64,000 nucleotides of DNA from Bacteroidales bacterium (GTDB lineage: Bacteria > Bacteroidota > Bacteroidia > Bacteroidales > FEN-979), in assembly GCA_030681475.1 (NCBI GenBank), contig JAUXWT010000011.1, positions 1 to 64,000 of the forward strand. Direction: 5' to 3'. The notes under the pieces are model-generated. The model ran no database searches, had not been told where the DNA came from, and was given only the letters and a program-made list of their open reading frames with translations. Positions 1 through 64,000 of the stretch are shown in pieces. Position numbers and translations under genes: made by a program. How positions within the stretch are numbered: the first letter of the stretch is position 1; each line of letters opens with the position of its first letter.

Positions 1-134
1 TTATCAGTATTGTAAATCAGCAAGTTGCGTTTCAAAAATCTCAAAATTGAATTGAAATCGCCGCCATCATAAAATCGTTGTAAAACCCCGTCAATAGTGC
101 GTTTTGAAACATTTATCTTATCCTTAACGCAACG
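1..134 (-). other. Open frame running off the left edge, unknown
   Basis: On the minus strand 44 codons stay open from a TAG at 135-137 to the window edge. The readable peptide contains KINVSKRTIDGVLQRFYDGG. There is no ATG, GTG or TTG at its beginning, so it is either a piece of a gene continuing beyond the window or a relic. I do not recognise a family. Bases 135-187 hold nothing else I can support. Confidence 0.2.
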
Positions 135-187
135 CTACTGATGTTACCATTGAAAAACTTATAATTACCTAAATCTAAAATTGAATG

Positions 188-1141
188 TTATTTAATCGTT
201 TGTATTAAAATATTTTCAGAATTAAATACTAATGATTCAATATCTCTGGAATGAAATAAATGTACTTTTGAATCCCGGATCGTACAATCACTTGCCAAAA
301 CAGGTGTATTAAAAAATAAAGCTTCCTGAATACTTAATGGATCTCCATCGGTTGCTGTTGCACGGATAAACAGATGTGATCTTTTTATTAAGGGCCAGAG
401 TTCTTGTTGTTCCTTTAAAAACATTACGTTATTTTGAATGCCAGATTCTACTATATACTCATTACATTTATGAAAATATCCTTTATTGAAACTGGAGTCA
501 GCTAATCCGAAAATTAAACCAATTTCAGGATAATTAATTTTCAACCGATTTATTAATTCCAGTAGTAAATCTAATCCATATAAATCTACACCATTTGTAA
601 AAGATAAATGCCAGGCCCCGGATGATAATAATGGTCTTCTATCATTGATAAATTCATGAATCTCACTACCATAACCATTGATTATCATTAATTCGGAGTC
701 TAAGATCGGTGGTTTAAATGGATTATAATAGTGATACATTAAGTTACCATAAATAGGCTGCATCTTTTTGATTAAAGAGCGATTAACAACGAAAATTACA
801 TTGCATTTACGAATGAATACTTTTAAACCCCAAAAAATTAACCATGCCTTGTAGGACAAAGGTTTCGAATATGTGATTTCAAAATTATGATTAATAAAGT
901 AAAATTTGCAGCCTTTATTATTTAAGTATAGCTTTAGTAAAAGAGGAACAAGAATTTTCCAACTTGTTGTATGTACGTATATTTTTGTTTTAGTAAGGCA
1001 AAACAATTTCTTAAAATCTCCATAGGTATATTTATTCTTTTCATTAAATACTGGAATATTTTGAGATATTGAGTATCTTAAAACGTGATTTGCAACTCCA
1101 CCAATTGGAGGGGGCAGAGGTCCAATAAATAACTTATCCAT
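188..1141 (-). CDS. Glycosyltransferase, GT-B fold (GT4-like)
   Basis: Likely cytoplasmic glycosyltransferase adding a sugar to a lipid-linked surface glycan. The N-terminus carries GPLPPPIGGVANH (residues 7-19), the usual phosphate-binding start of GT4 enzymes. The C-terminal half has DGDPLSIQEALFFNTPVLAS, the equivalent of the EX7E nucleotide-sugar motif; here the first Glu is Asp (D-x7-E). At 317 residues it is shorter than the usual 360-400, with the loss spread over the middle and the C-terminus. It is the last gene of a minus-strand run of glycan genes, 70 bp after the preceding GT2 gene. Base composition is very AT-rich. Donor and acceptor cannot be read from sequence. Confidence 0.8.
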   Translation of the reverse strand: MDKLFIGPLPPPIGGVANHVLRYSISQNIPVFNEKNKYTYGDFKKLFCLTKTKIYVHTTSWKILVPLLLKLYLNNKGCKFYFINHNFEITYSKPLSYKAWLIFWGLKVFIRKCNVIFVVNRSLIKKMQPIYGNLMYHYYNPFKPPILDSELMIINGYGSEIHEFINDRRPLLSSGAWHLSFTNGVDLYGLDLLLELINRLKINYPEIGLIFGLADSSFNKGYFHKCNEYIVESGIQNNVMFLKEQQELWPLIKRSHLFIRATATDGDPLSIQEALFFNTPVLASDCTIRDSKVHLFHSRDIESLVFNSENILIQTIK

Positions 1142-1211
1142 TAGTAATTTAAATCAATAATAGGTGTAATATACTGGAAAGATGAAATTTAGGATTAGGA
1201 AGGATTATTGA

Positions 1212-2213
1212 TTAAATAAAATCCAGCAAGGGAGACTTTATAATTTTATACAATATAATTGTTATCGGTTTACGAAGTCTATAATTAACACTAACGAAGA
1301 TCTTCATGAAGAATGCTAACAGTAAATACTTACTTTTAATAATTTTAGTAGTAGATAATTTGAGCCTATTATAATAATGCGTTAAAGGGTATTGGTTATT
1401 GTCTCCTCCTTTATAAAAACAGTAAATCAGGAGTTGAAAGTATGAATTTTCTATAATTGGAGATTTAGTGTAAATTAGTAATTCTGCATCAGTAATTCTC
1501 GATAACAAATCAATCTTAGTGCTCAAGGATTCAATTATAAATGATGGATTCGGTTTACTGCCCTGGTTGCTGTGAGTCCGATACTTGATCAATGATTTAT
1601 TTATATAATATAACGGATATTTCGAGACTAATCTAAACCACATTTCGAAATCTTGGGTCACTTTTAGCCTCTCATCAAACAATCCAACATTATCAAAAGC
1701 AGTTTTAGGTATTAAAACAGTATTTCCATTAATAAAGGGCCGTTTCAGAGCGATCAATAGTTGACTGTTATAAATTTCAAAGAACGGTTGAGTTCCTTTA
1801 ATTCTTATTGTTGAGGAAGAAATAACACTTGAATGCTCATCTATAATTTCATGGTCAGAGAAAAGTATAACTTCTTTATTGTCTAAGCTTGATAAATGTT
1901 GAATCTGAGATTCAATCTTGTTATCACAGTAGATATCATCATGACTTAACCAGGAAAAATAATCGCCCTTCATTTGGTGAATACCAAAGTTAAAAGCAGA
2001 GGAAATCCCGCCGTTTGGCTTCTCATAATATTTTATCGTATTTCCAAATGATCTGGCTACTTGCGCAGTATCTCCATTATCATTTGACCCATCATTAACA
2101 ACAATTATTTCAATATTTTTATAAGTTTGATTAATAGCACTTTGTATTGATTCTCTTAAATAGTTTGAACCATTGTGAACTGGGATTACTATAGAAACTA
2201 ATGGGTTAAACAT
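1212..2213 (-). CDS. Glycosyltransferase family 2
   Basis: GT-A fold glycosyltransferase for surface polysaccharide assembly. It starts with LVSIVIPVHNGSNYL, followed by the nucleotide-binding VVNDGSNDNG (about residues 38-47), a metal-binding SHDDIY (about 90-95) and TQDFEMW, the (E/Q)DxxxW-type acceptor-side motif of family 2. Length 333 residues is normal with a C-terminal extension of unassigned function. There is no membrane anchor that I would insist on, though the last 60 residues are hydrophobic-basic and could associate with membrane. It lies 17 bp from the next GT2 gene and is presumably co-transcribed. Substrate unknown. Confidence 0.88.
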   Translation of the reverse strand: MFNPLVSIVIPVHNGSNYLRESIQSAINQTYKNIEIIVVNDGSNDNGDTAQVARSFGNTIKYYEKPNGGISSAFNFGIHQMKGDYFSWLSHDDIYCDNKIESQIQHLSSLDNKEVILFSDHEIIDEHSSVISSSTIRIKGTQPFFEIYNSQLLIALKRPFINGNTVLIPKTAFDNVGLFDERLKVTQDFEMWFRLVSKYPLYYINKSLIKYRTHSNQGSKPNPSFIIESLSTKIDLLSRITDAELLIYTKSPIIENSYFQLLIYCFYKGGDNNQYPLTHYYNRLKLSTTKIIKSKYLLLAFFMKIFVSVNYRLRKPITIILYKIIKSPLLDFI

Positions 2214-2230
2214 AATTGAAAATCTAATTA

Positions 2231-3283
2231 TTAGAAGATTTGAAGATTATAAAACATACACCTTTTTGAAAATCGTCTAATCACTTTCAATAAACTAAAA
2301 GAATTCTCAGCAAATGTGTACCTGAAGTGCTTTCCAAAAAATAGATAGATTGATCCAATAACACTTCTTTTATTATTAATTTTTAAGTGATTATCTAATT
2401 TTAAAGTTTTTTTCTCAAGTATTTTCCTAGCAAACATGAAATGAATACTTGCATGATCATTCCTTTTACAATTAGCTAATTTACGACCTGTATCAATATG
2501 CTTTTGTGCTAAAATTTGCTTTATTTCATCCGTAGAAAATTTACATCGATTCATAATAATCCTTTCCCATTTATTATATAAATAGAGTAACAAATCTGGG
2601 TCTTTTGCTGTCCATCCTACATTTGCTGATCTGTATACAGAATTATATTCCCGATAAAAATACACATGTGTTTTATAATAGTGAAATTCGACACCTGCAC
2701 CCCAAAGTCGGATAATTAGGTCAAAATCATTACCCATGATAGGACAAAGAGGATCCCAACCGCCAACTTCATCCAATAAATATTTTTTATGAAGTGGTGT
2801 TCCTGTTATTAAACCAGTGATTAATAAATATGTTAATTCAACCGACCCTGTTGTTTCAGGAAAATTGTTAGGAACATTTAATGATAATGGGTTCCCCTTT
2901 TCATCAATATCTGTCTTATATCCAAATACTATTTTTTTATCGTTAAAATCGAATAATTCTGACTGCTTTACCTGAGTTTCTATTGCTTCTGGATGTAATA
3001 TATCATCTGAATCAAAGAACTTAACATAAGTTCCCTGAGCAGTTTTTAAACCAACATTCTCTGCAGCGCTTTGTCCGCCATTGCGTATTGAAATTACTGT
3101 TATTTTATCGCCAAATTTTTTTATCTCATTCAGGCTATTATCATTTGAGCCATCATCAACTACTATTATTTCTATATTTCCATATGTTTGATTTACCGCA
3201 CTGTTCACAGATTCGAAAATATATTTCTCCGCATTATAGCATGGGATGATAATAGAAACGAGCGGCTGTTCTTTAAGATCCAT
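2231..3283 (-). CDS. Glycosyltransferase family 2
   Basis: Second GT-A family 2 enzyme of the cluster. Signature segments are LVSIIIPCYNAEKYI at the N-terminus, VVDDGSNDNS (about 40-49), FFDSDDILHPEAI (metal-binding DxDD, about 89-101) and GNDFDLIIRLW, the ED/NDxxxxW-like region. It has 350 residues including a C-terminal tail rich in Lys/Arg. The start codon shares one base with the stop of the upstream methyltransferase (TAATG at 3281-3285), so the two are translationally coupled. Similar to the neighbouring GT2 but clearly a distinct protein. Sugar donor and acceptor are not predictable. Confidence 0.88.
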   Translation of the reverse strand: MDLKEQPLVSIIIPCYNAEKYIFESVNSAVNQTYGNIEIIVVDDGSNDNSLNEIKKFGDKITVISIRNGGQSAAENVGLKTAQGTYVKFFDSDDILHPEAIETQVKQSELFDFNDKKIVFGYKTDIDEKGNPLSLNVPNNFPETTGSVELTYLLITGLITGTPLHKKYLLDEVGGWDPLCPIMGNDFDLIIRLWGAGVEFHYYKTHVYFYREYNSVYRSANVGWTAKDPDLLLYLYNKWERIIMNRCKFSTDEIKQILAQKHIDTGRKLANCKRNDHASIHFMFARKILEKKTLKLDNHLKINNKRSVIGSIYLFFGKHFRYTFAENSFSLLKVIRRFSKRCMFYNLQIF

Positions 3284-4029
3284 TATTTATAGGTTTTAAG
3301 GATTGTTTTTAAAAGCACTCGTAAACTATAGAATATGGATTTAGTAAAAATATTTAGAGCAATATTAAACTCTATTTTACCTGCATGCAAATTTTCTATT
3401 TTTAAAATTGCGGACTTGTATAAATCAGGGTGAATATAACTGCGTATATTTGTGTTATCAGAATTGAATGAAGCTTTATCTGATTTAAATGCTAAAAATA
3501 TGTTTTGTTGATACCACCATTCAATTTTTGTGTTGCCCCAAAACTTCTCTCTAAACACATCTTTACATGAAAAACCCAAATTGTTAAATTTCTGTTGCCA
3601 GTAATCTGGCCATTGTTCATTTAAATGATTTTGTCCTCCGATTTGATTTGGGATTGCCGCAGAAAAGATAATTTTGTCACTTAGTCTGGTCAATGATTTA
3701 ATAAAAATATCAGAGGAATTTTCACCTAAATGTTCGGCAACTTCAAGCGAAATTGCGAGGTCAAACTTTTTGTTAATTGTTATTTCCGATTCTAAATCCT
3801 GTCTTAATATTAAATTATCTTCAATATACAGAAGACTATTTTCAAGGTGCGGTCCATCAATACCAAAAATAGTTTTTACACCGTTTTCTCTAAAAACGTG
3901 AAGCCAAGAACCAAGCCCACAACCAACATCTATTACACTTTTGGGGTTAAATAATTCCATAATGAAAGGCACAATTTCCTTTGGAGCATTTAGATTGTGC
4001 GTCTCCCGATTATGAACATATTTTCTCAT
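3283..4029 (-). CDS. Class I SAM-dependent methyltransferase
   Basis: Probable sugar or glycan methyltransferase. Motif I is SVIDVGCGLGSWLHVF (about residues 31-46) with the following acidic residue in FGIDGPH; motif post-I/II is KFDLAISLEVAEHLGE. This arrangement matches Methyltransf_23/25 type enzymes often encoded among glycosyltransferases. It has 248 residues, complete for the fold plus a C-terminal extension of about 50 residues. It overlaps the downstream GT2 start by one base, so it acts in the same operon. O-methylation of a sugar in the same glycan is an inference from context; lipid or small-molecule substrates cannot be excluded. Confidence 0.8.
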   Translation of the reverse strand: MRKYVHNRETHNLNAPKEIVPFIMELFNPKSVIDVGCGLGSWLHVFRENGVKTIFGIDGPHLENSLLYIEDNLILRQDLESEITINKKFDLAISLEVAEHLGENSSDIFIKSLTRLSDKIIFSAAIPNQIGGQNHLNEQWPDYWQQKFNNLGFSCKDVFREKFWGNTKIEWWYQQNIFLAFKSDKASFNSDNTNIRSYIHPDLYKSAILKIENLHAGKIEFNIALNIFTKSIFYSLRVLLKTILKTYK

Positions 4030-4066
4030 ATAAAAAATTGTTTAGTTACAAAAACGAATCGTTATT

Positions 4067-5506
4067 TTATTTAGAAAACTTTGATCTTATTGTTTCTTTT
4101 AATTGAGAGTAACCCTTCGGTTTAAATCCTTCTACAAGAATAACAAAGGAAAACATCCCCGAAACAACTTGTAACGATAAAATTATAATTGGTTTTGCAT
4201 TGACAAAGAATCCCACCAAATACATCAAAAAGCCCATGACAAAAGCAATAAGAAAAGTAGGAAAAATATCTTTAATTTGATTCAAAGTAGAATATCGTAT
4301 ATATCGTTTTGTATAATAGCTATTCAAAACAACGCCAAAATAATTAAAGATGATGATGCTCAGCAACATCGGTATAATTCCATAAAAGACACCAATGATT
4401 ATAATCGGAATTGTTAATGATGTTTTTATTAATTCAAGGCGAAGGAATAAATCTGAACGCCCGAAAACATTAAGCAAATTTAAATTGAGTGCATTCAGCG
4501 GATAAAATATTCCAGCAATGCAAAGTAGCTGCAAATAGAGTGAAGACGGCAACCATTTTTCACCAATTAGTACTAAAATCAAAGGTTTAGCAATTGCGGC
4601 CATTCCTATCATTATTGTAAAAGAAATTAGCATTGTACTTTTCACTATGCTTTTAAATGTTTCTTGTAGTTTAGGTATATCATGTTGCAATGAAGCTAAT
4701 ACGGGATAACTAACTCGTTCAATTACTGAAGTCAGATTAGCTGAAGGTAAGTTGCTAAACTGTTCTGCTCTTGTGTAATAACCTAATTGAGTCGCAGTAA
4801 AATATTTTCCGATAACGAGATAATAGATATTTTGAGTAGCTCTATAGAGTAATCCGCTGAGAAGTAATTTGGAACCAAATGAGAACATTTCATGGAATGC
4901 CTTTTTGCTAAAAATCATCGAAGGACGCCACTTATTATATATCCAAAGCAAAATAAAAGTGATAAATACACTCAGTATCATTTTTATGATTAAACTCCAC
5001 ACCCCATATCCATAATAGGCAAAAGTAATACCCGTAATACCTGAAATTATTGTTGCAACAATAGAGATCTTAGTTTGATGCTTGAAATTAATATTCTTAA
5101 CTAGTATAGTAAGTTGTATTGCTATTAATGCATAAAGAATTAAATTAATTCCTAATACTCTTAACAATAGCTTTAATACCGGTTCATTAAAATAAGTTCC
5201 AATATTTGGTGCAAAAATGTATAATATAATATAAAATAACAGACTTACTGCCAGATTAAAAAAAAAGACTGTCGAATAATCTGCTTGTGTACAATCTTGC
5301 TTTCTTAACAACGCTTGCCTGAATCCACTATCAATAAAGGATTGAGAAATCGTTATGAAAATTGTAATAATACCGATAAGCCCATAATCATTTGGAGTAA
5401 GTAAACGAGCTAGAATAATCCCAAAAACGAATTGTAACCCATAATTAGTAAAAGAATCTATAAAACTCCACAGGAAACCACTAACTGCTTTTTGTTTTAA
5501 TGACAT
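4067..5506 (-). CDS. Wzx-type polysaccharide flippase (WzxC-like)
   Basis: Integral membrane flippase of the MOP superfamily, expected to move lipid-linked repeat units across the inner membrane. The sequence opens with SGFLWSFIDSFTNYGLQFVF and LARLLTPNDYGLIG, the characteristic start of the WzxC/TuaB-like branch, and has about 12-14 hydrophobic segments over 479 residues, the normal length. Its position between glycosyltransferases and an epimerase supports a capsule or exopolysaccharide role. AT-rich like its neighbours. No Wzy polymerase is recognisable in this cluster; polymerisation may be encoded elsewhere or left of the window. Confidence 0.88.
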   Translation of the reverse strand: MSLKQKAVSGFLWSFIDSFTNYGLQFVFGIILARLLTPNDYGLIGIITIFITISQSFIDSGFRQALLRKQDCTQADYSTVFFFNLAVSLLFYIILYIFAPNIGTYFNEPVLKLLLRVLGINLILYALIAIQLTILVKNINFKHQTKISIVATIISGITGITFAYYGYGVWSLIIKMILSVFITFILLWIYNKWRPSMIFSKKAFHEMFSFGSKLLLSGLLYRATQNIYYLVIGKYFTATQLGYYTRAEQFSNLPSANLTSVIERVSYPVLASLQHDIPKLQETFKSIVKSTMLISFTIMIGMAAIAKPLILVLIGEKWLPSSLYLQLLCIAGIFYPLNALNLNLLNVFGRSDLFLRLELIKTSLTIPIIIIGVFYGIIPMLLSIIIFNYFGVVLNSYYTKRYIRYSTLNQIKDIFPTFLIAFVMGFLMYLVGFFVNAKPIIILSLQVVSGMFSFVILVEGFKPKGYSQLKETIRSKFSK

Positions 5507-5578
5507 TAATAATATATTAGTGGTTTATAAATTATTGATTAAATATATTTAGGATCTGAAATAATAATACTAATAAAT

Positions 5579-6508
5579 TTACTGTCTTTTTAACCATTTA
5601 TAATAATTATACAGGCCTTCTTTTAATCCAATAGTATTCCGAAAACCAAAATCTGTTGATGCTTTTTTGACATCTGCTTTGCAATGTCTGATTTCTCCAA
5701 GCCTTTTTGCGGTATAGATTTTTTGCGTGTTGGAATTAAATACTTCGATCATCATATCAGCTAACTGATTGATAGTTACTGAACTTCCACTTCCCAAATT
5801 ATAAGGTCCTTGTACGTTTTCATTTGTTGCTGCCAAGTAATTTGCTAGTGCGACATCTTCTACATTGATAAAATCCCTTGTTTGTTCACCATCATCATAA
5901 ATAATAATGGGATCCCCTCTTAATATTAAATTAGCCCATATCGGGATGACATTTCCATATGAATCGTACCTTTGGTTCACTCCATAAACATTAAAATATC
6001 TGAGAGCAACTGTCTTAATATTGAAGTGTCTCCCAAACCAAAGACAATGCTTTTCGGCAGCTAATTTACTAACACCATAAGGTGAGTCTGGTTCAATAGG
6101 ATGTTTTTCGTCAATTGGTTGATACATTAGTTCTCCAAAAATCGCTGCGGATGAGGAATAAACAAGTTTATTTATCTTATTTTTTTTGCAGGCGTCAAGG
6201 ACATTTAATGTACCTATAATATTTATTGAACTATCAAACCAAGGGTCATTTAGCGATTTTACATTTCCAATATTAGCAGCTAGATGCAAGACAACATCTT
6301 GTTCCTTAGAAGTACTGATTAATTTTTCTTTATCAAGTATATCTCCTTCGATAAAAGACACTTTTGAAATATCTTTAATGTTTTCAAGATACCCTGTCGA
6401 AAGATTATCATAAATCGTGACATTGCATTTTTTTTCAAGTAAAAGCTTAACAACATTAGATCCAATAAATCCAGCTCCACCAGTTACAAAAAAGTTCTTC
6501 GAGTTCAT
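5579..6508 (-). CDS. NAD-dependent sugar epimerase/dehydratase (extended SDR)
   Basis: Extended short-chain dehydrogenase acting on a nucleotide sugar, most like UDP-glucose/GlcNAc 4-epimerases. The Rossmann motif is VTGGAGFIGSN (about residues 8-18); the catalytic Ser region is SSSAAIFGE and the YxxxK pair is YGVSK (about 144-148); RYFNVYG and RDFINVEDVA are the substrate-side motifs of the GalE group. Length 309 is typical. It is the first gene of the AT-rich block and may supply an epimerised donor to the glycosyltransferases downstream. Exact specificity (Glc/Gal, GlcNAc/GalNAc, or a dehydratase product) cannot be decided. Confidence 0.85.
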   Translation of the reverse strand: MNSKNFFVTGGAGFIGSNVVKLLLEKKCNVTIYDNLSTGYLENIKDISKVSFIEGDILDKEKLISTSKEQDVVLHLAANIGNVKSLNDPWFDSSINIIGTLNVLDACKKNKINKLVYSSSAAIFGELMYQPIDEKHPIEPDSPYGVSKLAAEKHCLWFGRHFNIKTVALRYFNVYGVNQRYDSYGNVIPIWANLILRGDPIIIYDDGEQTRDFINVEDVALANYLAATNENVQGPYNLGSGSSVTINQLADMMIEVFNSNTQKIYTAKRLGEIRHCKADVKKASTDFGFRNTIGLKEGLYNYYKWLKRQ

Positions 6509-6589
6509 ATGTTTGATTGTTGGTATGTGAATTTTAAGTGATTAAGGTTTAAGATTCACTTCCCTGGAAAGGGGAGCGGCCGGGGGTGG

Positions 6590-6752
6590 GAATAGATGAA
6601 ACAACATCGAATGAAAGATGAACCAACCAAGCATGGAAGATGAAACAGAGATGAAACAACGTCGAACCAGGGATGAATGAAATCACCGATTTCAATTTAT
6701 TTTTTATGGGCGAACCAGCCATTCTGCTGTTTCTCTTGTCGATGTATTTATG
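6590..6752. repeat. Diverged intergenic repeat, copy A (in gene-free 6509-7001)
   Basis: The 493-bp spacer 6509-7001 has no gene. Its centre shares an ordered series of blocks with 9550-9692: gaaacaac, catggaaga(t/c)gaaaca, ga(t/c)gaatgaaat, then an A/T run, then tgctgtttctcNtgtcgat. The rest (6760-7001) is AT-rich and I see no further structure in it, apart from an isolated TACGTTTG on the plus strand with no gene behind it. Confidence 0.55.
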
Positions 6753-7001
6753 GGATGTGTGGTATTTGCCTCAGGGGTAAGCATTTAGGGAATAGGGAGC
6801 GAATAGTTTCAAACCGAAATTAATCATCAAAAAGACCACGAGATTTTTTATTGCGCATTTTGTCGTTTTTATTTCAAAAGCACGCAATTTATATTATACA
6901 TAATATGTAGATACACAAGTGTTAATTAACATTTAGTTTTTAGAGATAACTTTACGTTTGTAGTCTAAAATTGACAAATTCAAGAACAGGAAAAACCATA
7001 T

Positions 7002-7943
7002 TCAGCTCCCGGTTCCCTTTATACAATTTACCACCAAATTTGAAAACACCCTTGCCCCCTCATCATTCAAATGGTTCCTGTCGACATACCAAGCAGGGCT
7101 AGTAATAAATATTTCCTGATTTGACAAATCGAAATAATTGACCTTATATTCACTACACAAATCTGAAATGATATTGTTAAAATATTTGTCATGAATGATC
7201 GAATATACGGGAGACCGGACGAATAATAATTGAATTTTTTGTTGCTTGCAAATATTAATAATTTGTGAGAGCGCATTGATTTTATTCCTGTCAGGAAATC
7301 CATATTCAACCTGAATTGTATCAACCTTTTCATTTTTCATTTTTCTGAAAACGGGAACATACCCCTTGATATCTGGTTTTCTATTCCTATTATATTCAAG
7401 GTTTCCAACTGCGATTGTTAATAACAATGAGTTATAGGGATAGACAGAAGAGAAGAGTTTGATCTTTTCCCAAGGCGATCTAAGCGCTGTTATGCTTCTG
7501 ATCTCTTTGTGATCACGAGAATAAGGCAATAAAGAAGATAACCTTTCGTAGGTGTTTGCATTAAATTCAAGCTCTTCAGGATTAATATCCATGATGATCA
7601 ACTTGGGTTGATAGCGTTGTATGATGGTTTTAAAAATGGCATAATTGTATAAAATAAAGTTTCCGTCCCTGCCGGTATTGTAAAAAGTGCCATTAAGACT
7701 GTCCTCAAAAATCTCCGGAACATAATGATGATTTGCCCTGGAGGACCCGAAAACAAGAATGTCGGCTTTGGTGCTGTCAATGGCATAGGTGGTCCTGAAT
7801 AATAAACCGGATGACTGACGGAAGTAAAAGAACTTCAATAATCTCCCAAATCCCAGGTCACATAGAAAAATAATAAATACAATCAGGAAAAACCGTATAA
7901 GAAACCTCTTTATTTGTTGAGAGGAGGATGAGGCGGGTATCAT
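7002..7943 (-). CDS. SGNH-like acyl-esterase/O-acetyltransferase partner
   Basis: Membrane-anchored SGNH-fold protein, probably the periplasmic partner of the adjacent MBOAT acyltransferase. One N-terminal membrane segment (about residues 10-30) precedes block I, ILVFGSSRANHHY, with the candidate nucleophilic Ser; the DxxH dyad is in YVDRNHLND near the C-terminus. This architecture recalls AlgJ/AlgX, PatB and DltD-type partners, although overall similarity is not obvious. The start is taken at ATG 7941-7943; a TTG one codon further upstream is possible. It follows the MBOAT gene by 11 bp. Likely role: acetylating or deacetylating the exported glycan. 313 residues. Confidence 0.65.
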   Translation of the reverse strand: MIPASSSSQQIKRFLIRFFLIVFIIFLCDLGFGRLLKFFYFRQSSGLLFRTTYAIDSTKADILVFGSSRANHHYVPEIFEDSLNGTFYNTGRDGNFILYNYAIFKTIIQRYQPKLIIMDINPEELEFNANTYERLSSLLPYSRDHKEIRSITALRSPWEKIKLFSSVYPYNSLLLTIAVGNLEYNRNRKPDIKGYVPVFRKMKNEKVDTIQVEYGFPDRNKINALSQIINICKQQKIQLLFVRSPVYSIIHDKYFNNIISDLCSEYKVNYFDLSNQEIFITSPAWYVDRNHLNDEGARVFSNLVVNCIKGTGS

Positions 7944-7954
7944 CAATTTAGCTG

Positions 7955-9430
7955 CTAATATTGAAAATAAATAAACTGTCCACCGTCGAAAACTCCGATA
8001 AGCAGGATGAGCATAACCATCGAAACAATGGTGCCGATCCTGATTGCTGAGTATTTATTGTACAGGAGTGAAATCCGGGCATTAAAAAATTCCCTTTTAA
8101 GATCAAGGGTTATCAACATCAGTATTCCAAATATGGCGTATACCAGATTCCCGGGTGATTCATAAAATGGCATGCCATGGGTCAGGAAAATCTTTTTGAT
8201 CACATCAAGGGCTTCGTTTAATGTATTCGATCTGAAAAAGATCCAACTGAACGATACCAGTATAAAAGTCAGGATGATTTTATACAAAATGTACGAAGGT
8301 GTGGTTTTTCGGATTTGAAAACGTTTCCTGATGTTTCTGTTCAATTTCTGCGTCCAGTTTGAATAGGTAAGATATATGCCAAATAAAAGTCCCCACACCA
8401 GGTATGTCCATCCTTCTCCATGCCATAATCCGCAAATGGCAAAGGTGATCATGATTGAAAAAAGGTAGATCCATTTTTCGGTGGCAATAAAAAGATATTG
8501 ATTCTTTTTCATCCTCTTTGAGAAGAACCAGGCCAGGGGGAGAAACACGTAATCCCTGAGCCATGTGGAGAATGTAATGTGCCAGCGGTTCCAGAAATCA
8601 CTTACCGATGTGGCAAAATAGGGACGTCTGAAATTTTCAGTCAGCCTGATCCCGAAAAGTTGGGCCGATCCCAACGCGATATCGGTGTATCCTGAGAAAT
8701 CGGCGTAGATCTGGAAAGCAAAAAATATGGTTGCAATAATCAGTGTAGTTCCATTGTGATGTTCGCTGTTGTTATATACTGCATTTACATAAATTGCCAG
8801 CCGGTCGGCCACAACCAGCTTCTTGAAATATCCCCAAAGCATCAGCTTCAGGCCACCGGTAACAAGATCGTAATCAAAGGCATGAGTTTCACGGAGCTGG
8901 GGTAACAATTTTTGGGGGCGCTCTATTGGACCCTGCGCAATACGTGGGAAAAACAACAAGTACAATGAGAAATATCCGAAATGCCGCTCAGGCAATATGT
9001 TCTTCCTTTTAATCTCCACATGATAGCTGATCACGGTAAATACCAGGTAAGACAATCCCAATGGAATGATCATCCTGGTTACCGGGTCTACACGGTAAAA
9101 CCAATCAACAAAATACAGATTAACTTTAAGGTCAGGAAAGAAGAAGTTGAAATACTTGAAAAAAGCAAGGACCAGGATGTTTATTAAAACAATGATGGTC
9201 AATCCCTGCTTCCCGTGCCCTCGATCATTGACACTGAACAACCACCTCCCGCCAAAATAGTTGCCGATCACAAGCACCCCGATCAGGGCGAAAAAAATCG
9301 GGATGAATGATAAATAATATGCCACACTCGCCAACACCAGCCAAAGCCATCTGAAACGATCCGGGAAAATGTAATACGCTGCCACGATCAGCGGGAGGAA
9401 GAACAGGTAGGAGATGGAGGTGAAAATCAA
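7955..9430 (-). CDS. MBOAT family O-acyltransferase (AlgI/PatA-like)
   Basis: Polytopic membrane O-acyltransferase that passes acetyl groups from the cytoplasm to the periplasmic side for polysaccharide modification. Diagnostic motifs are SDFWNRWHITFSTWLRDYV and the catalytic His in CGLWHGEGWTYLVWG; ARIAQGPIERP-type sequence lies upstream of them. Length 491 residues with about 10-12 hydrophobic helices fits AlgI/PatA/DltB relatives. The start appears to be TTG (9428-9430), because the N-terminus IFTSISYLFFLP matches the family start and no in-frame ATG precedes it. A TTAAG tandem array begins one base upstream of that codon. Paired with the SGNH gene downstream. Confidence 0.88.
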   Translation of the reverse strand: MIFTSISYLFFLPLIVAAYYIFPDRFRWLWLVLASVAYYLSFIPIFFALIGVLVIGNYFGGRWLFSVNDRGHGKQGLTIIVLINILVLAFFKYFNFFFPDLKVNLYFVDWFYRVDPVTRMIIPLGLSYLVFTVISYHVEIKRKNILPERHFGYFSLYLLFFPRIAQGPIERPQKLLPQLRETHAFDYDLVTGGLKLMLWGYFKKLVVADRLAIYVNAVYNNSEHHNGTTLIIATIFFAFQIYADFSGYTDIALGSAQLFGIRLTENFRRPYFATSVSDFWNRWHITFSTWLRDYVFLPLAWFFSKRMKKNQYLFIATEKWIYLFSIMITFAICGLWHGEGWTYLVWGLLFGIYLTYSNWTQKLNRNIRKRFQIRKTTPSYILYKIILTFILVSFSWIFFRSNTLNEALDVIKKIFLTHGMPFYESPGNLVYAIFGILMLITLDLKREFFNARISLLYNKYSAIRIGTIVSMVMLILLIGVFDGGQFIYFQY

Positions 9431-9489
9431 GTATTAAGTGTTAAGTTTTAAGTGTTAAGTTTTAAGTGATTAAGTTTTAAGTGTTAAGG
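9431..9489. repeat. TTAAGTG/TTAAGTTT tandem array
   Basis: Seven or so units of 7-8 bp, all variants of taagttt/taagtga, abut the TTG start of the MBOAT gene. The same unit in inverted orientation lies at 10450-10497, bracketing the HTH and small membrane protein genes, and larger copies occur at 16975-17126 and 17524-17562. Confidence 0.85.
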
Positions 9490-9549
9490 GTAAATCAACC
9501 TCCCGAGGGGGGGCGCCAGATTAAACATAGATTAAACACTCCTTAAAGG

Positions 9550-9692
9550 AAGACGAAACAACCTCGCATACATGTCGCATGGAAGACGAAACAAGGCTTA
9601 GACAAAGACGAATGAAATGACAACACCGGATTTGTAAAATATTTTTTTCGGGGGACGCAACCTTTTTGCTGTTTCTCCTGTCGATAGATATA
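9550..9692. repeat. Diverged intergenic repeat, copy B (in gene-free 9490-9860)
   Basis: Second copy of the repeat described at 6590-6752, same orientation, with the shared block tgctgtttctcNtgtcgat at its right end. The two copies flank the SGNH/MBOAT pair. The remainder of the spacer up to 9860 holds a T-rich run and TTACCTTTTG (about 9804-9813), one base too long for a -7 element. Confidence 0.55.
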
Positions 9693-9860
9693 TTAGGCCA
9701 TTTTATGACCTGATATCATTTTCATCTTTTTCGGCAGGGGTGCAAAACGCTGCCAGAAACAGACAAATGATGACAAAAGACGACAATTTTTTTTTCGTGT
9801 ATTACCTTTTGATGATCAACCCGATTAACCTTTATAATCACTTATTAAAAACTCAAAACC

Positions 9861-10139
9861 ATGAAAACAACAAATGTCAGTCAAACGACCAATGCCGAAA
9901 TCTACCGGCTGGTGAAACAACTTGAACTACGCCTGGATGAAATACAGGCAAACAGCCTGCCCTGGCTCGATGCCGCGGATGTGTGCAGGAAACTCAAAAT
10001 CTCCAAACGGTCGCTCGACCGTTACCGGATGTCGGGGGCGCTTCCATACAGCAAAATCAAAAGGAAGATTTTCTATTCCGTGACCGATATTCTGCACTGC
10101 CTGGAGGACAACAGGGAACGGAAGGAGCGTATGTTATGA
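9861..10139 (+). CDS. Helix-turn-helix (HTH_17/MerR-like) DNA-binding protein
   Basis: Small putative DNA-binding protein of 92 residues. An N-terminal helix (EIYRLVKQLELRLDEIQAN, about 12-30) looks coiled-coil forming; residues 34-85 form a winged-helix-like domain with LDAADVCRKLKISKRSLDRY and SKIKRKIFYSVTDI, the pattern of the helix-turn-helix-17/excisionase group common in Bacteroidota. Role likely local regulation or recombination directionality; neither is shown. Its stop overlaps the next start as ATGA (10136-10139). Lying between inverted TTAAG arrays, it may be part of a small accessory unit. Confidence 0.7.
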   Translation: MKTTNVSQTTNAEIYRLVKQLELRLDEIQANSLPWLDAADVCRKLKISKRSLDRYRMSGALPYSKIKRKIFYSVTDILHCLEDNRERKERML

Positions 10140-10408
10140 ACTCCCGGTTAAACATGTCCGGCGTGAAATTTTCGCAAACGGTCACCGTCGCCGGCTTCAT
10201 CATGGGATTCGTGACCATATGGATCCACCTCGAGATCTGCATCGCGGAGATCAACGTGGACCTGACCAACCTTAAACAGGACGTGATCATGCATAAAACC
10301 GACAACCGCAAAGACATGGAATTATTACGGAACGACAACAACGACAACACGTTGGAAATTTTGCGGAAAGTGGATGAAATTCAGATATACCTTAGAAACA
10401 AAAAGTAA
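10136..10408 (+). CDS. Small single-pass membrane protein with coiled coil
   Basis: 90-residue protein of unknown function. Start chosen at the ATG overlapping the preceding TGA (ATGA), which implies translational coupling; a longer reading in the same frame would only add sequence overlapping the HTH gene. One hydrophobic helix spans about residues 14-32 (VTVAGFIMGFVTIWIHLEI), followed by a charged, heptad-like region rich in Asp, Asn, Leu and Ile up to the C-terminus. The layout recalls small membrane coiled-coil proteins such as holin or Bdr-like products, but no family assignment is justified. Probably co-transcribed with the HTH gene. Confidence 0.55.
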   Translation: MNSRLNMSGVKFSQTVTVAGFIMGFVTIWIHLEICIAEINVDLTNLKQDVIMHKTDNRKDMELLRNDNNDNTLEILRKVDEIQIYLRNKK

Positions 10409-10449
10409 GCAATGCAAACAATGCAGAGCAAATTATATGGCTTAATGAA

Positions 10450-10497
10450 AACACTTAAAACTTAATCACTTAAAACTTAATCACTTAAAACTTAAAA
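10450..10497. repeat. Inverted TTAAG-type tandem array
   Basis: Units acttaaa/acttaatc repeat about six times, the reverse complement of the array at 9431-9489. The pair brackets 9861-10408. A short extra unit (tacttaaaact) lies directly before the ATG at 10563. Confidence 0.85.
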
Positions 10498-10562
10498 ACA
10501 TTTGTACAAATCAACCGATTCTGGCCAGGATCACATTTATTCACACTTTAATACTTAAAACT

Positions 10563-11120
10563 ATGTCAACAGAACAAGAATTAACCAAAAACTACAGTGG
10601 CATTTTCGGGAACCAGGTGGTGCTTCGCAACCGCAGGGGGAAGAGCGTGATGACCATCCCGCTAAACAAGCCGAAAAAGGAGCCGACTGAAAAACAACGA
10701 AAAGTGCGCGAGAATTTCAAGCTTGCTTCACTTTACGCGCAGAACATCCTGCAGGATCCGGATATGCTGGTGGCCTATACTGCGAAGGCACGCAATGGCT
10801 TATCGGCATACATTGTCGCCATGACCGATTACCTGAGGCCGCCGGTTGTAGTTGAGATCAATACCGGCGATTACGATGGAAAACCGGGCAACAAGATTCA
10901 TGTTGTGGCATTTGATTTCTTTGCTATTACCGAGGTCACCGTTCAGATCCTCGACAACAAGGGTGTCGAAATCGAAAAGGGCAACTGTGTGCAGGATCCT
11001 GTTACCGGCAACTTCGACTTCACCGCCACTGTTGTCATTGACAACCTGAAGGGCGTGGCGGTCATCGCCAAAGCGTCCGACTATCCCGGCCACACCGGCC
11101 GACTATCTGTAATCCTCTAA
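10563..11120 (+). CDS. Unknown protein with C-terminal beta-sandwich-like region
   Basis: 185-residue protein without a recognised family. Residues 1-45 are basic and polar (GNQVVLRNRRGKSVMTIPL, KPKKEPTEKQRKVRENF), residues 50-85 look helical (ASLYAQNILQDPDMLVAY), and 95-185 alternate beta strands in a pattern resembling an immunoglobulin-like sandwich (KIHVVAFDFFAITEVTVQI, FDFTATVVIDNLKGVAVIA). No signal peptide. It is GC-richer than the upstream polysaccharide genes and is followed by a strong intrinsic terminator, so it is an expressed unit in its own right. The repetitive leader immediately before the ATG is of the TTAAG type. Secreted/structural versus DNA-associated roles cannot be separated. 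Confidence 0.6.
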   Translation: MSTEQELTKNYSGIFGNQVVLRNRRGKSVMTIPLNKPKKEPTEKQRKVRENFKLASLYAQNILQDPDMLVAYTAKARNGLSAYIVAMTDYLRPPVVVEINTGDYDGKPGNKIHVVAFDFFAITEVTVQILDNKGVEIEKGNCVQDPVTGNFDFTATVVIDNLKGVAVIAKASDYPGHTGRLSVIL

Positions 11121-11143
11121 CGAGGGTTATCTTCACCATGCAA

Positions 11144-11173
11144 AGGGGAGTCCGGATACGGATTCCCTTTTTT
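11144..11173 (+). terminator. Rho-independent terminator
   Basis: gggagtccg (11146-11154) pairs with cggattccc (11159-11167) around a gata loop, nine pairs with one G-U, followed by six T residues. It lies 24 bp after the stop of the 185-residue gene. Confidence 0.9.
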
Positions 11174-11240
11174 GCTTTTCCTGGCAAAGCATGCTGATAA
11201 ATTTTTATGTTGCTTCAAATGTCAAACGATCAGATTTTAC

Positions 11241-11332
11241 GCTGTGAACCTCTGTGACTACTCTGTGAACCTCTGTGTAACAATATTTTATAACACAGAG
11301 AACCACGGAGAAGACACAGAGAACCACAGAGA
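11241..11332. repeat. Imperfect palindrome of CTCTGTGAAC units, copy 1
   Basis: Left arm repeats ctgtgaac/ctctgtga, right arm repeats cacagaga/accacgga; the two are inverted around a taacaatattttataac centre. A nearly identical copy lies at 14087-14177. The right arm ends five bases before a GxxExxY relic. Confidence 0.85.
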
Positions 11333-11336
11333 TTAT

Positions 11337-11434
11337 ATGGGTTTGCCGCTGGTTTATAAAGGGATTCAATTGGATGTGGGATATCGCATCGATTATTGGT
11401 GAGCGACTTTATTATCGTTGAGATCAAATCGTTT
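11337..11434 (+). pseudogene. Relic of a GxxExxY (PD-(D/E)XK) gene
   Basis: From 11337 the plus strand reads LPLVYKGIQLDVGYRIDYW and then stops (11400-11402). Shifting frame at 11402 continues as SDFIIVEIKS. Together this is the central core of GxxExxY proteins, where the Asp of YRID and the E-x-K of VEIKS belong to the nuclease-like active site. The N-terminal third with the name-giving motif and the C-terminal third are absent. The left flank is the CACAGAG palindrome and the right flank (about 11438-11477) has cgcaactctg repeats. Clearly decayed; no product expected. The 406-bp stretch 11121-11526 has no other gene. Confidence 0.75.
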
Positions 11435-11526
11435 TTTCCGCGCAACTCTGCGTATAACTCTGCGCAACTCTGCGAGATATTATGTTCACACAACACTTTG
11501 TGAAACCCTTGTCGATTGAAAGCCTG

Positions 11527-11733
11527 CTATTTTTCTTTAATCATGCTTTGGTACGCCATAGCCTCTTTACTTATCTGCTCAATCGTTTTTTCCCGCCACA
11601 AATCCTGATTCCATTTTGTGTAATCAAAAGGATCACGTATGAGTAGACTGATAAATTTCTCAACACCCAAATCACCCAGAGCCTCAAAAAGTGCTTGAAA
11701 CCCTTTTCTTCTAATTTCAGTTTCGGTCAACAT
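11527..11733 (-). CDS. Putative antitoxin partner of PIN-domain protein
   Basis: 68-residue protein encoded three bases after the PIN gene's stop. It begins MLTETEIRRKGFQALFEALG and contains FISLLIRDPFDYTKWNQDLW, a helical acidic-aromatic pattern seen in small proteins paired with PIN toxins. No obvious ribbon-helix-helix or AbrB DNA-binding fold is visible, so it may neutralise by direct binding. Order is unusual (toxin first). The call rests mainly on size and pairing. Likely role: counteracting the neighbouring RNase and possibly autoregulating the operon. Confidence 0.55.
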   Translation of the reverse strand: MLTETEIRRKGFQALFEALGDLGVEKFISLLIRDPFDYTKWNQDLWREKTIEQISKEAMAYQSMIKEK

Positions 11734-11736
11734 GGA

Positions 11737-12177
11737 TCATGCTTCTGTTAAATTAATTATTTCAATCGGGTTACAAGCTTTAATTAATTTGCAACCGTTC
11801 ATTTTTTTTAGAATTTGATCATCAGTTGTAATAAAATAGTCACAATTTGCATCGATAGCACAAGCTATATGTAAAGCATCTTTTGCTCTGACACCAAGAT
11901 TTTCAATCTGTTTTGCATTATTTAGCAATGTTGAATTTTCAATGACTTGTTTGAAAGATCTGTTTTTCCAGTTCTCAATGATCGTCTGCCGATCAATAAA
12001 AGGATTCATTGAATTTTCATAGTCCAGAATATAAGACCATGCTAAAAGAAACTCTTTTTGGACTATTTTAAACTGAATATGTAATTTGGCCTCCGTTTCA
12101 ATGCGTATTCGAATATGCGTTTGATCGTCAAAAGGTCTGTTAAAACAGCAGTTGTCAAGATAAAGTTTTAAAGACAT
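11737..12177 (-). CDS. PIN-domain endoribonuclease, probable toxin
   Basis: 146-residue protein with the PIN-fold acidic set: D8 in LYLDNCCFNRPFD, E54 in LDYEN, D100 in RAKDALHIACAIDANCDYF and D119/D120 in TTDDQIL. These residues bind Mg2+ in VapC-like RNases. Complete length for a single PIN domain. It is first in a two-gene minus-strand unit with a small putative antitoxin, and has its own promoter (12192-12220). Role inferred as a type II toxin cleaving RNA; target unknown. It sits in a repeat-rich accessory stretch, consistent with horizontal acquisition. Confidence 0.8.
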   Translation of the reverse strand: MSLKLYLDNCCFNRPFDDQTHIRIRIETEAKLHIQFKIVQKEFLLAWSYILDYENSMNPFIDRQTIIENWKNRSFKQVIENSTLLNNAKQIENLGVRAKDALHIACAIDANCDYFITTDDQILKKMNGCKLIKACNPIEIINLTEA

Positions 12178-12191
12178 TAGCTCTTTTTTTA

Positions 12192-12220
12192 CAAATATAC
12201 GAAATTCATAATGGGTTCAA
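12192..12220 (-). promoter_or_regulatory. Bacteroidota promoter of the PIN toxin pair
   Basis: On the minus strand TATATTTG (12192-12199) fits the TAnnTTTG -7 element, and TTG (12218-12220) lies 18 bp upstream. The start codon follows after a 14-base gap. Confidence 0.65.
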
Positions 12221-12274
12221 GTATTTTAGGTTCAGTGGCCATTGTAAGATTTGGACAGGTTGAACTTCATGGAG

Positions 12275-12294
12275 TTTAATGTTATTATACTGAA
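12275..12294. repeat. 20-bp direct repeat, left copy
   Basis: tttaatgttattatactgaa is identical to 13979-13998. The pair encloses the AAA ATPase gene and one REP block, about 1.7 kb. Confidence 0.9.
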
Positions 12295-12303
12295 AAAAAT
12301 ATT

Positions 12304-12656
12304 TCGGGGTTTATGGGTCATCGATCCTGCGTCTTTAATAATCATGACACCCCTTTCGGGGTTATTCTTGAAATTTTTCTTTCGGCATTAATCATTTTCC
12401 AACCAGCGTCACTAAGCCCGAAGGGCTGACATGATTCTAACAGGGAACGGGTAAGCAGATGCACAAACCCCGAAGGGGTGGCATTATTTTTCATGCCTGT
12501 CAAATATTAATCGAATATGGAAATGCTTCGTATAAACAGATGCTAAGATTACTTCACGCCGGCTTGCTTCATTCATAAATCAAAATTCCAAAATCGTCAT
12601 TTCATTCGTCATTCGTCAATCTTGTTCATTCGTCATTCCTTGTTAAATCTTGTTCA
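12304..12656. repeat. REP block A (in gene-free 12178-12713)
   Basis: Contains hairpins acccctttcggggt, gcccgaagggc and accccgaaggggt, then a tail of tcattcgt units (about 12600-12640). It is near-identical to 14196-14459 except that the second copy lacks about 76 bp. The hairpin part matches the REPs beside the transposase at 36.7 kb. No gene lies between 12178 and 12713. Confidence 0.85.
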
Positions 12657-12713
12657 ATCGCTATACTCTTAGTTGACCAGGATGCGTTGCTTATTTACTG
12701 CCCTTAGGAAAAC

Positions 12714-13979
12714 CTACTCAATCAGCCATTTATAGGCTGGAGTCAATTGAATTTTCAGATCGTCTTTCTCAATTACTTCTTCTTTATCCCATGTAATGAT
12801 TAACAGGTTTTTACAGTTCAATTCGGCAGAGGCGCCTGTTAATGATTCTGTTTCACGCTTACAGGTTTTCGAAGTAGAGATGTCGTAGCATACTTGAATT
12901 AATTGCTTAACAATGTGTCCTTGCCTTAGCACGAAATCAACTTCTTTACCGTTTCGACTGCGATAATAGAACAATTCCAATCCGGGTTGATAATTTCGTC
13001 GCAACAATTCTATAAAAACAAGGTTTTCGAGTAGTCGTCCAAAATTAGGTGATAACTCAAACGAACGTGCCCTGATAAAACCATTGTCAATTACATACGT
13101 TTTTTTTGGTGATTTTTGCTGTGTTTTTATTTTAGTGTCGTAGCGGGTTAAACTGAAAAACAGAAATGGTTCTTCCAGATAACCCATAAATTTTTGTACA
13201 GTTGCCACACTGTTAAAATTCAAATGTGCTTTTAGTTGATTGGAAGAATATGGATTTGTGTAGTTTGCCAGTAAATAATTCGACAAATCATACAGTTGTT
13301 GCGTTTGCCTGATTTGAAATCGTTTGAGAACATCTTTAAGTAGAATGGAATCAAACAGCGAGGAGAGGTAGTTTTTTAAAATTACCGGATGTAATACTGT
13401 TTCGGGAAAGCCCCCGTCAAGCATGTAGGTGTTCAATTTGCTCAGAATGTTTCCCAATTCGGGTGGGGTAAGTTCAGTTTGGCTGGTAAAAGCAACTTTT
13501 TGAAATCGGATTACCTCGGCAAAACTGAATGGAAAAACAGAGATTTGTAAGTATCGCCCGGTGAGCGACGATGCCAACTCATGAGAAAGAAGGTTGGCAT
13601 TTGAACCGGTAACAACGAGATTGACCCCTCTGCGAAACAATTTATTTACCCACAACTCCCATTTTGAAAGATTTTGTATCTCATCGAGAAGTAAGAAGTT
13701 AAATCCGCTGTATATCTCATTGAGAGATTGAATAACTGCATCCTCATCGAAATGGGTTAAAAGCAAATCATCATCAAAATTGAGATAAGCAAAATTCTGT
13801 TCTTTAAGTATTTGAAGCGCCAGAACAGATTTCCCTGCCCTACGCGGACCGGTTATAAGTTTTATAAGCGATGTAGCAAGAAAGCCGGCAATCGAATCAT
13901 CATCCATGCGTTGGATGTAATTTTGATTCAGCAGCATATCCCGCTCTTCTCTTTGCTGATTTATTATACTTTTAATCAT
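12714..13979 (-). CDS. AAA_14/DUF4143-type ATPase
   Basis: 421-residue ATPase of the AAA_14-DUF4143 family, whose biological role is not established. Walker A is GPRRAGKS (about 44-51), Walker B FLLLDEIQ (about 93-100), with the sensor-like TGSNANLLSHELASSLTGR following. The C-terminal DUF4143 domain includes YYRSRNGKEVDFVL, an Asp/Lys arrangement resembling a PD-(D/E)XK core. The first 14 residues may be untranslated, since Met-15 gives the more usual N-terminus. A TAAATTTG -7 element lies upstream. It is flanked by identical 20-bp direct repeats, which suggests it arrived or duplicated as a unit. Such genes are frequent in multicopy in Bacteroidota and archaea. Confidence 0.82.
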   Translation of the reverse strand: MIKSIINQQREERDMLLNQNYIQRMDDDSIAGFLATSLIKLITGPRRAGKSVLALQILKEQNFAYLNFDDDLLLTHFDEDAVIQSLNEIYSGFNFLLLDEIQNLSKWELWVNKLFRRGVNLVVTGSNANLLSHELASSLTGRYLQISVFPFSFAEVIRFQKVAFTSQTELTPPELGNILSKLNTYMLDGGFPETVLHPVILKNYLSSLFDSILLKDVLKRFQIRQTQQLYDLSNYLLANYTNPYSSNQLKAHLNFNSVATVQKFMGYLEEPFLFFSLTRYDTKIKTQQKSPKKTYVIDNGFIRARSFELSPNFGRLLENLVFIELLRRNYQPGLELFYYRSRNGKEVDFVLRQGHIVKQLIQVCYDISTSKTCKRETESLTGASAELNCKNLLIITWDKEEVIEKDDLKIQLTPAYKWLIE

Positions 13980-13998
13980 TTAATGTTATTATACTGAA
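13979..13998. repeat. 20-bp direct repeat, right copy
   Basis: Identical to 12275-12294. Its first base is also the first base of the ATPase start codon, so the repeat forms the immediate 5' leader of the gene. Confidence 0.9.
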
Positions 13999-14006
13999 CA
14001 AATTTA
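13999..14006 (-). promoter_or_regulatory. -7 element of the AAA ATPase gene
   Basis: TAAATTTG on the minus strand, 20 bp before the first ATG, directly next to the right 20-bp repeat. No convincing TTG element at the expected distance. Confidence 0.45.
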
Positions 14007-14086
14007 CGGTATTTTATTCAGTTTGCCGGATAAAGTGATAGAACATCAGGTGTCCGAAAATTAAACATACAACGCTGCGAACTAAT

Positions 14087-14177
14087 CTGTGAACCGCTGT
14101 GACTACTCTGTGAACCTCTGTGTAACAATATTTTATTACACAGAGTACCACGGAGGAGGCACAGAGAACCACAGAGA
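14087..14177. repeat. Imperfect palindrome of CTCTGTGAAC units, copy 2
   Basis: About 90 bp nearly identical to 11241-11332, including the centre taacaatattttatta. Unlike copy 1 it has no recognisable gene relic beside it. It lies in the gene-free stretch 13980-14445. Confidence 0.85.
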
Positions 14178-14195
14178 TCACGGGAAACAAACATA

Positions 14196-14459
14196 TCGGG
14201 GTTTATGGGTCATCGATCCTGCGTCTTTAATAATCATGACACCCCTTTCGGGATTATTCTTGAAATTTATCTTTCGGAAATAATCATTTTTCAACCAGCG
14301 TCACTAAGCCCGAAGGGCTGACATGATTCTAACAGGGAACGGGCAAGCGGATTCACAAACCCCGAAGATCACTTTACGCCGGCTTGCTTCATTCGTAAAT
14401 CAACATTCCAAAATCGTCATTTCATTCGTTATTCGTAAGTCTTGTTCATTCGTAAATTC
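14196..14459. repeat. REP block B
   Basis: Second copy of the 12304-12656 block, same orientation, about 76 bp shorter because the segment after ccccgaag is missing. Its tcattcgt tail runs into the AbiEii gene and supplies that gene's stop codon (14446-14448). Confidence 0.85.
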
Positions 14460-15177
14460 TTTTCCTGATCGCCGGCCTGGCTTCTTCGATCGGGATCTTT
14501 CCAGCGCCAAGCGAGTTGTCCCCGGCCAGCAGGAAATCACTGGAAATGCGATTGAGTTTTTCTTGAAACGCTGGTTGGTCAACCGGGTTTTTAAGCCAAA
14601 GTTGACCGGAAAGCCATTCGACCGGGAATGTGGTCAGACGCATAAGTACATCTTCTTCATTCATAAGTTGTTTGAGGGTTGCCCGTTCGTATATTGTTCT
14701 CCAGTTAAATGAATAACTTTCAGAGAGTGTAACAATGTCAAAAACATCCTTCGCTTCATCCCTGCTCAGCATCGCGCCAAGTTTATTGGCAAGAATATTT
14801 CCGGGATTATCGAGGGGAACCTCATTACAGAATAAAACCGGCCCCCAATGTTCGCCGGTATCATTGACAAATTCCAGTTTCATCTTTACTTTATCACCAA
14901 CCCAGATTCTTACAAATTCCTCCGTATCCACAGTTGATTTGGTATCTACGGGAAGATTGACGACCAGGTGTTTATAGATCAGGTTGACCGTTTTTTTAAA
15001 CCCCGGGTCGCGGTTGACAAAAAAATCAAGATCATCACTGAACCGGTGGTCAAGGTAATAACGACCCAAAGCTGTACCTCCGGTGAGGTAAAAAGGGCTT
15101 AAATGGTTTTCGAGCACTTCAAGCGCTTTATCCTGAAGCAGATAAAGACTCTTGTAATCTGGAACGGATAAATTCAT
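14446..15177 (-). CDS. AbiEii/AbiGii-type nucleotidyltransferase toxin
   Basis: 243-residue nucleotidyltransferase of the AbiEii/AbiGii family, toxin half of type IV-like abortive infection systems, which transfer nucleotides to tRNA or similar targets. Core motifs: FYLTGGTALGRYYL (about 29-42), HRFSDDLDFF (44-53) with the metal-binding D49 and D51, and RDEAKDVFDI, the KDxxDI motif. The start at 15177 lies inside the preceding gene (50-base overlap) and matches the family's N-terminus. The last codons RIYE and the TGA are made of the intergenic tcattcgt repeat, so the true C-terminus may have been altered. Confidence 0.82.
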   Translation of the reverse strand: MNLSVPDYKSLYLLQDKALEVLENHLSPFYLTGGTALGRYYLDHRFSDDLDFFVNRDPGFKKTVNLIYKHLVVNLPVDTKSTVDTEEFVRIWVGDKVKMKLEFVNDTGEHWGPVLFCNEVPLDNPGNILANKLGAMLSRDEAKDVFDIVTLSESYSFNWRTIYERATLKQLMNEEDVLMRLTTFPVEWLSGQLWLKNPVDQPAFQEKLNRISSDFLLAGDNSLGAGKIPIEEARPAIRKRIYE

Positions 15178-15520
15178 AACGCGTGGTCAGGGATTTGAAT
15201 CTCAACGATTGTATGGTTTTATCAGTAAGCAATTGTAAAATTCTTTCCGGAGGGATTATTTTAAGAATTGTAAACCATGAAAATGATTCCAGCAACTTCC
15301 GGAACAAGGTCGCTTCGGTATAATGCCCCGCCTTTTCGCGTTTGCCTTCCAGCACCTCCAGGCATTGTTCCGGGGCAATATTGTAATCCCACATCAGGGA
15401 TCGCATGAGGTCAAGGCGTTCTTCGAGCGGAGCGGGCATAAGATCAGTTGAGGATAATTGATTGGCTGCTGAAAGATCATCTTGTGCGGCATATAACCAT
15501 GCCTCAGTCATTTTTTTCAT
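15128..15520 (-). CDS. HEPN-start / DUF6922-like chimera
   Basis: 130-residue protein that looks like a fusion. Residues 1-22 (TEAWLYAAQDDLSAANQL) are the typical first helix of HEPN-domain RNases, yet the rest of a HEPN domain, including the RxxxxH active site, is missing. Residues about 35-125 (MWDYNIAPEQCLEVL, FSWFTILKIIPPERILQLL) resemble the small proteins found upstream of AbiEii genes (DUF6922-like), probably the antitoxin side. It overlaps the MNT gene by 17 bases and AbiEii by 50, so all three are one operon. I infer a deletion that joined an MNT-HEPN module to an AbiE-type module. Confidence 0.55.
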   Translation of the reverse strand: MKKMTEAWLYAAQDDLSAANQLSSTDLMPAPLEERLDLMRSLMWDYNIAPEQCLEVLEGKREKAGHYTEATLFRKLLESFSWFTILKIIPPERILQLLTDKTIQSLRFKSLTTRYEFIRSRLQESLSASG

Positions 15521-15860
15521 AGAGTATGATCCCGTTTGTATCGATCTCTCTGTTAAAGGCGCTTTTCAAATTTATAAACTGCTGGTACATTGGCCTGGTG
15601 TGTACAATTAGGTCTAATGGATAAGCTTCGCGGATAAAAGAGAGCGCTTTAGCAATGCGGACTTTGATTTTCATTTTTTCAGAAAAACTTTGGGGAATAT
15701 ATCCCTCATCAGTTACGACCAACAGATCAATATCACTGTCTTTAACTGCCCGGCCGGTAGCATGAGAGCCAAATAAAATTACTTTATGAACTCCCGAACC
15801 CTCAAGGGCAAGAATGATCCTTTTTTTCATCTGCTCATCTAAAAAACCACCAGTCTTCAT
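15504..15860 (-). CDS. MNT-type minimal nucleotidyltransferase
   Basis: 118-residue protein of the MNT family (Pol beta superfamily). The catalytic signature is VILFGSHATGRAVKDSDIDL (about 27-46), with GS at 31-32 and the Asp pair D43/D45. MNT proteins usually act as antitoxins that AMPylate a HEPN partner encoded next to them. Here the expected HEPN gene is reduced to its first helix fused to another protein. The C-terminal half (YPLDLIVHTRPMYQQF) contains the third acidic strand. Upstream lies a TATATTTG -7 element. Whether it still has a partner is unclear. Confidence 0.82.
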   Translation of the reverse strand: MKTGGFLDEQMKKRIILALEGSGVHKVILFGSHATGRAVKDSDIDLLVVTDEGYIPQSFSEKMKIKVRIAKALSFIREAYPLDLIVHTRPMYQQFINLKSAFNREIDTNGIILYEKND

Positions 15861-15923
15861 TTTTAATCATTCAGAGTTTATTATTTATCAAGCAGCTTCT
15901 CAGCAATAAATGCAATTCATTTA

Positions 15924-15931
15924 CAAATATA
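15924..15931 (-). promoter_or_regulatory. -7 element of the MNT operon
   Basis: TATATTTG on the minus strand, 63 bp before the MNT start. No clear TTG element at the normal spacing, so this is a half-supported promoter. Confidence 0.45.
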
Positions 15932-15978
15932 CAAAACAATATCAATCGCCGGTTTGCGGTTCAAAGGTTATAATTGTA

Positions 15979-16974
15979 TCATTGCTTCAGGTTCTTCCGG
16001 TACCACTCCACGGCCAGTTTCAATCCTTTTTCAAAGTCATATTCCGGCTGGTATCCGAGGATCCTGGCTGCTTTTTCGATCGAGGCGAGGGAGTGGGGGA
16101 TGTCGCCTTTACGGTCGGGACCGTGGGTGACGGGAACGTTCCGGATCTCCGGATCGAACGCCGACAGGTATTTTACCAGCAGGGAGGCCATCTGGTTCAG
16201 GTCATTCCGTTCCCCGGCGGCGGTGTTGAACACCTGGTTGATGGCTTCGGGGTTGGTGGTGGTTGCAGCGAGGTGGTTCATCCTGATCACGTTATCAATG
16301 TAGGTGAAGTCGCGGGAATGGGTACCGTCGCCGTGTATTTCGGGCGGCCGGTGCGCCATCAGCAGCATGGTGAATTTCGGGATCACCGCGGCATAGGCGC
16401 CGTTGGGATCCTGCCGGCGGCCGAAAACGTTGAAGTAGCGCAGCCCGATGGTCTCCAGTCCGTAGTTCAGGGCGAAAACGTGGGCATACAACTCATTCAC
16501 ATACTTTGTCACGGCATAGGGTGAAAGGGGTTTACCGATGATCTCTTCCACCTTGGGAAGGGTTTCGGAATCGCCGTAGGTGGAGGAGCTTGCGGCATAA
16601 ACGAATCGCTTGACTTTTGCATCACGGGAGGCCACCAGCATATTCAGGAATCCGCCGATATTCACCGCATTGGTGGTTGCCGGATCGTTTATGGAACGGG
16701 GAACCGAACCCAGCGCAGCCTGTTGCAGGATGATGTCCATGCCTTCAGCGGCTTTCCGGCAATCATCGGGGTTCCGTATATCTCCGGTGATGAGCCTGAA
16801 CCTTTTGTGATCGATGAATTCGCTGATGTTCTCCAACCTGCCGGTCGAAAAGTTGTCGAGACAAACCACTTCGTTGTCATGCTTCAGCAGGTCTTCACAA
16901 AGGTTCGACCCGATGAAGCCTGCGCCGCCGGTGATCAGTACGCGTGAATTTTTTATTTCAGGAGGAGGAGGCAA
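15979..16974 (-). CDS. WbpP-like UDP-GlcNAc 4-epimerase
   Basis: Extended SDR enzyme interconverting UDP-GlcNAc and UDP-GalNAc (or the uronic acids) for surface glycan synthesis. Motifs: LITGGAGFIGSNLCEDLLK (about 13-31), AALGSVPRSINDPATTNAVN, characteristic of the WbpP/TviC/Gne group, SSSTYGDSE, YAVTK as the YxxxK pair, and RYFNVFGRRQDP. The 331-residue length is normal. The only in-frame start upstream of the Rossmann motif is TTG at 16972-16974, immediately beside a TTAAG array; start assignment is therefore uncertain. Transcribed away from the export genes at 17.8 kb but likely serves the same polysaccharide. Confidence 0.85.
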   Translation of the reverse strand: MPPPPEIKNSRVLITGGAGFIGSNLCEDLLKHDNEVVCLDNFSTGRLENISEFIDHKRFRLITGDIRNPDDCRKAAEGMDIILQQAALGSVPRSINDPATTNAVNIGGFLNMLVASRDAKVKRFVYAASSSTYGDSETLPKVEEIIGKPLSPYAVTKYVNELYAHVFALNYGLETIGLRYFNVFGRRQDPNGAYAAVIPKFTMLLMAHRPPEIHGDGTHSRDFTYIDNVIRMNHLAATTTNPEAINQVFNTAAGERNDLNQMASLLVKYLSAFDPEIRNVPVTHGPDRKGDIPHSLASIEKAARILGYQPEYDFEKGLKLAVEWYRKNLKQ

Positions 16975-17126
16975 GTTTTAAGTTTTAAGTGATTAAGTTT
17001 TAAGTTTTAAGTGATTAAGTTTTAAGTTTTAAGTGATTAAGTTTTAAGTGATTAAGTTTTAAGTTTTAAGTGATTAAGTTTTAAGTGATTAAGTTTTAAG
17101 TTTTAAGTGATTAAGTTTTAAGTGAG
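16975..17126. repeat. Long TTAAGTTT/TTAAGTGA tandem array
   Basis: About 20 units of 7 and 8 bp alternating (taagttt, taagtgat), starting at the base next to the epimerase start codon. Same unit family as 9431-9489; its inverse lies at 17524-17562 on the other side of the four-helix-bundle gene. Confidence 0.92.
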
Positions 17127-17171
17127 TTTATGGGATGGGGTTATCCGGGAAAATGAAGTTGTTAGATTGAT

Positions 17172-17519
17172 TCATCGCTTAATACTTTTAATTAACCCTT
17201 GGAGCATGGAGGAAATTTCTTTAGTTTCGGTTATTATTGGTCGGGTGATTGCCGGAGTGAGCAATTCTATCTTTTCGGCAATATATAATTGGGTGCGTAA
17301 TTCGGCTGCTGATCCTTTTGCAATATGCATGAAGTGAGTAAATTCTTTTACTGAGTTACGTTCAGCGCCTTCAGCAATATTTGACGCGACCGAAACAGCC
17401 GCCCTGGTCATCTGGTCTTTTAAACCATAATCTCTGCAGTCTTTCAAGGCAAAATATATCTCAACAGCCAATTTACACGCCCTTTTCCAAACCTCCAACT
17501 CCTCAAACGACCTATACAT
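17172..17519 (-). CDS. Four-helix-bundle protein (23S rRNA intervening-sequence type)
   Basis: 115-residue all-helical protein of the family first seen in intervening sequences of 23S rRNA genes (S23/IVP). Signatures: FEELEVWKRACKLAVEIY at the start, GLKDQMTRAAVSVASNIAEG (about 37-56), and HIAKGSAAELRTQLYIA. Complete length. Molecular function is not known; the fold is thought to bind nucleic acid or protein surfaces. This copy is not in an rRNA gene but stands alone between inverted arrays of the same TTAAG unit, 46 bp from the left array and 4 bp from the right one. Context suggests a cassette that travels or recombines with its arrays. Confidence 0.88.
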   Translation of the reverse strand: MYRSFEELEVWKRACKLAVEIYFALKDCRDYGLKDQMTRAAVSVASNIAEGAERNSVKEFTHFMHIAKGSAAELRTQLYIAEKIELLTPAITRPIITETKEISSMLQGLIKSIKR

Positions 17520-17523
17520 CCCC

Positions 17524-17562
17524 CTTAAAACTTAAAACTTAAAACTTAAAACTTAAAACTTA
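17524..17562. repeat. Inverted TTAAG-type array
   Basis: Five to six perfect acttaaa heptamers, the reverse complement of the 16975-17126 array. The gene-free stretch 17520-17840 continues with unremarkable sequence until the 9-mer array at 17723. Confidence 0.9.
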
Positions 17563-17722
17563 TCCTGCTATCAGTTTATCAGGTATATCGGCTAAATGCT
17601 TCGCCCTTTCGGTCACAGCCCGAGGGTGACTTATCCGGGGTATGGGTTATAATCCCAAAAGAAAATATGAGTAGCAAATATACTCAATAATCAGCGTAAA
17701 GGTGATGCGTTGATAAAATAAT

Positions 17723-17769
17723 GAAAACAATGCAAACAATGCAGACAATGAAGGCAATGCAAACAATGT
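17723..17769. repeat. Nonamer array (aaacaatgc type)
   Basis: Five tandem units of 9 bp, aaacaatgc with one to three changes each, directly upstream of the wza-like promoter. A two-unit version occurs at 10410-10426. Confidence 0.8.
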
Positions 17770-17786
17770 GGGGTGGGTGTAATATA

Positions 17787-17818
17787 TTGGCTCAATGAAG
17801 AAAAAAAATGTATTTTTG
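17787..17818 (+). promoter_or_regulatory. Promoter of the polysaccharide export operon
   Basis: TTGG at 17787-17790 and TATTTTTG at 17811-17818 fit the Bacteroidota TTG/TAnnTTTG pattern with 21 bp between TTG and TA. The ATG at 17808 lies within the promoter, which supports the later start at 17841. Confidence 0.7.
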
Positions 17819-17840
17819 TCCTGTTCAATTCGGTGGCTCC

Positions 17841-18638
17841 ATGAAAAAATCACTTGCGCCGGGCATTAAGCCTGCGCTGGTCTTTATTTTATTTACTGTT
17901 CTGTTTTCTTCCTGCGTACCGCAGAAAAAAATAAAATATCTTCAGAAGCAACAGGAGAAAGATACGGCGTTTTTTCATGCCAACAGGCACAATTCCGATT
18001 ACAGAATACAGGTCAGGGACAACCTCTATATCCGTGTTTTTGCCCTGGATCAGAAGGCCTTCTTCTTTTTCAACAAGCAATCCGGAACGAGCTCCTACAA
18101 CGATTTTGTCAGCGACGCCTCGATATACCTGAACAGCTACAGCGTGGGCGATGACGGCAACATTGATTTTCCGATCGTCGGCAAAATATATGTCAGGGAT
18201 CAGACTGTTGATCAGATCAAAGAGATTTTACAGGAGAAGATCGGCGAGTACCTGAAAGAGACTACCGTGGTTGTGAAAACGGTCAACTTCAGGATAACCC
18301 TGTTGGGAGAGGTAATACGGCCGGGGGCATTCACGATTTACAAGGACGACATGAACATCTTTGAAGCGATATCACTGGGGGGAGATATGACGGAGTTTGC
18401 AAACCGGGGCAGGGTGGCGCTGATCCGCCAGGTCAAGGGTGGTTCACAGGTTCATTATCTGGATCTGACCAGCGAAAAGATCCTCGGTTCCGAATTTTAT
18501 TACCTCCAGCCGAACGACATTGTTTATGTTTCCCCGCTGGGTTACAAGCGCTGGGGACTGGGATCCACCTTCCCGTGGGCCATCGTGCTATCGTCGGTGA
18601 CCACAGCGCTTTTGCTGATCAATTATTTTAAACCATAA
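17841..18638 (+). CDS. wza: Wza-like polysaccharide export lipoprotein
   Basis: Outer-membrane polysaccharide export protein (OPX family). A lipoprotein signal peptide runs through residues 1-24 with lipobox LFSSC (Cys-25). The Poly_export domain covers about YRIQVRDNLYIRVF to DVYVSGC-like strands (IGEYLKETTVVVKTV), followed by an SLBB domain with ITLLGEVIRPGAFTIYKDD. 265 residues, short compared with E. coli Wza (379), as is usual in Bacteroidota, and ending in a single C-terminal hydrophobic segment (WAIVLSSVTTALLLINYF). Eight bases upstream of the Wzc-like gene; the pair would form the trans-envelope export channel. Confidence 0.88.
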   Translation: MKKSLAPGIKPALVFILFTVLFSSCVPQKKIKYLQKQQEKDTAFFHANRHNSDYRIQVRDNLYIRVFALDQKAFFFFNKQSGTSSYNDFVSDASIYLNSYSVGDDGNIDFPIVGKIYVRDQTVDQIKEILQEKIGEYLKETTVVVKTVNFRITLLGEVIRPGAFTIYKDDMNIFEAISLGGDMTEFANRGRVALIRQVKGGSQVHYLDLTSEKILGSEFYYLQPNDIVYVSPLGYKRWGLGSTFPWAIVLSSVTTALLLINYFKP

Positions 18639-18646
18639 CAGTTTGC

Positions 18647-21205
18647 ATGAACGAGCATCTCAGGGATTTCGACCATCCGCAGGAACCGACCTTCAATTAT
18701 GAGGAATTTTTATACAAATGCTACCACTACTGGTATCTTTTCGCGATCACCATTGTCGCGGCGCTGCTGCTCAGTTTCTTTTTCAACAAATATGCCAGGC
18801 CGGTGTATGAAGTAAGGTCGACCGTACTCATTAAGGATTATAAGGAAAACAAGATCAACCCGCAGGACATGCTCGGGATCGGCATGTTCAACAACATGCA
18901 GGACCTGCAGAATGAAATAGAACGCTTCTCATCATACAAGCTGGTGAATCGTACCATTCAGAAATCGGGGTACGAGGTTACCTATTTCAGCAAGGACAAA
19001 TTTTTATACCGGGAGTTCTACCGGCAGAACCCGGTGGATGCATTCAAGCGTTTTTATAACGGGAACCCGTTTTATACCTCGACGGAGTTGTTTAACGAAG
19101 CGCCTTTCAAGGTGATCATGGACACCACTTATCCGCAGCCGGTGAACATGAAGTTCAACCTCACCATCATATCTCCGACCCAGTACACCCTTGAGGCGGA
19201 TGCAGAGGATGTTTTGTTTTACGATTTTGCCGCGAAGGCCTTTGTAAATAACCGCACCGATCATGTCAGTTTAAGCGCAACATACTCGTTTAACCAGGTT
19301 GTGCAGCAGAACAGTTTCAGGTTCAAGGTGGCGCTGACCGGCAATTTCGATGAGGAGCGGGATTACCAAAAATCTTTTGTCTTCATATTCCGCGATTATG
19401 GCGGACTGACGGATGAATTCAGGTCGTACACGGTGGCGCCCGTCAAAAAGGACGCATCGGTAGTCGAGGTGAAAATGAAGAGTACCCATGCCGGCAAAAC
19501 GATCGATTTTATCAACCGGCTCACCAGTGAATATATTACAAGCGGCCTCGAGCGGAAGAACATCGTTGCCACTCTTACCATCGATTTCATTGACCAGGAG
19601 CTCACGGGAATTACCGATTCACTGAACATGTCGGAACGCGGCCTCATGAATTTCAGGGCAAGCAGGAAGGTGATGAACCTGAACGCCCAGTCGCAGCAGG
19701 TGTTTGACAAAATGATGCAGTTGCAGGACGAGAAAGCCATCCTGATGGTGAAGAACAGCTACCTGAAAAACATGAAAAAATATATCGAGAGCAACCAGAA
19801 ACTCGATGAAATGATCGTTCCCGCTTCCATCGGGGTTGATAACTATACGCTGAACGGTCTCACCGCCCAGTTGACCGAACTTTACATGAAGCGATCGGAA
19901 AGCTCCCTGTATTCGAAGGAGAAGAGTCCGAACATGGTGGCGCTCGACAATCAGATCGAGACCACCAAGAAGGCGCTCTATGAAAACACATGCAACGCCT
20001 TGAATTCGAACGAGACCATGCTGAATGAAGTGGGGAAGAGGATGGTGGAGATCACGACCCTGATCGACAAACTTCCTGAAACCCAGCGGGTGTTGTTCGG
20101 GATCGAACGCAAATTCAAGTTGATCGATGCCTCCTATACTTATCTTTTGCAGAAGCGGTCTGAAGCGCTGATCACCCGTGCGGCCAACACCCCCGACAAC
20201 GAGATCATCGACAGGGCGCCCAACGCGGGGGTCAAGCGTGTTTTCCCCAACAAGAACCAGAATTATCTCATTGCCCTGATCCTGGGGATCATGATCCCCA
20301 TCCTGTACATCTTCGGGAGGGACTATTTCAATAAAACGATTCAAACCCGCGAGGATATTGAAAAGATCACGAAAGTGCCCTTCCTGGGCAATCTGCTTCA
20401 CAGCCGGAAGGGGAGCAGGGTGGTGATCGATTCGCCAAACTCAACCAGTACGGAGGCTTTCCGGACGGTTCGCACCAACATCAATTACCTGTTGCAGCGA
20501 AAGGACCAGCAAACGATCCTGATCACCTCCGACATGGTGGGAGCGGGTAAGACCTACGTTTCGGTGAATCTGGCCTCCATTTTCGCCCTTTACGGCAAAA
20601 AGACCCTCCTCATGGGATTTGACCTCCGCAAACCCAAGATTTTCGAAGATTTCAAGCTCACCAACCAGGTCGGGATCAGTTCATACCTGATCAACAAGAA
20701 CAGCCTCGGGGAAGCGATCCAGTTTTCGGGCGTCGAAAATCTCGACATCATCATGGCCGGACCGGTTCCGCCAAACCCGGCAGAACTTATCGCTTCTGAA
20801 CAATGCGCGGAGCTGTTCACCAGGTTGAAGGAGATCTATGAGTACATCATTATTGACACCCCTCCGGTGGCGCTGGTCACCGATGCCATTCTGCTGATGA
20901 AACATTCCGACGCCAACCTCTTTGTGGTGCGGCAGGGAGTTACCCACAAGAAGATCTTCGCCTCGGTGATCCGTGATGTGGAGGCGCACAATACGCCGCA
21001 TTTAGCTGTTGTTTTGAATGATTTTGACCTGGAGCAGGGATCGTACGGTTACGGTTACGGTACCGGTTACGGGTATGGCTACGGGTATGGCTACGGTTAC
21101 GGATACGGGTATTATTCTGATGATAAGGAGAAGGCGGAGAAGAAGACCCTGGTAAAAAGGATTTTTTCAAAGACAAAGAAGCGTTGGAAACGGACGAAGG
21201 CGTAA
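18647..21205 (+). CDS. wzc: Wzc-like polysaccharide co-polymerase / tyrosine autokinase
   Basis: Inner-membrane chain-length regulator fused to a BY-kinase. N-terminal Wzz domain between TM1 (about 30-48) and TM2 (about 538-556), with a long periplasmic coiled coil between. The cytoplasmic kinase has Walker A VGAGKT (about 630-635), Walker A' LLMGFDLRKPK (about 653) and Walker B YIIIDTPP (about 732). The C-terminus has a Tyr cluster of 12 tyrosines, almost all in Tyr-Gly alternation (about 798-823), then a basic tail. 852 residues, longer than E. coli Wzc (720). Autophosphorylation of the cluster would gate polymerisation and export. Operon partner of the Wza-like gene. Confidence 0.92.
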   Translation: MNEHLRDFDHPQEPTFNYEEFLYKCYHYWYLFAITIVAALLLSFFFNKYARPVYEVRSTVLIKDYKENKINPQDMLGIGMFNNMQDLQNEIERFSSYKLVNRTIQKSGYEVTYFSKDKFLYREFYRQNPVDAFKRFYNGNPFYTSTELFNEAPFKVIMDTTYPQPVNMKFNLTIISPTQYTLEADAEDVLFYDFAAKAFVNNRTDHVSLSATYSFNQVVQQNSFRFKVALTGNFDEERDYQKSFVFIFRDYGGLTDEFRSYTVAPVKKDASVVEVKMKSTHAGKTIDFINRLTSEYITSGLERKNIVATLTIDFIDQELTGITDSLNMSERGLMNFRASRKVMNLNAQSQQVFDKMMQLQDEKAILMVKNSYLKNMKKYIESNQKLDEMIVPASIGVDNYTLNGLTAQLTELYMKRSESSLYSKEKSPNMVALDNQIETTKKALYENTCNALNSNETMLNEVGKRMVEITTLIDKLPETQRVLFGIERKFKLIDASYTYLLQKRSEALITRAANTPDNEIIDRAPNAGVKRVFPNKNQNYLIALILGIMIPILYIFGRDYFNKTIQTREDIEKITKVPFLGNLLHSRKGSRVVIDSPNSTSTEAFRTVRTNINYLLQRKDQQTILITSDMVGAGKTYVSVNLASIFALYGKKTLLMGFDLRKPKIFEDFKLTNQVGISSYLINKNSLGEAIQFSGVENLDIIMAGPVPPNPAELIASEQCAELFTRLKEIYEYIIIDTPPVALVTDAILLMKHSDANLFVVRQGVTHKKIFASVIRDVEAHNTPHLAVVLNDFDLEQGSYGYGYGTGYGYGYGYGYGYGYGYYSDDKEKAEKKTLVKRIFSKTKKRWKRTKA

Positions 21206-21219
21206 ATCGTTTTTTCCCT

Positions 21220-21414
21220 TCATGCTCCCGGCTCCCCCGGTATGATGATCCATGCGATGATATAAGCGAGCAGGCCAATGCCCCCCACTAAAAATGAAAC
21301 GGCCCAAAGCACGCGGATGAGTACCGGGTCGATGGTGAAGAATTTGCCCAGGCCCCCGCAAACGCCTCCCAAAACGCGATCTGTTTGTGAACGGAATAGT
21401 CTTTTTGGTTCCAT
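21220..21414 (-). CDS. PspC-domain membrane protein
   Basis: 64-residue inner-membrane protein consisting of one PspC domain: LFRSQTDRVLGGVCGGLGKF followed by IDPVLIRVLWAV and a membrane hairpin (SFLVGGIGLLAYIIAWIII). PspC-like proteins take part in envelope stress responses; short stand-alone versions like this are common in Bacteroidota and their role is not defined. Its ATG lies one base after the EF-G stop (21416), so it is the second gene of that transcript and probably translationally coupled. It converges with wzc, 14 bp apart. Confidence 0.85.
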   Translation of the reverse strand: MEPKRLFRSQTDRVLGGVCGGLGKFFTIDPVLIRVLWAVSFLVGGIGLLAYIIAWIIIPGEPGA

Positions 21415-21415
21415 G

Positions 21416-23491
21416 CTACTTAGCCGCCCTCTTTTCGTCGGCGATCTTTTTCAACACCTCTTCCTGCAGCAATTTTGGCAGTGGGGTATATTTGAAGAAC
21501 TCCATGGAATAGTTGGCGCGTCCGCTTGAGATGTTGCGCAGTTGGGTTGCATAGCCAAACATCTCCATCAGGGGCACAAAGGCATTGACTTTTTGGGAAC
21601 CTTTACGGTAACGGCGCATGGCTTCAATTTTTCCGCGGCGGCGGTTGAGATTGCCCACCACATCGCCGATATATTCATCGGGGGTGTTGACCTCCACCTT
21701 CATCATGGGTTCGAGCAGCACAGGGTCTGCTTTCATGAATCCCTGTTTAAACCCGATGGAGGCACAGGTCTGGAAGGCCATATCGGAGCTGTCGACCGGG
21801 TGGAAGCTGCCGTCGAGCAGCACCACTTTCACATCTACGACCGGATACCCGGCCATCACGCCGCGCTCAATGGTTTTCATAATACCTTTGTTCACCGATG
21901 GGATGTATTCGGCCGGGATGTTGCCACCCTTGATCTTTTCGATGAATTCATAACCGTTTCCTTCGTTGGGTTCCATGCGCATCACAATATGGGCAAACTG
22001 TCCCTTGCCGCCTGTTTGCTTGGAGTGTTTGTAGTTCGACTCCACTTCGCTGGTGATCGTTTCACGGAAAGCTACAGCGGGTTCTCCCACGATGGCTTCG
22101 ATCTTGAATTCAGTCCTTATGCGGTCCACGATGATCTCAAGGTGCAATTCTCCCATGCCGGAAATGATCGTCTCCTCGGTTTCATCGTCAAAACGGACGT
22201 TGAACGAGGGGTCTTCCATGGCCAGTTTATGGAGCGCTTCGCCCAGTTTCGACTGGTCGGCACGTTTCGCCGGGTTGATCTTGAGCTCAATGACGCTGGG
22301 CGGAACATGAATGTTCTCAAGCAGCAGGCGATGTTCGTCGCTGCACAGGGTGTCGCCGGTTTTGGTTATTTTCATGCCGATGAGGGCAACGATATCGCCG
22401 GGACCTGCCTCCGTGATCTCCTCGCGGTCTTTGGCATGTATCCTGAAAATGCGGCCAACCCGCTCATGCTTTCCCTTGGTGGAATTATAGACCTGCATTC
22501 CGCTTTTCAGTGTGCCTGAAAAGATCCGTGTGAAGGTTTGCTGGCCGACGAAAGGGTCGTGGATCAATTTGAAGGCCAGGGCTGAAAATGGTTCTTTTGG
22601 TGAAGGATGGCATGTATGGACCTTTTCCGGATCGTCAAGGTCGGAACCGGTTACTGCGCCAACATCTACAGGAGAGGGAAGGTAGTCAACCACCGAATCT
22701 AGCAGCATCTGAACACCTTTGTTTTTGTAGGCAGCGCCGCAGAATACCGGTGTGATGAGCAGTTTTAAGGTGGATTCACGCAGCGCCTTTTTAATCAGTT
22801 CGGATGAGACCTCCTTGTCCTCCATGAACAACTCCATGATCTGGTCGTTGAATTCTGCCAGTTTTTCAACAGCCCAGGCACGCGCTTCTTCGGTTTTCTG
22901 CTTGTATTCGTCAGGAATCCCGGTTTCAATTTGCTCCATCTCCTTGAAGATGTATGCCTTACGGTGAATGATATCAATAATCCCCTTAAAATTTTCTTCG
23001 GCCCCCATGGGAAGGTGAAATGGTACGGCATTGGCATCGAGGTATTTGTTCATCTGGGCAACCACGGCTGCGAAGTCGGCGCCGGTGCGGTCCATCTTGT
23101 TGATGAAGGCAAAACGGGGTACCCGGTAGCGATCGGCCTGATTCCACACTGTTTCACTTTGGGGCTCAACACCGCCAACAGCGCAGAATACCGCCACCAT
23201 GCCATCGATCACGCGCAACGAACGCTCAACTTCGATGGTGAAATCAACGTGACCGGGGGTGTCGATAAGGTTTATCTGGTGGCCTTTCCATACACAGGTG
23301 ATTGCCGCGGATGCGATGGTAATCCCGCGTTCCTGTTCCTGCTTCATGAAGTCCATGGTGGCCTGCCCGTCGTGTACTTCACCCATCTTGCGGCTGGTGC
23401 CGGAAAAAAACAGGATACGTTCGGTAACAGTGGTCTTTCCGGCATCGATATGTGCCGCTATTCCTATATTTCTGAGGTTGTTTAATGACAT
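21416..23491 (-). CDS. fusA: Elongation factor G
   Basis: GTPase that drives tRNA-mRNA translocation on the ribosome. All G motifs are canonical: AHIDAGKTT (about 13-21), [15 protein letters not shown] with the catalytic His, and [10 protein letters not shown]. The four remaining domains are complete ([66 protein letters not shown]). 691 residues with the start at ATG 23489-23491; 18 further in-frame codons upstream would include the promoter. It is not beside rpsL/rpsG/tuf, so it may be a second canonical EF-G or the organism's relocated fusA. Followed directly by a PspC gene. Confidence 0.92.
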
Positions 23492-23516
23492 AATCTTAGG
23501 TTTTTTTAAGGGGGTG

Positions 23517-23545
23517 CAAAGGTACGAAAGTTTTTTGAGATACAA
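23517..23545 (-). promoter_or_regulatory. fusA promoter
   Basis: TACCTTTG (23517-23524, minus strand) with TTG (23543-23545) 18 bp upstream, a full match to the Bacteroidota pattern. 25 bp separate it from the chosen start codon. Confidence 0.75.
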
Positions 23546-23579
23546 TTTATGGTGGGGGGATTATTTAGTTTGGCGACTG

Positions 23580-23632
23580 GGTGACAGGGTGACAGGGTGA
23601 CAGGGGGACAGGGGGACAGGGGGACAGGGGGA
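23580..23632. repeat. Octamer array ggtgacag/ggggacag
   Basis: Six tandem 8-bp units; the T of unit position 3 changes to G after the third unit. Inverse arrays follow at 23696-23750, and a third in this orientation at 24591-24640. Confidence 0.92.
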
Positions 23633-23695
23633 TTAACGAAATCATAATTGTTGGAGTAATTAAAAGACATAAGTCGATTTTTTTTTGTTACTTTG

Positions 23696-23750
23696 TTACC
23701 CTGTCACCCTGTTACCCTGTCACCGTATCACCGTATCACCGTATCACCGA
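23696..23750. repeat. Inverted octamer array (ttaccctg/tcaccgta)
   Basis: Seven 8-bp units ending six bases before the ion-channel ATG. The first units resemble a TTACTTTG sequence just upstream (23689-23696), so the array may have grown from a -7-like element. Confidence 0.9.
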
Positions 23751-23755
23751 AAATT

Positions 23756-24598
23756 ATGTTCTTTCGATTCAAAACCCGCGAAGTAACGACGTTCATAATG
23801 ATATCACTGTGTATCTACGTTGTATTCATTATGGGCTTTGCCTGGATCTATTATAAAACGGGCAGCATTGAAATGACGCCATACGCTACGCCATACAGCC
23901 ATACACGATCAGCGTACGAACTGCATAAGATCAATTTCGAAAAGTCGATCTATTTCAGCATTGTTTCGTTCCATACCATCGGGTTCGGCGACATTCACCC
24001 GATAACCCAGATTGGCAGGCAGATCGTGATGATCCAGTCGACCATCTCCCTGTTTTTTACCGCCATATTTTCAGGATTCCTTGTCTATTTCGTCATAAAG
24101 CGGCCGCGGGATGTTTTTACAACGAACAGAGTCTACATCCGCCACCGCAATGATCATTATGTCCTTTCGTTGCGGGTGGGTAACAAAGGGCGCGACATCA
24201 TTGACCTGAAGAGCAAGTTTGAGGCCTGGACGATTGAGCATAATACACGGATAAGGATATTCCGCCTCGAAGAGGAGTTGCCTGATCTTGAAAAAATACT
24301 ATACTATGACCTGGACCTCGACGATCACGAGCTTGCACCGCTGCGTCATGCACTGGTGGATGCTCTGAAAAAAGAAACCTTGCTGCATATGAAGTTTTCA
24401 TTCATCGGAAACGACATCAAGACCGGCGAACAAGTAGCCTATGCCAAATATTATGATTCAGGTCATCTGAGCTTTGGGAAAATGTTCCTCAATGTCTATT
24501 CCTGGGATCCGAACGGCAGACGGAAAAACTTCCATTGGGGCAATTTTGAACGGATTGAACCGATGGAGCCGAAATTAGTTGAGGGGTTTTACAGGTGA
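23756..24598 (+). CDS. Kir-like (inward-rectifier-type) potassium channel
   Basis: 280-residue two-helix potassium channel subunit. TM1 is about residues 12-32, the pore helix and filter follow at 66-82 with SFHTIGFGDIHP (TIGFGD instead of TVGYGD), and TM2 is about 87-107. The remaining 170 residues are a beta-rich cytoplasmic domain resembling KirBac: IRHRNDHYVLSLRVGN and HLSFGKMFLNVYSW. Start taken at the ATG after the octamer array; earlier in-frame codons lie inside the array. The TGA stop (24596-24598) is part of the downstream array. The gene is thus enclosed by inverted arrays. Function likely K+ flux; ligand control unknown. Confidence 0.75.
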   Translation: MFFRFKTREVTTFIMISLCIYVVFIMGFAWIYYKTGSIEMTPYATPYSHTRSAYELHKINFEKSIYFSIVSFHTIGFGDIHPITQIGRQIVMIQSTISLFFTAIFSGFLVYFVIKRPRDVFTTNRVYIRHRNDHYVLSLRVGNKGRDIIDLKSKFEAWTIEHNTRIRIFRLEEELPDLEKILYYDLDLDDHELAPLRHALVDALKKETLLHMKFSFIGNDIKTGEQVAYAKYYDSGHLSFGKMFLNVYSWDPNGRRKNFHWGNFERIEPMEPKLVEGFYR

Positions 24599-24640
24599 CA
24601 GGGTGACAGGGTAACAGGGTGACAGGGTAACAGGGTAACG
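24591..24640. repeat. Octamer array ggtgacag/ggtaacag
   Basis: Six units of 8 bp that contain the stop codon of the channel gene and end about 10 bp before the convergent MsrBA stop codon. Same orientation as 23580-23632, inverted relative to 23696-23750. Confidence 0.92.
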
Positions 24641-24650
24641 TGTTACCTAT

Positions 24651-25598
24651 TCAGAACCGTTTCACGTACCCGTGGCAGTAGGGTGTTGTTCCTTTGTGGT
24701 TATAATAATCCTGGTGGTAGTCTTCGGCTTTCCAGAATTTTTTTGCAGGAATCAGTTCCGTTACGACCTGAAAATCATTTTCTTTAAGCTGGTCTATCAG
24801 TTTTTGTGCGGTTGCTTTCTGCTCCTCATTCCGGAAGAAAACGGCCGAACGATACTGCTCGCCCCAATCGGGGCCCTGGTGGTTCCATTGGGTAGGATCG
24901 TGGGTCTCGAAGAACATCCTGGCCACCTCCTCAAATGAGGTCTGACCCGGATTAAAAACCACTTCTATGGCCTCATAATGACCGGTAGTCCCTGCACAAA
25001 CCTGTTCGTAGGTGGGGTTGTCGGACTTCCCCCCGGTGTATCCCACCGAAGTCGAAATCACACCGTTGATCTTTTTCATGTAATACTCCACGCCCCAGAA
25101 ACATCCGCCGGCGAAGATGGCCGTATCGGTCATGGCCGATTGACCCGCCGGAAGGAAATCGAGGGAGACAGAGTTCACGCAATGGCGTGTATTTTTCCCC
25201 GTATAGCCTTCACCCAGAAAAACATGTCCGAGATGGGCATCACAATTTACACATACGATCTCGGTGCGCATGCCGTCGGCATCGGTGATTCTTTTAACTG
25301 CTCCCTGAATTTCGTCATCAAAGGAGGGCCATCCGCAATGGGCATCGAATTTATCCGTTGAACGATACAAAGGGGCGCCACATCTTTTACACAAATAGGT
25401 GCCTGTTTCATTGAATTTCTCGTATTTCCCGGAATATGGGGCTTCTGTCCCTTTATAAACGATCACCCGTTGTTCTTCGGGCGTGAGTTGTTTGAATTTC
25501 ATACTTTGCCGGGTTTTACCATAAGGTTGATTCTGCGTACATCCTGAAACCGCAGAAAACAAAAACGCGAGGATAAAAATAGAATATTTTAACGACAT
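24651..25598 (-). CDS. msrAB: Bifunctional methionine sulfoxide reductase MsrB-MsrA, lipoprotein
   Basis: Exported repair enzyme reducing both methionine sulfoxide stereoisomers. Residues 1-20 are a lipoprotein signal with SAVSGC. The MsrB domain comes first (about 33-150): zinc Cys pairs CKRCG and CVNCD, CGWPSFDDEI, and the catalytic Cys in TRHCVNS. The MsrA domain follows (about 158-315) with the catalytic GGCFWG, VGYTGG and YHQDYYNHK. The B-A order is less common than A-B. 315 residues, complete. The upstream region has a near-consensus TAAATTCG only. Single gene, divergent from the PfkB kinase. Confidence 0.92.
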   Translation of the reverse strand: MSLKYSIFILAFLFSAVSGCTQNQPYGKTRQSMKFKQLTPEEQRVIVYKGTEAPYSGKYEKFNETGTYLCKRCGAPLYRSTDKFDAHCGWPSFDDEIQGAVKRITDADGMRTEIVCVNCDAHLGHVFLGEGYTGKNTRHCVNSVSLDFLPAGQSAMTDTAIFAGGCFWGVEYYMKKINGVISTSVGYTGGKSDNPTYEQVCAGTTGHYEAIEVVFNPGQTSFEEVARMFFETHDPTQWNHQGPDWGEQYRSAVFFRNEEQKATAQKLIDQLKENDFQVVTELIPAKKFWKAEDYHQDYYNHKGTTPYCHGYVKRF

Positions 25599-25699
25599 AC
25601 GGAAACGAATTTAGACTTAATAAAAACGTGAGAATCCGGTGTTTATTGTTAGATGGGAGAACGTGACACGTGACCCTGTCCCCTGAAAAAATAATATCG

Positions 25700-25707
25700 T
25701 AATTTTG
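25700..25707 (+). promoter_or_regulatory. -7 element of the PfkB kinase gene
   Basis: TAATTTTG matches TAnnTTTG. Its ttttgcat end is continuous with the heptamer array downstream, so the array occupies the 5' leader. No clear TTG element. Confidence 0.6.
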
Positions 25708-25815
25708 CATCTTGCATCTTGCATCTTGCATCTTACATCTTACATCTTACATCTTACATTTTACATTTTACATCTTGCATCTTACATTTTACATTTAGCA
25801 TTTAACTTTTAACTT
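25703..25815. repeat. Heptamer array catcttg/catctta/cattttA
   Basis: About 16 units of 7 bp that drift from catcttg through catctta to cattttA and end at the start codon. The same type of leader, shorter, occurs before the MBL hydrolase at 63350. Confidence 0.92.
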
Positions 25816-26847
25816 ATGAAGAAAATCCTCGGAATGGGCAACGCCCTGGTTGACATTATGATCCCGGTTGAAAACGACAACATCCTTGAACTTTTGTCGT
25901 TGCCCAAGGGGAGTATGCAACTGGTTGACATTGAGCGAAGCAACACCGTGCTTTCAGCTTTGAAAGATTATCAGAAAAGCCATTCGGCAGGCGGATCTGC
26001 CGCCAACACCATTCACGCTTTAGCCATGCTGGGAGCTCAAGCCGGTTATATTGGTGTGGTTGGGGAGGATGAACTGGGTGGGTTTTTCGTTCGTGATCTT
26101 ATCCAGGCGGGGGTTGACCCTCACCTGATCCACAGTCAACAGGAGACGGGACGGGCTGTCGCTTTGGTAACACCTGATTCGGAACGGACGTTCGCAACTT
26201 TTCTCGGGGCAGCTATTGAATTGGCTGCAGAGCATCTGGAATCATCAATTTCGGATGATGAATTGCAAAATGCAGATAGCAAAGGGCAAAATGCAAAATT
26301 AAACCTGTTCAGCGGGTATGCATATTTTCATATTGAGGGATACCTGGTGCAGAACCATGCACTGATCCTTCGGGCTGTTGAAATGGCTAAGGAGCATGGA
26401 CTTATCGTCTCCATCGACATGGCCAGCTACAATGTGGTGGAGGCCAACAGGGATTTCCTGTTATCGGTCATCACGAAATATGTAGATATCGTTTTTGCCA
26501 ATGAGGATGAGGCCAGGGCGCTCACCGGACTGGAACCTGAATCGGCATTGCACGAATTGAGCAAACGGACCAAAATAGCGGTCGTAAAAACCGGGAGCAG
26601 CGGTTCGCTGGTGAAATCGGGAGAGGAGCAGCATGCCATAGGTGTGATCAAGGTTGAGCCCATCGACACCACGGGTGCGGGCGACCTTTACGCGGCGGGA
26701 TTTCTGTATGGACTTTCCGGAGGAATGCCTCTACAGAAATGCGGCGAACTGGGCGCTTTGTTAGCCGGCAACGTCATTGAATTCATGGGGTCAAAAATGC
26801 CGTCCGACCGGTGGGAAAAGATCAGGAAACAGGTGAAAAGCATTTGA
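25816..26847 (+). CDS. PfkB-family sugar/nucleoside kinase (adenosine kinase-like)
   Basis: Cytoplasmic kinase of the ribokinase fold, 343 residues. N-terminal substrate-side motif SAGGSAANTIHALAMLG (about 57-73) and the C-terminal catalytic PfkB signature DTTGAGDLYAAGFLYGL (about 285-301), with the base Asp in GAGD. The general layout (MGNALVDIMI, GVVGEDELGGFF) is closest to adenosine kinase/PfkB sugar kinases in Bacteroidota. Substrate not decided: adenosine, ribose or a fructose phosphate are all possible. It has a private promoter with a heptamer-array leader, and the EF-G2-like gene follows behind its own promoter. Confidence 0.85.
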   Translation: MKKILGMGNALVDIMIPVENDNILELLSLPKGSMQLVDIERSNTVLSALKDYQKSHSAGGSAANTIHALAMLGAQAGYIGVVGEDELGGFFVRDLIQAGVDPHLIHSQQETGRAVALVTPDSERTFATFLGAAIELAAEHLESSISDDELQNADSKGQNAKLNLFSGYAYFHIEGYLVQNHALILRAVEMAKEHGLIVSIDMASYNVVEANRDFLLSVITKYVDIVFANEDEARALTGLEPESALHELSKRTKIAVVKTGSSGSLVKSGEEQHAIGVIKVEPIDTTGAGDLYAAGFLYGLSGGMPLQKCGELGALLAGNVIEFMGSKMPSDRWEKIRKQVKSI

Positions 26848-26856
26848 GAGGATGGC

Positions 26857-26887
26857 TTTGTTATTTCCATAAAAATTTCTAATTTTG
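26857..26887 (+). promoter_or_regulatory. Promoter of the EF-G2-like gene
   Basis: TTTG (26857-26860) and TAATTTTG (26880-26887) with 19 bp between, one of the best matches to the Bacteroidota consensus in the window. The leader is about 48 bases. Confidence 0.8.
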
Positions 26888-26942
26888 TCGTCCTTTCACG
26901 AAACTAATAATTTTCAGTCACTTATATAATCACTTAGCTGCC

Positions 26943-29078
26943 ATGAAGGTATATCAAACCAACGAAATCCGTAACATCGCGCTTATCGGGGGCGCCAAAT
27001 CAGGGAAAACGACTTTAGCCGAAGCTATGCTGTTTGAAGGAGGTGTAATAAGCCGCAGGGGATCAGTGGAAGACAAGAACACGGTATCCGACTATCGTCC
27101 TATTGAACTGGAGCGCCAGAACTCTGTTTCGGCAACGATACTTTATACCTTGCATGACAATATGAAGGTCAATATCATCGACACACCCGGTTTTGACGAT
27201 TTTTGCGGCGAGGTGATCTCGGCGCTTCGTGTAGCCGACACGGCGGTGATGGCGGTGAACGGGCAGAATGGCGTTGAAGTGGGTACGGAGATCACCTGGA
27301 GGTATGCTTCACGTGCCAACACGCCGGTGATGTTCGTGATGAACCATCTTGATCAGGAGAATGCAAACTTCGAGGAGACCCTTCGTCAGATGAAGGCGCA
27401 GTTCGGAAACAATGTTGTTTTAATGCAATATCCGGTGAATGCAGGTTCGGGATTCAACACCCTCATTGACCTGCTGAAGATGAAGCAGTTAAAATACCCA
27501 TCCGGTGGCGGAAAACCTGAAATCACCGATATCCCCGCCGGAGAAAAAGATAAGGCCGAAGAGATGTATGCCGCCCTGATGGAGGAGCTGGCCTCAAAAG
27601 ATGAAGCTTTGATGGAGATTTTCTTCGACAAAGGAGCCCTTACCGAAGAACAGATGCTTCAGGCACTGAAAACAGGGTTGATCAACCGTACCATATTCCC
27701 GGTGCTGTGCACCTGTGCCAGGCAGAATATGGGTGTTGAACGTCTTCTTGAATTCATCACCGGCAGTGTTCCCGCACCGAACGAAATGCCAGGCGTTAAA
27801 ACAAGGGATGGCAAACTCATGACGTGTAAAACGACCGATCCCGCTTCAGCTTTTATATTCAAAACTTCCATTGAGCAGCATCTCGGGGAGATCTCCTATT
27901 TCAAGGTTTACGCGGGCGGGATCACTGAAGCCATGGATATGGTCAATCCGGTTCGTCAGTCGAAAGAACGCCTGTCGCAGCTTTTCGTGATCAATGGGAA
28001 GAACCGTGAAAAGGTCGAAAAAATGGTCGCCGGAGATATCGGCGCCACCATCAAACTGAAAAATTCTTTTACCAACAATACGTTGAATTCCCTGAAAAAC
28101 CCTGACGATGTAATCGAACCGATCACTTATCCTGATCCCAAGTTCAGGGCGGCTGTGCGGGCAAAGAGTACTACTGATGATGAGAAGATCAACGGGATTC
28201 TGAACGAATTGGCCAAGATGGATCCGACACTGATCATGGGATATTCGCGCGAGCTGAAACAGATGATCCTGCAGGGGCAGGGAGAACTTCACCTTAACCT
28301 GGCCAAATGGCACGTGGAGAACCTCGAAAAGATCCCCATGGAGTTTTACGCCCCCCGGATTCCCTACCGTGAAACCATCACCAAATCGGCAAAAGCCACC
28401 TATCGTCATAAAAAGCAATCGGGAGGTTCGGGCCAGTTTGGCGAGGTGCACATGATGATCCAGCCCTATCGTGAAGGGATGGCCGATCAATCCGAATTCC
28501 CGATCCGCGGCCGCGATGTGATCGACCTCGAATGGGGTGGAAAACTGCAGATGAACACCTGCATTGTGGGCGGCGCCATTGATGCGCGTTTCCTGCCGGC
28601 CATCCTGAAAGGGGTGATGGAAAAGATGGAAGAGGGACCTTTGACCGGTTCTTATGCCCGCGACATCGTTTTTAACGTTTATGACGGCAAGATGCATCCC
28701 GTTGACTCCAATGAAATCTCGTTCAAGCTGGCCGGACGGAATGCTTTCCGCGAAGCTTTTAAGAACGCCGGCCCGAAAATCCTGGAACCGATCTATGACG
28801 TTGAGGTGATCGTTCCCGAAGACAAAATGGGTGAAGTCATGACCGACCTGCAGGGTCGCCGTGCCGTGATCATGGGCATGGACAGTGAAGGCAGTTACCA
28901 GAAGATCATGGCCAAAGTACCCCTGGCGGAGATGAACCGTTATTCTACGGCGCTGAGTTCCATCACCAGCGGACGTGCAACCTATAACATGAAATATGCC
29001 GAATATGCCCAGGTTCCGGGCGATATCCAGGACAAGTTGCTTAAGGCTTACGAAGATCAGGAAAAGGAAGAAGAATAG
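26943..29078 (+). CDS. fusA2: EF-G2-type elongation factor with degenerate G domain
   Basis: 711-residue EF-G paralogue. The P-loop GGAKSGKTT (16-24) remains, but switch I has ELERQNSVSAT in place of the RGITI region, G3 reads DTPGFDDF with Phe-84 where the catalytic His should be, and G4 is NHLD (134-137) instead of NKxD. Domains III-V are intact (YRHKKQSGGSGQFGEVHMM, RRAVIMGMDSEGSYQKI, ITSGRATYNMKYAEY). It matches my memory of the Bacteroides EF-G2, reported to support translocation without GTP hydrolysis and to matter in nutrient limitation. Not a Tet(M/Q) protein: those keep normal G motifs. Own promoter upstream. Confidence 0.88.
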   Translation: MKVYQTNEIRNIALIGGAKSGKTTLAEAMLFEGGVISRRGSVEDKNTVSDYRPIELERQNSVSATILYTLHDNMKVNIIDTPGFDDFCGEVISALRVADTAVMAVNGQNGVEVGTEITWRYASRANTPVMFVMNHLDQENANFEETLRQMKAQFGNNVVLMQYPVNAGSGFNTLIDLLKMKQLKYPSGGGKPEITDIPAGEKDKAEEMYAALMEELASKDEALMEIFFDKGALTEEQMLQALKTGLINRTIFPVLCTCARQNMGVERLLEFITGSVPAPNEMPGVKTRDGKLMTCKTTDPASAFIFKTSIEQHLGEISYFKVYAGGITEAMDMVNPVRQSKERLSQLFVINGKNREKVEKMVAGDIGATIKLKNSFTNNTLNSLKNPDDVIEPITYPDPKFRAAVRAKSTTDDEKINGILNELAKMDPTLIMGYSRELKQMILQGQGELHLNLAKWHVENLEKIPMEFYAPRIPYRETITKSAKATYRHKKQSGGSGQFGEVHMMIQPYREGMADQSEFPIRGRDVIDLEWGGKLQMNTCIVGGAIDARFLPAILKGVMEKMEEGPLTGSYARDIVFNVYDGKMHPVDSNEISFKLAGRNAFREAFKNAGPKILEPIYDVEVIVPEDKMGEVMTDLQGRRAVIMGMDSEGSYQKIMAKVPLAEMNRYSTALSSITSGRATYNMKYAEYAQVPGDIQDKLLKAYEDQEKEEE

Positions 29079-29083
29079 TAGCT

Positions 29084-29829
29084 TTGCCGAATATGGCCAC
29101 TGCCCTTTACGCGGGCCATGTTGCCGACCGTTACAACCGGAAACGCATCATAGTTTGGTTTACATTGCTCTTTCTGGTGGGTACTACGCTGCTTTTTCTG
29201 TTTTCGGTCAGGTCGCTGGGGATCATTGCTGTTTTTGGCGTGTTTCCTATCTATCTCGTGGTGATGATCTCGGGAGTTTCGCGGGCGTTTCTCTATCCCT
29301 CCATCATTGCGCTGATGTCGCAGCTTATTCCCAGGCACCTCTATACCAATGCATCAACCTGGAACAGCACCATGTGGCATGTGGCCGCCATCTCGGGTCC
29401 GGCGCCCGGTGGATTGATCTATGGTTTTTTCGGTGTTCGCATCGCTTATATGAGCGTACTCTTTTTTTTACTATGTGCATTGGTCTTGCTTGCAATTGTA
29501 AAAAATCGTCCGGTCCCGGCCTTTGTGGCAGGGGAGACCCTGCTTCAACGCATGTCGTCAGTGTCATCATCCGGGCCACCGCCATGCAACTGCTTACTCC
29601 CGACGAAATGCGCGGCCGAGTGGCCTCGGTCAATGCTATTTTCATAGGCTCGTCAAATGAGATCGGCTCTTTTGAGTCGGGTGTTGCGGCAAAGTTGATG
29701 GGATTGATCCCTTCCGTAATATTCGGAGGTATCATGACACTGGGGATCGTGGGATTTACCAGCCGTTTTGCACCTAAACTGCGCAGGTTGAACCTCAGGG
29801 AAATCGAGTTGGGAAATGGGCCCGTCTAA
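29084..29829 (+). pseudogene. MFS transporter remnant (EntS/MFS_3-like)
   Basis: Two frames together encode parts of a major facilitator of the EntS/MFS_3 group. The first frame begins at the middle of TM2 with LYAGHVADRYNRKRIIV, the A-like loop motif, and runs to about 29520 through TM6. The second frame from about 29545 reads VVSVIIRATAMQLLTPDEMRGRVASVN and on to the C-terminus. Compared with a 410-residue family member, the first 55 residues and about 150 residues in the middle are missing, and a frameshift lies at the junction. No working product. It overlaps the recJ stop by four bases and starts five bases after fusA2. Confidence 0.85.
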
Positions 29830-31571
29830 TCAGAGAATTTTATGTCCTTGACATTGAGCTGGAGGTTCACTGAACCATTCCATTCGTTTTCCTCAATGTG
29901 ATAGCAGATGTTGAACGGAATCTGTTTTTCGATCAGGCCGTACTGTTCGCCCTGCTGAAAAGCGATGGCTGAAAACGGCCCGCCTGCAACATCGGGGTGG
30001 ACCACGGAGAGTTTCAGGTGATTTTTGCCCACAATCCTTGATCCGCCGGCATCCATGACTCCTTTGGTCATGAACAACGGCGCCATGTTTCCCGGGCCAA
30101 AGGGGGCAAATTGTTTCAGAACACTGTTAAACCGTGAATTGATGATGTTCAGCGGAAGCGCGGCATCAATCTCCAGAACCGGAAACAGTTCGATTCCCTG
30201 CAACCGTTCCTGAACCGTAGCCTCGAACCGGGCGCTGAATGCTTCAAGATTTTCAGGTTTAAGCGAGAGCCCGGCGGCAAATTTATGGCCGCCAAAGTGT
30301 TCGAGCAGGTCGCTGCAGGTATCCACCGCTTCATAGATGTCAAAATCCCTGACACTGCGCGCCGATCCGGTAATCAGACCGTTTGACAGTGTAAGCACGA
30401 CCGTTGGGCGGTAGTAAGTTTCGGTGAGTCGTGATGCCACGATGCCGATCACCCCCTTGTGCCAGTCGGGGTGATAGACCACAGTCGATCTTGCCGACAA
30501 TAAGCGGTCACTGGCGCCAATCATTCCGATGGCCTGCTGGGTGGCAAGGGTATCCAGCGTTTTCCGTTCCGTGTTGTGTGCATTGATCTGGACTGCCACA
30601 CGTTTGGCGTCTTCCAGGTCTTTGGTAATGAGCAGCCTGACTGAATTTTTTCCGCTTTCGATCCGGCCGGCGGCATTGATCCGCGGCCCGATCATAAATA
30701 CGAGGTCTGTGATGGTCAGTTCACGGATGAAAACGCACCCGCCCATTCCATCATCATTTTTCATCATGGCCGAATAACGGAGCAACGCTTCCAATCCCGG
30801 TCGCGGACGGGTGTTGATCAGTTTTAGCCCGAAATAGGCCAGTATCCGGTTCTCACCTGTAATGTCAACAATATCGGAGGCGATGCTGATCGCAACCAGG
30901 TCGAGGTATTGATTGAGATTTGCAAATGGCAGGTTATTCTTTTGCGTATATGCCTGGATCAGTTTGAAACCGATGCCGCAACCCGACAATTCCTTATACG
31001 GATATGGACAGTCGCTTCGTTTGGGGTCAAGTACAGCCACTGCAGCAGGAATTTCAGCACCCGGCCGGTGATGGTCGCAAATTATGAAATCAATGCCCCT
31101 GGATGAAGCATATTCAATTTTTTTAACAGCTTTAATGCCGCAATCGAGGGCGATGATCAGTTTGACATTGGTTTCGGCGGCAAAATCAATCCCCTTCAGC
31201 GAGATACCATACCCTTCGTCGTAACGGTCGGGGATGTAAAAGTCGATCTCCTTGTGAAAACTGTCCAGAAAGGTATATACCAGTGATACTGCCGAGGTTC
31301 CGTCAACATCATAATCGCCGTAAACAAGTATTTTTTCCCTGTTTTCAATGGCGCTGGTAATCCGTTCGATCGCTTTGTCCATGTCCTTCATCAGGAATGG
31401 ATCAAAAAGATCATCAAGCTTTGGCCTGAAAAAAGTCTTTGCCTCCCCGAAGGTGGAGATCCCGCGCTGTACCAACAGGTTGGCCAGAGCCGGATCAATA
31501 CCCAGCTCCTTCGACAATTCCTTGCTTTTTTCGGGATTACCCGGTGGTTTCAGCACCCAACACTTATCCAT
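29826..31571 (-). CDS. recJ: Single-stranded-DNA-specific exonuclease RecJ
   Basis: 5'-3' ssDNA exonuclease of recombination and mismatch repair. DHH-phosphoesterase motifs are all present: LVYGDYDVDGTSAV (about 79-92), ALDCGI, ICDHHRPG (about 161-168), the DHHA1 part with FGGHKFAAGLSL, and the OB-fold region near the C-terminus (GKNHLKLSVVHPD). 581 residues, normal. The next gene upstream is asnS, 57 bp away on the same strand, so the two may be one transcript. Convergent with the MFS remnant. Confidence 0.94.
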   Translation of the reverse strand: MDKCWVLKPPGNPEKSKELSKELGIDPALANLLVQRGISTFGEAKTFFRPKLDDLFDPFLMKDMDKAIERITSAIENREKILVYGDYDVDGTSAVSLVYTFLDSFHKEIDFYIPDRYDEGYGISLKGIDFAAETNVKLIIALDCGIKAVKKIEYASSRGIDFIICDHHRPGAEIPAAVAVLDPKRSDCPYPYKELSGCGIGFKLIQAYTQKNNLPFANLNQYLDLVAISIASDIVDITGENRILAYFGLKLINTRPRPGLEALLRYSAMMKNDDGMGGCVFIRELTITDLVFMIGPRINAAGRIESGKNSVRLLITKDLEDAKRVAVQINAHNTERKTLDTLATQQAIGMIGASDRLLSARSTVVYHPDWHKGVIGIVASRLTETYYRPTVVLTLSNGLITGSARSVRDFDIYEAVDTCSDLLEHFGGHKFAAGLSLKPENLEAFSARFEATVQERLQGIELFPVLEIDAALPLNIINSRFNSVLKQFAPFGPGNMAPLFMTKGVMDAGGSRIVGKNHLKLSVVHPDVAGGPFSAIAFQQGEQYGLIEKQIPFNICYHIEENEWNGSVNLQLNVKDIKFSD

Positions 31572-31628
31572 ATTGCGATATCTTAATCGCTAAATTACAA
31601 TTTTTTCCCGAGCAAAACTTCTTTTTTC

Positions 31629-33026
31629 CTAAAACTCCGCATTCTTCGGTGTTCTTGGAAAGGGGATCACATCACGGATGTTCGACATCCCGGTCACAAA
31701 AAGGATTAGCCGTTCAAAACCAAGTCCGAACCCGGCATGCGGCGCGGTGCCGAATTTCCGGGTTTCAAGGTACCACCACATATCCTTCTCCGGGATATTC
31801 ATCTCATGAATCCGCTTGAGCAAGGCATCCAGGTTCTCTTCACGCTGGCTTCCGCCGATGATCTCGCCGATCTTCGGGAAAAGTACATCCATGGCACGAA
31901 CCGTTCTGCCGTCTTCGTTCATCTTCATGTAAAATGCCTTGATATCCTTCGGATAACCGGTGAGGATGACCGGCTTGCCAAAATGTTTCTCCACCAGGTA
32001 GCGTTCATGTTCAGCCTGGAGGTCAGTTCCCCAGCTCACCGGAAATTCCCAGGTCTGTCCTGAAGCCATGAGGATATCGACGGCTTCGGTATAGGTAAGC
32101 CGTTCGAATTTTGTGCTGATGACCTGTTTTAACCGGTCAAGCAGTTCATTGTCATACATCTTATTCAGAAACTCCAGGTCATCGTAGCAATGATCGAGGG
32201 CATACTGCATGAGGTATTTTAAAAAGTCCTCCGCGAGGTCCATGTTGTCGTTGATGTCGTAAAAGGCCATCTCGGGTTCGATCATCCAGAACTCGGCCAG
32301 GTGGCGGGGGGTATTTGAGTTTTCAGCCCTGAATGTGGGGCCAAAAGTATAGACCAGCGACAGCGCCAGTGCGCCAAGTTCACCCTCAAGCTGACCACTC
32401 ACTGTGAGTTTGGTCTCTTTTCCGAAAAAATCCTGACTGTAGTCAACATGGCCGTCGGGCATGAGGGGTGGATTTTTGTCATCCAGGGTCGTTACGCGGA
32501 ACATCGCTCCCGCACCCTCGGCATCAGAACCGGTGATGATCGGCGCATGGATATAATAAAATCCGTTGTCGTTGTAATATTTATGAATGGCAAAGGCCAT
32601 GGCGTGCCGGATGCGCAATACGGCGCCAAAAGTGTTGGTACGAGGCCTCAGATGGGCGATCTCGCGAAGGAATTCGAGCGAGTGACCCTTCTTTTGCAGC
32701 GGGTAGGTCTCCGGGTCGGCCGTTCCATATACCTCGATATTCCTGGCCTGGATCTCAACGCTCTGACCTTCGCCCATCGATGCGACCAGGATGCCCGTCA
32801 CTGCGATGCAACTACCTGTGGTAATGAGTTTTAATACATCCTCGGGAAAATTGGCCACCTCGGCAACAACCTGGATATGGTGGATCACCGAGCCATCGTT
32901 GAGGGCAATGAAGTTGATGTTCTTATTCCCCCTTTTTGTCCGCACCCAGCCCTTGACCAGCACTTCACTCCCGTATTCCTTCGATTGCAGCAGATCGACG
33001 ATTTTATTTCTTCGTAAATGTTCCAT
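31629..33026 (-). CDS. asnS: Asparagine-tRNA ligase
   Basis: Class IIb aminoacyl-tRNA synthetase charging tRNA-Asn. N-terminal OB-fold anticodon-binding domain ([21 protein letters not shown], about 23-43, given here in two parts of the same strand pair) and catalytic core with motif 2 [21 protein letters not shown] and motif 3 [16 protein letters not shown]. The C-terminal [12 protein letters not shown] is the asparaginyl/aspartyl hallmark; the core residues fit AsnRS. 465 residues, usual length. A TAACTTTG -7 element lies 20 bp upstream. Confidence 0.95.
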
Positions 33027-33045
33027 TTTAAAAATTATTGAACGG

Positions 33046-33053
33046 CAAAGTTA
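33046..33053 (-). promoter_or_regulatory. asnS -7 element
   Basis: TAACTTTG on the minus strand, 19 bp before the start codon. No strong TTG element at the expected distance. Confidence 0.6.
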
Positions 33054-33071
33054 CTGAAATGTATGGAATTT

Positions 33072-33110
33072 TAAACCACTAAGGTACTAAGAGCACTGAG
33101 AAACACTTAG
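33072..33110. repeat. Outer CCACTAAGG-type repeat, left
   Basis: taaaccactaaggtactaa followed by gagcactgag. Its inverse (ctcagtgcctaagtggttt) lies at 33626-33648. The pair encloses the GxxExxY locus outside the CGCAGAG arrays. Confidence 0.75.
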
Positions 33111-33187
33111 TAATATGGACTAATTCGTTATTTGATATGTTGGATTGATTATATTAGGATTTCGGTGGCACCTTTGATATAGAATTT

Positions 33188-33216
33188 TTCACCGCAGAGG
33201 CGCGGAGACGCAGAGA
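33188..33216. repeat. Inner CGCAGAG array, left
   Basis: accgcagaggcgcggagacg then cagagat: three to four units of cgcagag type. It touches the stop codon of the GxxExxY gene. Inverse at 33510-33540. Confidence 0.9.
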
Positions 33217-33492
33217 TTAAAAATTATTAACATACCGTTTGAACCCATTTTTCAAGACACCAACATTAAAATTAACCAGAAATCCAAGTTTCTTATTGGT
33301 TAACTTCAGATAGGAAATTATTTGAGCTTCGTAAACAGGATGCATTATTTCAGCGGATTTTAATTCAAGGATTATTTCATTTTCAACAAGAATATCAATT
33401 TTAAGTTCTCTTGATAACTCGTATCCCTTATACAGCAAGGATATAGGAACCTGATTTTTGGCCATTATATTTCGTAATTCAAATTCCGTCAT
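33217..33492 (-). pseudogene. 5'-truncated GxxExxY (PD-(D/E)XK nuclease-like) gene
   Basis: 91 residues of a family normally about 125. Present are LYKGYELSRELKIDILVENE with the active-site Asp, the E-x-K in LELKSAE, and the C-terminal LGFLVNFNVGVLKNGFKRYV. Missing is the N-terminal helix with the GxxExxY motif: homology fades exactly where the right-hand CTCTGCG array begins (the in-frame codons before ATG read CL after a stop three codons earlier). It may still yield a shortened protein, since the catalytic residues remain. Enclosed by two nested inverted repeats. Function of the family is unknown; it is often found with such repeats in environmental genomes. Confidence 0.8.
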
Positions 33493-33509
33493 CAGGCATT
33501 GTTAATAAA

Positions 33510-33540
33510 TCCTCTGCGTCTCTGCGTCTCCGCGGTTATT
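33510..33540. repeat. Inner CTCTGCG array, right
   Basis: cctctgcgtctctgcgtctc then cgcggtt, inverted relative to 33188-33216; about 18 bp upstream of the truncated gene's ATG. Confidence 0.9.
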
Positions 33541-33625
33541 AATTGTATTGCTTTTCAACGAAAGCATGAATAATCGAATACCCACATCTATTTCTCTCTA
33601 GCCAATTTTCGTGATCCTGAACGCC

Positions 33626-33648
33626 CTCAGTGCCTAAGTGGTTTTAAC
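33626..33648. repeat. Outer CCACTAAGG-type repeat, right
   Basis: Inverse of 33072-33110 with a few substitutions (ctcagtgcctaagtggtttt). Together with the inner arrays this gives two concentric inverted-repeat layers around one small gene. Confidence 0.7.
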
Positions 33649-33728
33649 TTTTCAAATTCCGTGATTATCAGGCTTGTTTCTGTAACTTCACCACCATACC
33701 GGCGTCAAAGGATAAAATTTATTGCATT

Positions 33729-34214
33729 ATGAACAATCATCACAGTGAAAACATGCCCTCCTGGGCTCAAAAAACCGACTCCTGCAGACACACCCGCTGG
33801 AACAAGGAAAAAGCATGTAAATCGAGGCGTGGCGAATACATCGGCGCCATCATCTTTAACCTGATCTTTTTGTGGATCGTCAATAAAATCCCGGAATGGA
33901 ACATCGGGTTCATCAAAGATAATTACATGGTGGTCTTGTGGATACTGAATGTCAATATCTTCATTCAAATCGGCGGGAATGCGCTGATGCTTCTGCTGGG
34001 GTTTCCGGCTATCCGTTATATTTCGCGCAGCATTATTGAAGCGGCCGGTTTTGTGACCATGATGGCGCTGTATTACATTTATCCTTTTGATTTTACCCAT
34101 TTTCATGGCCTGGCCTGGCTCGACTGGCTCGTTCCCATTATCCTGATCATCGGCATGGTCGTTTCTGCGGTTAAGGTAATTTCAAACCTGTGGAAATTGA
34201 TTTTCAGGAAATGA
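33729..34214 (+). CDS. Small four-helix membrane protein, unknown
   Basis: 161-residue protein without an assigned family. A hydrophilic N-terminal 35 residues contain two Cys and many Lys/Arg (CRHTRWNKEKACKSRRGEY), followed by four probable membrane helices at about 38-52, 66-88, 95-115 and 130-150, with a FHGLAWLDWL loop before the last one. No signal peptide. Such proteins are common in Bacteroidota without known function. It is isolated between repeats and the DAHP synthase gene. Confidence 0.65.
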   Translation: MNNHHSENMPSWAQKTDSCRHTRWNKEKACKSRRGEYIGAIIFNLIFLWIVNKIPEWNIGFIKDNYMVVLWILNVNIFIQIGGNALMLLLGFPAIRYISRSIIEAAGFVTMMALYYIYPFDFTHFHGLAWLDWLVPIILIIGMVVSAVKVISNLWKLIFRK

Positions 34215-34351
34215 ACTGCTGTTGAAGAGAGGAATGTCAGGCAATCTGACACTACCCGAAACCTTGCTTGATAATCAGAACTTCCTGAATATAAAAATGT
34301 TGGTTGCCTGGAGATAGTAAGGTAACTGCAAACGGCATAATAAAGTATTGA

Positions 34352-34385
34352 TTGTAAATCCTCTGCGTCTCCGCGTCTCTGCGGT
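34352..34385. repeat. CTCTGCG array
   Basis: cctctgcgtctccgcgtctc then tgcggttt, same orientation as 33510-33540. It lies about 20 bp upstream of the DAHP synthase -7 element. Confidence 0.85.
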
Positions 34386-34403
34386 TTAAATTTCTTTTAT
34401 CCT

Positions 34404-34411
34404 TACCTTTG
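34404..34411 (+). promoter_or_regulatory. -7 element of the DAHP synthase gene
   Basis: TACCTTTG fits the consensus and lies six bases before the ATG. Transcription would then start at or next to the A of the start codon, giving a leaderless mRNA, unless a later start is used. Confidence 0.55.
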
Positions 34412-34417
34412 CCCCCA

Positions 34418-35512
34418 ATGACCACCCCCCTCCATATCACCCCCCTCGAAGAATGGTTGCCGGTTGCGGTACACCCCCTGGTCATTGCCGGCCCGTGCAG
34501 CGCGGAGAGTGAGGAGCAGGTCATGGAAACTGCCTGCGGCGTTGCTTCGATACCGCAGGTGAAGATATTCCGCGCGGGGATATGGAAACCCCGCACGCAA
34601 CCCGGCGCTTTTGAGGGCGTAGGAACGAAAGGACTTAAATGGCTGCAAAGAGTTAAGGAAGAGACCGGATTGCTGGTTACCGTCGAAGTTGCCAATCCCA
34701 GGCATGTTCAGCAGGCGTTGGATCATGGCATCGACATCCTGTGGATCGGCGCCCGCACGGTGGTCAATCCCTTTACGATCCAGGAGATCGGGGAGGCCAT
34801 CGAAGGCCGTGATATTCCTGTGATGATCAAAAATCCGCTCAACCCCGACCTGAAGACTTGGATGGGCGCCATCGAAAGGTTGAACAGGATGGGCATACAT
34901 AAGTTGATCGCCGTTCACCGGGGTTTTTCGTTCTTCAACCGTTCACCATACCGGAATGCACCCATGTGGGAGATCCCCATTGAACTCAAACGGCTTTGTC
35001 CGGAGTTGCCCATCATTGTTGATCCGAGCCATATCTGCGGGAAAAGGGATCTGATTCCCGAAACGATGCAAAAAGCCCTCGACCTGGAGATGAACGGGCT
35101 GATGATCGAAACGCACTTCGATCCCTCCGTAGCGCTCACAGATAAAAATCAGCAGATCACGCCGGCCCGGTTGCGTGAAAACCTTGCGAACCTGATCCTC
35201 AGACGGGAATCGGTCAACGGTGAATTCTCTCAAAAACTGGAGGAATTGAGGTCAGAAATTGATAAACTTGATGAGGAACTTATCGATATCCTTGCACGCC
35301 GGATGAAGGTGGTGGAGGAGATCGGCGCCTATAAAAAAGTCAACAGCATCACCATCCTCCAGTTAAAAAGGTGGAGGCAACTTACCCGGGATCGCATTGA
35401 AGCAGGTATTAAAATGGGGCTGAGCCGTGAATTTATCCTGAAATTACTCGAGTCGGTTCATGAAGAGGGTATCCAGCGGCAGATCGATGTCATGAACCGT
35501 GATGAATCGTGA
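34418..35512 (+). CDS. Bifunctional DAHP synthase / chorismate mutase
   Basis: First step of the shikimate pathway (PEP + erythrose-4-phosphate to DAHP) fused to the branch step chorismate to prephenate. DAHP synthase domain (about 1-260): VIAGPCSAES, FRAGIWKPRTQPGAFEG, IGARTVVNPFT, VDPSHICGKRD, with the metal-binding Cys, His, Glu and Asp of the type I beta group. C-terminal AroQ mutase (about 275-364): LEELRSEIDKLDEELIDILA with the Arg/Lys active-site residues. The DAHPS-CM order is typical of Bacteroidota; feedback control by the mutase domain is likely. Start taken at ATG 34418, since the TTG at 34409 lies in the promoter. Confidence 0.93.
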   Translation: MTTPLHITPLEEWLPVAVHPLVIAGPCSAESEEQVMETACGVASIPQVKIFRAGIWKPRTQPGAFEGVGTKGLKWLQRVKEETGLLVTVEVANPRHVQQALDHGIDILWIGARTVVNPFTIQEIGEAIEGRDIPVMIKNPLNPDLKTWMGAIERLNRMGIHKLIAVHRGFSFFNRSPYRNAPMWEIPIELKRLCPELPIIVDPSHICGKRDLIPETMQKALDLEMNGLMIETHFDPSVALTDKNQQITPARLRENLANLILRRESVNGEFSQKLEELRSEIDKLDEELIDILARRMKVVEEIGAYKKVNSITILQLKRWRQLTRDRIEAGIKMGLSREFILKLLESVHEEGIQRQIDVMNRDES

Positions 35513-35518
35513 TGCCGG

Positions 35519-36430
35519 TCACATCCATTTCTTCAATTTAAAATAGATGAACATCACCAGGGCTATGCCAAACATAACTCCGGAGAGGATCACAAACGAA
35601 TAGGGATGATCCTGTATCGGAAGCTTGATGTTCATTCCATACAGGCTGGCAATAAAGGTAAGGGGCAGGAGTACCGAGGATATCAGGGTCAGGATTTTTA
35701 TCACCTCGTTGGTTTTGTTCACCTGCAAAGAATCAAAGGTCATGGAATATCCTTTGATCAACTCCCCGTCATCCTCAACCATGTCCCAGATCTTCTGGTA
35801 GTAGTCCATGATGTTGCCCCAGTAATCTTCCATGTTTTCGGCAAATCCCTTGATCGCCCCGCTTTGCAATTTATTGAACAAGACCATCTGCGGCTTGAAC
35901 ATGGTATTCAGCAGGATCACGTTCTTCCGGGTGATGGATATCTTCTCGATGGTTGACTCGGCTTTTCTCAAAAAGAGTGATTTTCCGCAATCATCCACAT
36001 CCTTATCCACCCGCTCTACCAATCGTTGCGTATCCTTCATCAGGTGTTCAAGGATTTCATATAACAGGGCATCGCTGCTGCCGACCTGCATGCGTTCTGA
36101 GGCAGGCGATTTAATCTTCTCGCGGTGAAACAGGTCTTTAAGCATCCATTGCGATTTTGCCAGGCTGATCAGGTAGTCTTTGCCCCAGAAGAACTTTATT
36201 TCCCTGATCTCCACAAATTGTTCGGTAACTCCGAAATCGGGGAAATGGAGGATGATAAAATGATAATCATCATAAATATCGATCTTGGGCCGCAGGATCA
36301 CCTCCGACCGGCAATCTTCGAGGTCGAGTGGGTGGAAATGATACCGTTCCTGCAATGCCAGAAGGTCATCTTCGGTTGGCCTGACAATGTGTGACCACTT
36401 TAGTGTTCCGAATTTGATGGTTTCGATCAC
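35519..36430 (-). CDS. corA: CorA-type divalent cation transporter
   Basis: 303-residue magnesium/cobalt channel. The two C-terminal membrane helices (about 245-265 and 275-297) are preceded by the pore signature YGMN; the periplasmic loop after it contains KLPIQDHPYS. The large cytoplasmic domain has the family's helical funnel (KSLFLRKAESTIEKISITRKN). Start codon is GTG (36428-36430); the IETIKFGTLKW N-terminus is normal for the family. A TACCTTTG -7 element lies upstream. Convergent with DAHPS-CM, six bases between the stops. Confidence 0.9.
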   Translation of the reverse strand: MIETIKFGTLKWSHIVRPTEDDLLALQERYHFHPLDLEDCRSEVILRPKIDIYDDYHFIILHFPDFGVTEQFVEIREIKFFWGKDYLISLAKSQWMLKDLFHREKIKSPASERMQVGSSDALLYEILEHLMKDTQRLVERVDKDVDDCGKSLFLRKAESTIEKISITRKNVILLNTMFKPQMVLFNKLQSGAIKGFAENMEDYWGNIMDYYQKIWDMVEDDGELIKGYSMTFDSLQVNKTNEVIKILTLISSVLLPLTFIASLYGMNIKLPIQDHPYSFVILSGVMFGIALVMFIYFKLKKWM

Positions 36431-36472
36431 GGTATTTTACATTGAAGGATGATGACTGTTTATTTGAATGGA

Positions 36473-36480
36473 CAAAGGTA
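36473..36480 (-). promoter_or_regulatory. corA -7 element
   Basis: TACCTTTG on the minus strand, 42 bp before the GTG start. Upstream spacing element not clear. The 36431-36697 spacer holds otherwise only the REP block at its right end. Confidence 0.6.
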
Positions 36481-36652
36481 CCAAATATCCTTGAAAATAT
36501 TCCGGTTGCAATATCTTGGCTAAATTTTATTTTGATGTGCTGGAAAGTTTTTTCGATGTTTAATTAATCCTATTTCTGTATTAAAAAGGATATAAGCTCT
36601 TAAAAGTTTTTGAATGATCATGAACCAGGGTTTTACGGCTATCTTGCAAAAA

Positions 36653-36752
36653 TCATAATCCCCGTTTGGGGTCATTTAGCCCGAAGGGCTGACATGATTA
36701 TAGCACGAAACGGGGTAGTAATTTCATAAACCCCGAAGGGGTGACATTATTC
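36653..36752. repeat. REP hairpins, left of the RAYT gene
   Basis: gcccgaagggc and accccgaaggggt hairpins in the same order and spacing as at 12.4 kb and 14.3 kb. The second hairpin encodes the last residues of the transposase. Confidence 0.88.
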
Positions 36753-37177
36753 TTCATTTCAAATTTTTTCAGGAACTCTATGTATTCCTCCCTAAATGTT
36801 TTCTTCCGGTGATGCTCTTCCTGATGCAAGATGTACTGATACACAAGACCGATCTGGGAATGTGCATAGGAAAACGACCCAAAACCCTCCTGCCAGGAAA
36901 ATTTACCCCGCACAATTTTTTTATCGTTGATAAAATTGGACGTGTTGTTCTTTACATCCCTGACTAAATCGGACAATGCCATGGAAGGCCTTAATCCTAT
37001 TAACAAATGGACGTGATTTGAAACACCATTTACAATAATCGGTTTTTGATTTTTTCCTTTAATGATCCCGGACATGTATTTAAAGATTTCTTCACGCCAT
37101 GGTTGTTGTAATAAGTTGTCCCTGCCTTGTACGGCAAATACAACCTGAATGTAGATTTGAGAATATGTTCCTGCCAT
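36698..37177 (-). CDS. REP-associated tyrosine transposase (RAYT, Y1_Tnp)
   Basis: 159-residue HUH-type single-strand transposase of the IS200/REP-associated group. N-terminal YSQIYIQVVFAVQGRD, the HUH motif NHVHLLIGLRP (His-55/His-57) and the catalytic-Tyr region LVYQYILHQEEHH near residue 125 are all present. REP-associated transposases process REP hairpins, here the ccccgaagggg elements on both sides and at 12.3-14.5 kb. The last 14 residues (NNVTPSGFMKLLP...) are translated from a REP hairpin. No cargo gene; so it is a domesticated RAYT rather than a full IS. Confidence 0.88.
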   Translation of the reverse strand: MAGTYSQIYIQVVFAVQGRDNLLQQPWREEIFKYMSGIIKGKNQKPIIVNGVSNHVHLLIGLRPSMALSDLVRDVKNNTSNFINDKKIVRGKFSWQEGFGSFSYAHSQIGLVYQYILHQEEHHRKKTFREEYIEFLKKFEMKNNVTPSGFMKLLPRFVL

Positions 37178-37190
37178 AGCTTCTTTTATT

Positions 37191-37262
37191 TCACCCCTTC
37201 GGGGTTTGGTTTATCGTTGATAATCCATAATGCTATAATCATGTCACCCCTTCGGAGTTATT
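37191..37262. repeat. REP hairpins, right of the RAYT gene
   Basis: caccccttcggggttt and caccccttcggagtt in inverse orientation to the left block, separated by about 55 bp. Confidence 0.85.
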
Positions 37263-37290
37263 TGGCTTCTGATCCTGATCTTTGTTGATT

Positions 37291-37971
37291 TTACAAGCCG
37301 GGCTTTTTCCAGCGAAAGGTGTTGATCATGTGCTCCATGTCTTTCTTTAAAAATTCAATGACCGGAGCCAGCGAATCATTGTTGGGGATACTGTTGAAGT
37401 AAAGGGCCCCCCTGATGAAATTTGTAACACTGTCGGTCAGGTAAAACTGGTATGGCGAGGCGGCGTCTGAACCCCTTATGTCGTAGGCTAATCCAAATAC
37501 CCGGTGTACGGGATCGATAAACTCCCGTTGCGTAATGGCATTTGCCTTGGGGATGTGCTTGTTAACCAGGGTGTGTGCATCATCCAGATATTCAGGAAGG
37601 TTTCCTTCGATAATTTTGTAACTGATGTGCAGCGTTGCTTTAAACGGTTTATACCGGATATTGATCCAATAAGGCTCGGCCATTTTACTGTCGTCGGCGG
37701 TAAAATCTGCATACGACGGGTATTCAAATGTATATGGAAATGCAGGATCAAACACCCGGTAGGTGCGTTCAGGCAGGTCGATACGGAAATAACCTCTGGG
37801 TTTTGGGGTGTAGCTGTCGCTGCAGGAAGAAAACAGCAGCATTAGAAGAGTGAATAGGAGAAAAAAATTTATAGAAGTTTTGAAATAGCGAGGTAGCGAG
37901 GTAGCGAAGTGGCGAAATTTCGCTACCTCGCTATCTCGCATTTTCGCTGCTTTTTTAAAATGGCAGATCAT
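37291..37971 (-). CDS. gldD: Gliding-motility lipoprotein GldD
   Basis: Outer-membrane-associated lipoprotein of the Bacteroidota gliding/type IX-linked set. Lipobox LLFSSC (about 45-50) is followed by SYTPKPRGYFRIDLPERTY, the family's opening, and IEGNLPEYLDDAHTLV and FNSIPNNDSLAPVIEFLKKD near the end. Mature part is complete. The N-terminus is doubtful: the residues before the signal peptide come from a palindromic octamer array (37886-37940), and no other ATG fits. It follows ssb with a 17-base overlap; in flavobacteria gldE lies between ssb and gldD, and it is absent here. Motility need not be inferred: many non-gliding Bacteroidales keep gldD. Confidence 0.85.
   Translation of the reverse strand: MICHFKKAAKMRDSEVAKFRHFATSLPRYFKTSINFFLLFTLLMLLFSSCSDSYTPKPRGYFRIDLPERTYRVFDPAFPYTFEYPSYADFTADDSKMAEPYWINIRYKPFKATLHISYKIIEGNLPEYLDDAHTLVNKHIPKANAITQREFIDPVHRVFGLAYDIRGSDAASPYQFYLTDSVTNFIRGALYFNSIPNNDSLAPVIEFLKKDMEHMINTFRWKKPGL
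37886..37940. repeat. Palindromic octamer array agcgaggt / cgctacct
   Basis: Four agcgaggt-like 8-bp units face two cgctacctc-like units around gcgaaatttcgc. It lies across the presumed gldD start, 15 bp from the ssb stop. Confidence 0.88.
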
Positions 37972-38383
37972 CCTCCGGTGTATTCTCTATCGGAACATCA
38001 TCTTTCGGTGTTTCTGAAGACTGGGGCCCCCCGTTATTTTCATCCCTGCGCGGACCTCCAAGCATTTGCATGGAATCGCCCAGGATTTCGTACATGTACT
38101 TTTTCTGGCCCTCCTTGTCTTCGTACTCGCGCTTTCTGATCCGCCCCTCGATATAGACAGTGTTTCCCTTTTTGAGGAAACGTTCGGCCACGTCGGCAAG
38201 TCCTCTCCACATTACGATGTTATGCCACTCGGTATGTGTGGTTTTTTCGCCATCCTTGCCTTTGTAGGCTTCGGTTGTCGCCATCGTGAAAGTTGCCTTT
38301 TTTACACCGTTCTCAAAATTCTGAACCTCCGGATCCCGTCCCAGATTACCGATCAAAATTACCTTGTTAACTCCAGTTGCCAT
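37955..38383 (-). CDS. ssb: Single-stranded DNA-binding protein
   Basis: 142-residue SSB for replication and repair. OB-fold: VNKVILIGNLGRDPEVQNF (about 5-23), TMATTEAYKGKDGEKTTHTE, WHNIVMWRGLADVAERFLKKG, VYIEGRIRKREYEDKEGQKK. The C-terminus is the acidic EDDLPF tip that binds partner proteins. Start at ATG 38381-38383, the standard family N-terminus MATGVNK; fifteen more in-frame codons upstream would run through the promoter. Located directly upstream of gldD. Confidence 0.94.
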   Translation of the reverse strand: MATGVNKVILIGNLGRDPEVQNFENGVKKATFTMATTEAYKGKDGEKTTHTEWHNIVMWRGLADVAERFLKKGNTVYIEGRIRKREYEDKEGQKKYMYEILGDSMQMLGGPRRDENNGGPQSSETPKDDVPIENTPEDDLPF

Positions 38384-38415
38384 GATGAATGAATTTAAGT
38401 TAATAACTCCGTGAA

Positions 38416-38423
38416 CAAAAGTA
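38416..38423 (-). promoter_or_regulatory. ssb -7 element
   Basis: TACTTTTG on the minus strand, 32 bp before the start codon; no clear TTG element. Confidence 0.55.
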
Positions 38424-38597
38424 CTCAATTTAATGCTTAATCGGGTTTGGGGTCAAAAGGTAATACATGAAATGGAAGTTTTTTTTAATTTTAATGAATA
38501 TTTTTACCAATTTTGCAGGAATCTGGACATGAAAAATCATCATATTATGGTACCTTTTTCAATATCCAGGTCTGGATTTTAAGCTGTTGTGAAAATA

Positions 38598-40739
38598 ATG
38601 AACCAAACCACCCGTACAATAATCGGAGTTCTTGTACTGCTTCTTTCGGTAGTAATCATTTCGGTGGTCCGCATCAACCCACCCACGACAACACCTGCGC
38701 GGTCAACGGAGACACGTGATGCAAGCGTGCTGGAAGGGCTGTTCAAGGGCGAGATCCTCACGCAGGAATTCACGGTGAGAAGAAAATATGTGAGTGGCGT
38801 GGATCTGGTATTTTCCCATGGGGGTAGATACAATTCAAATGACAACACCCTCATGTTGCTTGATACAAATTACCGGACGCTTTATCAGGAGCGTTTTTCT
38901 TCGGTCGATATCAAGGAGGGAGCCTTAACCTCTTTCCGGTTCAGCAAATCCGTTTTTATCGGAAAAGGTAACCGTGTTTATCTTTGCCTGTTTTCGAACG
39001 ATGGAACGCAGGCGAATACAATCTCCCCATTGTTGAACCCATCTGACTCAATCGGACCCCTTTATGTATCCAGGGTCATCGGGGATGACCTGCCGTCCTC
39101 CATTAAAAACATTACACGGAAATACAAGGGAAGTCTCATGATAAGGACTTACGGAACTGATCAGGATCAGTTCTGGCTGATGAAGATCTTTCTCTATTTC
39201 CTTGGCGTTTGCCTGTCGGGGCTTATCGTCTGGTTTACCTGGTTCAGGACAACATTGGCGAGGATCAGAATCCTTCCCGAATGGGTCTTTTTGGCCATTG
39301 CCATACCGGTTTCAACCGTATTTGCCTTTATCACCCCCCCGTTGCAGGTTCCCGATGAAGGAAGCCATTTTTTAAAAGTCAACGAAATAGCTGAATTCAA
39401 CCTGTTTAATAAAAATAAAACAGGACCTGTTTCAATCCTGAAACTCGATTCGGCATTCGGTGATCTTCATTTTTTAGCCGGAAAAAAGACCACCGTCGAA
39501 GAAATCACCAAACACCTTGGCGTTAAACTTGAACCTGAAAAAAGAGCGCCCATATCTCCTCCGTCGTACACAGTTCCATATTTGCCGCAGGCGCTGGGGG
39601 TATTTATCGCGAAGGTACTGGGTGCCTCTCCCCTGGTGATGATGTATCTCGGAAGATTGTTTAACATGCTCATTTCTGTTATCATCCTGTTTTATGCCAT
39701 CCGGATCATTCCGCAATTCAAATGGACTTTCCTCCTGCTCGCCCTGATGCCCAAAACATTGTTTCTGCTCGGATCCCTATCCTACGATAGTTTTACCATC
39801 AGCCTTTCGTTCTTTACCATCGCCGTATTTTTCCATTATGCCTTTGCCTGCGAAAGGAACCTGAGCTTTAAAGACCTTGCCGTAATGGCCTTTCTTGTAC
39901 TCCTTTTACTCCTGTGCAAACCACCCTATTTTATCCTGGGGTTGCTTTTCTTTTTTATTCCCCGGAGAAAATTCGGATATCTGTACAAGTATATCATGAT
40001 TGCGATCGGGGTGGTTGTCATCGCGGGGTCTATCTTTATGGGATGGACGGCCATGGTTGGCTATTTTTCCGGCAATGCCACCACTGAACAGGTCAGTCCG
40101 GAGGAACTATCCGCCTACAGGGCAGACCTGCCTGTGATCAGGCCCGAAGATCAGATCAAACTTATTAAAGCTGACATCCCGGGGTATTTGAAACTCATTG
40201 TGAAAAGTGGCTTCGTTCATTACCGATCGTATATTATCAGGAGTTTCGTTGGTGTACTCGGATGGATCGATGTTCATCTGCCCAATGTGCTGACCTCTTC
40301 CTACCTGCTCCTGATCTTGTTTTCGGCGCTGGTTTTTTACGACAAAAATGTCACGCTCGGGATTTCTAAGAAAACACTGCTCCTCCTCCTCCTGGTCATA
40401 ACATTCGTCATCGTCGAGACCGCCATGTATATATACGCCACACGCCCCGGGCGCGACCGGGTGTTTGGTGTTCAGGGCAGATACTTCATCCCGATGGCCC
40501 CCCTCTTTTTCATGCTTTTTTACAACAAATATCTCAATCCGGCGCTAAACGTGTTGTTCAGCTTGCGCCGAAAAGAGTACAAAGCCGCGAAGGTTAAGGT
40601 GAAACCTGCCATTTATGAGGAGATATTGGAAAAAGAACAGCTTTTCAACAAGTACTTATATCTTCTCATCACCGGCTTTTGCGTGTTTACGTTGCTATAT
40701 TCAATTTATATCACCCTGATAAGGTATTACAATATCTGA
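38598..40739 (+). CDS. DUF2142-like polytopic membrane protein
   Basis: 713-residue inner-membrane protein, probably a GT-C-type glycosyltransferase or polymer-related protein. N-terminal TM (about 6-24), then a periplasmic beta domain to about 190 (VSGVDLVFSHGGRYN), followed by about 11 membrane helices. The first loop after TM2 carries TPPLQVPDEGSHFLKVNEI, the P-x-DE-x-x-H motif of DUF2142. GT-C enzymes bind lipid-phosphate sugars through such acidic loops. Start at ATG 38598; a GTG three codons earlier is possible. The next gene is a dolichyl-phosphate-sugar-synthase-like GT, 16 bp on, which would supply the lipid-linked donor. Confidence 0.75.
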   Translation: MNQTTRTIIGVLVLLLSVVIISVVRINPPTTTPARSTETRDASVLEGLFKGEILTQEFTVRRKYVSGVDLVFSHGGRYNSNDNTLMLLDTNYRTLYQERFSSVDIKEGALTSFRFSKSVFIGKGNRVYLCLFSNDGTQANTISPLLNPSDSIGPLYVSRVIGDDLPSSIKNITRKYKGSLMIRTYGTDQDQFWLMKIFLYFLGVCLSGLIVWFTWFRTTLARIRILPEWVFLAIAIPVSTVFAFITPPLQVPDEGSHFLKVNEIAEFNLFNKNKTGPVSILKLDSAFGDLHFLAGKKTTVEEITKHLGVKLEPEKRAPISPPSYTVPYLPQALGVFIAKVLGASPLVMMYLGRLFNMLISVIILFYAIRIIPQFKWTFLLLALMPKTLFLLGSLSYDSFTISLSFFTIAVFFHYAFACERNLSFKDLAVMAFLVLLLLLCKPPYFILGLLFFFIPRRKFGYLYKYIMIAIGVVVIAGSIFMGWTAMVGYFSGNATTEQVSPEELSAYRADLPVIRPEDQIKLIKADIPGYLKLIVKSGFVHYRSYIIRSFVGVLGWIDVHLPNVLTSSYLLLILFSALVFYDKNVTLGISKKTLLLLLLVITFVIVETAMYIYATRPGRDRVFGVQGRYFIPMAPLFFMLFYNKYLNPALNVLFSLRRKEYKAAKVKVKPAIYEEILEKEQLFNKYLYLLITGFCVFTLLYSIYITLIRYYNI

Positions 40740-40755
40740 ACCCAATTATAATCCC

Positions 40756-41640
40756 ATGGATACTGAAGTCCAGCTTACGGTTATCATCCCATCATTCAAC
40801 GAGGTTGAGAACCTCAGGATTTTCCTGCCCGAATTGATTGGCCATTGCCGGGAAAACAATTGGCAGATCATTCTTGTCAATGACGGTTCAAGCGACTCAA
40901 CCAAAGAATTTCTGAAGAGCCTGGAGCAGGAAACCATACTGACAGTTGTGCATCATAAGCTGAACAAGGGCTATGGCGCCGCCATAAAATCGGGTATCAG
41001 GGAGTGCCAGACCGAATACCTCATCACTTTCGATGCCGATGGCCAGCATTACATCGAAGATATCGACAGACTGAGACGTTTCCTGCTGGAAAATGATGCC
41101 GACATGGTGGTGGGTTCCCGGAAAGGTCTGAAATCGTCTTCCCATTTCAGGGGATTTGGCAAAGGGATCATCCGCCTGATCGCCAGGATTATGATGACGG
41201 TTCCGGTTCACGATCTCAACTCAGGCATGAAGATCTACCGTGCCGATCTTGCAAAAAAATACCTGCACCTCACGACCGATACCATGTCGTTCAGCGATGT
41301 GATCACCCTGGTATTCATAAACAACCGCCATGTGGTGCTTGAAGAACCGATCGGCATTAAAGAACGGACAACAGGGCAGAGCACCATCGGGTTTCAGACT
41401 GCCTTTCAAACGATCATGGAAATTCTTCACATCGTGATCCTCTTCAACCCGATGAAGATATTCCTGCCGTTGGCGCTGCTGTGTCTGTTCCTTACCGGCT
41501 TGTGGGGGATTCCTTTACTGATCGAAGGCAGGGGGCTCAGCATTGGATCGTTGTTGGGTGTGATCATGGGAATTTTGCTGTTTCTGCTCGGGTTGATCGC
41601 GGAACAATTGTCGCTTATCCGCCGGAATCAGCATGAGTGA
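40756..41640 (+). CDS. Polyprenyl-phosphate sugar synthase-like GT2
   Basis: 294-residue family 2 glycosyltransferase of the DPM1/GtrB type, forming polyprenyl-phosphate-linked sugar. Motifs: VIIPSFNEVENLRIFL, LVNDGSSDSTKEF, NKGYGAAIKSGI (the nucleotide-side Gly loop), TFDADGQH (DxD) and SGMKIYRADL. The C-terminal tail holds two membrane helices (about 225-245 and 255-280), as in GtrB-like enzymes. Pairs with the DUF2142-like gene upstream, so a lipid-phosphate-sugar/GT-C pathway is likely. Convergent with the GT2 at 41648. Confidence 0.85.
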   Translation: MDTEVQLTVIIPSFNEVENLRIFLPELIGHCRENNWQIILVNDGSSDSTKEFLKSLEQETILTVVHHKLNKGYGAAIKSGIRECQTEYLITFDADGQHYIEDIDRLRRFLLENDADMVVGSRKGLKSSSHFRGFGKGIIRLIARIMMTVPVHDLNSGMKIYRADLAKKYLHLTTDTMSFSDVITLVFINNRHVVLEEPIGIKERTTGQSTIGFQTAFQTIMEILHIVILFNPMKIFLPLALLCLFLTGLWGIPLLIEGRGLSIGSLLGVIMGILLFLLGLIAEQLSLIRRNQHE

Positions 41641-41647
41641 CGTATGG

Positions 41648-42451
41648 TCATCTCCCGGGTTTGAAAAGGGAATGACCGGCTTCAAGAAGTCCATAGATAA
41701 AAACAATCAGATGGATCTTTACACGGTGTTTCAATAACCTCCATCGGTTTTGATCATACCTTGCATGGATCCGGTACTGTTCTTTAAATTGTTTCCTGTA
41801 ATTCCTGGAGCTGATCGATTCACGGTGAACCCTGAAACAGGCGAGATCATCGTTGATATACCCCGGATGACCAAGTTTTGCCAGCCTGAGCCACAGATCA
41901 TAATCCATGGCGGTGGGCAAGGCGATATCGATCTGTCCGACTGCATCCATAGCCTTGCGTCTGATGAAGACGGCCGGCTGCGATATGAAATTTTCGGTCA
42001 GCAGCCTTTCAAAGCTGTATTTCCCCGACAATCTTTTTTTATACGCGGTGATCCATTTCCTGATCTCCCGATCCTGTTCATCAATGATCCTGCAATTGCC
42101 ATAGAGCCACAAACAATCCGGATGAAGGGCGAAGAAATCGACGACTTTCTGCAAAGCCCCTGGCAGGAGCATGTCATCGGAGTTCAGCCACCCGATGATC
42201 TCCCCTTTTGCCATGGTCACTCCTTTGTTCAGGGCGTCGGGCATGCCCATATCCGGTTCTGAAATATACCGTAAGTTACCGGCATGTTTTTCCAGGATTT
42301 CGAGGGAGCCATCAGTCGATCCCCCGTCGATCACGATGTGTTCGACCGGAACATCCACCTGCTGCTCAAGCACACTCACCAATGTCCTTTCAACAAATCC
42401 GGCCTGGTTCAGAGAGGGGGTGACGATGGATATTTCAGGGCCTTTCTGCAT
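41648..42451 (-). CDS. Glycosyltransferase family 2 (WcaA/PGL-like)
   Basis: 267-residue family 2 enzyme. ISIVTPSLNQAGFVERTL at the N-terminus, HIVIDGGSTDGSLEIL, GWLNSDDMLLPGAL (metal DD), and PTAMDYDLWLRLA as the acceptor-side ED-x-W equivalent. Typical of enzymes in O-antigen/exopolysaccharide clusters with VIDGGSTDG. Last gene of a five-gene minus-strand run; its start overlaps the preceding GT4 gene by 17 bases. Substrate unknown. Confidence 0.87.
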   Translation of the reverse strand: MQKGPEISIVTPSLNQAGFVERTLVSVLEQQVDVPVEHIVIDGGSTDGSLEILEKHAGNLRYISEPDMGMPDALNKGVTMAKGEIIGWLNSDDMLLPGALQKVVDFFALHPDCLWLYGNCRIIDEQDREIRKWITAYKKRLSGKYSFERLLTENFISQPAVFIRRKAMDAVGQIDIALPTAMDYDLWLRLAKLGHPGYINDDLACFRVHRESISSRNYRKQFKEQYRIHARYDQNRWRLLKHRVKIHLIVFIYGLLEAGHSLFKPGR

Positions 42452-43679
42452 GCATGACTTCTTTATACAATGATACCCATTGTCCGGCCACTACATCAAT
42501 GGAGAAATGGTCAACAGCGCGGGTCCTCGAAGCGCTGCAAAGCGCCTGGTACCGGATTTCATCTTCGGTAACCCAGTCGATACCCCGGGCCAGGTCAACC
42601 GGATCAAATGGTGTTGCAAGGTACCCTGTTTCCCTGTGTTTCACAATGTCAAGCAGTCCGGTTTGGGCAAATGCCACCACCGGCGTTCCGCACGACATCG
42701 CCTCGCTGGCTGCCTGGCCAAACACCTCCTGATATGAGGGGACGGCCACCACATCGGCGGCATTGTAAAGCCTGACAAGTTTTTCCTCATCAGTGATGGT
42801 TCCAAAGAACCGCGTCTTCACTTTCAATGGCTTTTTCAAGGCGGATTCATTGGAGCCGAAAATGAGCAGTTCATAACGGTCATGATCAACTTCATGCAGC
42901 GCTTTTTCAAGGAGGTCAAATCCCTTGATGGTATTTTTAATACCACGGATAGCGCCGAACAAGATCAGCTTTTTATCAGCGGGGAGCCCGAGATCATTGC
43001 GTATTTTCTGCTTGTCGCCCGGCCGGTACAATGACGTGTCCAGCCCGTTGGGAATGACGGCCACCTTTTTGCTCCCAAGCAACGGACTCACATTCACGCA
43101 TTTTCCGAGCCACCTGCTTGGCGTTGTTATCGTCAGGTTTTGGATAGCGGCATAGGTTTTTTCCTTACGCAGGAACACCCCGTTGCTCAGATCTTTTTCA
43201 CGTTTCGAGTTCAGCAGCGGACAGCAGCCGCATGATTGCAGATACCGGTCACAGTTGGAGGCATAATGGCATCCTCCGGTAAAGGCCCACATGTCATGCA
43301 GCGTCCATACCAACGGATAGGGGATTTTTGCCAGCGACTCGATCCTGACAAACCCGCCGGTGATCCAGTTCAGATGTACCACATCGGGATTGATCCGGGT
43401 AATCTCTTCGACCAGCCTGTCGGGGATCATGGAAGAAGAAAAGAGAACCCGTTTGCGTGTCTGTAAAAGTGGGATCGCGAAATCAAGATAGGGCCTGAGG
43501 GGATTCAGCAACCCCGATACCGGCGATTTGACTACCACCACATCCTCGTCGTCCGATTTTTTTTCCTGTACCAGCATCTTCACCTCAAGGTTCTGCCTTC
43601 GCAAACCTTCAAAAAGCCTCCACGTAGCCCTGGCTGCGCCTCCCCGAATATCATACGTGTTCACGATCAGTATCTTCAT
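42435..43679 (-). CDS. Glycosyltransferase family 4 (WcaC-like)
   Basis: 414-residue GT-B enzyme. N-terminus ILIVNTYDIRGGAARATWRL resembles the colanic-acid WcaC group, with WTLHDMWAFTGGCHYASNC, a Cys-rich section (SCGCCPLLN) shared by this subgroup, and the C-terminal donor domain IPNGLDTSLYRPGD and EVFGQAASEAMSCGTPVVAF (EX7E). Complete length. It lies between two GT2 genes of the same strand, six bases from the upstream one. A retaining transferase in surface glycan assembly is the natural reading. Confidence 0.88.
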   Translation of the reverse strand: MKILIVNTYDIRGGAARATWRLFEGLRRQNLEVKMLVQEKKSDDEDVVVVKSPVSGLLNPLRPYLDFAIPLLQTRKRVLFSSSMIPDRLVEEITRINPDVVHLNWITGGFVRIESLAKIPYPLVWTLHDMWAFTGGCHYASNCDRYLQSCGCCPLLNSKREKDLSNGVFLRKEKTYAAIQNLTITTPSRWLGKCVNVSPLLGSKKVAVIPNGLDTSLYRPGDKQKIRNDLGLPADKKLILFGAIRGIKNTIKGFDLLEKALHEVDHDRYELLIFGSNESALKKPLKVKTRFFGTITDEEKLVRLYNAADVVAVPSYQEVFGQAASEAMSCGTPVVAFAQTGLLDIVKHRETGYLATPFDPVDLARGIDWVTEDEIRYQALCSASRTRAVDHFSIDVVAGQWVSLYKEVMHAERP

Positions 43680-43685
43680 GTCCGT

Positions 43686-44456
43686 TTATTTTACCCGAGC
43701 AATCGAGTGCATGACTTTTTCCGGCAACAACATGTACCCCAGTGAAACCAGGCTGCACCAGGCAATAAAACCAGCATGGTACAATTTTTCCGGGATTGTC
43801 AGCCGCCTGTATTTTTGCACGATGGTGAAATGTTCCCGTGCCGACCTTGCCATTTTCCGGTTTGAGGTCCCTTGTGCATTGATGATCGCTATCGGGAAGG
43901 ATACCTGCCGGAAAAAGCATCCTTGCATACGGAGCTTCAACAACTGGTCATAATCGGCGCCGATCCGGTAGTTCAGGTCAAATCCTGCTCTTTTCGCCAC
44001 GGCAGTCCTGACAAAAACGGATTGATGGCATAGGACCATTCCTTTGTCAAGTTCATCCGCCGAACCGGCCTTTTTCAACACAGGTCCATGGTGATAAGCT
44101 GCCAGGGTATCCCCGTAAACCAAATCTATACCCGAAAGGTCGGCAGTCATCACACGTGAAACCGTTGTATCATCTGCAAAAATATCCCCGGAATTCATGA
44201 AATTCACCCATTCGCCTTTCGCATGTTCCAGTCCTTTGTTCATGGCATGGTAAAGACCGTTATCCCGCTCACTGACCAGGTAACTGATCCTGTCGGAAAC
44301 GCTTTTGATCGCATCGGTCGTCCCATCGGTTGATCCCCCGTCAATAACGATCCAATCCAGGTCAAGGTAGTCCTGTCCGACGATGCTGCGGGCAGTTTTT
44401 TCGAAGCCGGCCCGGTCGTTCAGGACAACAGTGATGATGGATATAGCGCTGTTCAT
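43686..44456 (-). CDS. Glycosyltransferase family 2
   Basis: 256-residue family 2 transferase with ISIITVVLNDRAGFEKTA, WIVIDGGSTDGTTDAI, ERDNGLYHAMNKGLEHAKGE, NFMNSGDIFADD (metal site as SGD) and the ED-like RIGADYDQLLKL region. Start chosen at ATG 44454-44456, which overlaps the upstream stop as ATGA; a further 14 codons upstream lie inside the preceding gene. C-terminal hydrophobic segment (AWCSLVSLGYMLLP) may anchor it to the membrane. Substrate unknown. Confidence 0.87.
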   Translation of the reverse strand: MNSAISIITVVLNDRAGFEKTARSIVGQDYLDLDWIVIDGGSTDGTTDAIKSVSDRISYLVSERDNGLYHAMNKGLEHAKGEWVNFMNSGDIFADDTTVSRVMTADLSGIDLVYGDTLAAYHHGPVLKKAGSADELDKGMVLCHQSVFVRTAVAKRAGFDLNYRIGADYDQLLKLRMQGCFFRQVSFPIAIINAQGTSNRKMARSAREHFTIVQKYRRLTIPEKLYHAGFIAWCSLVSLGYMLLPEKVMHSIARVK

Positions 44457-45376
44457 GCCCGGGTTATCATTTTTCTGACGAGGGTATATGCAAACCACAG
44501 TTTATCCAGGTCATATTTCCGGTAATTTTTTAGAAAAAACCGAAGATGTCCGCGAGATGAACTGTTTTGGGAATGGACCCGGATGAGGTAATTCTTCTGG
44601 TCATTTACACCTTTCTTATATACAGATTCAATTTCCTTCAACAGATTTGATTCAACCGCTGATACCGGCCGGTGTCGCAGCAACAGACGGCGGATCCATT
44701 CGCGGTACAGATGAACGGCATCAAGACGCAAAACAAAATCCCCGGTGACAGAGACCTGTTGCCCTGACTTTCGCCACGAAACCAGTGGCTTCGGGCAGTA
44801 AGCGATCCCGCCTTTCAATGCCAGGGTAAACCAGGTAAGGTCATCCGTTCCCCATGCCAGGGGCAGTTCCATAAATCCCCCGGCCTCACGGAGTTGAATA
44901 GTCCTGCACATGAAATCAGGCGCGAACTGAAGTCGGTTTCCCTTCACACGGTTCAGGATAAATTCCAACCCTGTCTCGAACAAGGGGCAGGGTGGCGACA
45001 CCCGGATCAGGTTCCCGTCCGAATCAATCTCTTTAACCCTGCAATGAAAGATAGCACAATGCGGAAAACCGTTAGGCAGTTTGATCATCTCCTCCAGGAA
45101 GGTGGGATCATACAGGTCGTCATCTGCGAACAGGATAAAAAAGTCGCCTGTGGCCAGCGACAAGACCTTATTCCAATTCTCGACGATGGGCAGCGGCTCC
45201 CCCTCGACATAACGGATCCTGGTATCGCTGAATTCGCTTACAATTGATCGGATCTCCTCGTTGGTTCCGCTGTTGGCAATGATCAATTCAAAATCGCTAT
45301 GGGTCTGATCCAGAACACTCCTGATCGCCTCCTGAAGGAAGGGCGGTTTAAATGCCGGTAACCCGATACTGATCAT
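44453..45376 (-). CDS. Glycosyltransferase family 2
   Basis: 307-residue family 2 transferase: MISIGLPAFKPPFLQEAI, ELIIANSGTNEEI (nucleotide site in the variant ANSG instead of DDGS), LFADDDLYDPTFLEEM (DDD metal site) and GTDDLTWFTLAL as the ED-x-W element. Complete length for this subgroup. Its stop shares bases with the next start (ATGA). It follows a gap of 63 bp after the 366-residue gene. Function within the same glycan pathway; sugar unspecified. Confidence 0.85.
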   Translation of the reverse strand: MISIGLPAFKPPFLQEAIRSVLDQTHSDFELIIANSGTNEEIRSIVSEFSDTRIRYVEGEPLPIVENWNKVLSLATGDFFILFADDDLYDPTFLEEMIKLPNGFPHCAIFHCRVKEIDSDGNLIRVSPPCPLFETGLEFILNRVKGNRLQFAPDFMCRTIQLREAGGFMELPLAWGTDDLTWFTLALKGGIAYCPKPLVSWRKSGQQVSVTGDFVLRLDAVHLYREWIRRLLLRHRPVSAVESNLLKEIESVYKKGVNDQKNYLIRVHSQNSSSRGHLRFFLKNYRKYDLDKLWFAYTLVRKMITRA

Positions 45377-45439
45377 TTACGTTTGTATTGATATCTTGTT
45401 ATGATTTCTCCTTCTCTTTTTTCATCAGGTAAATATTGA

Positions 45440-46540
45440 TCAGTTTCCAAGGCTCCTGTAAATTTGTGAATTCTCAAAACTCTGCCTGAAATATTCACCT
45501 GTGAGTTTCTTCTTAACCGGCAACTCTGTCAGGTAACGATGTGCTTCACATATAAGATCCAGATCTTCCGCTTTCCTGCCGGCTTCATCCAGCGAATTGA
45601 AATATAATGGGTAACCGGCGCCAAGATACTCAATGACCGGCTCAATGGGGTTAACCAAAAGAGGTGTGTTGCGCACGATACATTCAATGACCGTATTGTT
45701 GGCGCTTGCATCGAACAGATCGAGGAAAACGATGTTCTGCGACAGCAACTGATCAAACTTCCTGTCTGAAAGGAATCCTGTTTGCTCTACACTGCCGATT
45801 TCCCGTTTTCCAACCTGTTCACGTCGCTTCAGGTGTTCGAGTTCCAGGTTCAGATGCTGTTCTGCATTCGCCTCCGGTTTCATCAGAACGACCTTGCGGT
45901 AGCCCTTCACATTCAGCACGTATATTGAAGTGACTCGCCTGAGCCACCACCCTGATTGAATGATTTTCTTATCCCCGTTTGACAAAAAGCGATCGGCGCT
46001 CCATGTCAGATCAGGAATTGCCGTTGGATGGACGAGGTTCTCCACCGGAAAATCAAACTTTGCTTCGAGATATTTTTTATGGTATTCCGAAAGTGTAAAA
46101 AGCCCGCGGCAAAATGGCAGGCTTTGATTCCATTCCGCGCTGGAAAAGATCGCTTCATTGGTCTGAACTGAATTCAGCCATGCCGGGACGTGCGGAGGGA
46201 CATGGATGAACCCGATCCAGGGTTTAGAATAAGAGGCTTTACGGATGGCATCAGCCGCAAAGGTTCTGTCGATGAAAGCATCCACCAGAATGCCGCCGGG
46301 GTGATGCAAATCACGTAAACTGTTGACGGCAAAACTCCATCCACTCCTGTGCGAGCCGTACATCCGGCCTGCCTGCCCGGCCAGGTTGATCTTTCCTTTG
46401 CTCCGGCGGGAGGTGAACGGTATGCCGGGAAAAATTCTATTCATCAACATGTACAGATCCCCCCTCAACTCATACAAGTAGTACCTGAGTAACGCCCTTT
46501 TTTTATCAGATCGTGCAAAGGAAATAAGTCGATTGAACAT
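45440..46540 (-). CDS. Putative GT-B-like glycosyltransferase
   Basis: 366-residue protein that lacks an easy family label. Context and several features point to a glycosyltransferase: PWIGFIHVPPHVPAWL (acceptor-side helix with HVPPHVP), GLFTLSEYHKKYLE, HPTAIPDLTWSAD, and a C-terminal NNTVIECIVRNTPLLVNPIEPVIEYLGAGYPLYF, where NTxxxECxxxNTPLLV resembles the donor-binding part of GT4-like enzymes. First gene of the minus-strand run 46540 to 41648. The 254-bp spacer to nuoA (46541-46794) is AT-rich; I see TACTTTTA, one base off the -7 consensus, but no convincing promoter. Confidence 0.6.
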   Translation of the reverse strand: MFNRLISFARSDKKRALLRYYLYELRGDLYMLMNRIFPGIPFTSRRSKGKINLAGQAGRMYGSHRSGWSFAVNSLRDLHHPGGILVDAFIDRTFAADAIRKASYSKPWIGFIHVPPHVPAWLNSVQTNEAIFSSAEWNQSLPFCRGLFTLSEYHKKYLEAKFDFPVENLVHPTAIPDLTWSADRFLSNGDKKIIQSGWWLRRVTSIYVLNVKGYRKVVLMKPEANAEQHLNLELEHLKRREQVGKREIGSVEQTGFLSDRKFDQLLSQNIVFLDLFDASANNTVIECIVRNTPLLVNPIEPVIEYLGAGYPLYFNSLDEAGRKAEDLDLICEAHRYLTELPVKKKLTGEYFRQSFENSQIYRSLGN

Positions 46541-46794
46541 GTTGCAGGATAAAATGCCATGGTAAAAGTAGTCAAATTTCCAAAATTCCCCGGCTTTATT
46601 TCAGGATGCCTTAACTGTACTCGTTCACAGGTGATAATTAAAATTCAGGATTTAATAATAGTCAAGTTTTTTTTCAAATAATTCATTTCAATGAGCAATT
46701 ATTCCAAATTCTTTTTACTTTTACCTTTTATATTGAGTCTAAATAATAAAATCATCTTTATCTCAGCGCAATAAGGAAATAATTTACACCGGGC

Positions 46795-47208
46795 ATGATC
46801 TTACTTCAGCAAACGATCACTTTCTGGCCATTTTTACTCTATGCCGCCTTGGCAATTGCAATCGTTTGCATCATGATCGGGCTGTCGTATTTTCTGGGTG
46901 AGCGGCACCACGAAAAGACCACCAACGAGCCATATGAGTCAGGCATTCCTGCCACGGGAAGTGCACGGCTGCGATTTTCTTCTCATTTCTATCTGATTGC
47001 CATGTTTTTCGTCATTTTTGACCTTGACGCCGCATTTGTCATTGCCTGGGCTATCTCTTTCCGTGAACTCGGGCTGCCGGGATATCTTGGTATACTTGTT
47101 TTTATCCTGATCCTGGTTGCCGTGCTCATTTATGAATTGGGCATTGGCGCCCTGAATTATGGTCCTGACGGAAAAAAAATTCTCAGGTACAAAAAGAAAT
47201 CAAAATGA
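46795..47208 (+). CDS. nuoA: NADH-quinone oxidoreductase subunit A
   Basis: 137-residue membrane subunit of complex I that joins the peripheral arm to the membrane arm. Three helices; the conserved loop is [33 protein letters not shown] (quoted in pieces: [24 protein letters not shown]). First gene of the nuo operon; its stop overlaps the nuoB ATG. Start at ATG 46795, a typical family N-terminus with [10 protein letters not shown]. Confidence 0.93.
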
Positions 47209-47843
47209 AATATTCTGTCCATCGTCCGGATGAAATCAATACGCGCAGCACAGAGGCGTTGATCGATGAGGAGATTCAAAGATCTGTTCTGCTTACAAGG
47301 CTTGACGACATGGTTGCCTGGGGGAGGAAGAATGCCATCTGGCCTTTTGCATTCGGGCTTTCGTGCTGTTTCGTTGAAATGGCCACCACATTTACCAGCC
47401 GGTATGACATTGCCCGGTTTGGCGGAGAGGTCATCCGGGGCACGCCCCGTGAAGCCGACCTCATGGTGATCGCAGGTACCGTATTCATAAAAATGGCCCC
47501 CGTAATTAAAAGATTACACGAACAGATGATGGCGCCGCGGTGGGTCATCTCGATGGGATCATGTGCCAATTCAGGCGGAATGTACGACATATACAGCGTT
47601 GTGCAGGGGGTTGATAAGATCCTTCCGGTTGATGTATATGTATCCGGTTGTCCGCCCCGTCCCGATGCATTCCTGGAGGGGTTGTTGCTCCTGCGAGAAT
47701 CGATAGGCCGGGAAAAGCGGCCGCTCAGTTGGGCCATCGGTCCGCAGGGGATCATGACCAGGCAGCATCAGCCCGGCCAACGGGATAAAAAGATGGATGA
47801 ACGAAGCGGTATGGGAACGATCAGGCCGATGAATGAAATCTGA
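47205..47843 (+). CDS. nuoB: NADH-quinone oxidoreductase subunit B
   Basis: 212-residue subunit binding the terminal [4Fe-4S] cluster N2, the last redox step before quinone. Ligands are C54 and C55 ([10 protein letters not shown]), C120 ([10 protein letters not shown]) and C149 (VSGCPPRP). [21 protein letters not shown] is the family core. N-terminal 40 residues and a C-terminal extension of about 35 residues past the core are moderately variable. ATGA overlap with nuoA; 22 bp to nuoCD. Confidence 0.95.
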
Positions 47844-47865
47844 TCTCATGAATTAAGAGTAGAAA

Positions 47866-49617
47866 ATGAATGAAATTCTGTCAATAGCAACCTTGCTGAA
47901 AGACAAATTCGGCTATCCGGCCATCCTGGCCGAACAGGTTACCATTGATGGTACGCCCACCTTTTGGGTAAAATCAGAGAACCTCAATAAAATATTGGAA
48001 TACCTTAAGTATGAGGTGACCAATCCCTATAAAATGCTTTATGACCTTTGCGGGATCGACGAACGGAAAAGGACAAAGCGGGAGGGACAGCCTGTCGCCG
48101 ATTTCACGGTTGTTTATCATCTCACCTCCTTAGAAAGGAATCACGACATCCGTTTGAAGGTTGCACTTACCGGTGCATACCCGTCGTTGCCCAGTATCAC
48201 AGGGATATGGCCAAGCGCGAATTGGTATGAATGTGAAGTTTACGATATGTTCGGCATTACCTTTACCGGACATCCTTATCTGCGCCGGATCCTCATGCCC
48301 CGCTCATGGAAAGGGCATCCGTTGCGCAAAGATCACTATTCCCGTGCAACGGAGTCCGAACCATTCGTCCTGGATGACCAGATGCGACAGATCGCAGATG
48401 CTGACCTTAAATTTAATCCTGAGGACTGGGGGTTGGAGCGACAAAGTGAAGACACCGATTTCATGTTTCTTAACCTTGGCCCGCAGCACCCCGGGACCCA
48501 TGGGCTCTTAAGGCTTGTTCTGCAACTCGATGGCGAGGATATCGTCGATGTAGTACCCGACATTGGATTTCACCACCGTGGAGCGGAGAAGATGGGGGAA
48601 CGTCAATCGTGGCACACTTTTATTCCATATACCGACCGCATCGATTATCTTGGGGGTGTGCTGAACAACCTTGCCTATCTTCTGCCGGTTGAAAAACTGG
48701 CCGGCATTGAGATTCCTGATCGTGCAAAGATGATCCGCATCATGTTGTGCGAGCTTTTCCGCATCCAGAGTCACCTCGTTTGGCTTGGCACCTTCGCCCA
48801 GGATTTGGGACAACTTTCGCCGGTCTTCTTTACTTTCAACGACAGGGAACGCGCTTTCGATATCGTATCAGCGATCACCGGCGGACGCATGCACCCGTCA
48901 TGGTTCAGGATCGGCGGCGTTGCCCACGACCTGCCCGATGGCTGGCAAAAACAGATGCAGGATTTTGTGAACTACCTTCCGAAACGGCTCAGAGAGTATG
49001 AAAAGGTGGTGATCAGGAACAGCATTTTTAAGGCAAGAACAGTCGGAATCGGCGTATATACCACCGAAGAGGCCATTGAATGGGGAATTACCGGCGCCGG
49101 CCTGCGTGCCACAGGATATAATTTTGATTACCGCAAAAAAAGGCCATATTCAGGGATTGACCAGTTTGATTTTGAGATTCCGCTTGGAAAGAATGGCGAT
49201 TGCTATGACCGTGCCCTGGTGCGGATGGAGGAGATGCGTCAGAGCCTCCGCATCATTCAGCAGTGCATTGACAACATGCCGGCCGGACTCTATAAATCGG
49301 ATCATCCGCTTGCGGTGCCGCCTCGGAAGGACAAGACCATGAAAGATATTGAGACACTCATCACCCATTTTCTTGCCGTTTCATGGGGGCCGGTGATCCC
49401 GGCAGGTGAAGCCATGGTTCCGATCGAAGGCGCCAAAGGCAGCAATGGTTATTATCTGGTGAGCGATGGCAGTACATCTGCCTACAGGTCGAGAATTCGT
49501 ACCCCGTCGTTTCCGCATATGCAAATGATCCCGCTGATCAGTAAAGGATATACCATACCCGATCTGCTCTCTATATTGGGCGCCATGGATTTTGTTTTGG
49601 CAGATCTGGACAGATAA
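47866..49617 (+). CDS. nuoCD: Fused NADH-quinone oxidoreductase subunits C and D
   Basis: 583-residue fusion of NuoC (about 1-180; [19 protein letters not shown] and HPLRKD) and NuoD (about 200-583; [54 protein letters not shown]). NuoD forms the quinone-binding cavity next to cluster N2. NuoC-D fusions are known in Bacteroidota and several other groups. Ends with DFVLADLDR, the normal terminal DR. Nine bp before nuoE. Confidence 0.95.
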
Positions 49618-49626
49618 AATGATAAG

Positions 49627-50091
49627 ATGTTGACCGAACAGGAAAAAAAAGAAATAGAAGAAGAGGTGAAGCATTATCCCTATCCGGGGGTTGCCTGTCT
49701 CGATGCGTTGAAGATCGTTCAGGCTCACCGTGGATGGGTTGCGGATGATGCTGTGAGGGATATTGCTGATCTGCTGGATATTTCGTCCGAAAAAGTGGAT
49801 GGCGTTGCCACGTTCTATACCCGGATTTACCGTAAACCGGTCGGCCGGCATGTGATCCTGATCTGCGACAGCATCAGTTGCATGATCATGGGCTATGAAC
49901 CTGTTTACAAACATATTTCGGCGAAACTGGGGATTCATTTCGGGGAGACTACCGCCGATAACAGGTTTACCCTGCTTCCGATTACCTGTCTCGGAAACTG
50001 CGACCAGGCGCCTGCCATGATGATCGACAATGACTTGTTTAACATGATCACCATCGAAAACATTGATCAGATTTTTGAAAAGTATGAATAA
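49627..50091 (+). CDS. nuoE: NADH-quinone oxidoreductase subunit E
   Basis: 154-residue thioredoxin-fold subunit carrying [2Fe-2S] cluster N1a. Ligands C80 and C85 (ICDSISCMIMG) and C121 and C125 (CLGNCDQAP), with the spacing C-x4-C and C-x3-C. Its presence together with nuoF and nuoG shows that this complex I has the NADH-oxidising module, unlike the version in Bacteroides species that lacks NuoEFG. Six bp before nuoF. Confidence 0.95.
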   Translation: MLTEQEKKEIEEEVKHYPYPGVACLDALKIVQAHRGWVADDAVRDIADLLDISSEKVDGVATFYTRIYRKPVGRHVILICDSISCMIMGYEPVYKHISAKLGIHFGETTADNRFTLLPITCLGNCDQAPAMMIDNDLFNMITIENIDQIFEKYE

Positions 50092-50097
50092 CCCGGC

Positions 50098-51375
50098 ATG
50101 GAGAAACCGTTAACAAAACATATCAAACCCGACGGATCACAACTGAACCTGAAAAATTTCGTTCAGGATGGTGGGTATGAGCCTGTTCGCAAGGTTCTGA
50201 AGGGAATGTCGCCGGCTGAAGTGATTGATGTGGTGGTTGCCTCCAATTTACTGGGACGGGGCGGGGGCGGCTTTTCCGCCGGTAAAAAATGGTCGTTTGT
50301 AACGACGGATAAGGAGCGTGAACCATCAAGATATCTCATCTGCAATGCGGATGAGATGGAGCCCGGAACTTTCAAGGATCGCATGCTGATGGAGGAGAAT
50401 CCCCACCAGTTGATCGCCGGGATGATCATCTCCTCCTATGCCATCCAGGCAGATAAATCATATATTTTTCTGAGGTGGGCCTATAAAAAATCGGAAACCG
50501 TTCTGCGGAAAGCCATCGCGGAGGCTTATGAAGCAGGTTTTCTTGGAAAGAACATCCTGGGATCGGGGTATGATCTTGAACTTTATCTGCATACTAGCGC
50601 CGGCCGGTATATTTGCGGAGAAGAGACCGGTTTGATCAATTCGCTCGAAGGCAAGCGGGCGACACCGAGGGACAAACCTCCTTTTCCGGCGATCAGCGGT
50701 TTGTTTGGAAAACCGACTGTTGTCAACAATGTTGAAACGTTATCCTGTGTTCCTCATATCATTGAGAACGGCGCCGATTGGTTCCGGAGCATCAGTCTGA
50801 CAGGCGAAGGGGGTACGAAGTTGTACGGGGTCAGCGGCAGGGTGAAAAATCCCGGCATTTGGGAGTTGCCGCTGGGCGCCACCATGCGGGAGATCATTGA
50901 ACAGCATGCCGGCGGGATGATGGATGGTTATAAATTCAGGGGTGCACTGCCCGGCGGAGCTTCAACCGATTTCATTATTGAAGAACATATGGATATCCCG
51001 CTTGATTTTGCATCGCTTGTTCCGGTGGGAAGCCGGTTGGGAACCGGCACGCTCATCATCCTTGATGATAAAACATGCCCGGTTGCTTTTCTTCATAATC
51101 TTGAAAAATTCTTTGCCAAAGAGAGTTGCGGATGGTGTACGCCGTGCCGCGAAGGATTACCGTGGGTCGAAAAAATTCTCGAGTCAATAGAAAATGGTAC
51201 CGGGAAGGAAAAAGACATCGAAACTTTGAAATTTCACACATGGTATTGCGGGCCCGGTCACACCTTTTGTGCCCATGCGCCGGGAGCCATGGAACCGCTG
51301 CAAAGCGGGCTTAAATATTTTCACGATGATTTTATGCAACATATAAATGAAAAACACTGTCCCTGGAGGTCATGA
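50098..51375 (+). CDS. nuoF: NADH-quinone oxidoreductase subunit F
   Basis: 425-residue NADH dehydrogenase subunit binding FMN, NADH and [4Fe-4S] cluster N3. FMN/NADH site LLGRGGGGFSAGKKW (about 51-65), ICNADEMEPGTFKDR, YICGEETGLINSLEG; the N3 ligands are in ESCGWCTPCREG (about 342-353) plus the Cys of GHTFCAHAPGA. Complete. Its stop overlaps the nuoG ATG, with GGAGG just upstream (51364-51368) serving as a possible ribosome-binding site for nuoG. Confidence 0.95.
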   Translation: MEKPLTKHIKPDGSQLNLKNFVQDGGYEPVRKVLKGMSPAEVIDVVVASNLLGRGGGGFSAGKKWSFVTTDKEREPSRYLICNADEMEPGTFKDRMLMEENPHQLIAGMIISSYAIQADKSYIFLRWAYKKSETVLRKAIAEAYEAGFLGKNILGSGYDLELYLHTSAGRYICGEETGLINSLEGKRATPRDKPPFPAISGLFGKPTVVNNVETLSCVPHIIENGADWFRSISLTGEGGTKLYGVSGRVKNPGIWELPLGATMREIIEQHAGGMMDGYKFRGALPGGASTDFIIEEHMDIPLDFASLVPVGSRLGTGTLIILDDKTCPVAFLHNLEKFFAKESCGWCTPCREGLPWVEKILESIENGTGKEKDIETLKFHTWYCGPGHTFCAHAPGAMEPLQSGLKYFHDDFMQHINEKHCPWRS

Positions 51376-54092
51376 TGGTTAAAATTCAGATCGACGGAAC
51401 ATATTATGATGTAAAGCCAGGCAAGAATCTACTCGAAACCTGTCTGGCGCTCGGTATCGATGTGCCTCACTTCTGCTATCATGGCGCCATGGGTTCCGTT
51501 GGAGCATGCCGCCTTTGTGCCGTAAAGAAATTCCGTGATCCCTGCGATCAGAAAGGCCGGATCATCATGTCATGTATGGAACCGGTGAATGAAGGACTGA
51601 TCGTTTCGGTGAATGACCCCGATGCAAAGATGTTCAGGGCGGCCATCCTCGAAAGCCTGATGATCAATCACCCGCACGATTGTCCGGTATGCGACGAGGG
51701 GGGCGAATGTCACCTGCAGGATATGTTGGTGATGACCGGCCATAACTACAGGCGTTTTGATTTTAAGAAGCGGACCCACTTCAACCAATACCTCGGTCCG
51801 TTTATCAGCCATGAGATGAACCGGTGTATCCAGTGTTACCGGTGTGTGCGATTTTATGACGATTATACCGGCGGCAAGGACCTGGCTGTTTTCGGCTCAC
51901 ATGATCATCTCTACTTTGGCAGGGGTGAAGATGGAATACTCGAAAGTGAATTCAGCGGGAACCTTGTCGAAGTATGCCCTACCGGTGTATTTACCGACAA
52001 GACCCTTAAAGAACATTACACCCGCAAATGGGATCTTTCCAATACGCCCTCAGTGTGTGTTCATTGCAGTATCGGTTGCAATACCATTGCCGGAGAAAGA
52101 TACGGCAAACTTCGTCGCATCATGAGCCGGTATAACGGAGCGGTGAACGGGTATTTTCTCTGCGACCGCGGAAGGTTCGGTTATCAGTTCGTTAATGTTG
52201 AAAACAGGATCGGTGAAGCACAGATACGCACATCGAAAAATTCAAATCCTGTTGAAGCAACTCCTGACATGATTGCATCTGCATGCGCAGAGGCGTTATC
52301 CGGATCGAAGAAAATTGCCGGTATTGGTTCCCCCAGAGCTTCCCTGGAAGCGAATTTTGCATTGCAGAAATTGGTGGGAAAGGAAAATTTCTTTGCAGGC
52401 GTTTCACGAACAGAACATACATTGGCAAAAACGGCCATTGATATCCTGCAACATGAGGCAATCCATTCTCCTTCATTGAAGGAGATTGAAAAAGCGGATG
52501 CCATTCTGATCCTCGGCGAGGACCTGACCAACACGGCTCCGATGGCAGCCCTTGCCGTAAGGCAGGCAGCCCGGAACAAGGGAATTGAAGTGGCCGGTAA
52601 TTCAGGAATACCGCCATGGAATGATTATGCAGTTCGATTAAAGGCACAGGATGTAAAAAGCCCCATAATCATGGCCAATCCTTTCAGCGCAAAACTGGAC
52701 GAGATTGCTGAAAAGACTTACCGGGCAGCATATTCCGACATCGCAAGGGTTGGATTTGCGGTTGCCGCCCTGATCAACGACGGAGCCCCGGGCGTGAAAG
52801 GGTTGTCGAAAGAACAACTGTCCATGGCACAACACATTGCAAATGCTTTGAAAGAGGCGAAAAATCCGATGGTCATCACCGGGACCCATGGCGGCTCCGA
52901 AGACATGGTACATGCTGCTGCCAATATTGCCATGGCCCTGTTTCTCCACGGGAAAGAAGGCGCGCTCAGCATTGTGTTCCCCGAATGTAACAGCATGGGC
53001 TTGGGAATGATGGATGGGAAACCGTTCGAAGATTTGGCAGGTTTGCCAGCCGACAGTACCTGCGACACCCTGGTCATTCTTGAAAATGACCTGTACCGCA
53101 GGGCGGATCAGTCGTTGATTGATGATCTCCTTGAAAGGTGTAAAAATGTCATTGTACTTGATCATTTGATCACCGGCACAACCCTGAAATCAGATATCCT
53201 TTTGCCCGTTGGCACTTTCGCTGAATCCGAAGGCACTCTTGTCAATAATGAAGGACGGGCGCAGCGATTTTACAGGGTTTTTCCCGCGGAGGGAACTGTG
53301 ATCGAAAGCTGGCGTCAATTAAAAGAGTTGATGATCTTCAGCGGAAACCATGAATCAGCATCCTGGGAAAACTTTGATCATGTCGCACAAGCCATGTCAG
53401 ACAGCATCCCGGCTTTTGCAAAGATCAAAGGACATATGCCCGGGGCCGATTTCAGAATCCTGAATGAAAAAATAAAGCGGCAAACCATGCGGTTCAGTGG
53501 CAGAACAGCCATGAATGCGCAATTCAGCGTAAGTGAACCTAAATCGCCGGTTGATCCCGACTCCCCGCTGGCCTTCAGCATGGAAGGAGCCAACGAGACG
53601 CCTCCCTCATCGCTCGTTACTAATTACTGGACTCCGGGTTGGAACTCAAATAATGCGATGAATTTCTACCTTGATGAACCCAATGGTTCCATGAAAGGGG
53701 GTGATCCCGGTTTCAGGCTGCTTGAAACTGCGGCCACAAAGCACATCTTATTCTTCGCTCCGGTTACCGGTGCTTTCACACCGGAAGCAGGAGAATGGGA
53801 GATCGTGCCGGCATATCAGATTTTTGGTTCCGAAGAGCTGAGTTCACAGGGCCCTGCCGTTGCAGAAAGAATCCCGGAACCCTTTATTATCATGAACCGC
53901 AGGGATGCTGAAGAAGCCGGCGTTAAAGAACATGAAATGATCGACCTGACACTGACACGGAGTTCACTCCAGGTAAAGTTGAAAATAGATGATAACATTC
54001 CTGCCGGTGTTGCCGGATTGTCAACCGGTTTGCCGGGGATGCCATTCCTGAAATTGCCGGAATCGGGAAGGGTTAAGAATAGTAAAAAGTAA
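51372..54092 (+). CDS. nuoG: NADH-quinone oxidoreductase subunit G
   Basis: 906-residue iron-sulfur subunit. N-terminal [2Fe-2S] domain ([17 protein letters not shown]), the His-x3-Cys cluster segment ([18 protein letters not shown]), CIQCYRC for N4/N5, then an intact N7 site: CVHCSIGC followed after exactly 27 residues by C (C-x2-C-x3-C-x27-C), as in E. coli and Thermus. The large C-terminal molybdopterin-oxidoreductase-like domain is present but has no cofactor role. An ATGATG double start precedes VKIQIDG; either may be used. Confidence 0.93.
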
Positions 54093-54096
54093 ATTT

Positions 54097-55041
54097 ATGC
54101 ATGAACTTCTTATCATAGCAGGGGTTTTGCTGATCGTGTTGAACATCGCGGCCGGGCTCATCTATGTTGAGCGGAGGTTGCTTGCATTATGGCAGGATCG
54201 CTATGGCCCCAACCGGGTGGGTCCGTTCGGACTTGGACAGGTCATCGCCGATATGGTCAAGATCTTTTTTAAAGAGGACTGGATACCACCCTTTTCTGAC
54301 AAAGCTGTGTTTGTCATCGCTCCCGGGATTCTGGTGGCCACACTTCTGCTCACGTTTGCGGTCGTTCCCTTTGCGCCAGGCTTTAATGTTTTTGATTCAA
54401 ATATTGCCCTGCTGTTTTTTCTCGGAAATTCATCGCTGGGCGTCTATAGTATCGTGCTTGGCGGGTGGGCTTCGAACAATAAATATTCGTTGCTTGGCGC
54501 CATGCGTGCCTCCGCGCAAATGCTCACCTATGAAGTGTTCATGGGACTTTCGCTGATGGGCGTGGTGATGATGGCCGACAGTTTTAACCTGACCGGGATC
54601 GTTGAGGCACAACGCCATGGTTGGTTTATCTTTCCCCAATTTGTAGGATTTGTGATCTTCCTGATCGCGGGGATAGCCGAAACACACCGGGTTCCATTCG
54701 ATATACCCGAAGCGGAAGGGGAGCTGGTGGCCGGTTTTCATTCGGAATATTCTGGCATGAAATTCGGAATGTTTTTCGTAGGCGAGTACATGGGGGTAAC
54801 CCTGGTATCGTGCCTCATTACGATCCTGTTTTTCGGTGGATGGCTTGGACCCGCCTTTTTACCGCCGGTGGTATGGTTCTTTTTAAAGACCGGCGTATTT
54901 ATCTGTTTTTTCATCCTGCTCAGGGCATCATTGCCACGGCCACGATATGATCAGTTGATGAGTTTAGGATGGAAAATCCTGTTGCCCCTGACCCTGATCA
55001 ACATTCTGGTTACGGGAGCCGTATTAATTTATCTGCAATAA
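54097..55041 (+). CDS. nuoH: NADH-quinone oxidoreductase subunit H
   Basis: 314-residue membrane subunit forming the quinone tunnel floor, about eight helices. Signatures: [23 protein letters not shown] (in parts [12 protein letters not shown] and [11 protein letters not shown]), and [20 protein letters not shown] followed by [14 protein letters not shown]. Four bases after nuoG, one base before nuoI. Confidence 0.95.
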
Positions 55042-55042
55042 C

Positions 55043-55558
55043 ATGTTCAGTATATTAAGAAGTTTATGGTACACGTTTCTCCACGCTTTCCACAAGCGGG
55101 AAACAATTTTGTACCCCGAAGAAAAACCATATCTGCCGCCGCGATACCGTGGCAGGATCATCCTCAGCCGCGACCCTGACGGGGAAGAACGCTGCGTGGC
55201 TTGCTATTTATGCGCAGCCGCCTGTCCGGTTGACTGCATCTCTTTGCAGGCAACCGAAGATAAAGACGGAAGACGGTATCCGGAAACCTTCAGGATCAAT
55301 TTTTCGCGATGCATCTTCTGCGGGTTGTGCGAGGAGGCATGTCCAACCTATGCCATCCAGTTGATCCCCGATTTTGAGTTGTCGGAATATAACAGGCAGA
55401 ACATGGTTTACGAAAAAGAACATCTGTTGATCAGCGGTACCGGTAAATACCCGGAATATAATTTTTACAGAAATGCCGGTGTGGATATGGGTGTTAAAGG
55501 TAAAGGGGAAGGCGGGAACGAACATCCGCCGGTAGATATTAAAAGTATAATGCCATGA
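55043..55558 (+). CDS. nuoI: NADH-quinone oxidoreductase subunit I
   Basis: 171-residue ferredoxin-like subunit with clusters N6a and N6b in two 4Fe-4S motifs: [16 protein letters not shown] (about 52-67) and [16 protein letters not shown] (about 91-106). It passes electrons from NuoG to N2. C-terminal tail is longer than in E. coli NuoI and rich in Gly and Lys ([14 protein letters not shown]). Confidence 0.95.
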
Positions 55559-55562
55559 TCCT

Positions 55563-56111
55563 ATGAATACCTTCTTTTACATCGCTGCGGCAGTTGCACT
55601 GATCTCCACCGGATTGGCCATCTCGGGCAGGAACGCGATCCATGCACTGCTGTTCCTGATTGTTTCGCTGCTTGCCATTTCTGTGATCTTCTATATCCTT
55701 GGAGCGCCATTTATCGCCGCCATGGAGATCATCATCTATGCCGGCGCTGTTATGGTGCTATTCATATTTGTGATCATGATGCTGAATGTGGGCATGGAAA
55801 GCGAAAAGGAGAGCAGGTGGCTTAAACCCGGAATGTGGATCCTGCCATCTCTTCTTGCCCTGATCCTGCTGGTCAATTTTGTTTTCATGCTGAACAAGAT
55901 GAGCCATCAAAATATTCCGGGCAGGATCATCGAACCAAAGGAGGTTGGGATATCGTTGTTCTCGACCTACGTGCTGGGGGTGGAAATAGCCGGCATGTTG
56001 TTGCTTGCAGGGATTGTTGGCGCGTATCATCTGGGGAAGCAGAAGAAAAAGGTCCTGCATCGTTTTTTGAAACAAGAAGAGATCGAACAGCCTGGCAACA
56101 CAGAGGGATAA
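55563..56111 (+). CDS. nuoJ: NADH-quinone oxidoreductase subunit J
   Basis: 182-residue subunit with five membrane helices; AMEIIIYAGAVMVLFIFVIMML is the characteristic third-helix stretch (quoted as AMEIIIYAGAVM and VLFIFVIMML), followed by ISLFSTYVLGVEIAGMLLLAG. Charged C-terminal tail in the cytoplasm. Twenty-two bp before nuoK. Confidence 0.93.
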   Translation: MNTFFYIAAAVALISTGLAISGRNAIHALLFLIVSLLAISVIFYILGAPFIAAMEIIIYAGAVMVLFIFVIMMLNVGMESEKESRWLKPGMWILPSLLALILLVNFVFMLNKMSHQNIPGRIIEPKEVGISLFSTYVLGVEIAGMLLLAGIVGAYHLGKQKKKVLHRFLKQEEIEQPGNTEG

Positions 56112-56133
56112 AAAAGAACAGAAAAATGAAAAA

Positions 56134-56448
56134 ATGGTAACTATCCCGGTCGAAATTCAACTATTGTTTGCAGGATTGCTTTTTCTGATGGGACTGGTCG
56201 GCCTGTTGGTAAGGAGGAATATCATCTTCATGCTGATGGCGATCGAAGTTATGTTCAACAGCGCCGGCCTGGTTTTCGTGATCGCTGGAGCACACTGGGC
56301 ACAGGTTGACGGCCAGGTCATGTTCATTTTTATTCTTGCGGTAACCTCAGCCGAAGTTTCGGTGGGGTTGGCGCTGATCCTGCAGATGTATCATCATTTC
56401 AAGTCGCTTGATGTGGATGGCCTGAACAAACTTAAAGAGATTAATTGA
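56134..56448 (+). CDS. nuoK: NADH-quinone oxidoreductase subunit K
   Basis: 104-residue Mrp-like subunit with three helices. The two membrane glutamates used for proton transfer are in LMAIEVMFNSAGL and VTSAEVSVGLAL. Family length. Start at ATG 56134 (VTIPVEIQLLFAGL). Confidence 0.95.
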   Translation: MVTIPVEIQLLFAGLLFLMGLVGLLVRRNIIFMLMAIEVMFNSAGLVFVIAGAHWAQVDGQVMFIFILAVTSAEVSVGLALILQMYHHFKSLDVDGLNKLKEIN

Positions 56449-56455
56449 TACCCTG

Positions 56456-58333
56456 ATGACAGCGATATTGGCTCTTATTGTGATCTTTCCACTGCTGGGT
56501 TTCCTGATCCTGTCGGTTTTCGGAGGCCGGTTGCCGCGGCATATCATTCCCTGGATAGGGGCAGGATCGGCCGGGATATCCGCCTTGCTTACCATTATTC
56601 TTGGGATTTCATTTTTAACCTCATCATCCCCGGGGGGTGTGGTCGTTGCCACCTTATGGCAATGGATCAACACCGGGGGATTGACAGCATCCATCGCTTT
56701 ACGGCTTGATGCACTATCACTGGTATTTATTTTTGTCATTACTTTCATTGGATTCCTGATCCATGTTTATTCTGTTGAATTCATGGCAGATGACGAGGGG
56801 TATTCTCGCTTCTTTTCATACATGAACCTATTTGTATTTTCCATGCTTATCCTTGTGCTGGCCGACAACCTGTTGCTGCTCTACCTTGGATGGGAAGGTG
56901 TCGGGCTTTGCAGCTATCTGCTGATCGGGTTCTGGTACCGGGAGCCTGCCAATGGTTATGCTGCCCGGAAAGCTTTTATCATTACACGTATTGGTGATAC
57001 AGCCATGATCATCGGACTCTTCCTTCTTTTTCTCCATTTGCATACGCTGAATATCAACGAACTGATGCAACAGGCAACGCTGAACTGGGAACCGGGGTCG
57101 TCCCTTGCCACCTGGGCAGCGCTGCTGTTACTGGGTGGCGCACTGGGTAAATCGGCCCAGTTACCTTTACAAACCTGGCTCCCCGATGCCATGGCCGGCC
57201 CTTCGCCCGTAAGTGCGCTGATCCATGCGGCGACGATGGTGACCGCAGGGGTTTATCTCATTGCCCGTACGCATGTTCTCTTTTCGCTGGCCCCGGCCGT
57301 ACAGGCAACTGTGGCGGTCATCGGGGCATTAACGCTGCTGCTTGCCGGGTTCAGCGCGCTTACACAACATGACTTAAAACGGGCGCTGGCCTATTCGACC
57401 GTCAGCCAGATCGGGTATATGTTCCTGGCGCTTGGCGTAGGGGCATGGTCGGCGGGAATTTTTCATTTCATGGTCCATGCCTTCTTCAAAGCCTTGTTAT
57501 TTCTTGCTGCGGGAGTCATAATCGTCGTATTGAATGAAGAACATGATATTTTTAAAATGGGCGGACTGAGAAAAAAAATCCCGGGAGTATTCTGGACATT
57601 CCTGATCGGCGCTGCATCGCTGGCAGCCCTGCCGTTGGTCACGGCCGGTTTTTACAGCAAAGACCAGATATTATGGTATGCCTGGTCGGCAGGAAATGGC
57701 GGTCCATGGCTGTGGCTGGCCGGAATAACCGGCGCTTTTCTGACGTCGCTCTACACCTTCAGACTGGTCTTTATCGTCTTCTTTGGAAAAACCGGGACAG
57801 AACCCACGAAGTTGCCCGGCAGGTTTATGGTTATCCCCATGGTTATTCTTGCCGCATTTTCACTGGTAGCCGGATTTATTGAATTACCCCATTCCATGGG
57901 TCATCTGCAGCTATTCTCCGGTTTTATGAGCGCCGTACTGCCGGGGGTGGTCATGGCCAATGAAACCATCCCTGAACTATTATTTCAGGCGGTGGCCACC
58001 GTGATCTCCTTAGCCGGTATCTGCCTGGCATACCTGATCTACCTGAAACGACCGGCGCTTGCAGATGCAATTAACCACAGCCGCATCAGCAGGTTCTTTT
58101 GCGATGGTTGGGGTTTTGACCGGGTTTATGATACCCTGTTTGTGAAGCCAATCGTGTGGCTGGCGGAAATTGATAAAAACGACTTCACCGATATATTCAA
58201 TACGGCCATTGCTTCCGTCGTGATCATCTTTAACCGGGCGCTCAACCTTACCCAAAACGGTAAATTAAGATGGTATGTGATGGGCCTGGCCCTGGGCATT
58301 GTATTCATCCTTTCAATTCTGATGAACCTATGA
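56456..58333 (+). CDS. nuoL: NADH-quinone oxidoreductase subunit L
   Basis: 625-residue antiporter-like subunit, about 16 helices with the lateral helix HL in the C-terminal part. Proton-path residues: FVFSMLILVLADNLLLLYLGWEGVGL (quoted as ADNLLLLYLGWEG with the Glu), GKSAQLPLQTWLPDAMAGP (Lys) and HDLKRALAYSTVSQIGYMF. Complete length. ATGA overlap with nuoM. Confidence 0.95.
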   Translation: MTAILALIVIFPLLGFLILSVFGGRLPRHIIPWIGAGSAGISALLTIILGISFLTSSSPGGVVVATLWQWINTGGLTASIALRLDALSLVFIFVITFIGFLIHVYSVEFMADDEGYSRFFSYMNLFVFSMLILVLADNLLLLYLGWEGVGLCSYLLIGFWYREPANGYAARKAFIITRIGDTAMIIGLFLLFLHLHTLNINELMQQATLNWEPGSSLATWAALLLLGGALGKSAQLPLQTWLPDAMAGPSPVSALIHAATMVTAGVYLIARTHVLFSLAPAVQATVAVIGALTLLLAGFSALTQHDLKRALAYSTVSQIGYMFLALGVGAWSAGIFHFMVHAFFKALLFLAAGVIIVVLNEEHDIFKMGGLRKKIPGVFWTFLIGAASLAALPLVTAGFYSKDQILWYAWSAGNGGPWLWLAGITGAFLTSLYTFRLVFIVFFGKTGTEPTKLPGRFMVIPMVILAAFSLVAGFIELPHSMGHLQLFSGFMSAVLPGVVMANETIPELLFQAVATVISLAGICLAYLIYLKRPALADAINHSRISRFFCDGWGFDRVYDTLFVKPIVWLAEIDKNDFTDIFNTAIASVVIIFNRALNLTQNGKLRWYVMGLALGIVFILSILMNL

Positions 58334-59904
58334 TACTGCTGTTCCTGATACTGATCTTATTGGCTGGTGGCGCCCTCGCCTGGATCACCGGAAAATGGAG
58401 CGACCTCCTTCCGCGTGTCATTTCATTGGTTGCGCTTTCCCTTGACCTGATTTTACTGATCGCAATATACAATGGTCAATCGGCCGCAGGCAACAATTCC
58501 TGGTGGATCGACTACAGGGTTGACTGGATACCAACCTTCGGCATCAGCCTGCACCTGGCAATTGACGGGCTGAGCATGCTTCTTTTGGCGCTGACCATGT
58601 TCATTGGACTGGTTTCGGTTTTAATCTCATGGAAAGAAATACACGAAAAAACAGGTTTCTTTCATTTCAATATATTATGGATCCTGTCGGGGATCAGTGG
58701 GGTTTTTCTTTCCATGGATCTGTTCCTGTTCTATTTTTTCTGGGAACTGATGCTGGTGCCCATGTATTTCCTGATCAGCATCTGGGGCCATGAAAACCGC
58801 ATCTATGCCTCCTACAAATTCTTCATATACACCCAGGCGAGCGGACTGCTCATGTTTTTATCGATCATCGCCCTTTACTTCATCCATGGCAGGAGTACCG
58901 GAATTTACACCTTCGACTATATACAACTGCTTGGCACCACCATGGCGCCGACGGTTGCATTCATTCTGATGTCCGGGTTCCTCGCTGCTTTTCTTGTCAA
59001 GTTGCCGGTAGTACCGTTTCACAACTGGCTGCCCGACGCACATACGGAGGCGCCTACCGCCGGTAGTGTGATCCTGGCCGGACTCTTGTTAAAAACAGGG
59101 GCTTACGGACTGATCCGCTTTGTGTTGCCTCTGTTCCCGGAAGCCTCGGTCACCTTTGCCCCGGCAGGGATGATCCTGGGGGTGATCGGGATCCTTTATG
59201 GCGCAAAACTGGCCTTTGCACAAACCGACCTCAAGAGGCTGGTTGCCTATACCAGCGTAAGCCACATGGGTTTTGTCATCCTGGGGGTATATGCCTTCAA
59301 CGAAATTGCCATGCAGGGTGTGGTTGTTCAGATGATCGCACATGCCTTGAGTACAGGCGCGCTGTTCATCCTGGTTGGGCAACTCTATGAGCGCATCCAT
59401 ACCAGGGACATGGACAGGATGGGTGGTTTATGGAAGCAGGTTCCGGTGATGGGAGCCACAGGGATTATCTTTGCCATGGCCTCGCTTGGGTTGCCGGGCT
59501 TGGGAAATTTCATTGCCGAATTTCTGATCCTGGCGGGAACGTTTCAGGCCAGTATCCTCATGACCTGCCTGGCATGCGCCGGCCTGGTGGCCGCGACGAT
59601 CTATTCGCTGCGGATCGTTCAAAAGGTCTTCCTTGGAAAGGAGAAAACCACCTGGAATATCTCAGATCTTTCGGTCAGGGAAAAAATCATCTCGGCATCG
59701 CTTGTGATCACCCTGGTTTATCTCGGAATGTTACCACAACAGGTTATTGACACTGCAAAACCTTCGGTATTAAAATCGCTGAACTCCATCGAGCAGACAA
59801 GATCACAAAATACCGGTAAACCAACCGGAGAAGCGTCCATTTGGTGTGACGAAATCAACACAGACGGAGCGAGTGCAAAATATTTAAAGTGCAAACTATG
59901 GTAA
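58330..59904 (+). CDS. nuoM: NADH-quinone oxidoreductase subunit M
   Basis: 524-residue antiporter-like subunit with about 14 helices. YFFWELMLVPMYFLI (Glu), KLPVVPFHNWLPDAHTEAPT (Lys-His region) and TDLKRLVAYTSVSHMGFVI are the core segments. Start taken at ATG 58330, overlapping the nuoL stop; an upstream in-frame start would only read inside nuoL. The C-terminal 40 residues after LNSIEQTRSQNTG are hydrophilic and unusual. Confidence 0.93.
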   Translation: MILLFLILILLAGGALAWITGKWSDLLPRVISLVALSLDLILLIAIYNGQSAAGNNSWWIDYRVDWIPTFGISLHLAIDGLSMLLLALTMFIGLVSVLISWKEIHEKTGFFHFNILWILSGISGVFLSMDLFLFYFFWELMLVPMYFLISIWGHENRIYASYKFFIYTQASGLLMFLSIIALYFIHGRSTGIYTFDYIQLLGTTMAPTVAFILMSGFLAAFLVKLPVVPFHNWLPDAHTEAPTAGSVILAGLLLKTGAYGLIRFVLPLFPEASVTFAPAGMILGVIGILYGAKLAFAQTDLKRLVAYTSVSHMGFVILGVYAFNEIAMQGVVVQMIAHALSTGALFILVGQLYERIHTRDMDRMGGLWKQVPVMGATGIIFAMASLGLPGLGNFIAEFLILAGTFQASILMTCLACAGLVAATIYSLRIVQKVFLGKEKTTWNISDLSVREKIISASLVITLVYLGMLPQQVIDTAKPSVLKSLNSIEQTRSQNTGKPTGEASIWCDEINTDGASAKYLKCKLW

Positions 59905-61310
59905 GGGAAGATTTCATATGCCTGACTCCTTTGATGATCATTGCGGGCGCACCTGTTCTGATGATGCTGGTGGTGGCGGTCATCAGGAGCTATAAAGTTA
60001 TCTATGGTCTCTCCCTTTCCGGCTTCATCCTTGCATTCCTCTCAATTTTCTTCCTGTTACCGGTGATTCCGCACGCGACAGGACAATTATTTATTTTTGA
60101 CGGCTTCACCATCCTGTTTTTTGTGATCATCATCCTTGCGTGCCTGCTGATAACCATATTGTCGGATGGATACCTGGTTTACCAGGAGAGTGAAAAGGAG
60201 GAGTATTTTATCATTCTCTATACCAGCGCTCTGGGAGCCCTCGTGCTGGCTGCAGCCAGCAATTTTGTGACCCTGTTCCTTGGCCTTGAAATGCTCAGCA
60301 TTTCTCTTTACGTGCTCATCGCCTACCGGAGGTCACGCGATAATTCCATTGAGGCTGCGGTGAAGTACCTTATCCTGGCTTCGGGCGCTTCGGGCTTTTT
60401 ATTGTTCGGTATGGGTTTGATCTATGTGGACACGGGTTCGCTGGAGTTCACAAAAATTGTCATGGCATTGCAATCTTCCGGTTTTTCATCGCCGTTGCTG
60501 CTCACGGGGTTCAGCATGATGGTGGTTGGAATCGGGTTTAAACTGGCATTGGTACCTTTTCACATGTGGACCCCGGATGTATATCACGGGGCGCCGGTTC
60601 CGGTAGCGACCTTTATTGCCACCGTGTCGAAAGGGGCGGTTATAGCTGTTTTATTGCGGTTTTTCTATGCAATTGAAGGATTCCGGAATCATAATTTTAT
60701 TTTGCTGATCACGGTCGTATCCATCCTCTCGATGTTTATCGGAAACCTTCTGGCGATCAGGCAGCAAAATTTAAAAAGGATATTGGCGTACTCCTCCATC
60801 TCCAACATGGGATATTTGGTGATCACCCTGCTCATCGGAACCAAAGGGGGGATCGATGCCGCTGTTTTTTATATTGCCTCCTATATCATAACCACCATCG
60901 GGGCATTTGGCGTCATCACCCTTCTCTCTGACCGTGACAATGAAGCGGAAAAGCTAAAGTCTTACACCGGTCTGTTCTGGAAACGCCCGTGGGTAGCCAT
61001 TGTTCTGACCTTAACCATGCTTTCGCTGGCGGGCATACCTATTACTTCAGGATTCCTGGCAAAGTTTTACGTCATCCTTGAGGGGTTAAACGCAGGCCTG
61101 CTCGTCCTTGTCATTTCCCTGATCATAAACAGTGTGATCGGATTGTACTATTACCTTCGTGTCGTTACGATCCTTTTCTCCCCACCCAATGATGTAAAAT
61201 TCCCGGCAATATCCCCGGCTGGGCGCCTGGTGCTTTTTATTGTAACCCTTGGCATCTTATGGCTCGGCATCTTTCCGGAATGGTTCTTTAACCTCATTGC
61301 ACGGTTTTAG
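59898..61310 (+). CDS. nuoN: NADH-quinone oxidoreductase subunit N
   Basis: 470-residue antiporter-like subunit, last gene of the operon. Signatures: FVTLFLGLEMLSISLYVLIAY (quoted as LGLEMLSISLYVL with its Glu), KLALVPFHMWTPDVYHGAP and NLKRILAYSSISNMGYLVI. Starts at ATG 59898 inside the nuoM tail (seven-base overlap), a typical end to the operon. No terminator hairpin is seen downstream. Confidence 0.93.
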   Translation: MVREDFICLTPLMIIAGAPVLMMLVVAVIRSYKVIYGLSLSGFILAFLSIFFLLPVIPHATGQLFIFDGFTILFFVIIILACLLITILSDGYLVYQESEKEEYFIILYTSALGALVLAAASNFVTLFLGLEMLSISLYVLIAYRRSRDNSIEAAVKYLILASGASGFLLFGMGLIYVDTGSLEFTKIVMALQSSGFSSPLLLTGFSMMVVGIGFKLALVPFHMWTPDVYHGAPVPVATFIATVSKGAVIAVLLRFFYAIEGFRNHNFILLITVVSILSMFIGNLLAIRQQNLKRILAYSSISNMGYLVITLLIGTKGGIDAAVFYIASYIITTIGAFGVITLLSDRDNEAEKLKSYTGLFWKRPWVAIVLTLTMLSLAGIPITSGFLAKFYVILEGLNAGLLVLVISLIINSVIGLYYYLRVVTILFSPPNDVKFPAISPAGRLVLFIVTLGILWLGIFPEWFFNLIARF

Positions 61311-61426
61311 TAAATTGATCTGGCCATTTCCTGTTTTCCGCATTCTTATACGTGAAGAATGTCCTGTATTCTGCGATGGGACACCTTAATGAGACCGTAT
61401 CGCAATAAAATGTTTTTCAGTTTCTT

Positions 61427-61562
61427 TCACGAAGTTCCACGAAGAGTTCACGAAGCTCCACGAAGGTTATAAAACATATCTTTTCAATCCGTTTTTCAAA
61501 TGCCATATCCTCTTAATTTTCTTCGTGTAACTTCATGCGACCTTCTTTTAACTTCGTGTAAC
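61427..61562. repeat. CACGAAG/CTTCGTG inverted arrays (gene-free 61311-61820)
   Basis: Left array 61427-61466 repeats ttcacgaagttccacgaag; right array 61519-61562 repeats cttcgtgtaact. They face each other around a 52-bp centre that contains the tail of a GxxExxY-like gene. From 61563 to 61790 I see nothing further. Confidence 0.88.
61467..61499 (-). pseudogene. Relic tail of a GxxExxY gene
   Basis: The minus strand reads LKNGLKRYVL and a TAA, the C-terminal signature of GxxExxY proteins (compare VLKNGFKRYV in the 33.2-kb copy). Only about ten codons remain; the stop codon touches the CTTCGTG array. Ten residues is a short match, so I keep confidence moderate. Confidence 0.45.
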
Positions 61563-61772
61563 AAAACACTACGCTATTGTGCAACAATCACTGATAATAG
61601 CATCAGTGAAGGATGGTGCAGGCCATTTTCTTTAAAATTAATGCACAAATATTTGATCGGGACACCCGTTTTCGAAACCGACATCAATAAAATCAGGAAT
61701 TTCAGAGCGCCTTTTCAAAAAGTGCGGAAAACAGGACAAGTATATCATGACCTGTCCCTTGTCACTTGTCCC

Positions 61773-61800
61773 TTGATTAAGGGCTTATTTTTTACCTTTG
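61773..61800 (+). promoter_or_regulatory. Promoter of the MBL hydrolase
   Basis: TTG (61773-61775) and TACCTTTG (61793-61800) with 17 bp between; the start codon is 20 bp downstream. Confidence 0.65.
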
Positions 61801-61820
61801 TTCTCCAACAGTGACACGCC

Positions 61821-62543
61821 ATGAAAACCTGGGTCACCTCCGGGGGATATGAAATTACCCGTATTCTCTTCGGAAGGTCGAATGTTTTTTCAGTTGCAGG
61901 CAGATCGTTAAGGCTCCTGGTCGACACCGGGTGGTCGGGCGACGGAACCAGGCTATTGAAACGGCTTGACCGGACAGGAAAGCCCGATGCCGTCATCATG
62001 ACGCACACCCATTTCGACCATGCAGGCAATGCGGCCAGGATAAAAGAAAGGTTCTCCGCGGTATTCATCGTGCATGAAACGGAGAAAGAATTCCTCGAAA
62101 GCGGCGACAGTCCGATCCCTCATGGAACCATCGCCTGGTCACGGCTTCTTTACAATCTTGGTGCGGAGCATGTCCCGCAATGGTTTCATGTGTCTGGGGT
62201 GAATGCGGATATTGTTTTCAGGGAGCGTTATGACCTTTCGTCTTTTGGTTTTAATGCCTATATCCTTCACACCCCCGGCCACTCAGCCGGTTCCTCATCT
62301 GTGGTGGTTGAGAACGAGATCGCTATTGCAGGTGACTTGTTGGCCGGCATGCCTGTTTCGATTTATCCTGCCTGGGGTGACGACCCGCCTGCGATAGTCC
62401 GCAGCTGGAAAAAATTACTCGATACCGGTTGTCATATTTTTTTACCTGCGCACGGGTTGCCAGTCAGCCGGTTGCGTTTTGAAAGGGAATATACGAAATT
62501 AGTGAACCTTTCAGACGGTTTCCAGCGCAAAACTCTCCTTTAG
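61821..62543 (+). CDS. MBL-fold metallo-hydrolase
   Basis: 240-residue metallo-beta-lactamase-fold hydrolase. Metal ligands: THTHFDHAGN (HxHxDH, about 58-67), the His of HTPGHSAGS, the Asp of AGDLLAG, and the His of PAHGLP. Glyoxalase II-like, RNase Z-like or lactonase activities are all possible; no further assignment from sequence. Its 3' end overlaps the 3' end of the convergent gene below by 33 bases, giving complementary RNA ends. No signal peptide. Confidence 0.8.
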   Translation: MKTWVTSGGYEITRILFGRSNVFSVAGRSLRLLVDTGWSGDGTRLLKRLDRTGKPDAVIMTHTHFDHAGNAARIKERFSAVFIVHETEKEFLESGDSPIPHGTIAWSRLLYNLGAEHVPQWFHVSGVNADIVFRERYDLSSFGFNAYILHTPGHSAGSSSVVVENEIAIAGDLLAGMPVSIYPAWGDDPPAIVRSWKKLLDTGCHIFLPAHGLPVSRLRFEREYTKLVNLSDGFQRKTLL

Positions 62544-63350
62544 CCTTATCCCCTTCTCCGTAGCTTCCACCGTTACACATTCCCGGTAAAGATCATGTTC
62601 GAGGAACAGGATATAGCCATTTTGCGCGGCTTCGGCCATAAAGGCCTCTTTCTCTTTCAGGGTGATCAGGGGGCGGGTATCGTAGCTCATCACCCAGGGC
62701 AGGGGGATATGGGCAGCCGAAGGAAGCAGGTCGGCCATAAAAACAATGGTCGTGCCATTGTACTTGATGAAAGGGATCACCTGTCCGTCAGTATGCCCGT
62801 TGAATATCCGGACCGATACACCTGGGAAGAGTTCCGAGTCACCTTCGATCAGCTCCAACCTGCCTTTCTCCGTGATGGGGAGGATGTTTTCTTTCAGGAA
62901 AGATGCCTTTTCGCGGTTGTTGGGGTTGGTGGCCCATTCCCATTGCTGACGGCTGGTCCAATAGGTAGCATTTTTAAAGGTAACCTCATAGTCCGTCTTG
63001 TCCTTGTTCCAGCGAACAGCGCCCCCACAGTGGTCAAAATGGAGATGTGTCAGGAGTACGTCAGTGATATCATCCACAGTCAATCCAAGTACAGCCAGCG
63101 ATTTTTCAAGCGTGTCCTCCCCGTTGAGGTGATAATTCGCCATGAACCTATCCGGTTGCTTATCGCCAATCCCGCAATCGATCAGGATCCTGCGGTCGCC
63201 GTCAACGAGCAGTAAACAACGCATGGACCAATTACAGAGATTATTTTCATCACTGGAGTAGGATTTTCCCCAGATCACCTTGGGCACCACGCCGAACATG
63301 GCTCCGCCATCGAGTTTAAGGTTGCCGGTATTTATCGGGTATAAATTCAT
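62511..63350 (-). CDS. MBL-fold metallo-hydrolase (AttM/YtnP-like)
   Basis: 279-residue metallo-hydrolase of a different subgroup. LLTHLHFDHCGGAVRW (HxHxDH), FNGHTDGQVIPF (second His), FMADLLPSAAH (bridging Asp), and the last His in FLEHDLYRECV. The N-terminus ANYHLNGEDTLEKSLAVLGLTVDDITDVL fits AttM/YtnP-type lactonases, known to open acyl-homoserine lactones or other lactones. Actual substrate unknown. A TAATTTTG -7 element with heptamer array lies in its 5' region (63369-63421). Confidence 0.8.
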   Translation of the reverse strand: MNLYPINTGNLKLDGGAMFGVVPKVIWGKSYSSDENNLCNWSMRCLLLVDGDRRILIDCGIGDKQPDRFMANYHLNGEDTLEKSLAVLGLTVDDITDVLLTHLHFDHCGGAVRWNKDKTDYEVTFKNATYWTSRQQWEWATNPNNREKASFLKENILPITEKGRLELIEGDSELFPGVSVRIFNGHTDGQVIPFIKYNGTTIVFMADLLPSAAHIPLPWVMSYDTRPLITLKEKEAFMAEAAQNGYILFLEHDLYRECVTVEATEKGIRLKESFALETV

Positions 63351-63368
63351 GGTGTTTTTTTAGGTAAA

Positions 63369-63420
63369 ATTCAAAATGCTAAATGTAAAATGTTAAATGT
63401 TAAATGTAAGATGCAAAATT
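63369..63420. repeat. Heptamer array in the leader of the MBL hydrolase
   Basis: Units aaatgta/aaatgtt/agatgca of 7 bp; on the minus strand catctta, cattta, i.e. the same family as the leader of the PfkB gene at 25.7 kb. Confidence 0.85.
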
Positions 63421-63421
63421 A
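63414..63421 (-). promoter_or_regulatory. -7 element of the MBL hydrolase at 62511
   Basis: TAATTTTG on the minus strand; its ttttgcat end runs into the heptamer array exactly as at 25700. No clear TTG element. Confidence 0.55.
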
Positions 63422-63478
63422 GTATAGACACCAAATCTAAATGGTCTCGATTTTTGATTTTTGATTTTTGAATTCCTT

Positions 63479-64000
63479 TCAGACATACTCCTGCACCACC
63501 ATCTCCCCCCTTAGCACACGCAATGCATTGCCTGCCATGGCCTGAAGTTCATTGTCGCCAGGATAGAGGAAGATCGGGGCAAATTTTTCAACATGTTCAA
63601 TGATGTTGCGTACCACAAACTGGCTGTGGGCAACATCTCCGGTGATGAGGATGGCATCAGCCTCCCCCTTGAGTACGGCAAACATCTCGCCGATGCATTT
63701 GGATACCTGGTACGCCATGGCCTCCATGATCAGTTTGGCATGGGTATCGCCATTGTTGATGCGGTCTTCTATTTCAGTGATATCCCTTGTTCCCAGGTAA
63801 GCATTCACCCCGGCACAATGGGTAAGCAGACAAACCATTTCGTCAAATGTTTTTTTTCCGCTGAAACACAACTTTACGACATCACCCATGGGTAATGACC
63901 CGCTCCGCACCATCGAAAAAGGCCCATCACCTTCAAATCCCTGGTTTACATCGATCACGCGTCCCTTGCGATGAGCGCCAACGGTTGTTCCGTTACCAAT
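63479..64000 (-). CDS. buk: Butyrate kinase, C-terminal part (runs off the window)
   Basis: 173 residues are visible; the gene continues beyond 64000. The frame opens with GNGTTVGAHRKGRVIDVNQGFEGDGPF, split here as GNGTTVGAHRKGR and VNQGFEGDGPF, matching acetate/butyrate kinases of the ASKHA fold, and later has HCAGVNAYLGTRDI, ITGDVAHSQFVV and FLYPGDNELQAMAGNALRVL, which favour butyrate kinase over acetate kinase. It forms butyrate and ATP from butyryl-phosphate, or runs in reverse for butyrate activation. The upstream partner phosphotransbutyrylase, if present, lies to the right of the window. Confidence 0.9.
   Translation of the reverse strand: MGNGTTVGAHRKGRVIDVNQGFEGDGPFSMVRSGSLPMGDVVKLCFSGKKTFDEMVCLLTHCAGVNAYLGTRDITEIEDRINNGDTHAKLIMEAMAYQVSKCIGEMFAVLKGEADAILITGDVAHSQFVVRNIIEHVEKFAPIFLYPGDNELQAMAGNALRVLRGEMVVQEYV

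Follow-up and report, generated by a model that had tools for sequence, protein, structure and literature searches.

Inverted heptamer arrays around a decayed GxxExxY nuclease gene in a Bacteroidales genome and around its family

A decayed nuclease gene inside two inverted pairs

The window, the whole stretch of 64,000 nucleotides that we analysed (G000:C65:1-64000), belongs to a Bacteroidales genome (G000) of 4.24 Mb in 111 contigs. Between an asnS-like ORF and a small membrane-protein-like ORF, and not within an rRNA gene, it holds the remnant of a GxxExxY gene (TIGR04256/PF13366) that is bracketed by inverted CGCAGAG arrays, and these are nested within a second inverted pair (CCACTAAGG). 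The outer left arm, AACCACTAAGGTACTAAGAGCACTGAGAAACACTTAG, lies at 33073-33110 (+ strand); it follows a CRCNRAG grammar, belongs to an old hairpin, and aligns at the same site in five related loci (L080, L082, L086, L089 and L090). Next, at 33118-33147 (+), is the left terminus of the inner element, GACTAATTCGTTATTTGATATGTTGGATTG, of ISL3 type; it is homologous to the left end of the best paralogue, L127, whose end family connects it in turn with an ISL3 insertion sequence (IS). The inner left array at 33190-33215 (+; CACCGCAGAGGCGCGGAGACGCAGAG) carries the inward heptamers CGCAGAG, CGCGGAG and CGCAGAG. The GxxExxY (PDDEXK_3) remnant occupies 33217-33501 (- strand), with an ORF of 91 aa at 33217-33492 and a homologous frame that, by eye, starts at about 33501. 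A deletion junction, TTGTTAATAAAT, at 33499-33510 leads to the inner right array of three inward heptamers (33511-33537, -), which is followed by the right part of the inner element (33538-33603, homologous to L127 as far as 33603) and by the outer right arm, CGTGATCCTGAACGCCCTCAGTGCCTAAGTGGTTTT (33610-33645, -). A third CGCAGAG-type array lies at 34361-34383 (-), and 34361-34395 pairs also with 33181-33215 (89% over 35 nt).

The first-pass annotation of this DNA had proposed two nested layers of inverted repeats, and both layers proved to be well above the shuffled background. By local alignment, the inner arrays (33190-33215 with 33511-33537) pair at z 10.4 and the outer arms (33073-33110 with about 33610-33645) at z 6.1, and in each case 0 of 1000 dinucleotide shuffles equalled the native pairing. 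The inner and outer layers are built on one common heptamer grammar. Eight clusters of at least three CRCNRA[GT] heptamers occur in the window, compared with a mean of 0.05 and a maximum of 1 in 100 mononucleotide shuffles. The close fit of the gene between the inner arrays was also described correctly: the stop codon (33217-33219), said to touch the left array, is one base away from the array's end at 33215, and DNA homology to L127 runs unbroken through the gene to 33510, with the right array, at whose end homology was said to begin, starting at 33511. Having inward CRCNRA[G/T] arrays on both sides of its GxxExxY remnant, the window copy is a member of the array-bracketed GxxExxY cassettes, and a decayed, dead one.

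The ORF scores over the cut-offs of both family profiles, with E 1.7e-23 and 83.7 bits for PF13366 (cut-off 22) and 86.8 bits for TIGR04256 (cut-off 35), and it matches the first only from profile position 33 and the second over positions 32-116 of 116, which bears out its description as a truncated GxxExxY gene. In a six-frame search that passes through one TAA, the TIGR04256 alignment starts at profile position 23. The catalytic Asp and E-x-K, reported earlier to survive, are indeed kept, as is Q-x-x-x-Y. The window copy differs from the rest of the family in its deleted N-terminus, and with it has gone the G-x-x-E-x-x-Y motif that gave the family its name, of which, among 56 aligned relatives, the G is nearly invariant and the E and Y vary hardly or not at all.

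The best paralogue (L004, in G000:C111, re-read as L127) is 93% identical to window positions 33120-33510 (391 nt) and 85% identical to 33499-33603. These two matches overlap at a 12-base direct repeat, TTGTT[C/A]ATAAAT, which L127 has at 1389 and again at 1471 and the window has once, at 33499. The window copy therefore lost 82 bp between the repeats TTGTTCATAAAT and TTGTTAATAAAT, both of which L127 retains. The alignment thus supports a loss of the N-terminus, with G-x-x-E-x-x-Y, through an 82-bp deletion beside the array edge, and gives a size and boundaries to the array-edge deletion that had been suggested. L127 too may be defective, since by eye it has no ATG at the start site of the copies in two other genomes (G001 and G002).

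Insertion into an older hairpin and the ISL3-type ends

We compared the window site with the asnS loci of 29 relatives (L080-L108), one of which (L108) breaks off within asnS, short of the site. In the other 28, a tblastn search with the window protein (E 1e-3) found no GxxExxY gene in the roughly 1500 bases upstream of asnS. A hairpin test on the 190 bases upstream of asnS at 14 same-genus loci detected an outer-type, gene-less hairpin at three of them (L082, z 13.6; L090, z 6.8; L080, z 3.1); L086 and L089 retain the outer left arm with no significant hairpin, and the remaining nine have z <2.3. The outer left arm, aligned only at five loci chosen by eye, is thus kept at 5 of the 14 sites, three of them with the whole hairpin. 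The presence of the outer hairpin, with no gene, at the same site in same-genus genomes makes the outer layer the older one and the GxxExxY element the later arrival. This comparison of an occupied site with empty ones supports what had been read from the nesting, namely that one element, the GxxExxY element, inserted into another, an older hairpin. Nesting and deletion, the substance of the earlier interpretation, are therefore supported; it overlooked that arrays go with the whole family, that both layers use a common heptamer, that ISL3-type ends are present and that G-x-x-E-x-x-Y is gone.

L127 has inverted ends, GGCTAATTCGTTATTTGATGTGC and GACTAATCCGTTATTTGATGTGC, with an exact 12-bp direct repeat outside them, and lies upstream of rpsF, where the element is absent from all seven relatives examined. 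Similar ends occur on further copies, several of them in genome G036 and others in G033 and G026. A search for the ends across 43 family genomes gave matches in six, and one of these genomes (G027) holds a 1510-bp IS whose 25-nt ends are identical and which encodes a DDE_Tnp_ISL3 transposase (E 4.6e-38), so that the terminal repeats of the L127 paralogue family are common to an ISL3 IS. PF01610, the transposase profile, had no match in the window genome and was found in two of nine genomes searched (G027 and G026). ISL3-type elements are expected to produce target duplications of 8 bp. Among the seven copies with both ends, two from G036 have such a duplication (L112, exact 8 bp; L110, 7/8), L127 has its 12 bp, and L116, L300, L301 and L303 have none.

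Because its best paralogue has ISL3-type ends, a non-autonomous element of ISL3 type was probably the vehicle of the window copy, although the lack of a transposase match in G000 and the four copies without a duplication speak against this. L127 and the G036 copies resemble ISL3 insertion sequences and their non-autonomous derivatives in that their end family matches the 1510-bp IS, but they differ from it in having no transposase inside and instead a nuclease gene with arrays, and the window copy has only the left end, its right terminal repeat not having been found.

Several further observations concern these ends and sites. The same gap upstream of rpsF holds other short arrays in two relatives (TTTGTCA and GTCAC; L289 in G001 and L294 in G016), so one gap attracts different arrays. 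In G006, six elements of about 580-1160 bp (L335-L338, L341 and L345) are bounded left and right by ISL3-type ends, and none of their ORFs of at least 75 aa is a GxxExxY gene. A Y1 (IS200-like, RAYT) transposase gene lies at 36698-37177, 3 kb from the cassette and amid CCCCGAAGGGG-type repeats. We considered it as a mobiliser and set it aside: a single ISL3-type, end-like sequence lies at 36518, with no second one in the window at <=5 changes. RAYT/REP elements have hairpins spread through the genome, and cassette-type hairpins are likewise genome-wide; however, the CRCNRAG arrays are unlike the repeats by the Y1 gene, and we found no link between the two. Plasmids and phages were rejected as a source of GxxExxY genes, as one query at E 1e-5 matched 8 of 72,556 plasmid and 0 of 50,697 phage records.

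Arrays, heptamers and fold across the GxxExxY family

Arrays accompany the GxxExxY gene family as such, in many bacterial phyla and in archaea. Our first sample took the 80 best-scoring of at least 583 GxxExxY loci and is biased accordingly; its taxa include Bacteroidetes, Acidobacteria, Planctomycetes, Chloroflexi, Verrucomicrobia, Gammaproteobacteria, Elusimicrobiota, Ignavibacteria and two archaea. After 12 loci with short flanks were dropped, inverted arms (z >4 against dinucleotide shuffles) were present at 54 of 68 loci, the other 14 falling under z 4. At least two inward CRCNRAG heptamers occur on one side of the gene at 66/68 loci and on both sides at 58/68. Arms with such a cluster (n=109) carry two or three heptamers in 97 cases and four in 12, spaced mostly 8-10 nt apart, and their outer context is rich in TTT[C/A]AC. 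A second, less biased sample consisted of further paralogues from 24 of the first-sample genomes (40 taken, 5 dropped as first-sample duplicates, 35 left), and inverted arms were present at 27 of these, with 8 under z 4. At least two inward CRCNRAG heptamers were found on one side at only 17/35 and on both sides at 8/35, and for this reason we dropped the idea that CRCNRAG flanks every GxxExxY gene. When CRCNRAT, which is as common as CRCNRAG in this sample, is counted too, the numbers become 28/35 and 19/35. In the window genome, inverted arms occur at 7 of 8 GxxExxY loci (eight of ten search hits, two not being included).

Inverted arms were found at 0 of 30 HEPN control loci, all drawn from the window's phylum, and at least two heptamers in any orientation and on any side at 1/30 HEPN and 2/30 four-helix-bundle controls. 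Cross-locus scores were discarded as a null for the arms, in favour of dinucleotide shuffles, because loci share array types and the four-helix-bundle set also shares flanks. The first-pass annotation had named many intact homologues without arrays as the finding that would speak against it, and with arms at 54/68 and 27/35 loci most homologues are otherwise. Target duplication directly outside the arms was not enriched among 45 loci, which leaves cassettes that lack IS ends with no visible mechanism of insertion. In the accessible parts of the open-access literature on GxxExxY or PF13366, including PMC8934634, the arrays are not treated, and nothing was found there on the array heptamers.

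The type of heptamer follows the protein. The last base could be labelled at 87 of 108 loci (72 G, 14 T and 1 A; 21 unlabelled) and requires 3 changes on the protein tree, compared with a mean of 14.1 when labels are shuffled (0/200 as low). Positions 2, 4 and 5, labelled at 74, 45 and 76 loci, require 11, 12 and 18 changes against shuffled means of 20.1, 14.4 and 24.6; position 4 is near random (11/200 shuffles as low), whereas positions 2 and 5 are not. The tree itself is poorly resolved, with 15 of 105 inner branches starred. In 70 of 76 loci, both arms have the same base at position 2. The link between heptamer and clade is consistent with a protein that recognises the arrays, although co-inheritance of gene and arms would give the same link. 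The last base changes less often than the other variable positions do, which speaks for constraint. Ten genomes, by hand count, have both G- and T-types (G000, G214, G219, G220, G223, G228, G230, G232, G235 and G236), which makes recognition directly testable.

GxxExxY proteins are predicted to be PD-(D/E)XK nucleases. A model of L001, a full-length copy in the window genome, built from the 56-sequence alignment, has a pLDDT of 95.5. Its nearest match by VIA-align is Cas4 SSO0001 (4ic1_G; Z 9.6, rmsd 4.5, 100 aligned), and the next rows are mostly restriction-type nucleases with Z 8 and below. The top Foldseek rows are the same Cas4 entry, lambda exonuclease and alkaline exonuclease, the best at E 1.4e-3. 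Since none reaches 0.001 and best Z scores of 7 to 8 are common without relationship, "Cas4-like" denotes the nearest fold, a label supported by the D, E-x-K and Q-x-x-x-Y motifs; the PD-(D/E)XK fold fits, with Cas4 as its nearest subgroup. A phmmer search against solved structures gave nothing of note. Holliday-junction resolvase function of the Hjc type was considered and rejected, Hjc giving Z about 6 to 7 for the L001 model, lower than Cas4.

Proposed movement, relics and competing explanations

Cassettes differ in presence between related genomes at other sites as well. In Bacteroides finegoldii a cassette flanked outwardly by arrays separates radA from an FAD-dependent gene; the same gap is 13 bases long in Parabacteroides distasonis and holds another, unrelated-looking ORF in Phocaeicola massiliensis. 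Sphingomonas parapaucimobilis has a GxxExxY gene between fabD and fabG, where only a left array was seen, and the gene is absent from this position in S. paeninsulae.

Within G000, one subfamily forms a series of decay, from the full-length L001 through L008, which has an internal deletion, to a CACGAAG hairpin at 61428-61562 in the window. The hairpin matches L008 at 93% and 90% on the two sides of a further 152-bp gap (blastn). It retains only the last GxxExxY codons, and gene-less hairpins can thus be deletion relics. Among 35 CGCAGAG-type matches, a hand count gives eight inward pairs whose loops measure 14-24 bases, a further one whose loop measures 224 bases, and two that bracket GxxExxY genes (L004 and the window copy). 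The 224-base loop (L128, G000:C8:9645-9870) contains a CACAGAG array and is thus a further case of one array type nested in another.

We think it rather probable that the dead copy in the window derives from a mobile cassette, consisting of a PD-(D/E)XK nuclease gene between two inward CRCNRA[G/T] arrays, and that ISL3 arrival, arm recognition and relic hairpins belong to its history. The window copy would have come in as part of a non-autonomous ISL3-type element, whose insertion point was the loop of an older hairpin. In intact cassettes, the nuclease may recognise the heptamers of its own arms, either folded or as double strand, and cutting at the arms might help the cassette to move or persist. 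At least some gene-less hairpins would be remnants of cassettes that lost their gene through a deletion between the arms. Most likely the GxxExxY nuclease reads the arrays and acts at these arms of its cassette, which would be mobile and in some cases carried by IS ends; binding, cutting and movement are presumed activities. The arrangement of a gene between arrays looks like a little-noticed kind of mobile cassette. More tentatively, and with some doubt on our part, GxxExxY cassettes could be widespread, undescribed minimal selfish elements of bacteria and archaea, in which a Cas4-like nuclease reads a G/T heptamer code set by clade, itself drives movement and leaves gene-less relics. If correct, the cassette explanation would provide a role for a nuclease family known mainly by its motif name and an origin for many of the scattered CACAGAG/CGCAGAG-type hairpins in such genomes. 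The importance lies in the family rule, the window copy itself being dead.

The proposed mobile cassette has a counterpart in the foldback elements of eukaryotes, which have long terminal inverted repeats made of short tandem units. GxxExxY cassettes are likewise long inverted repeats of short units, but they are bacterial or archaeal and contain a nuclease gene, and their transposition is inferred.

Alternatively, array and gene together could be mere cargo of ISL3-type or other insertion elements, the arrays having no role for the nuclease. The ISL3-type ends on L127 and on the copies in G036, G033 and G026 agree with this, as do the G006 elements, which have the same ends, and the homology within the CACGAAG subfamily, which also extends beyond the arrays. 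We nevertheless regard it as unlikely, because none of the 80 many-taxon loci was listed with an ISL3-type end at <=4 changes, and because arrays accompany the gene from phylum to phylum, with the heptamer's last base tracking the protein clade.

That same link between heptamer and clade would be expected if the nuclease bound the flanking arrays as operators, regulating its own expression or that of a host operon, with no part in mobility. Named copies are co-oriented between genes, for example between fabD and fabG, in agreement with this possibility. However, arrays are found on both sides and inverted, gene-less hairpins occur elsewhere, and one gene-less hairpin in the window contains a relic of the gene; regulation as the sole function thus seems improbable to us.

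According to the available part of PMC4990558, the intervening sequence (IVS) of 23S rRNA with its S23/four-helix-bundle gene is a selfish element. The cassette resembles it in being a putative selfish element with a small gene enclosed by inverted arms, and differs in lying outside rRNA and in having another protein and another repeat grammar; relatives of the IVS protein (PF05635) are likewise bracketed by inverted arrays in G000 (7/10). A similar mechanism at the RNA level, with pairing of the arms once transcribed and excision of the resulting stem, is quite improbable, since the annotated GxxExxY copies examined sit among protein genes and not in rRNA, L421 has a left arm only, and the predicted fold is nearest to DNA nucleases. 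Lastly, short repeats and hairpins are prone to template switching, but we find it hardly credible that local switching at hairpins made the inverted arrays and that the gene is there by chance, given arms at 0/30 HEPN versus 54/68 GxxExxY loci, the conserved outer context and the site polymorphism.

The window has further arrays. At 16973-17562, inverted AAGTTTT/AAAACTT arrays enclose a four-helix-bundle gene of the 23S IVP family (17196-17504, -); inverted arms accompany genes of this kind at 7/10 loci in the window genome and at 18/30 in a sample from the phylum, with a repeat grammar unlike that of GxxExxY. Compact, gene-less CACAGAG hairpins at 11238-11332 and 14073-14177 have their units facing outward, opposite to the gene brackets. 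An AAGTGTT-type array and its inverse (9429-10495) surround small ORFs, one of which encodes what appears by eye to be an excisionase-like DNA-binding protein. Finally, GACAGGG and TCACCCTGT arrays at 23575-23749 and 24594-24639 lie in inverted order beside a gene that by eye is ion-channel-like.
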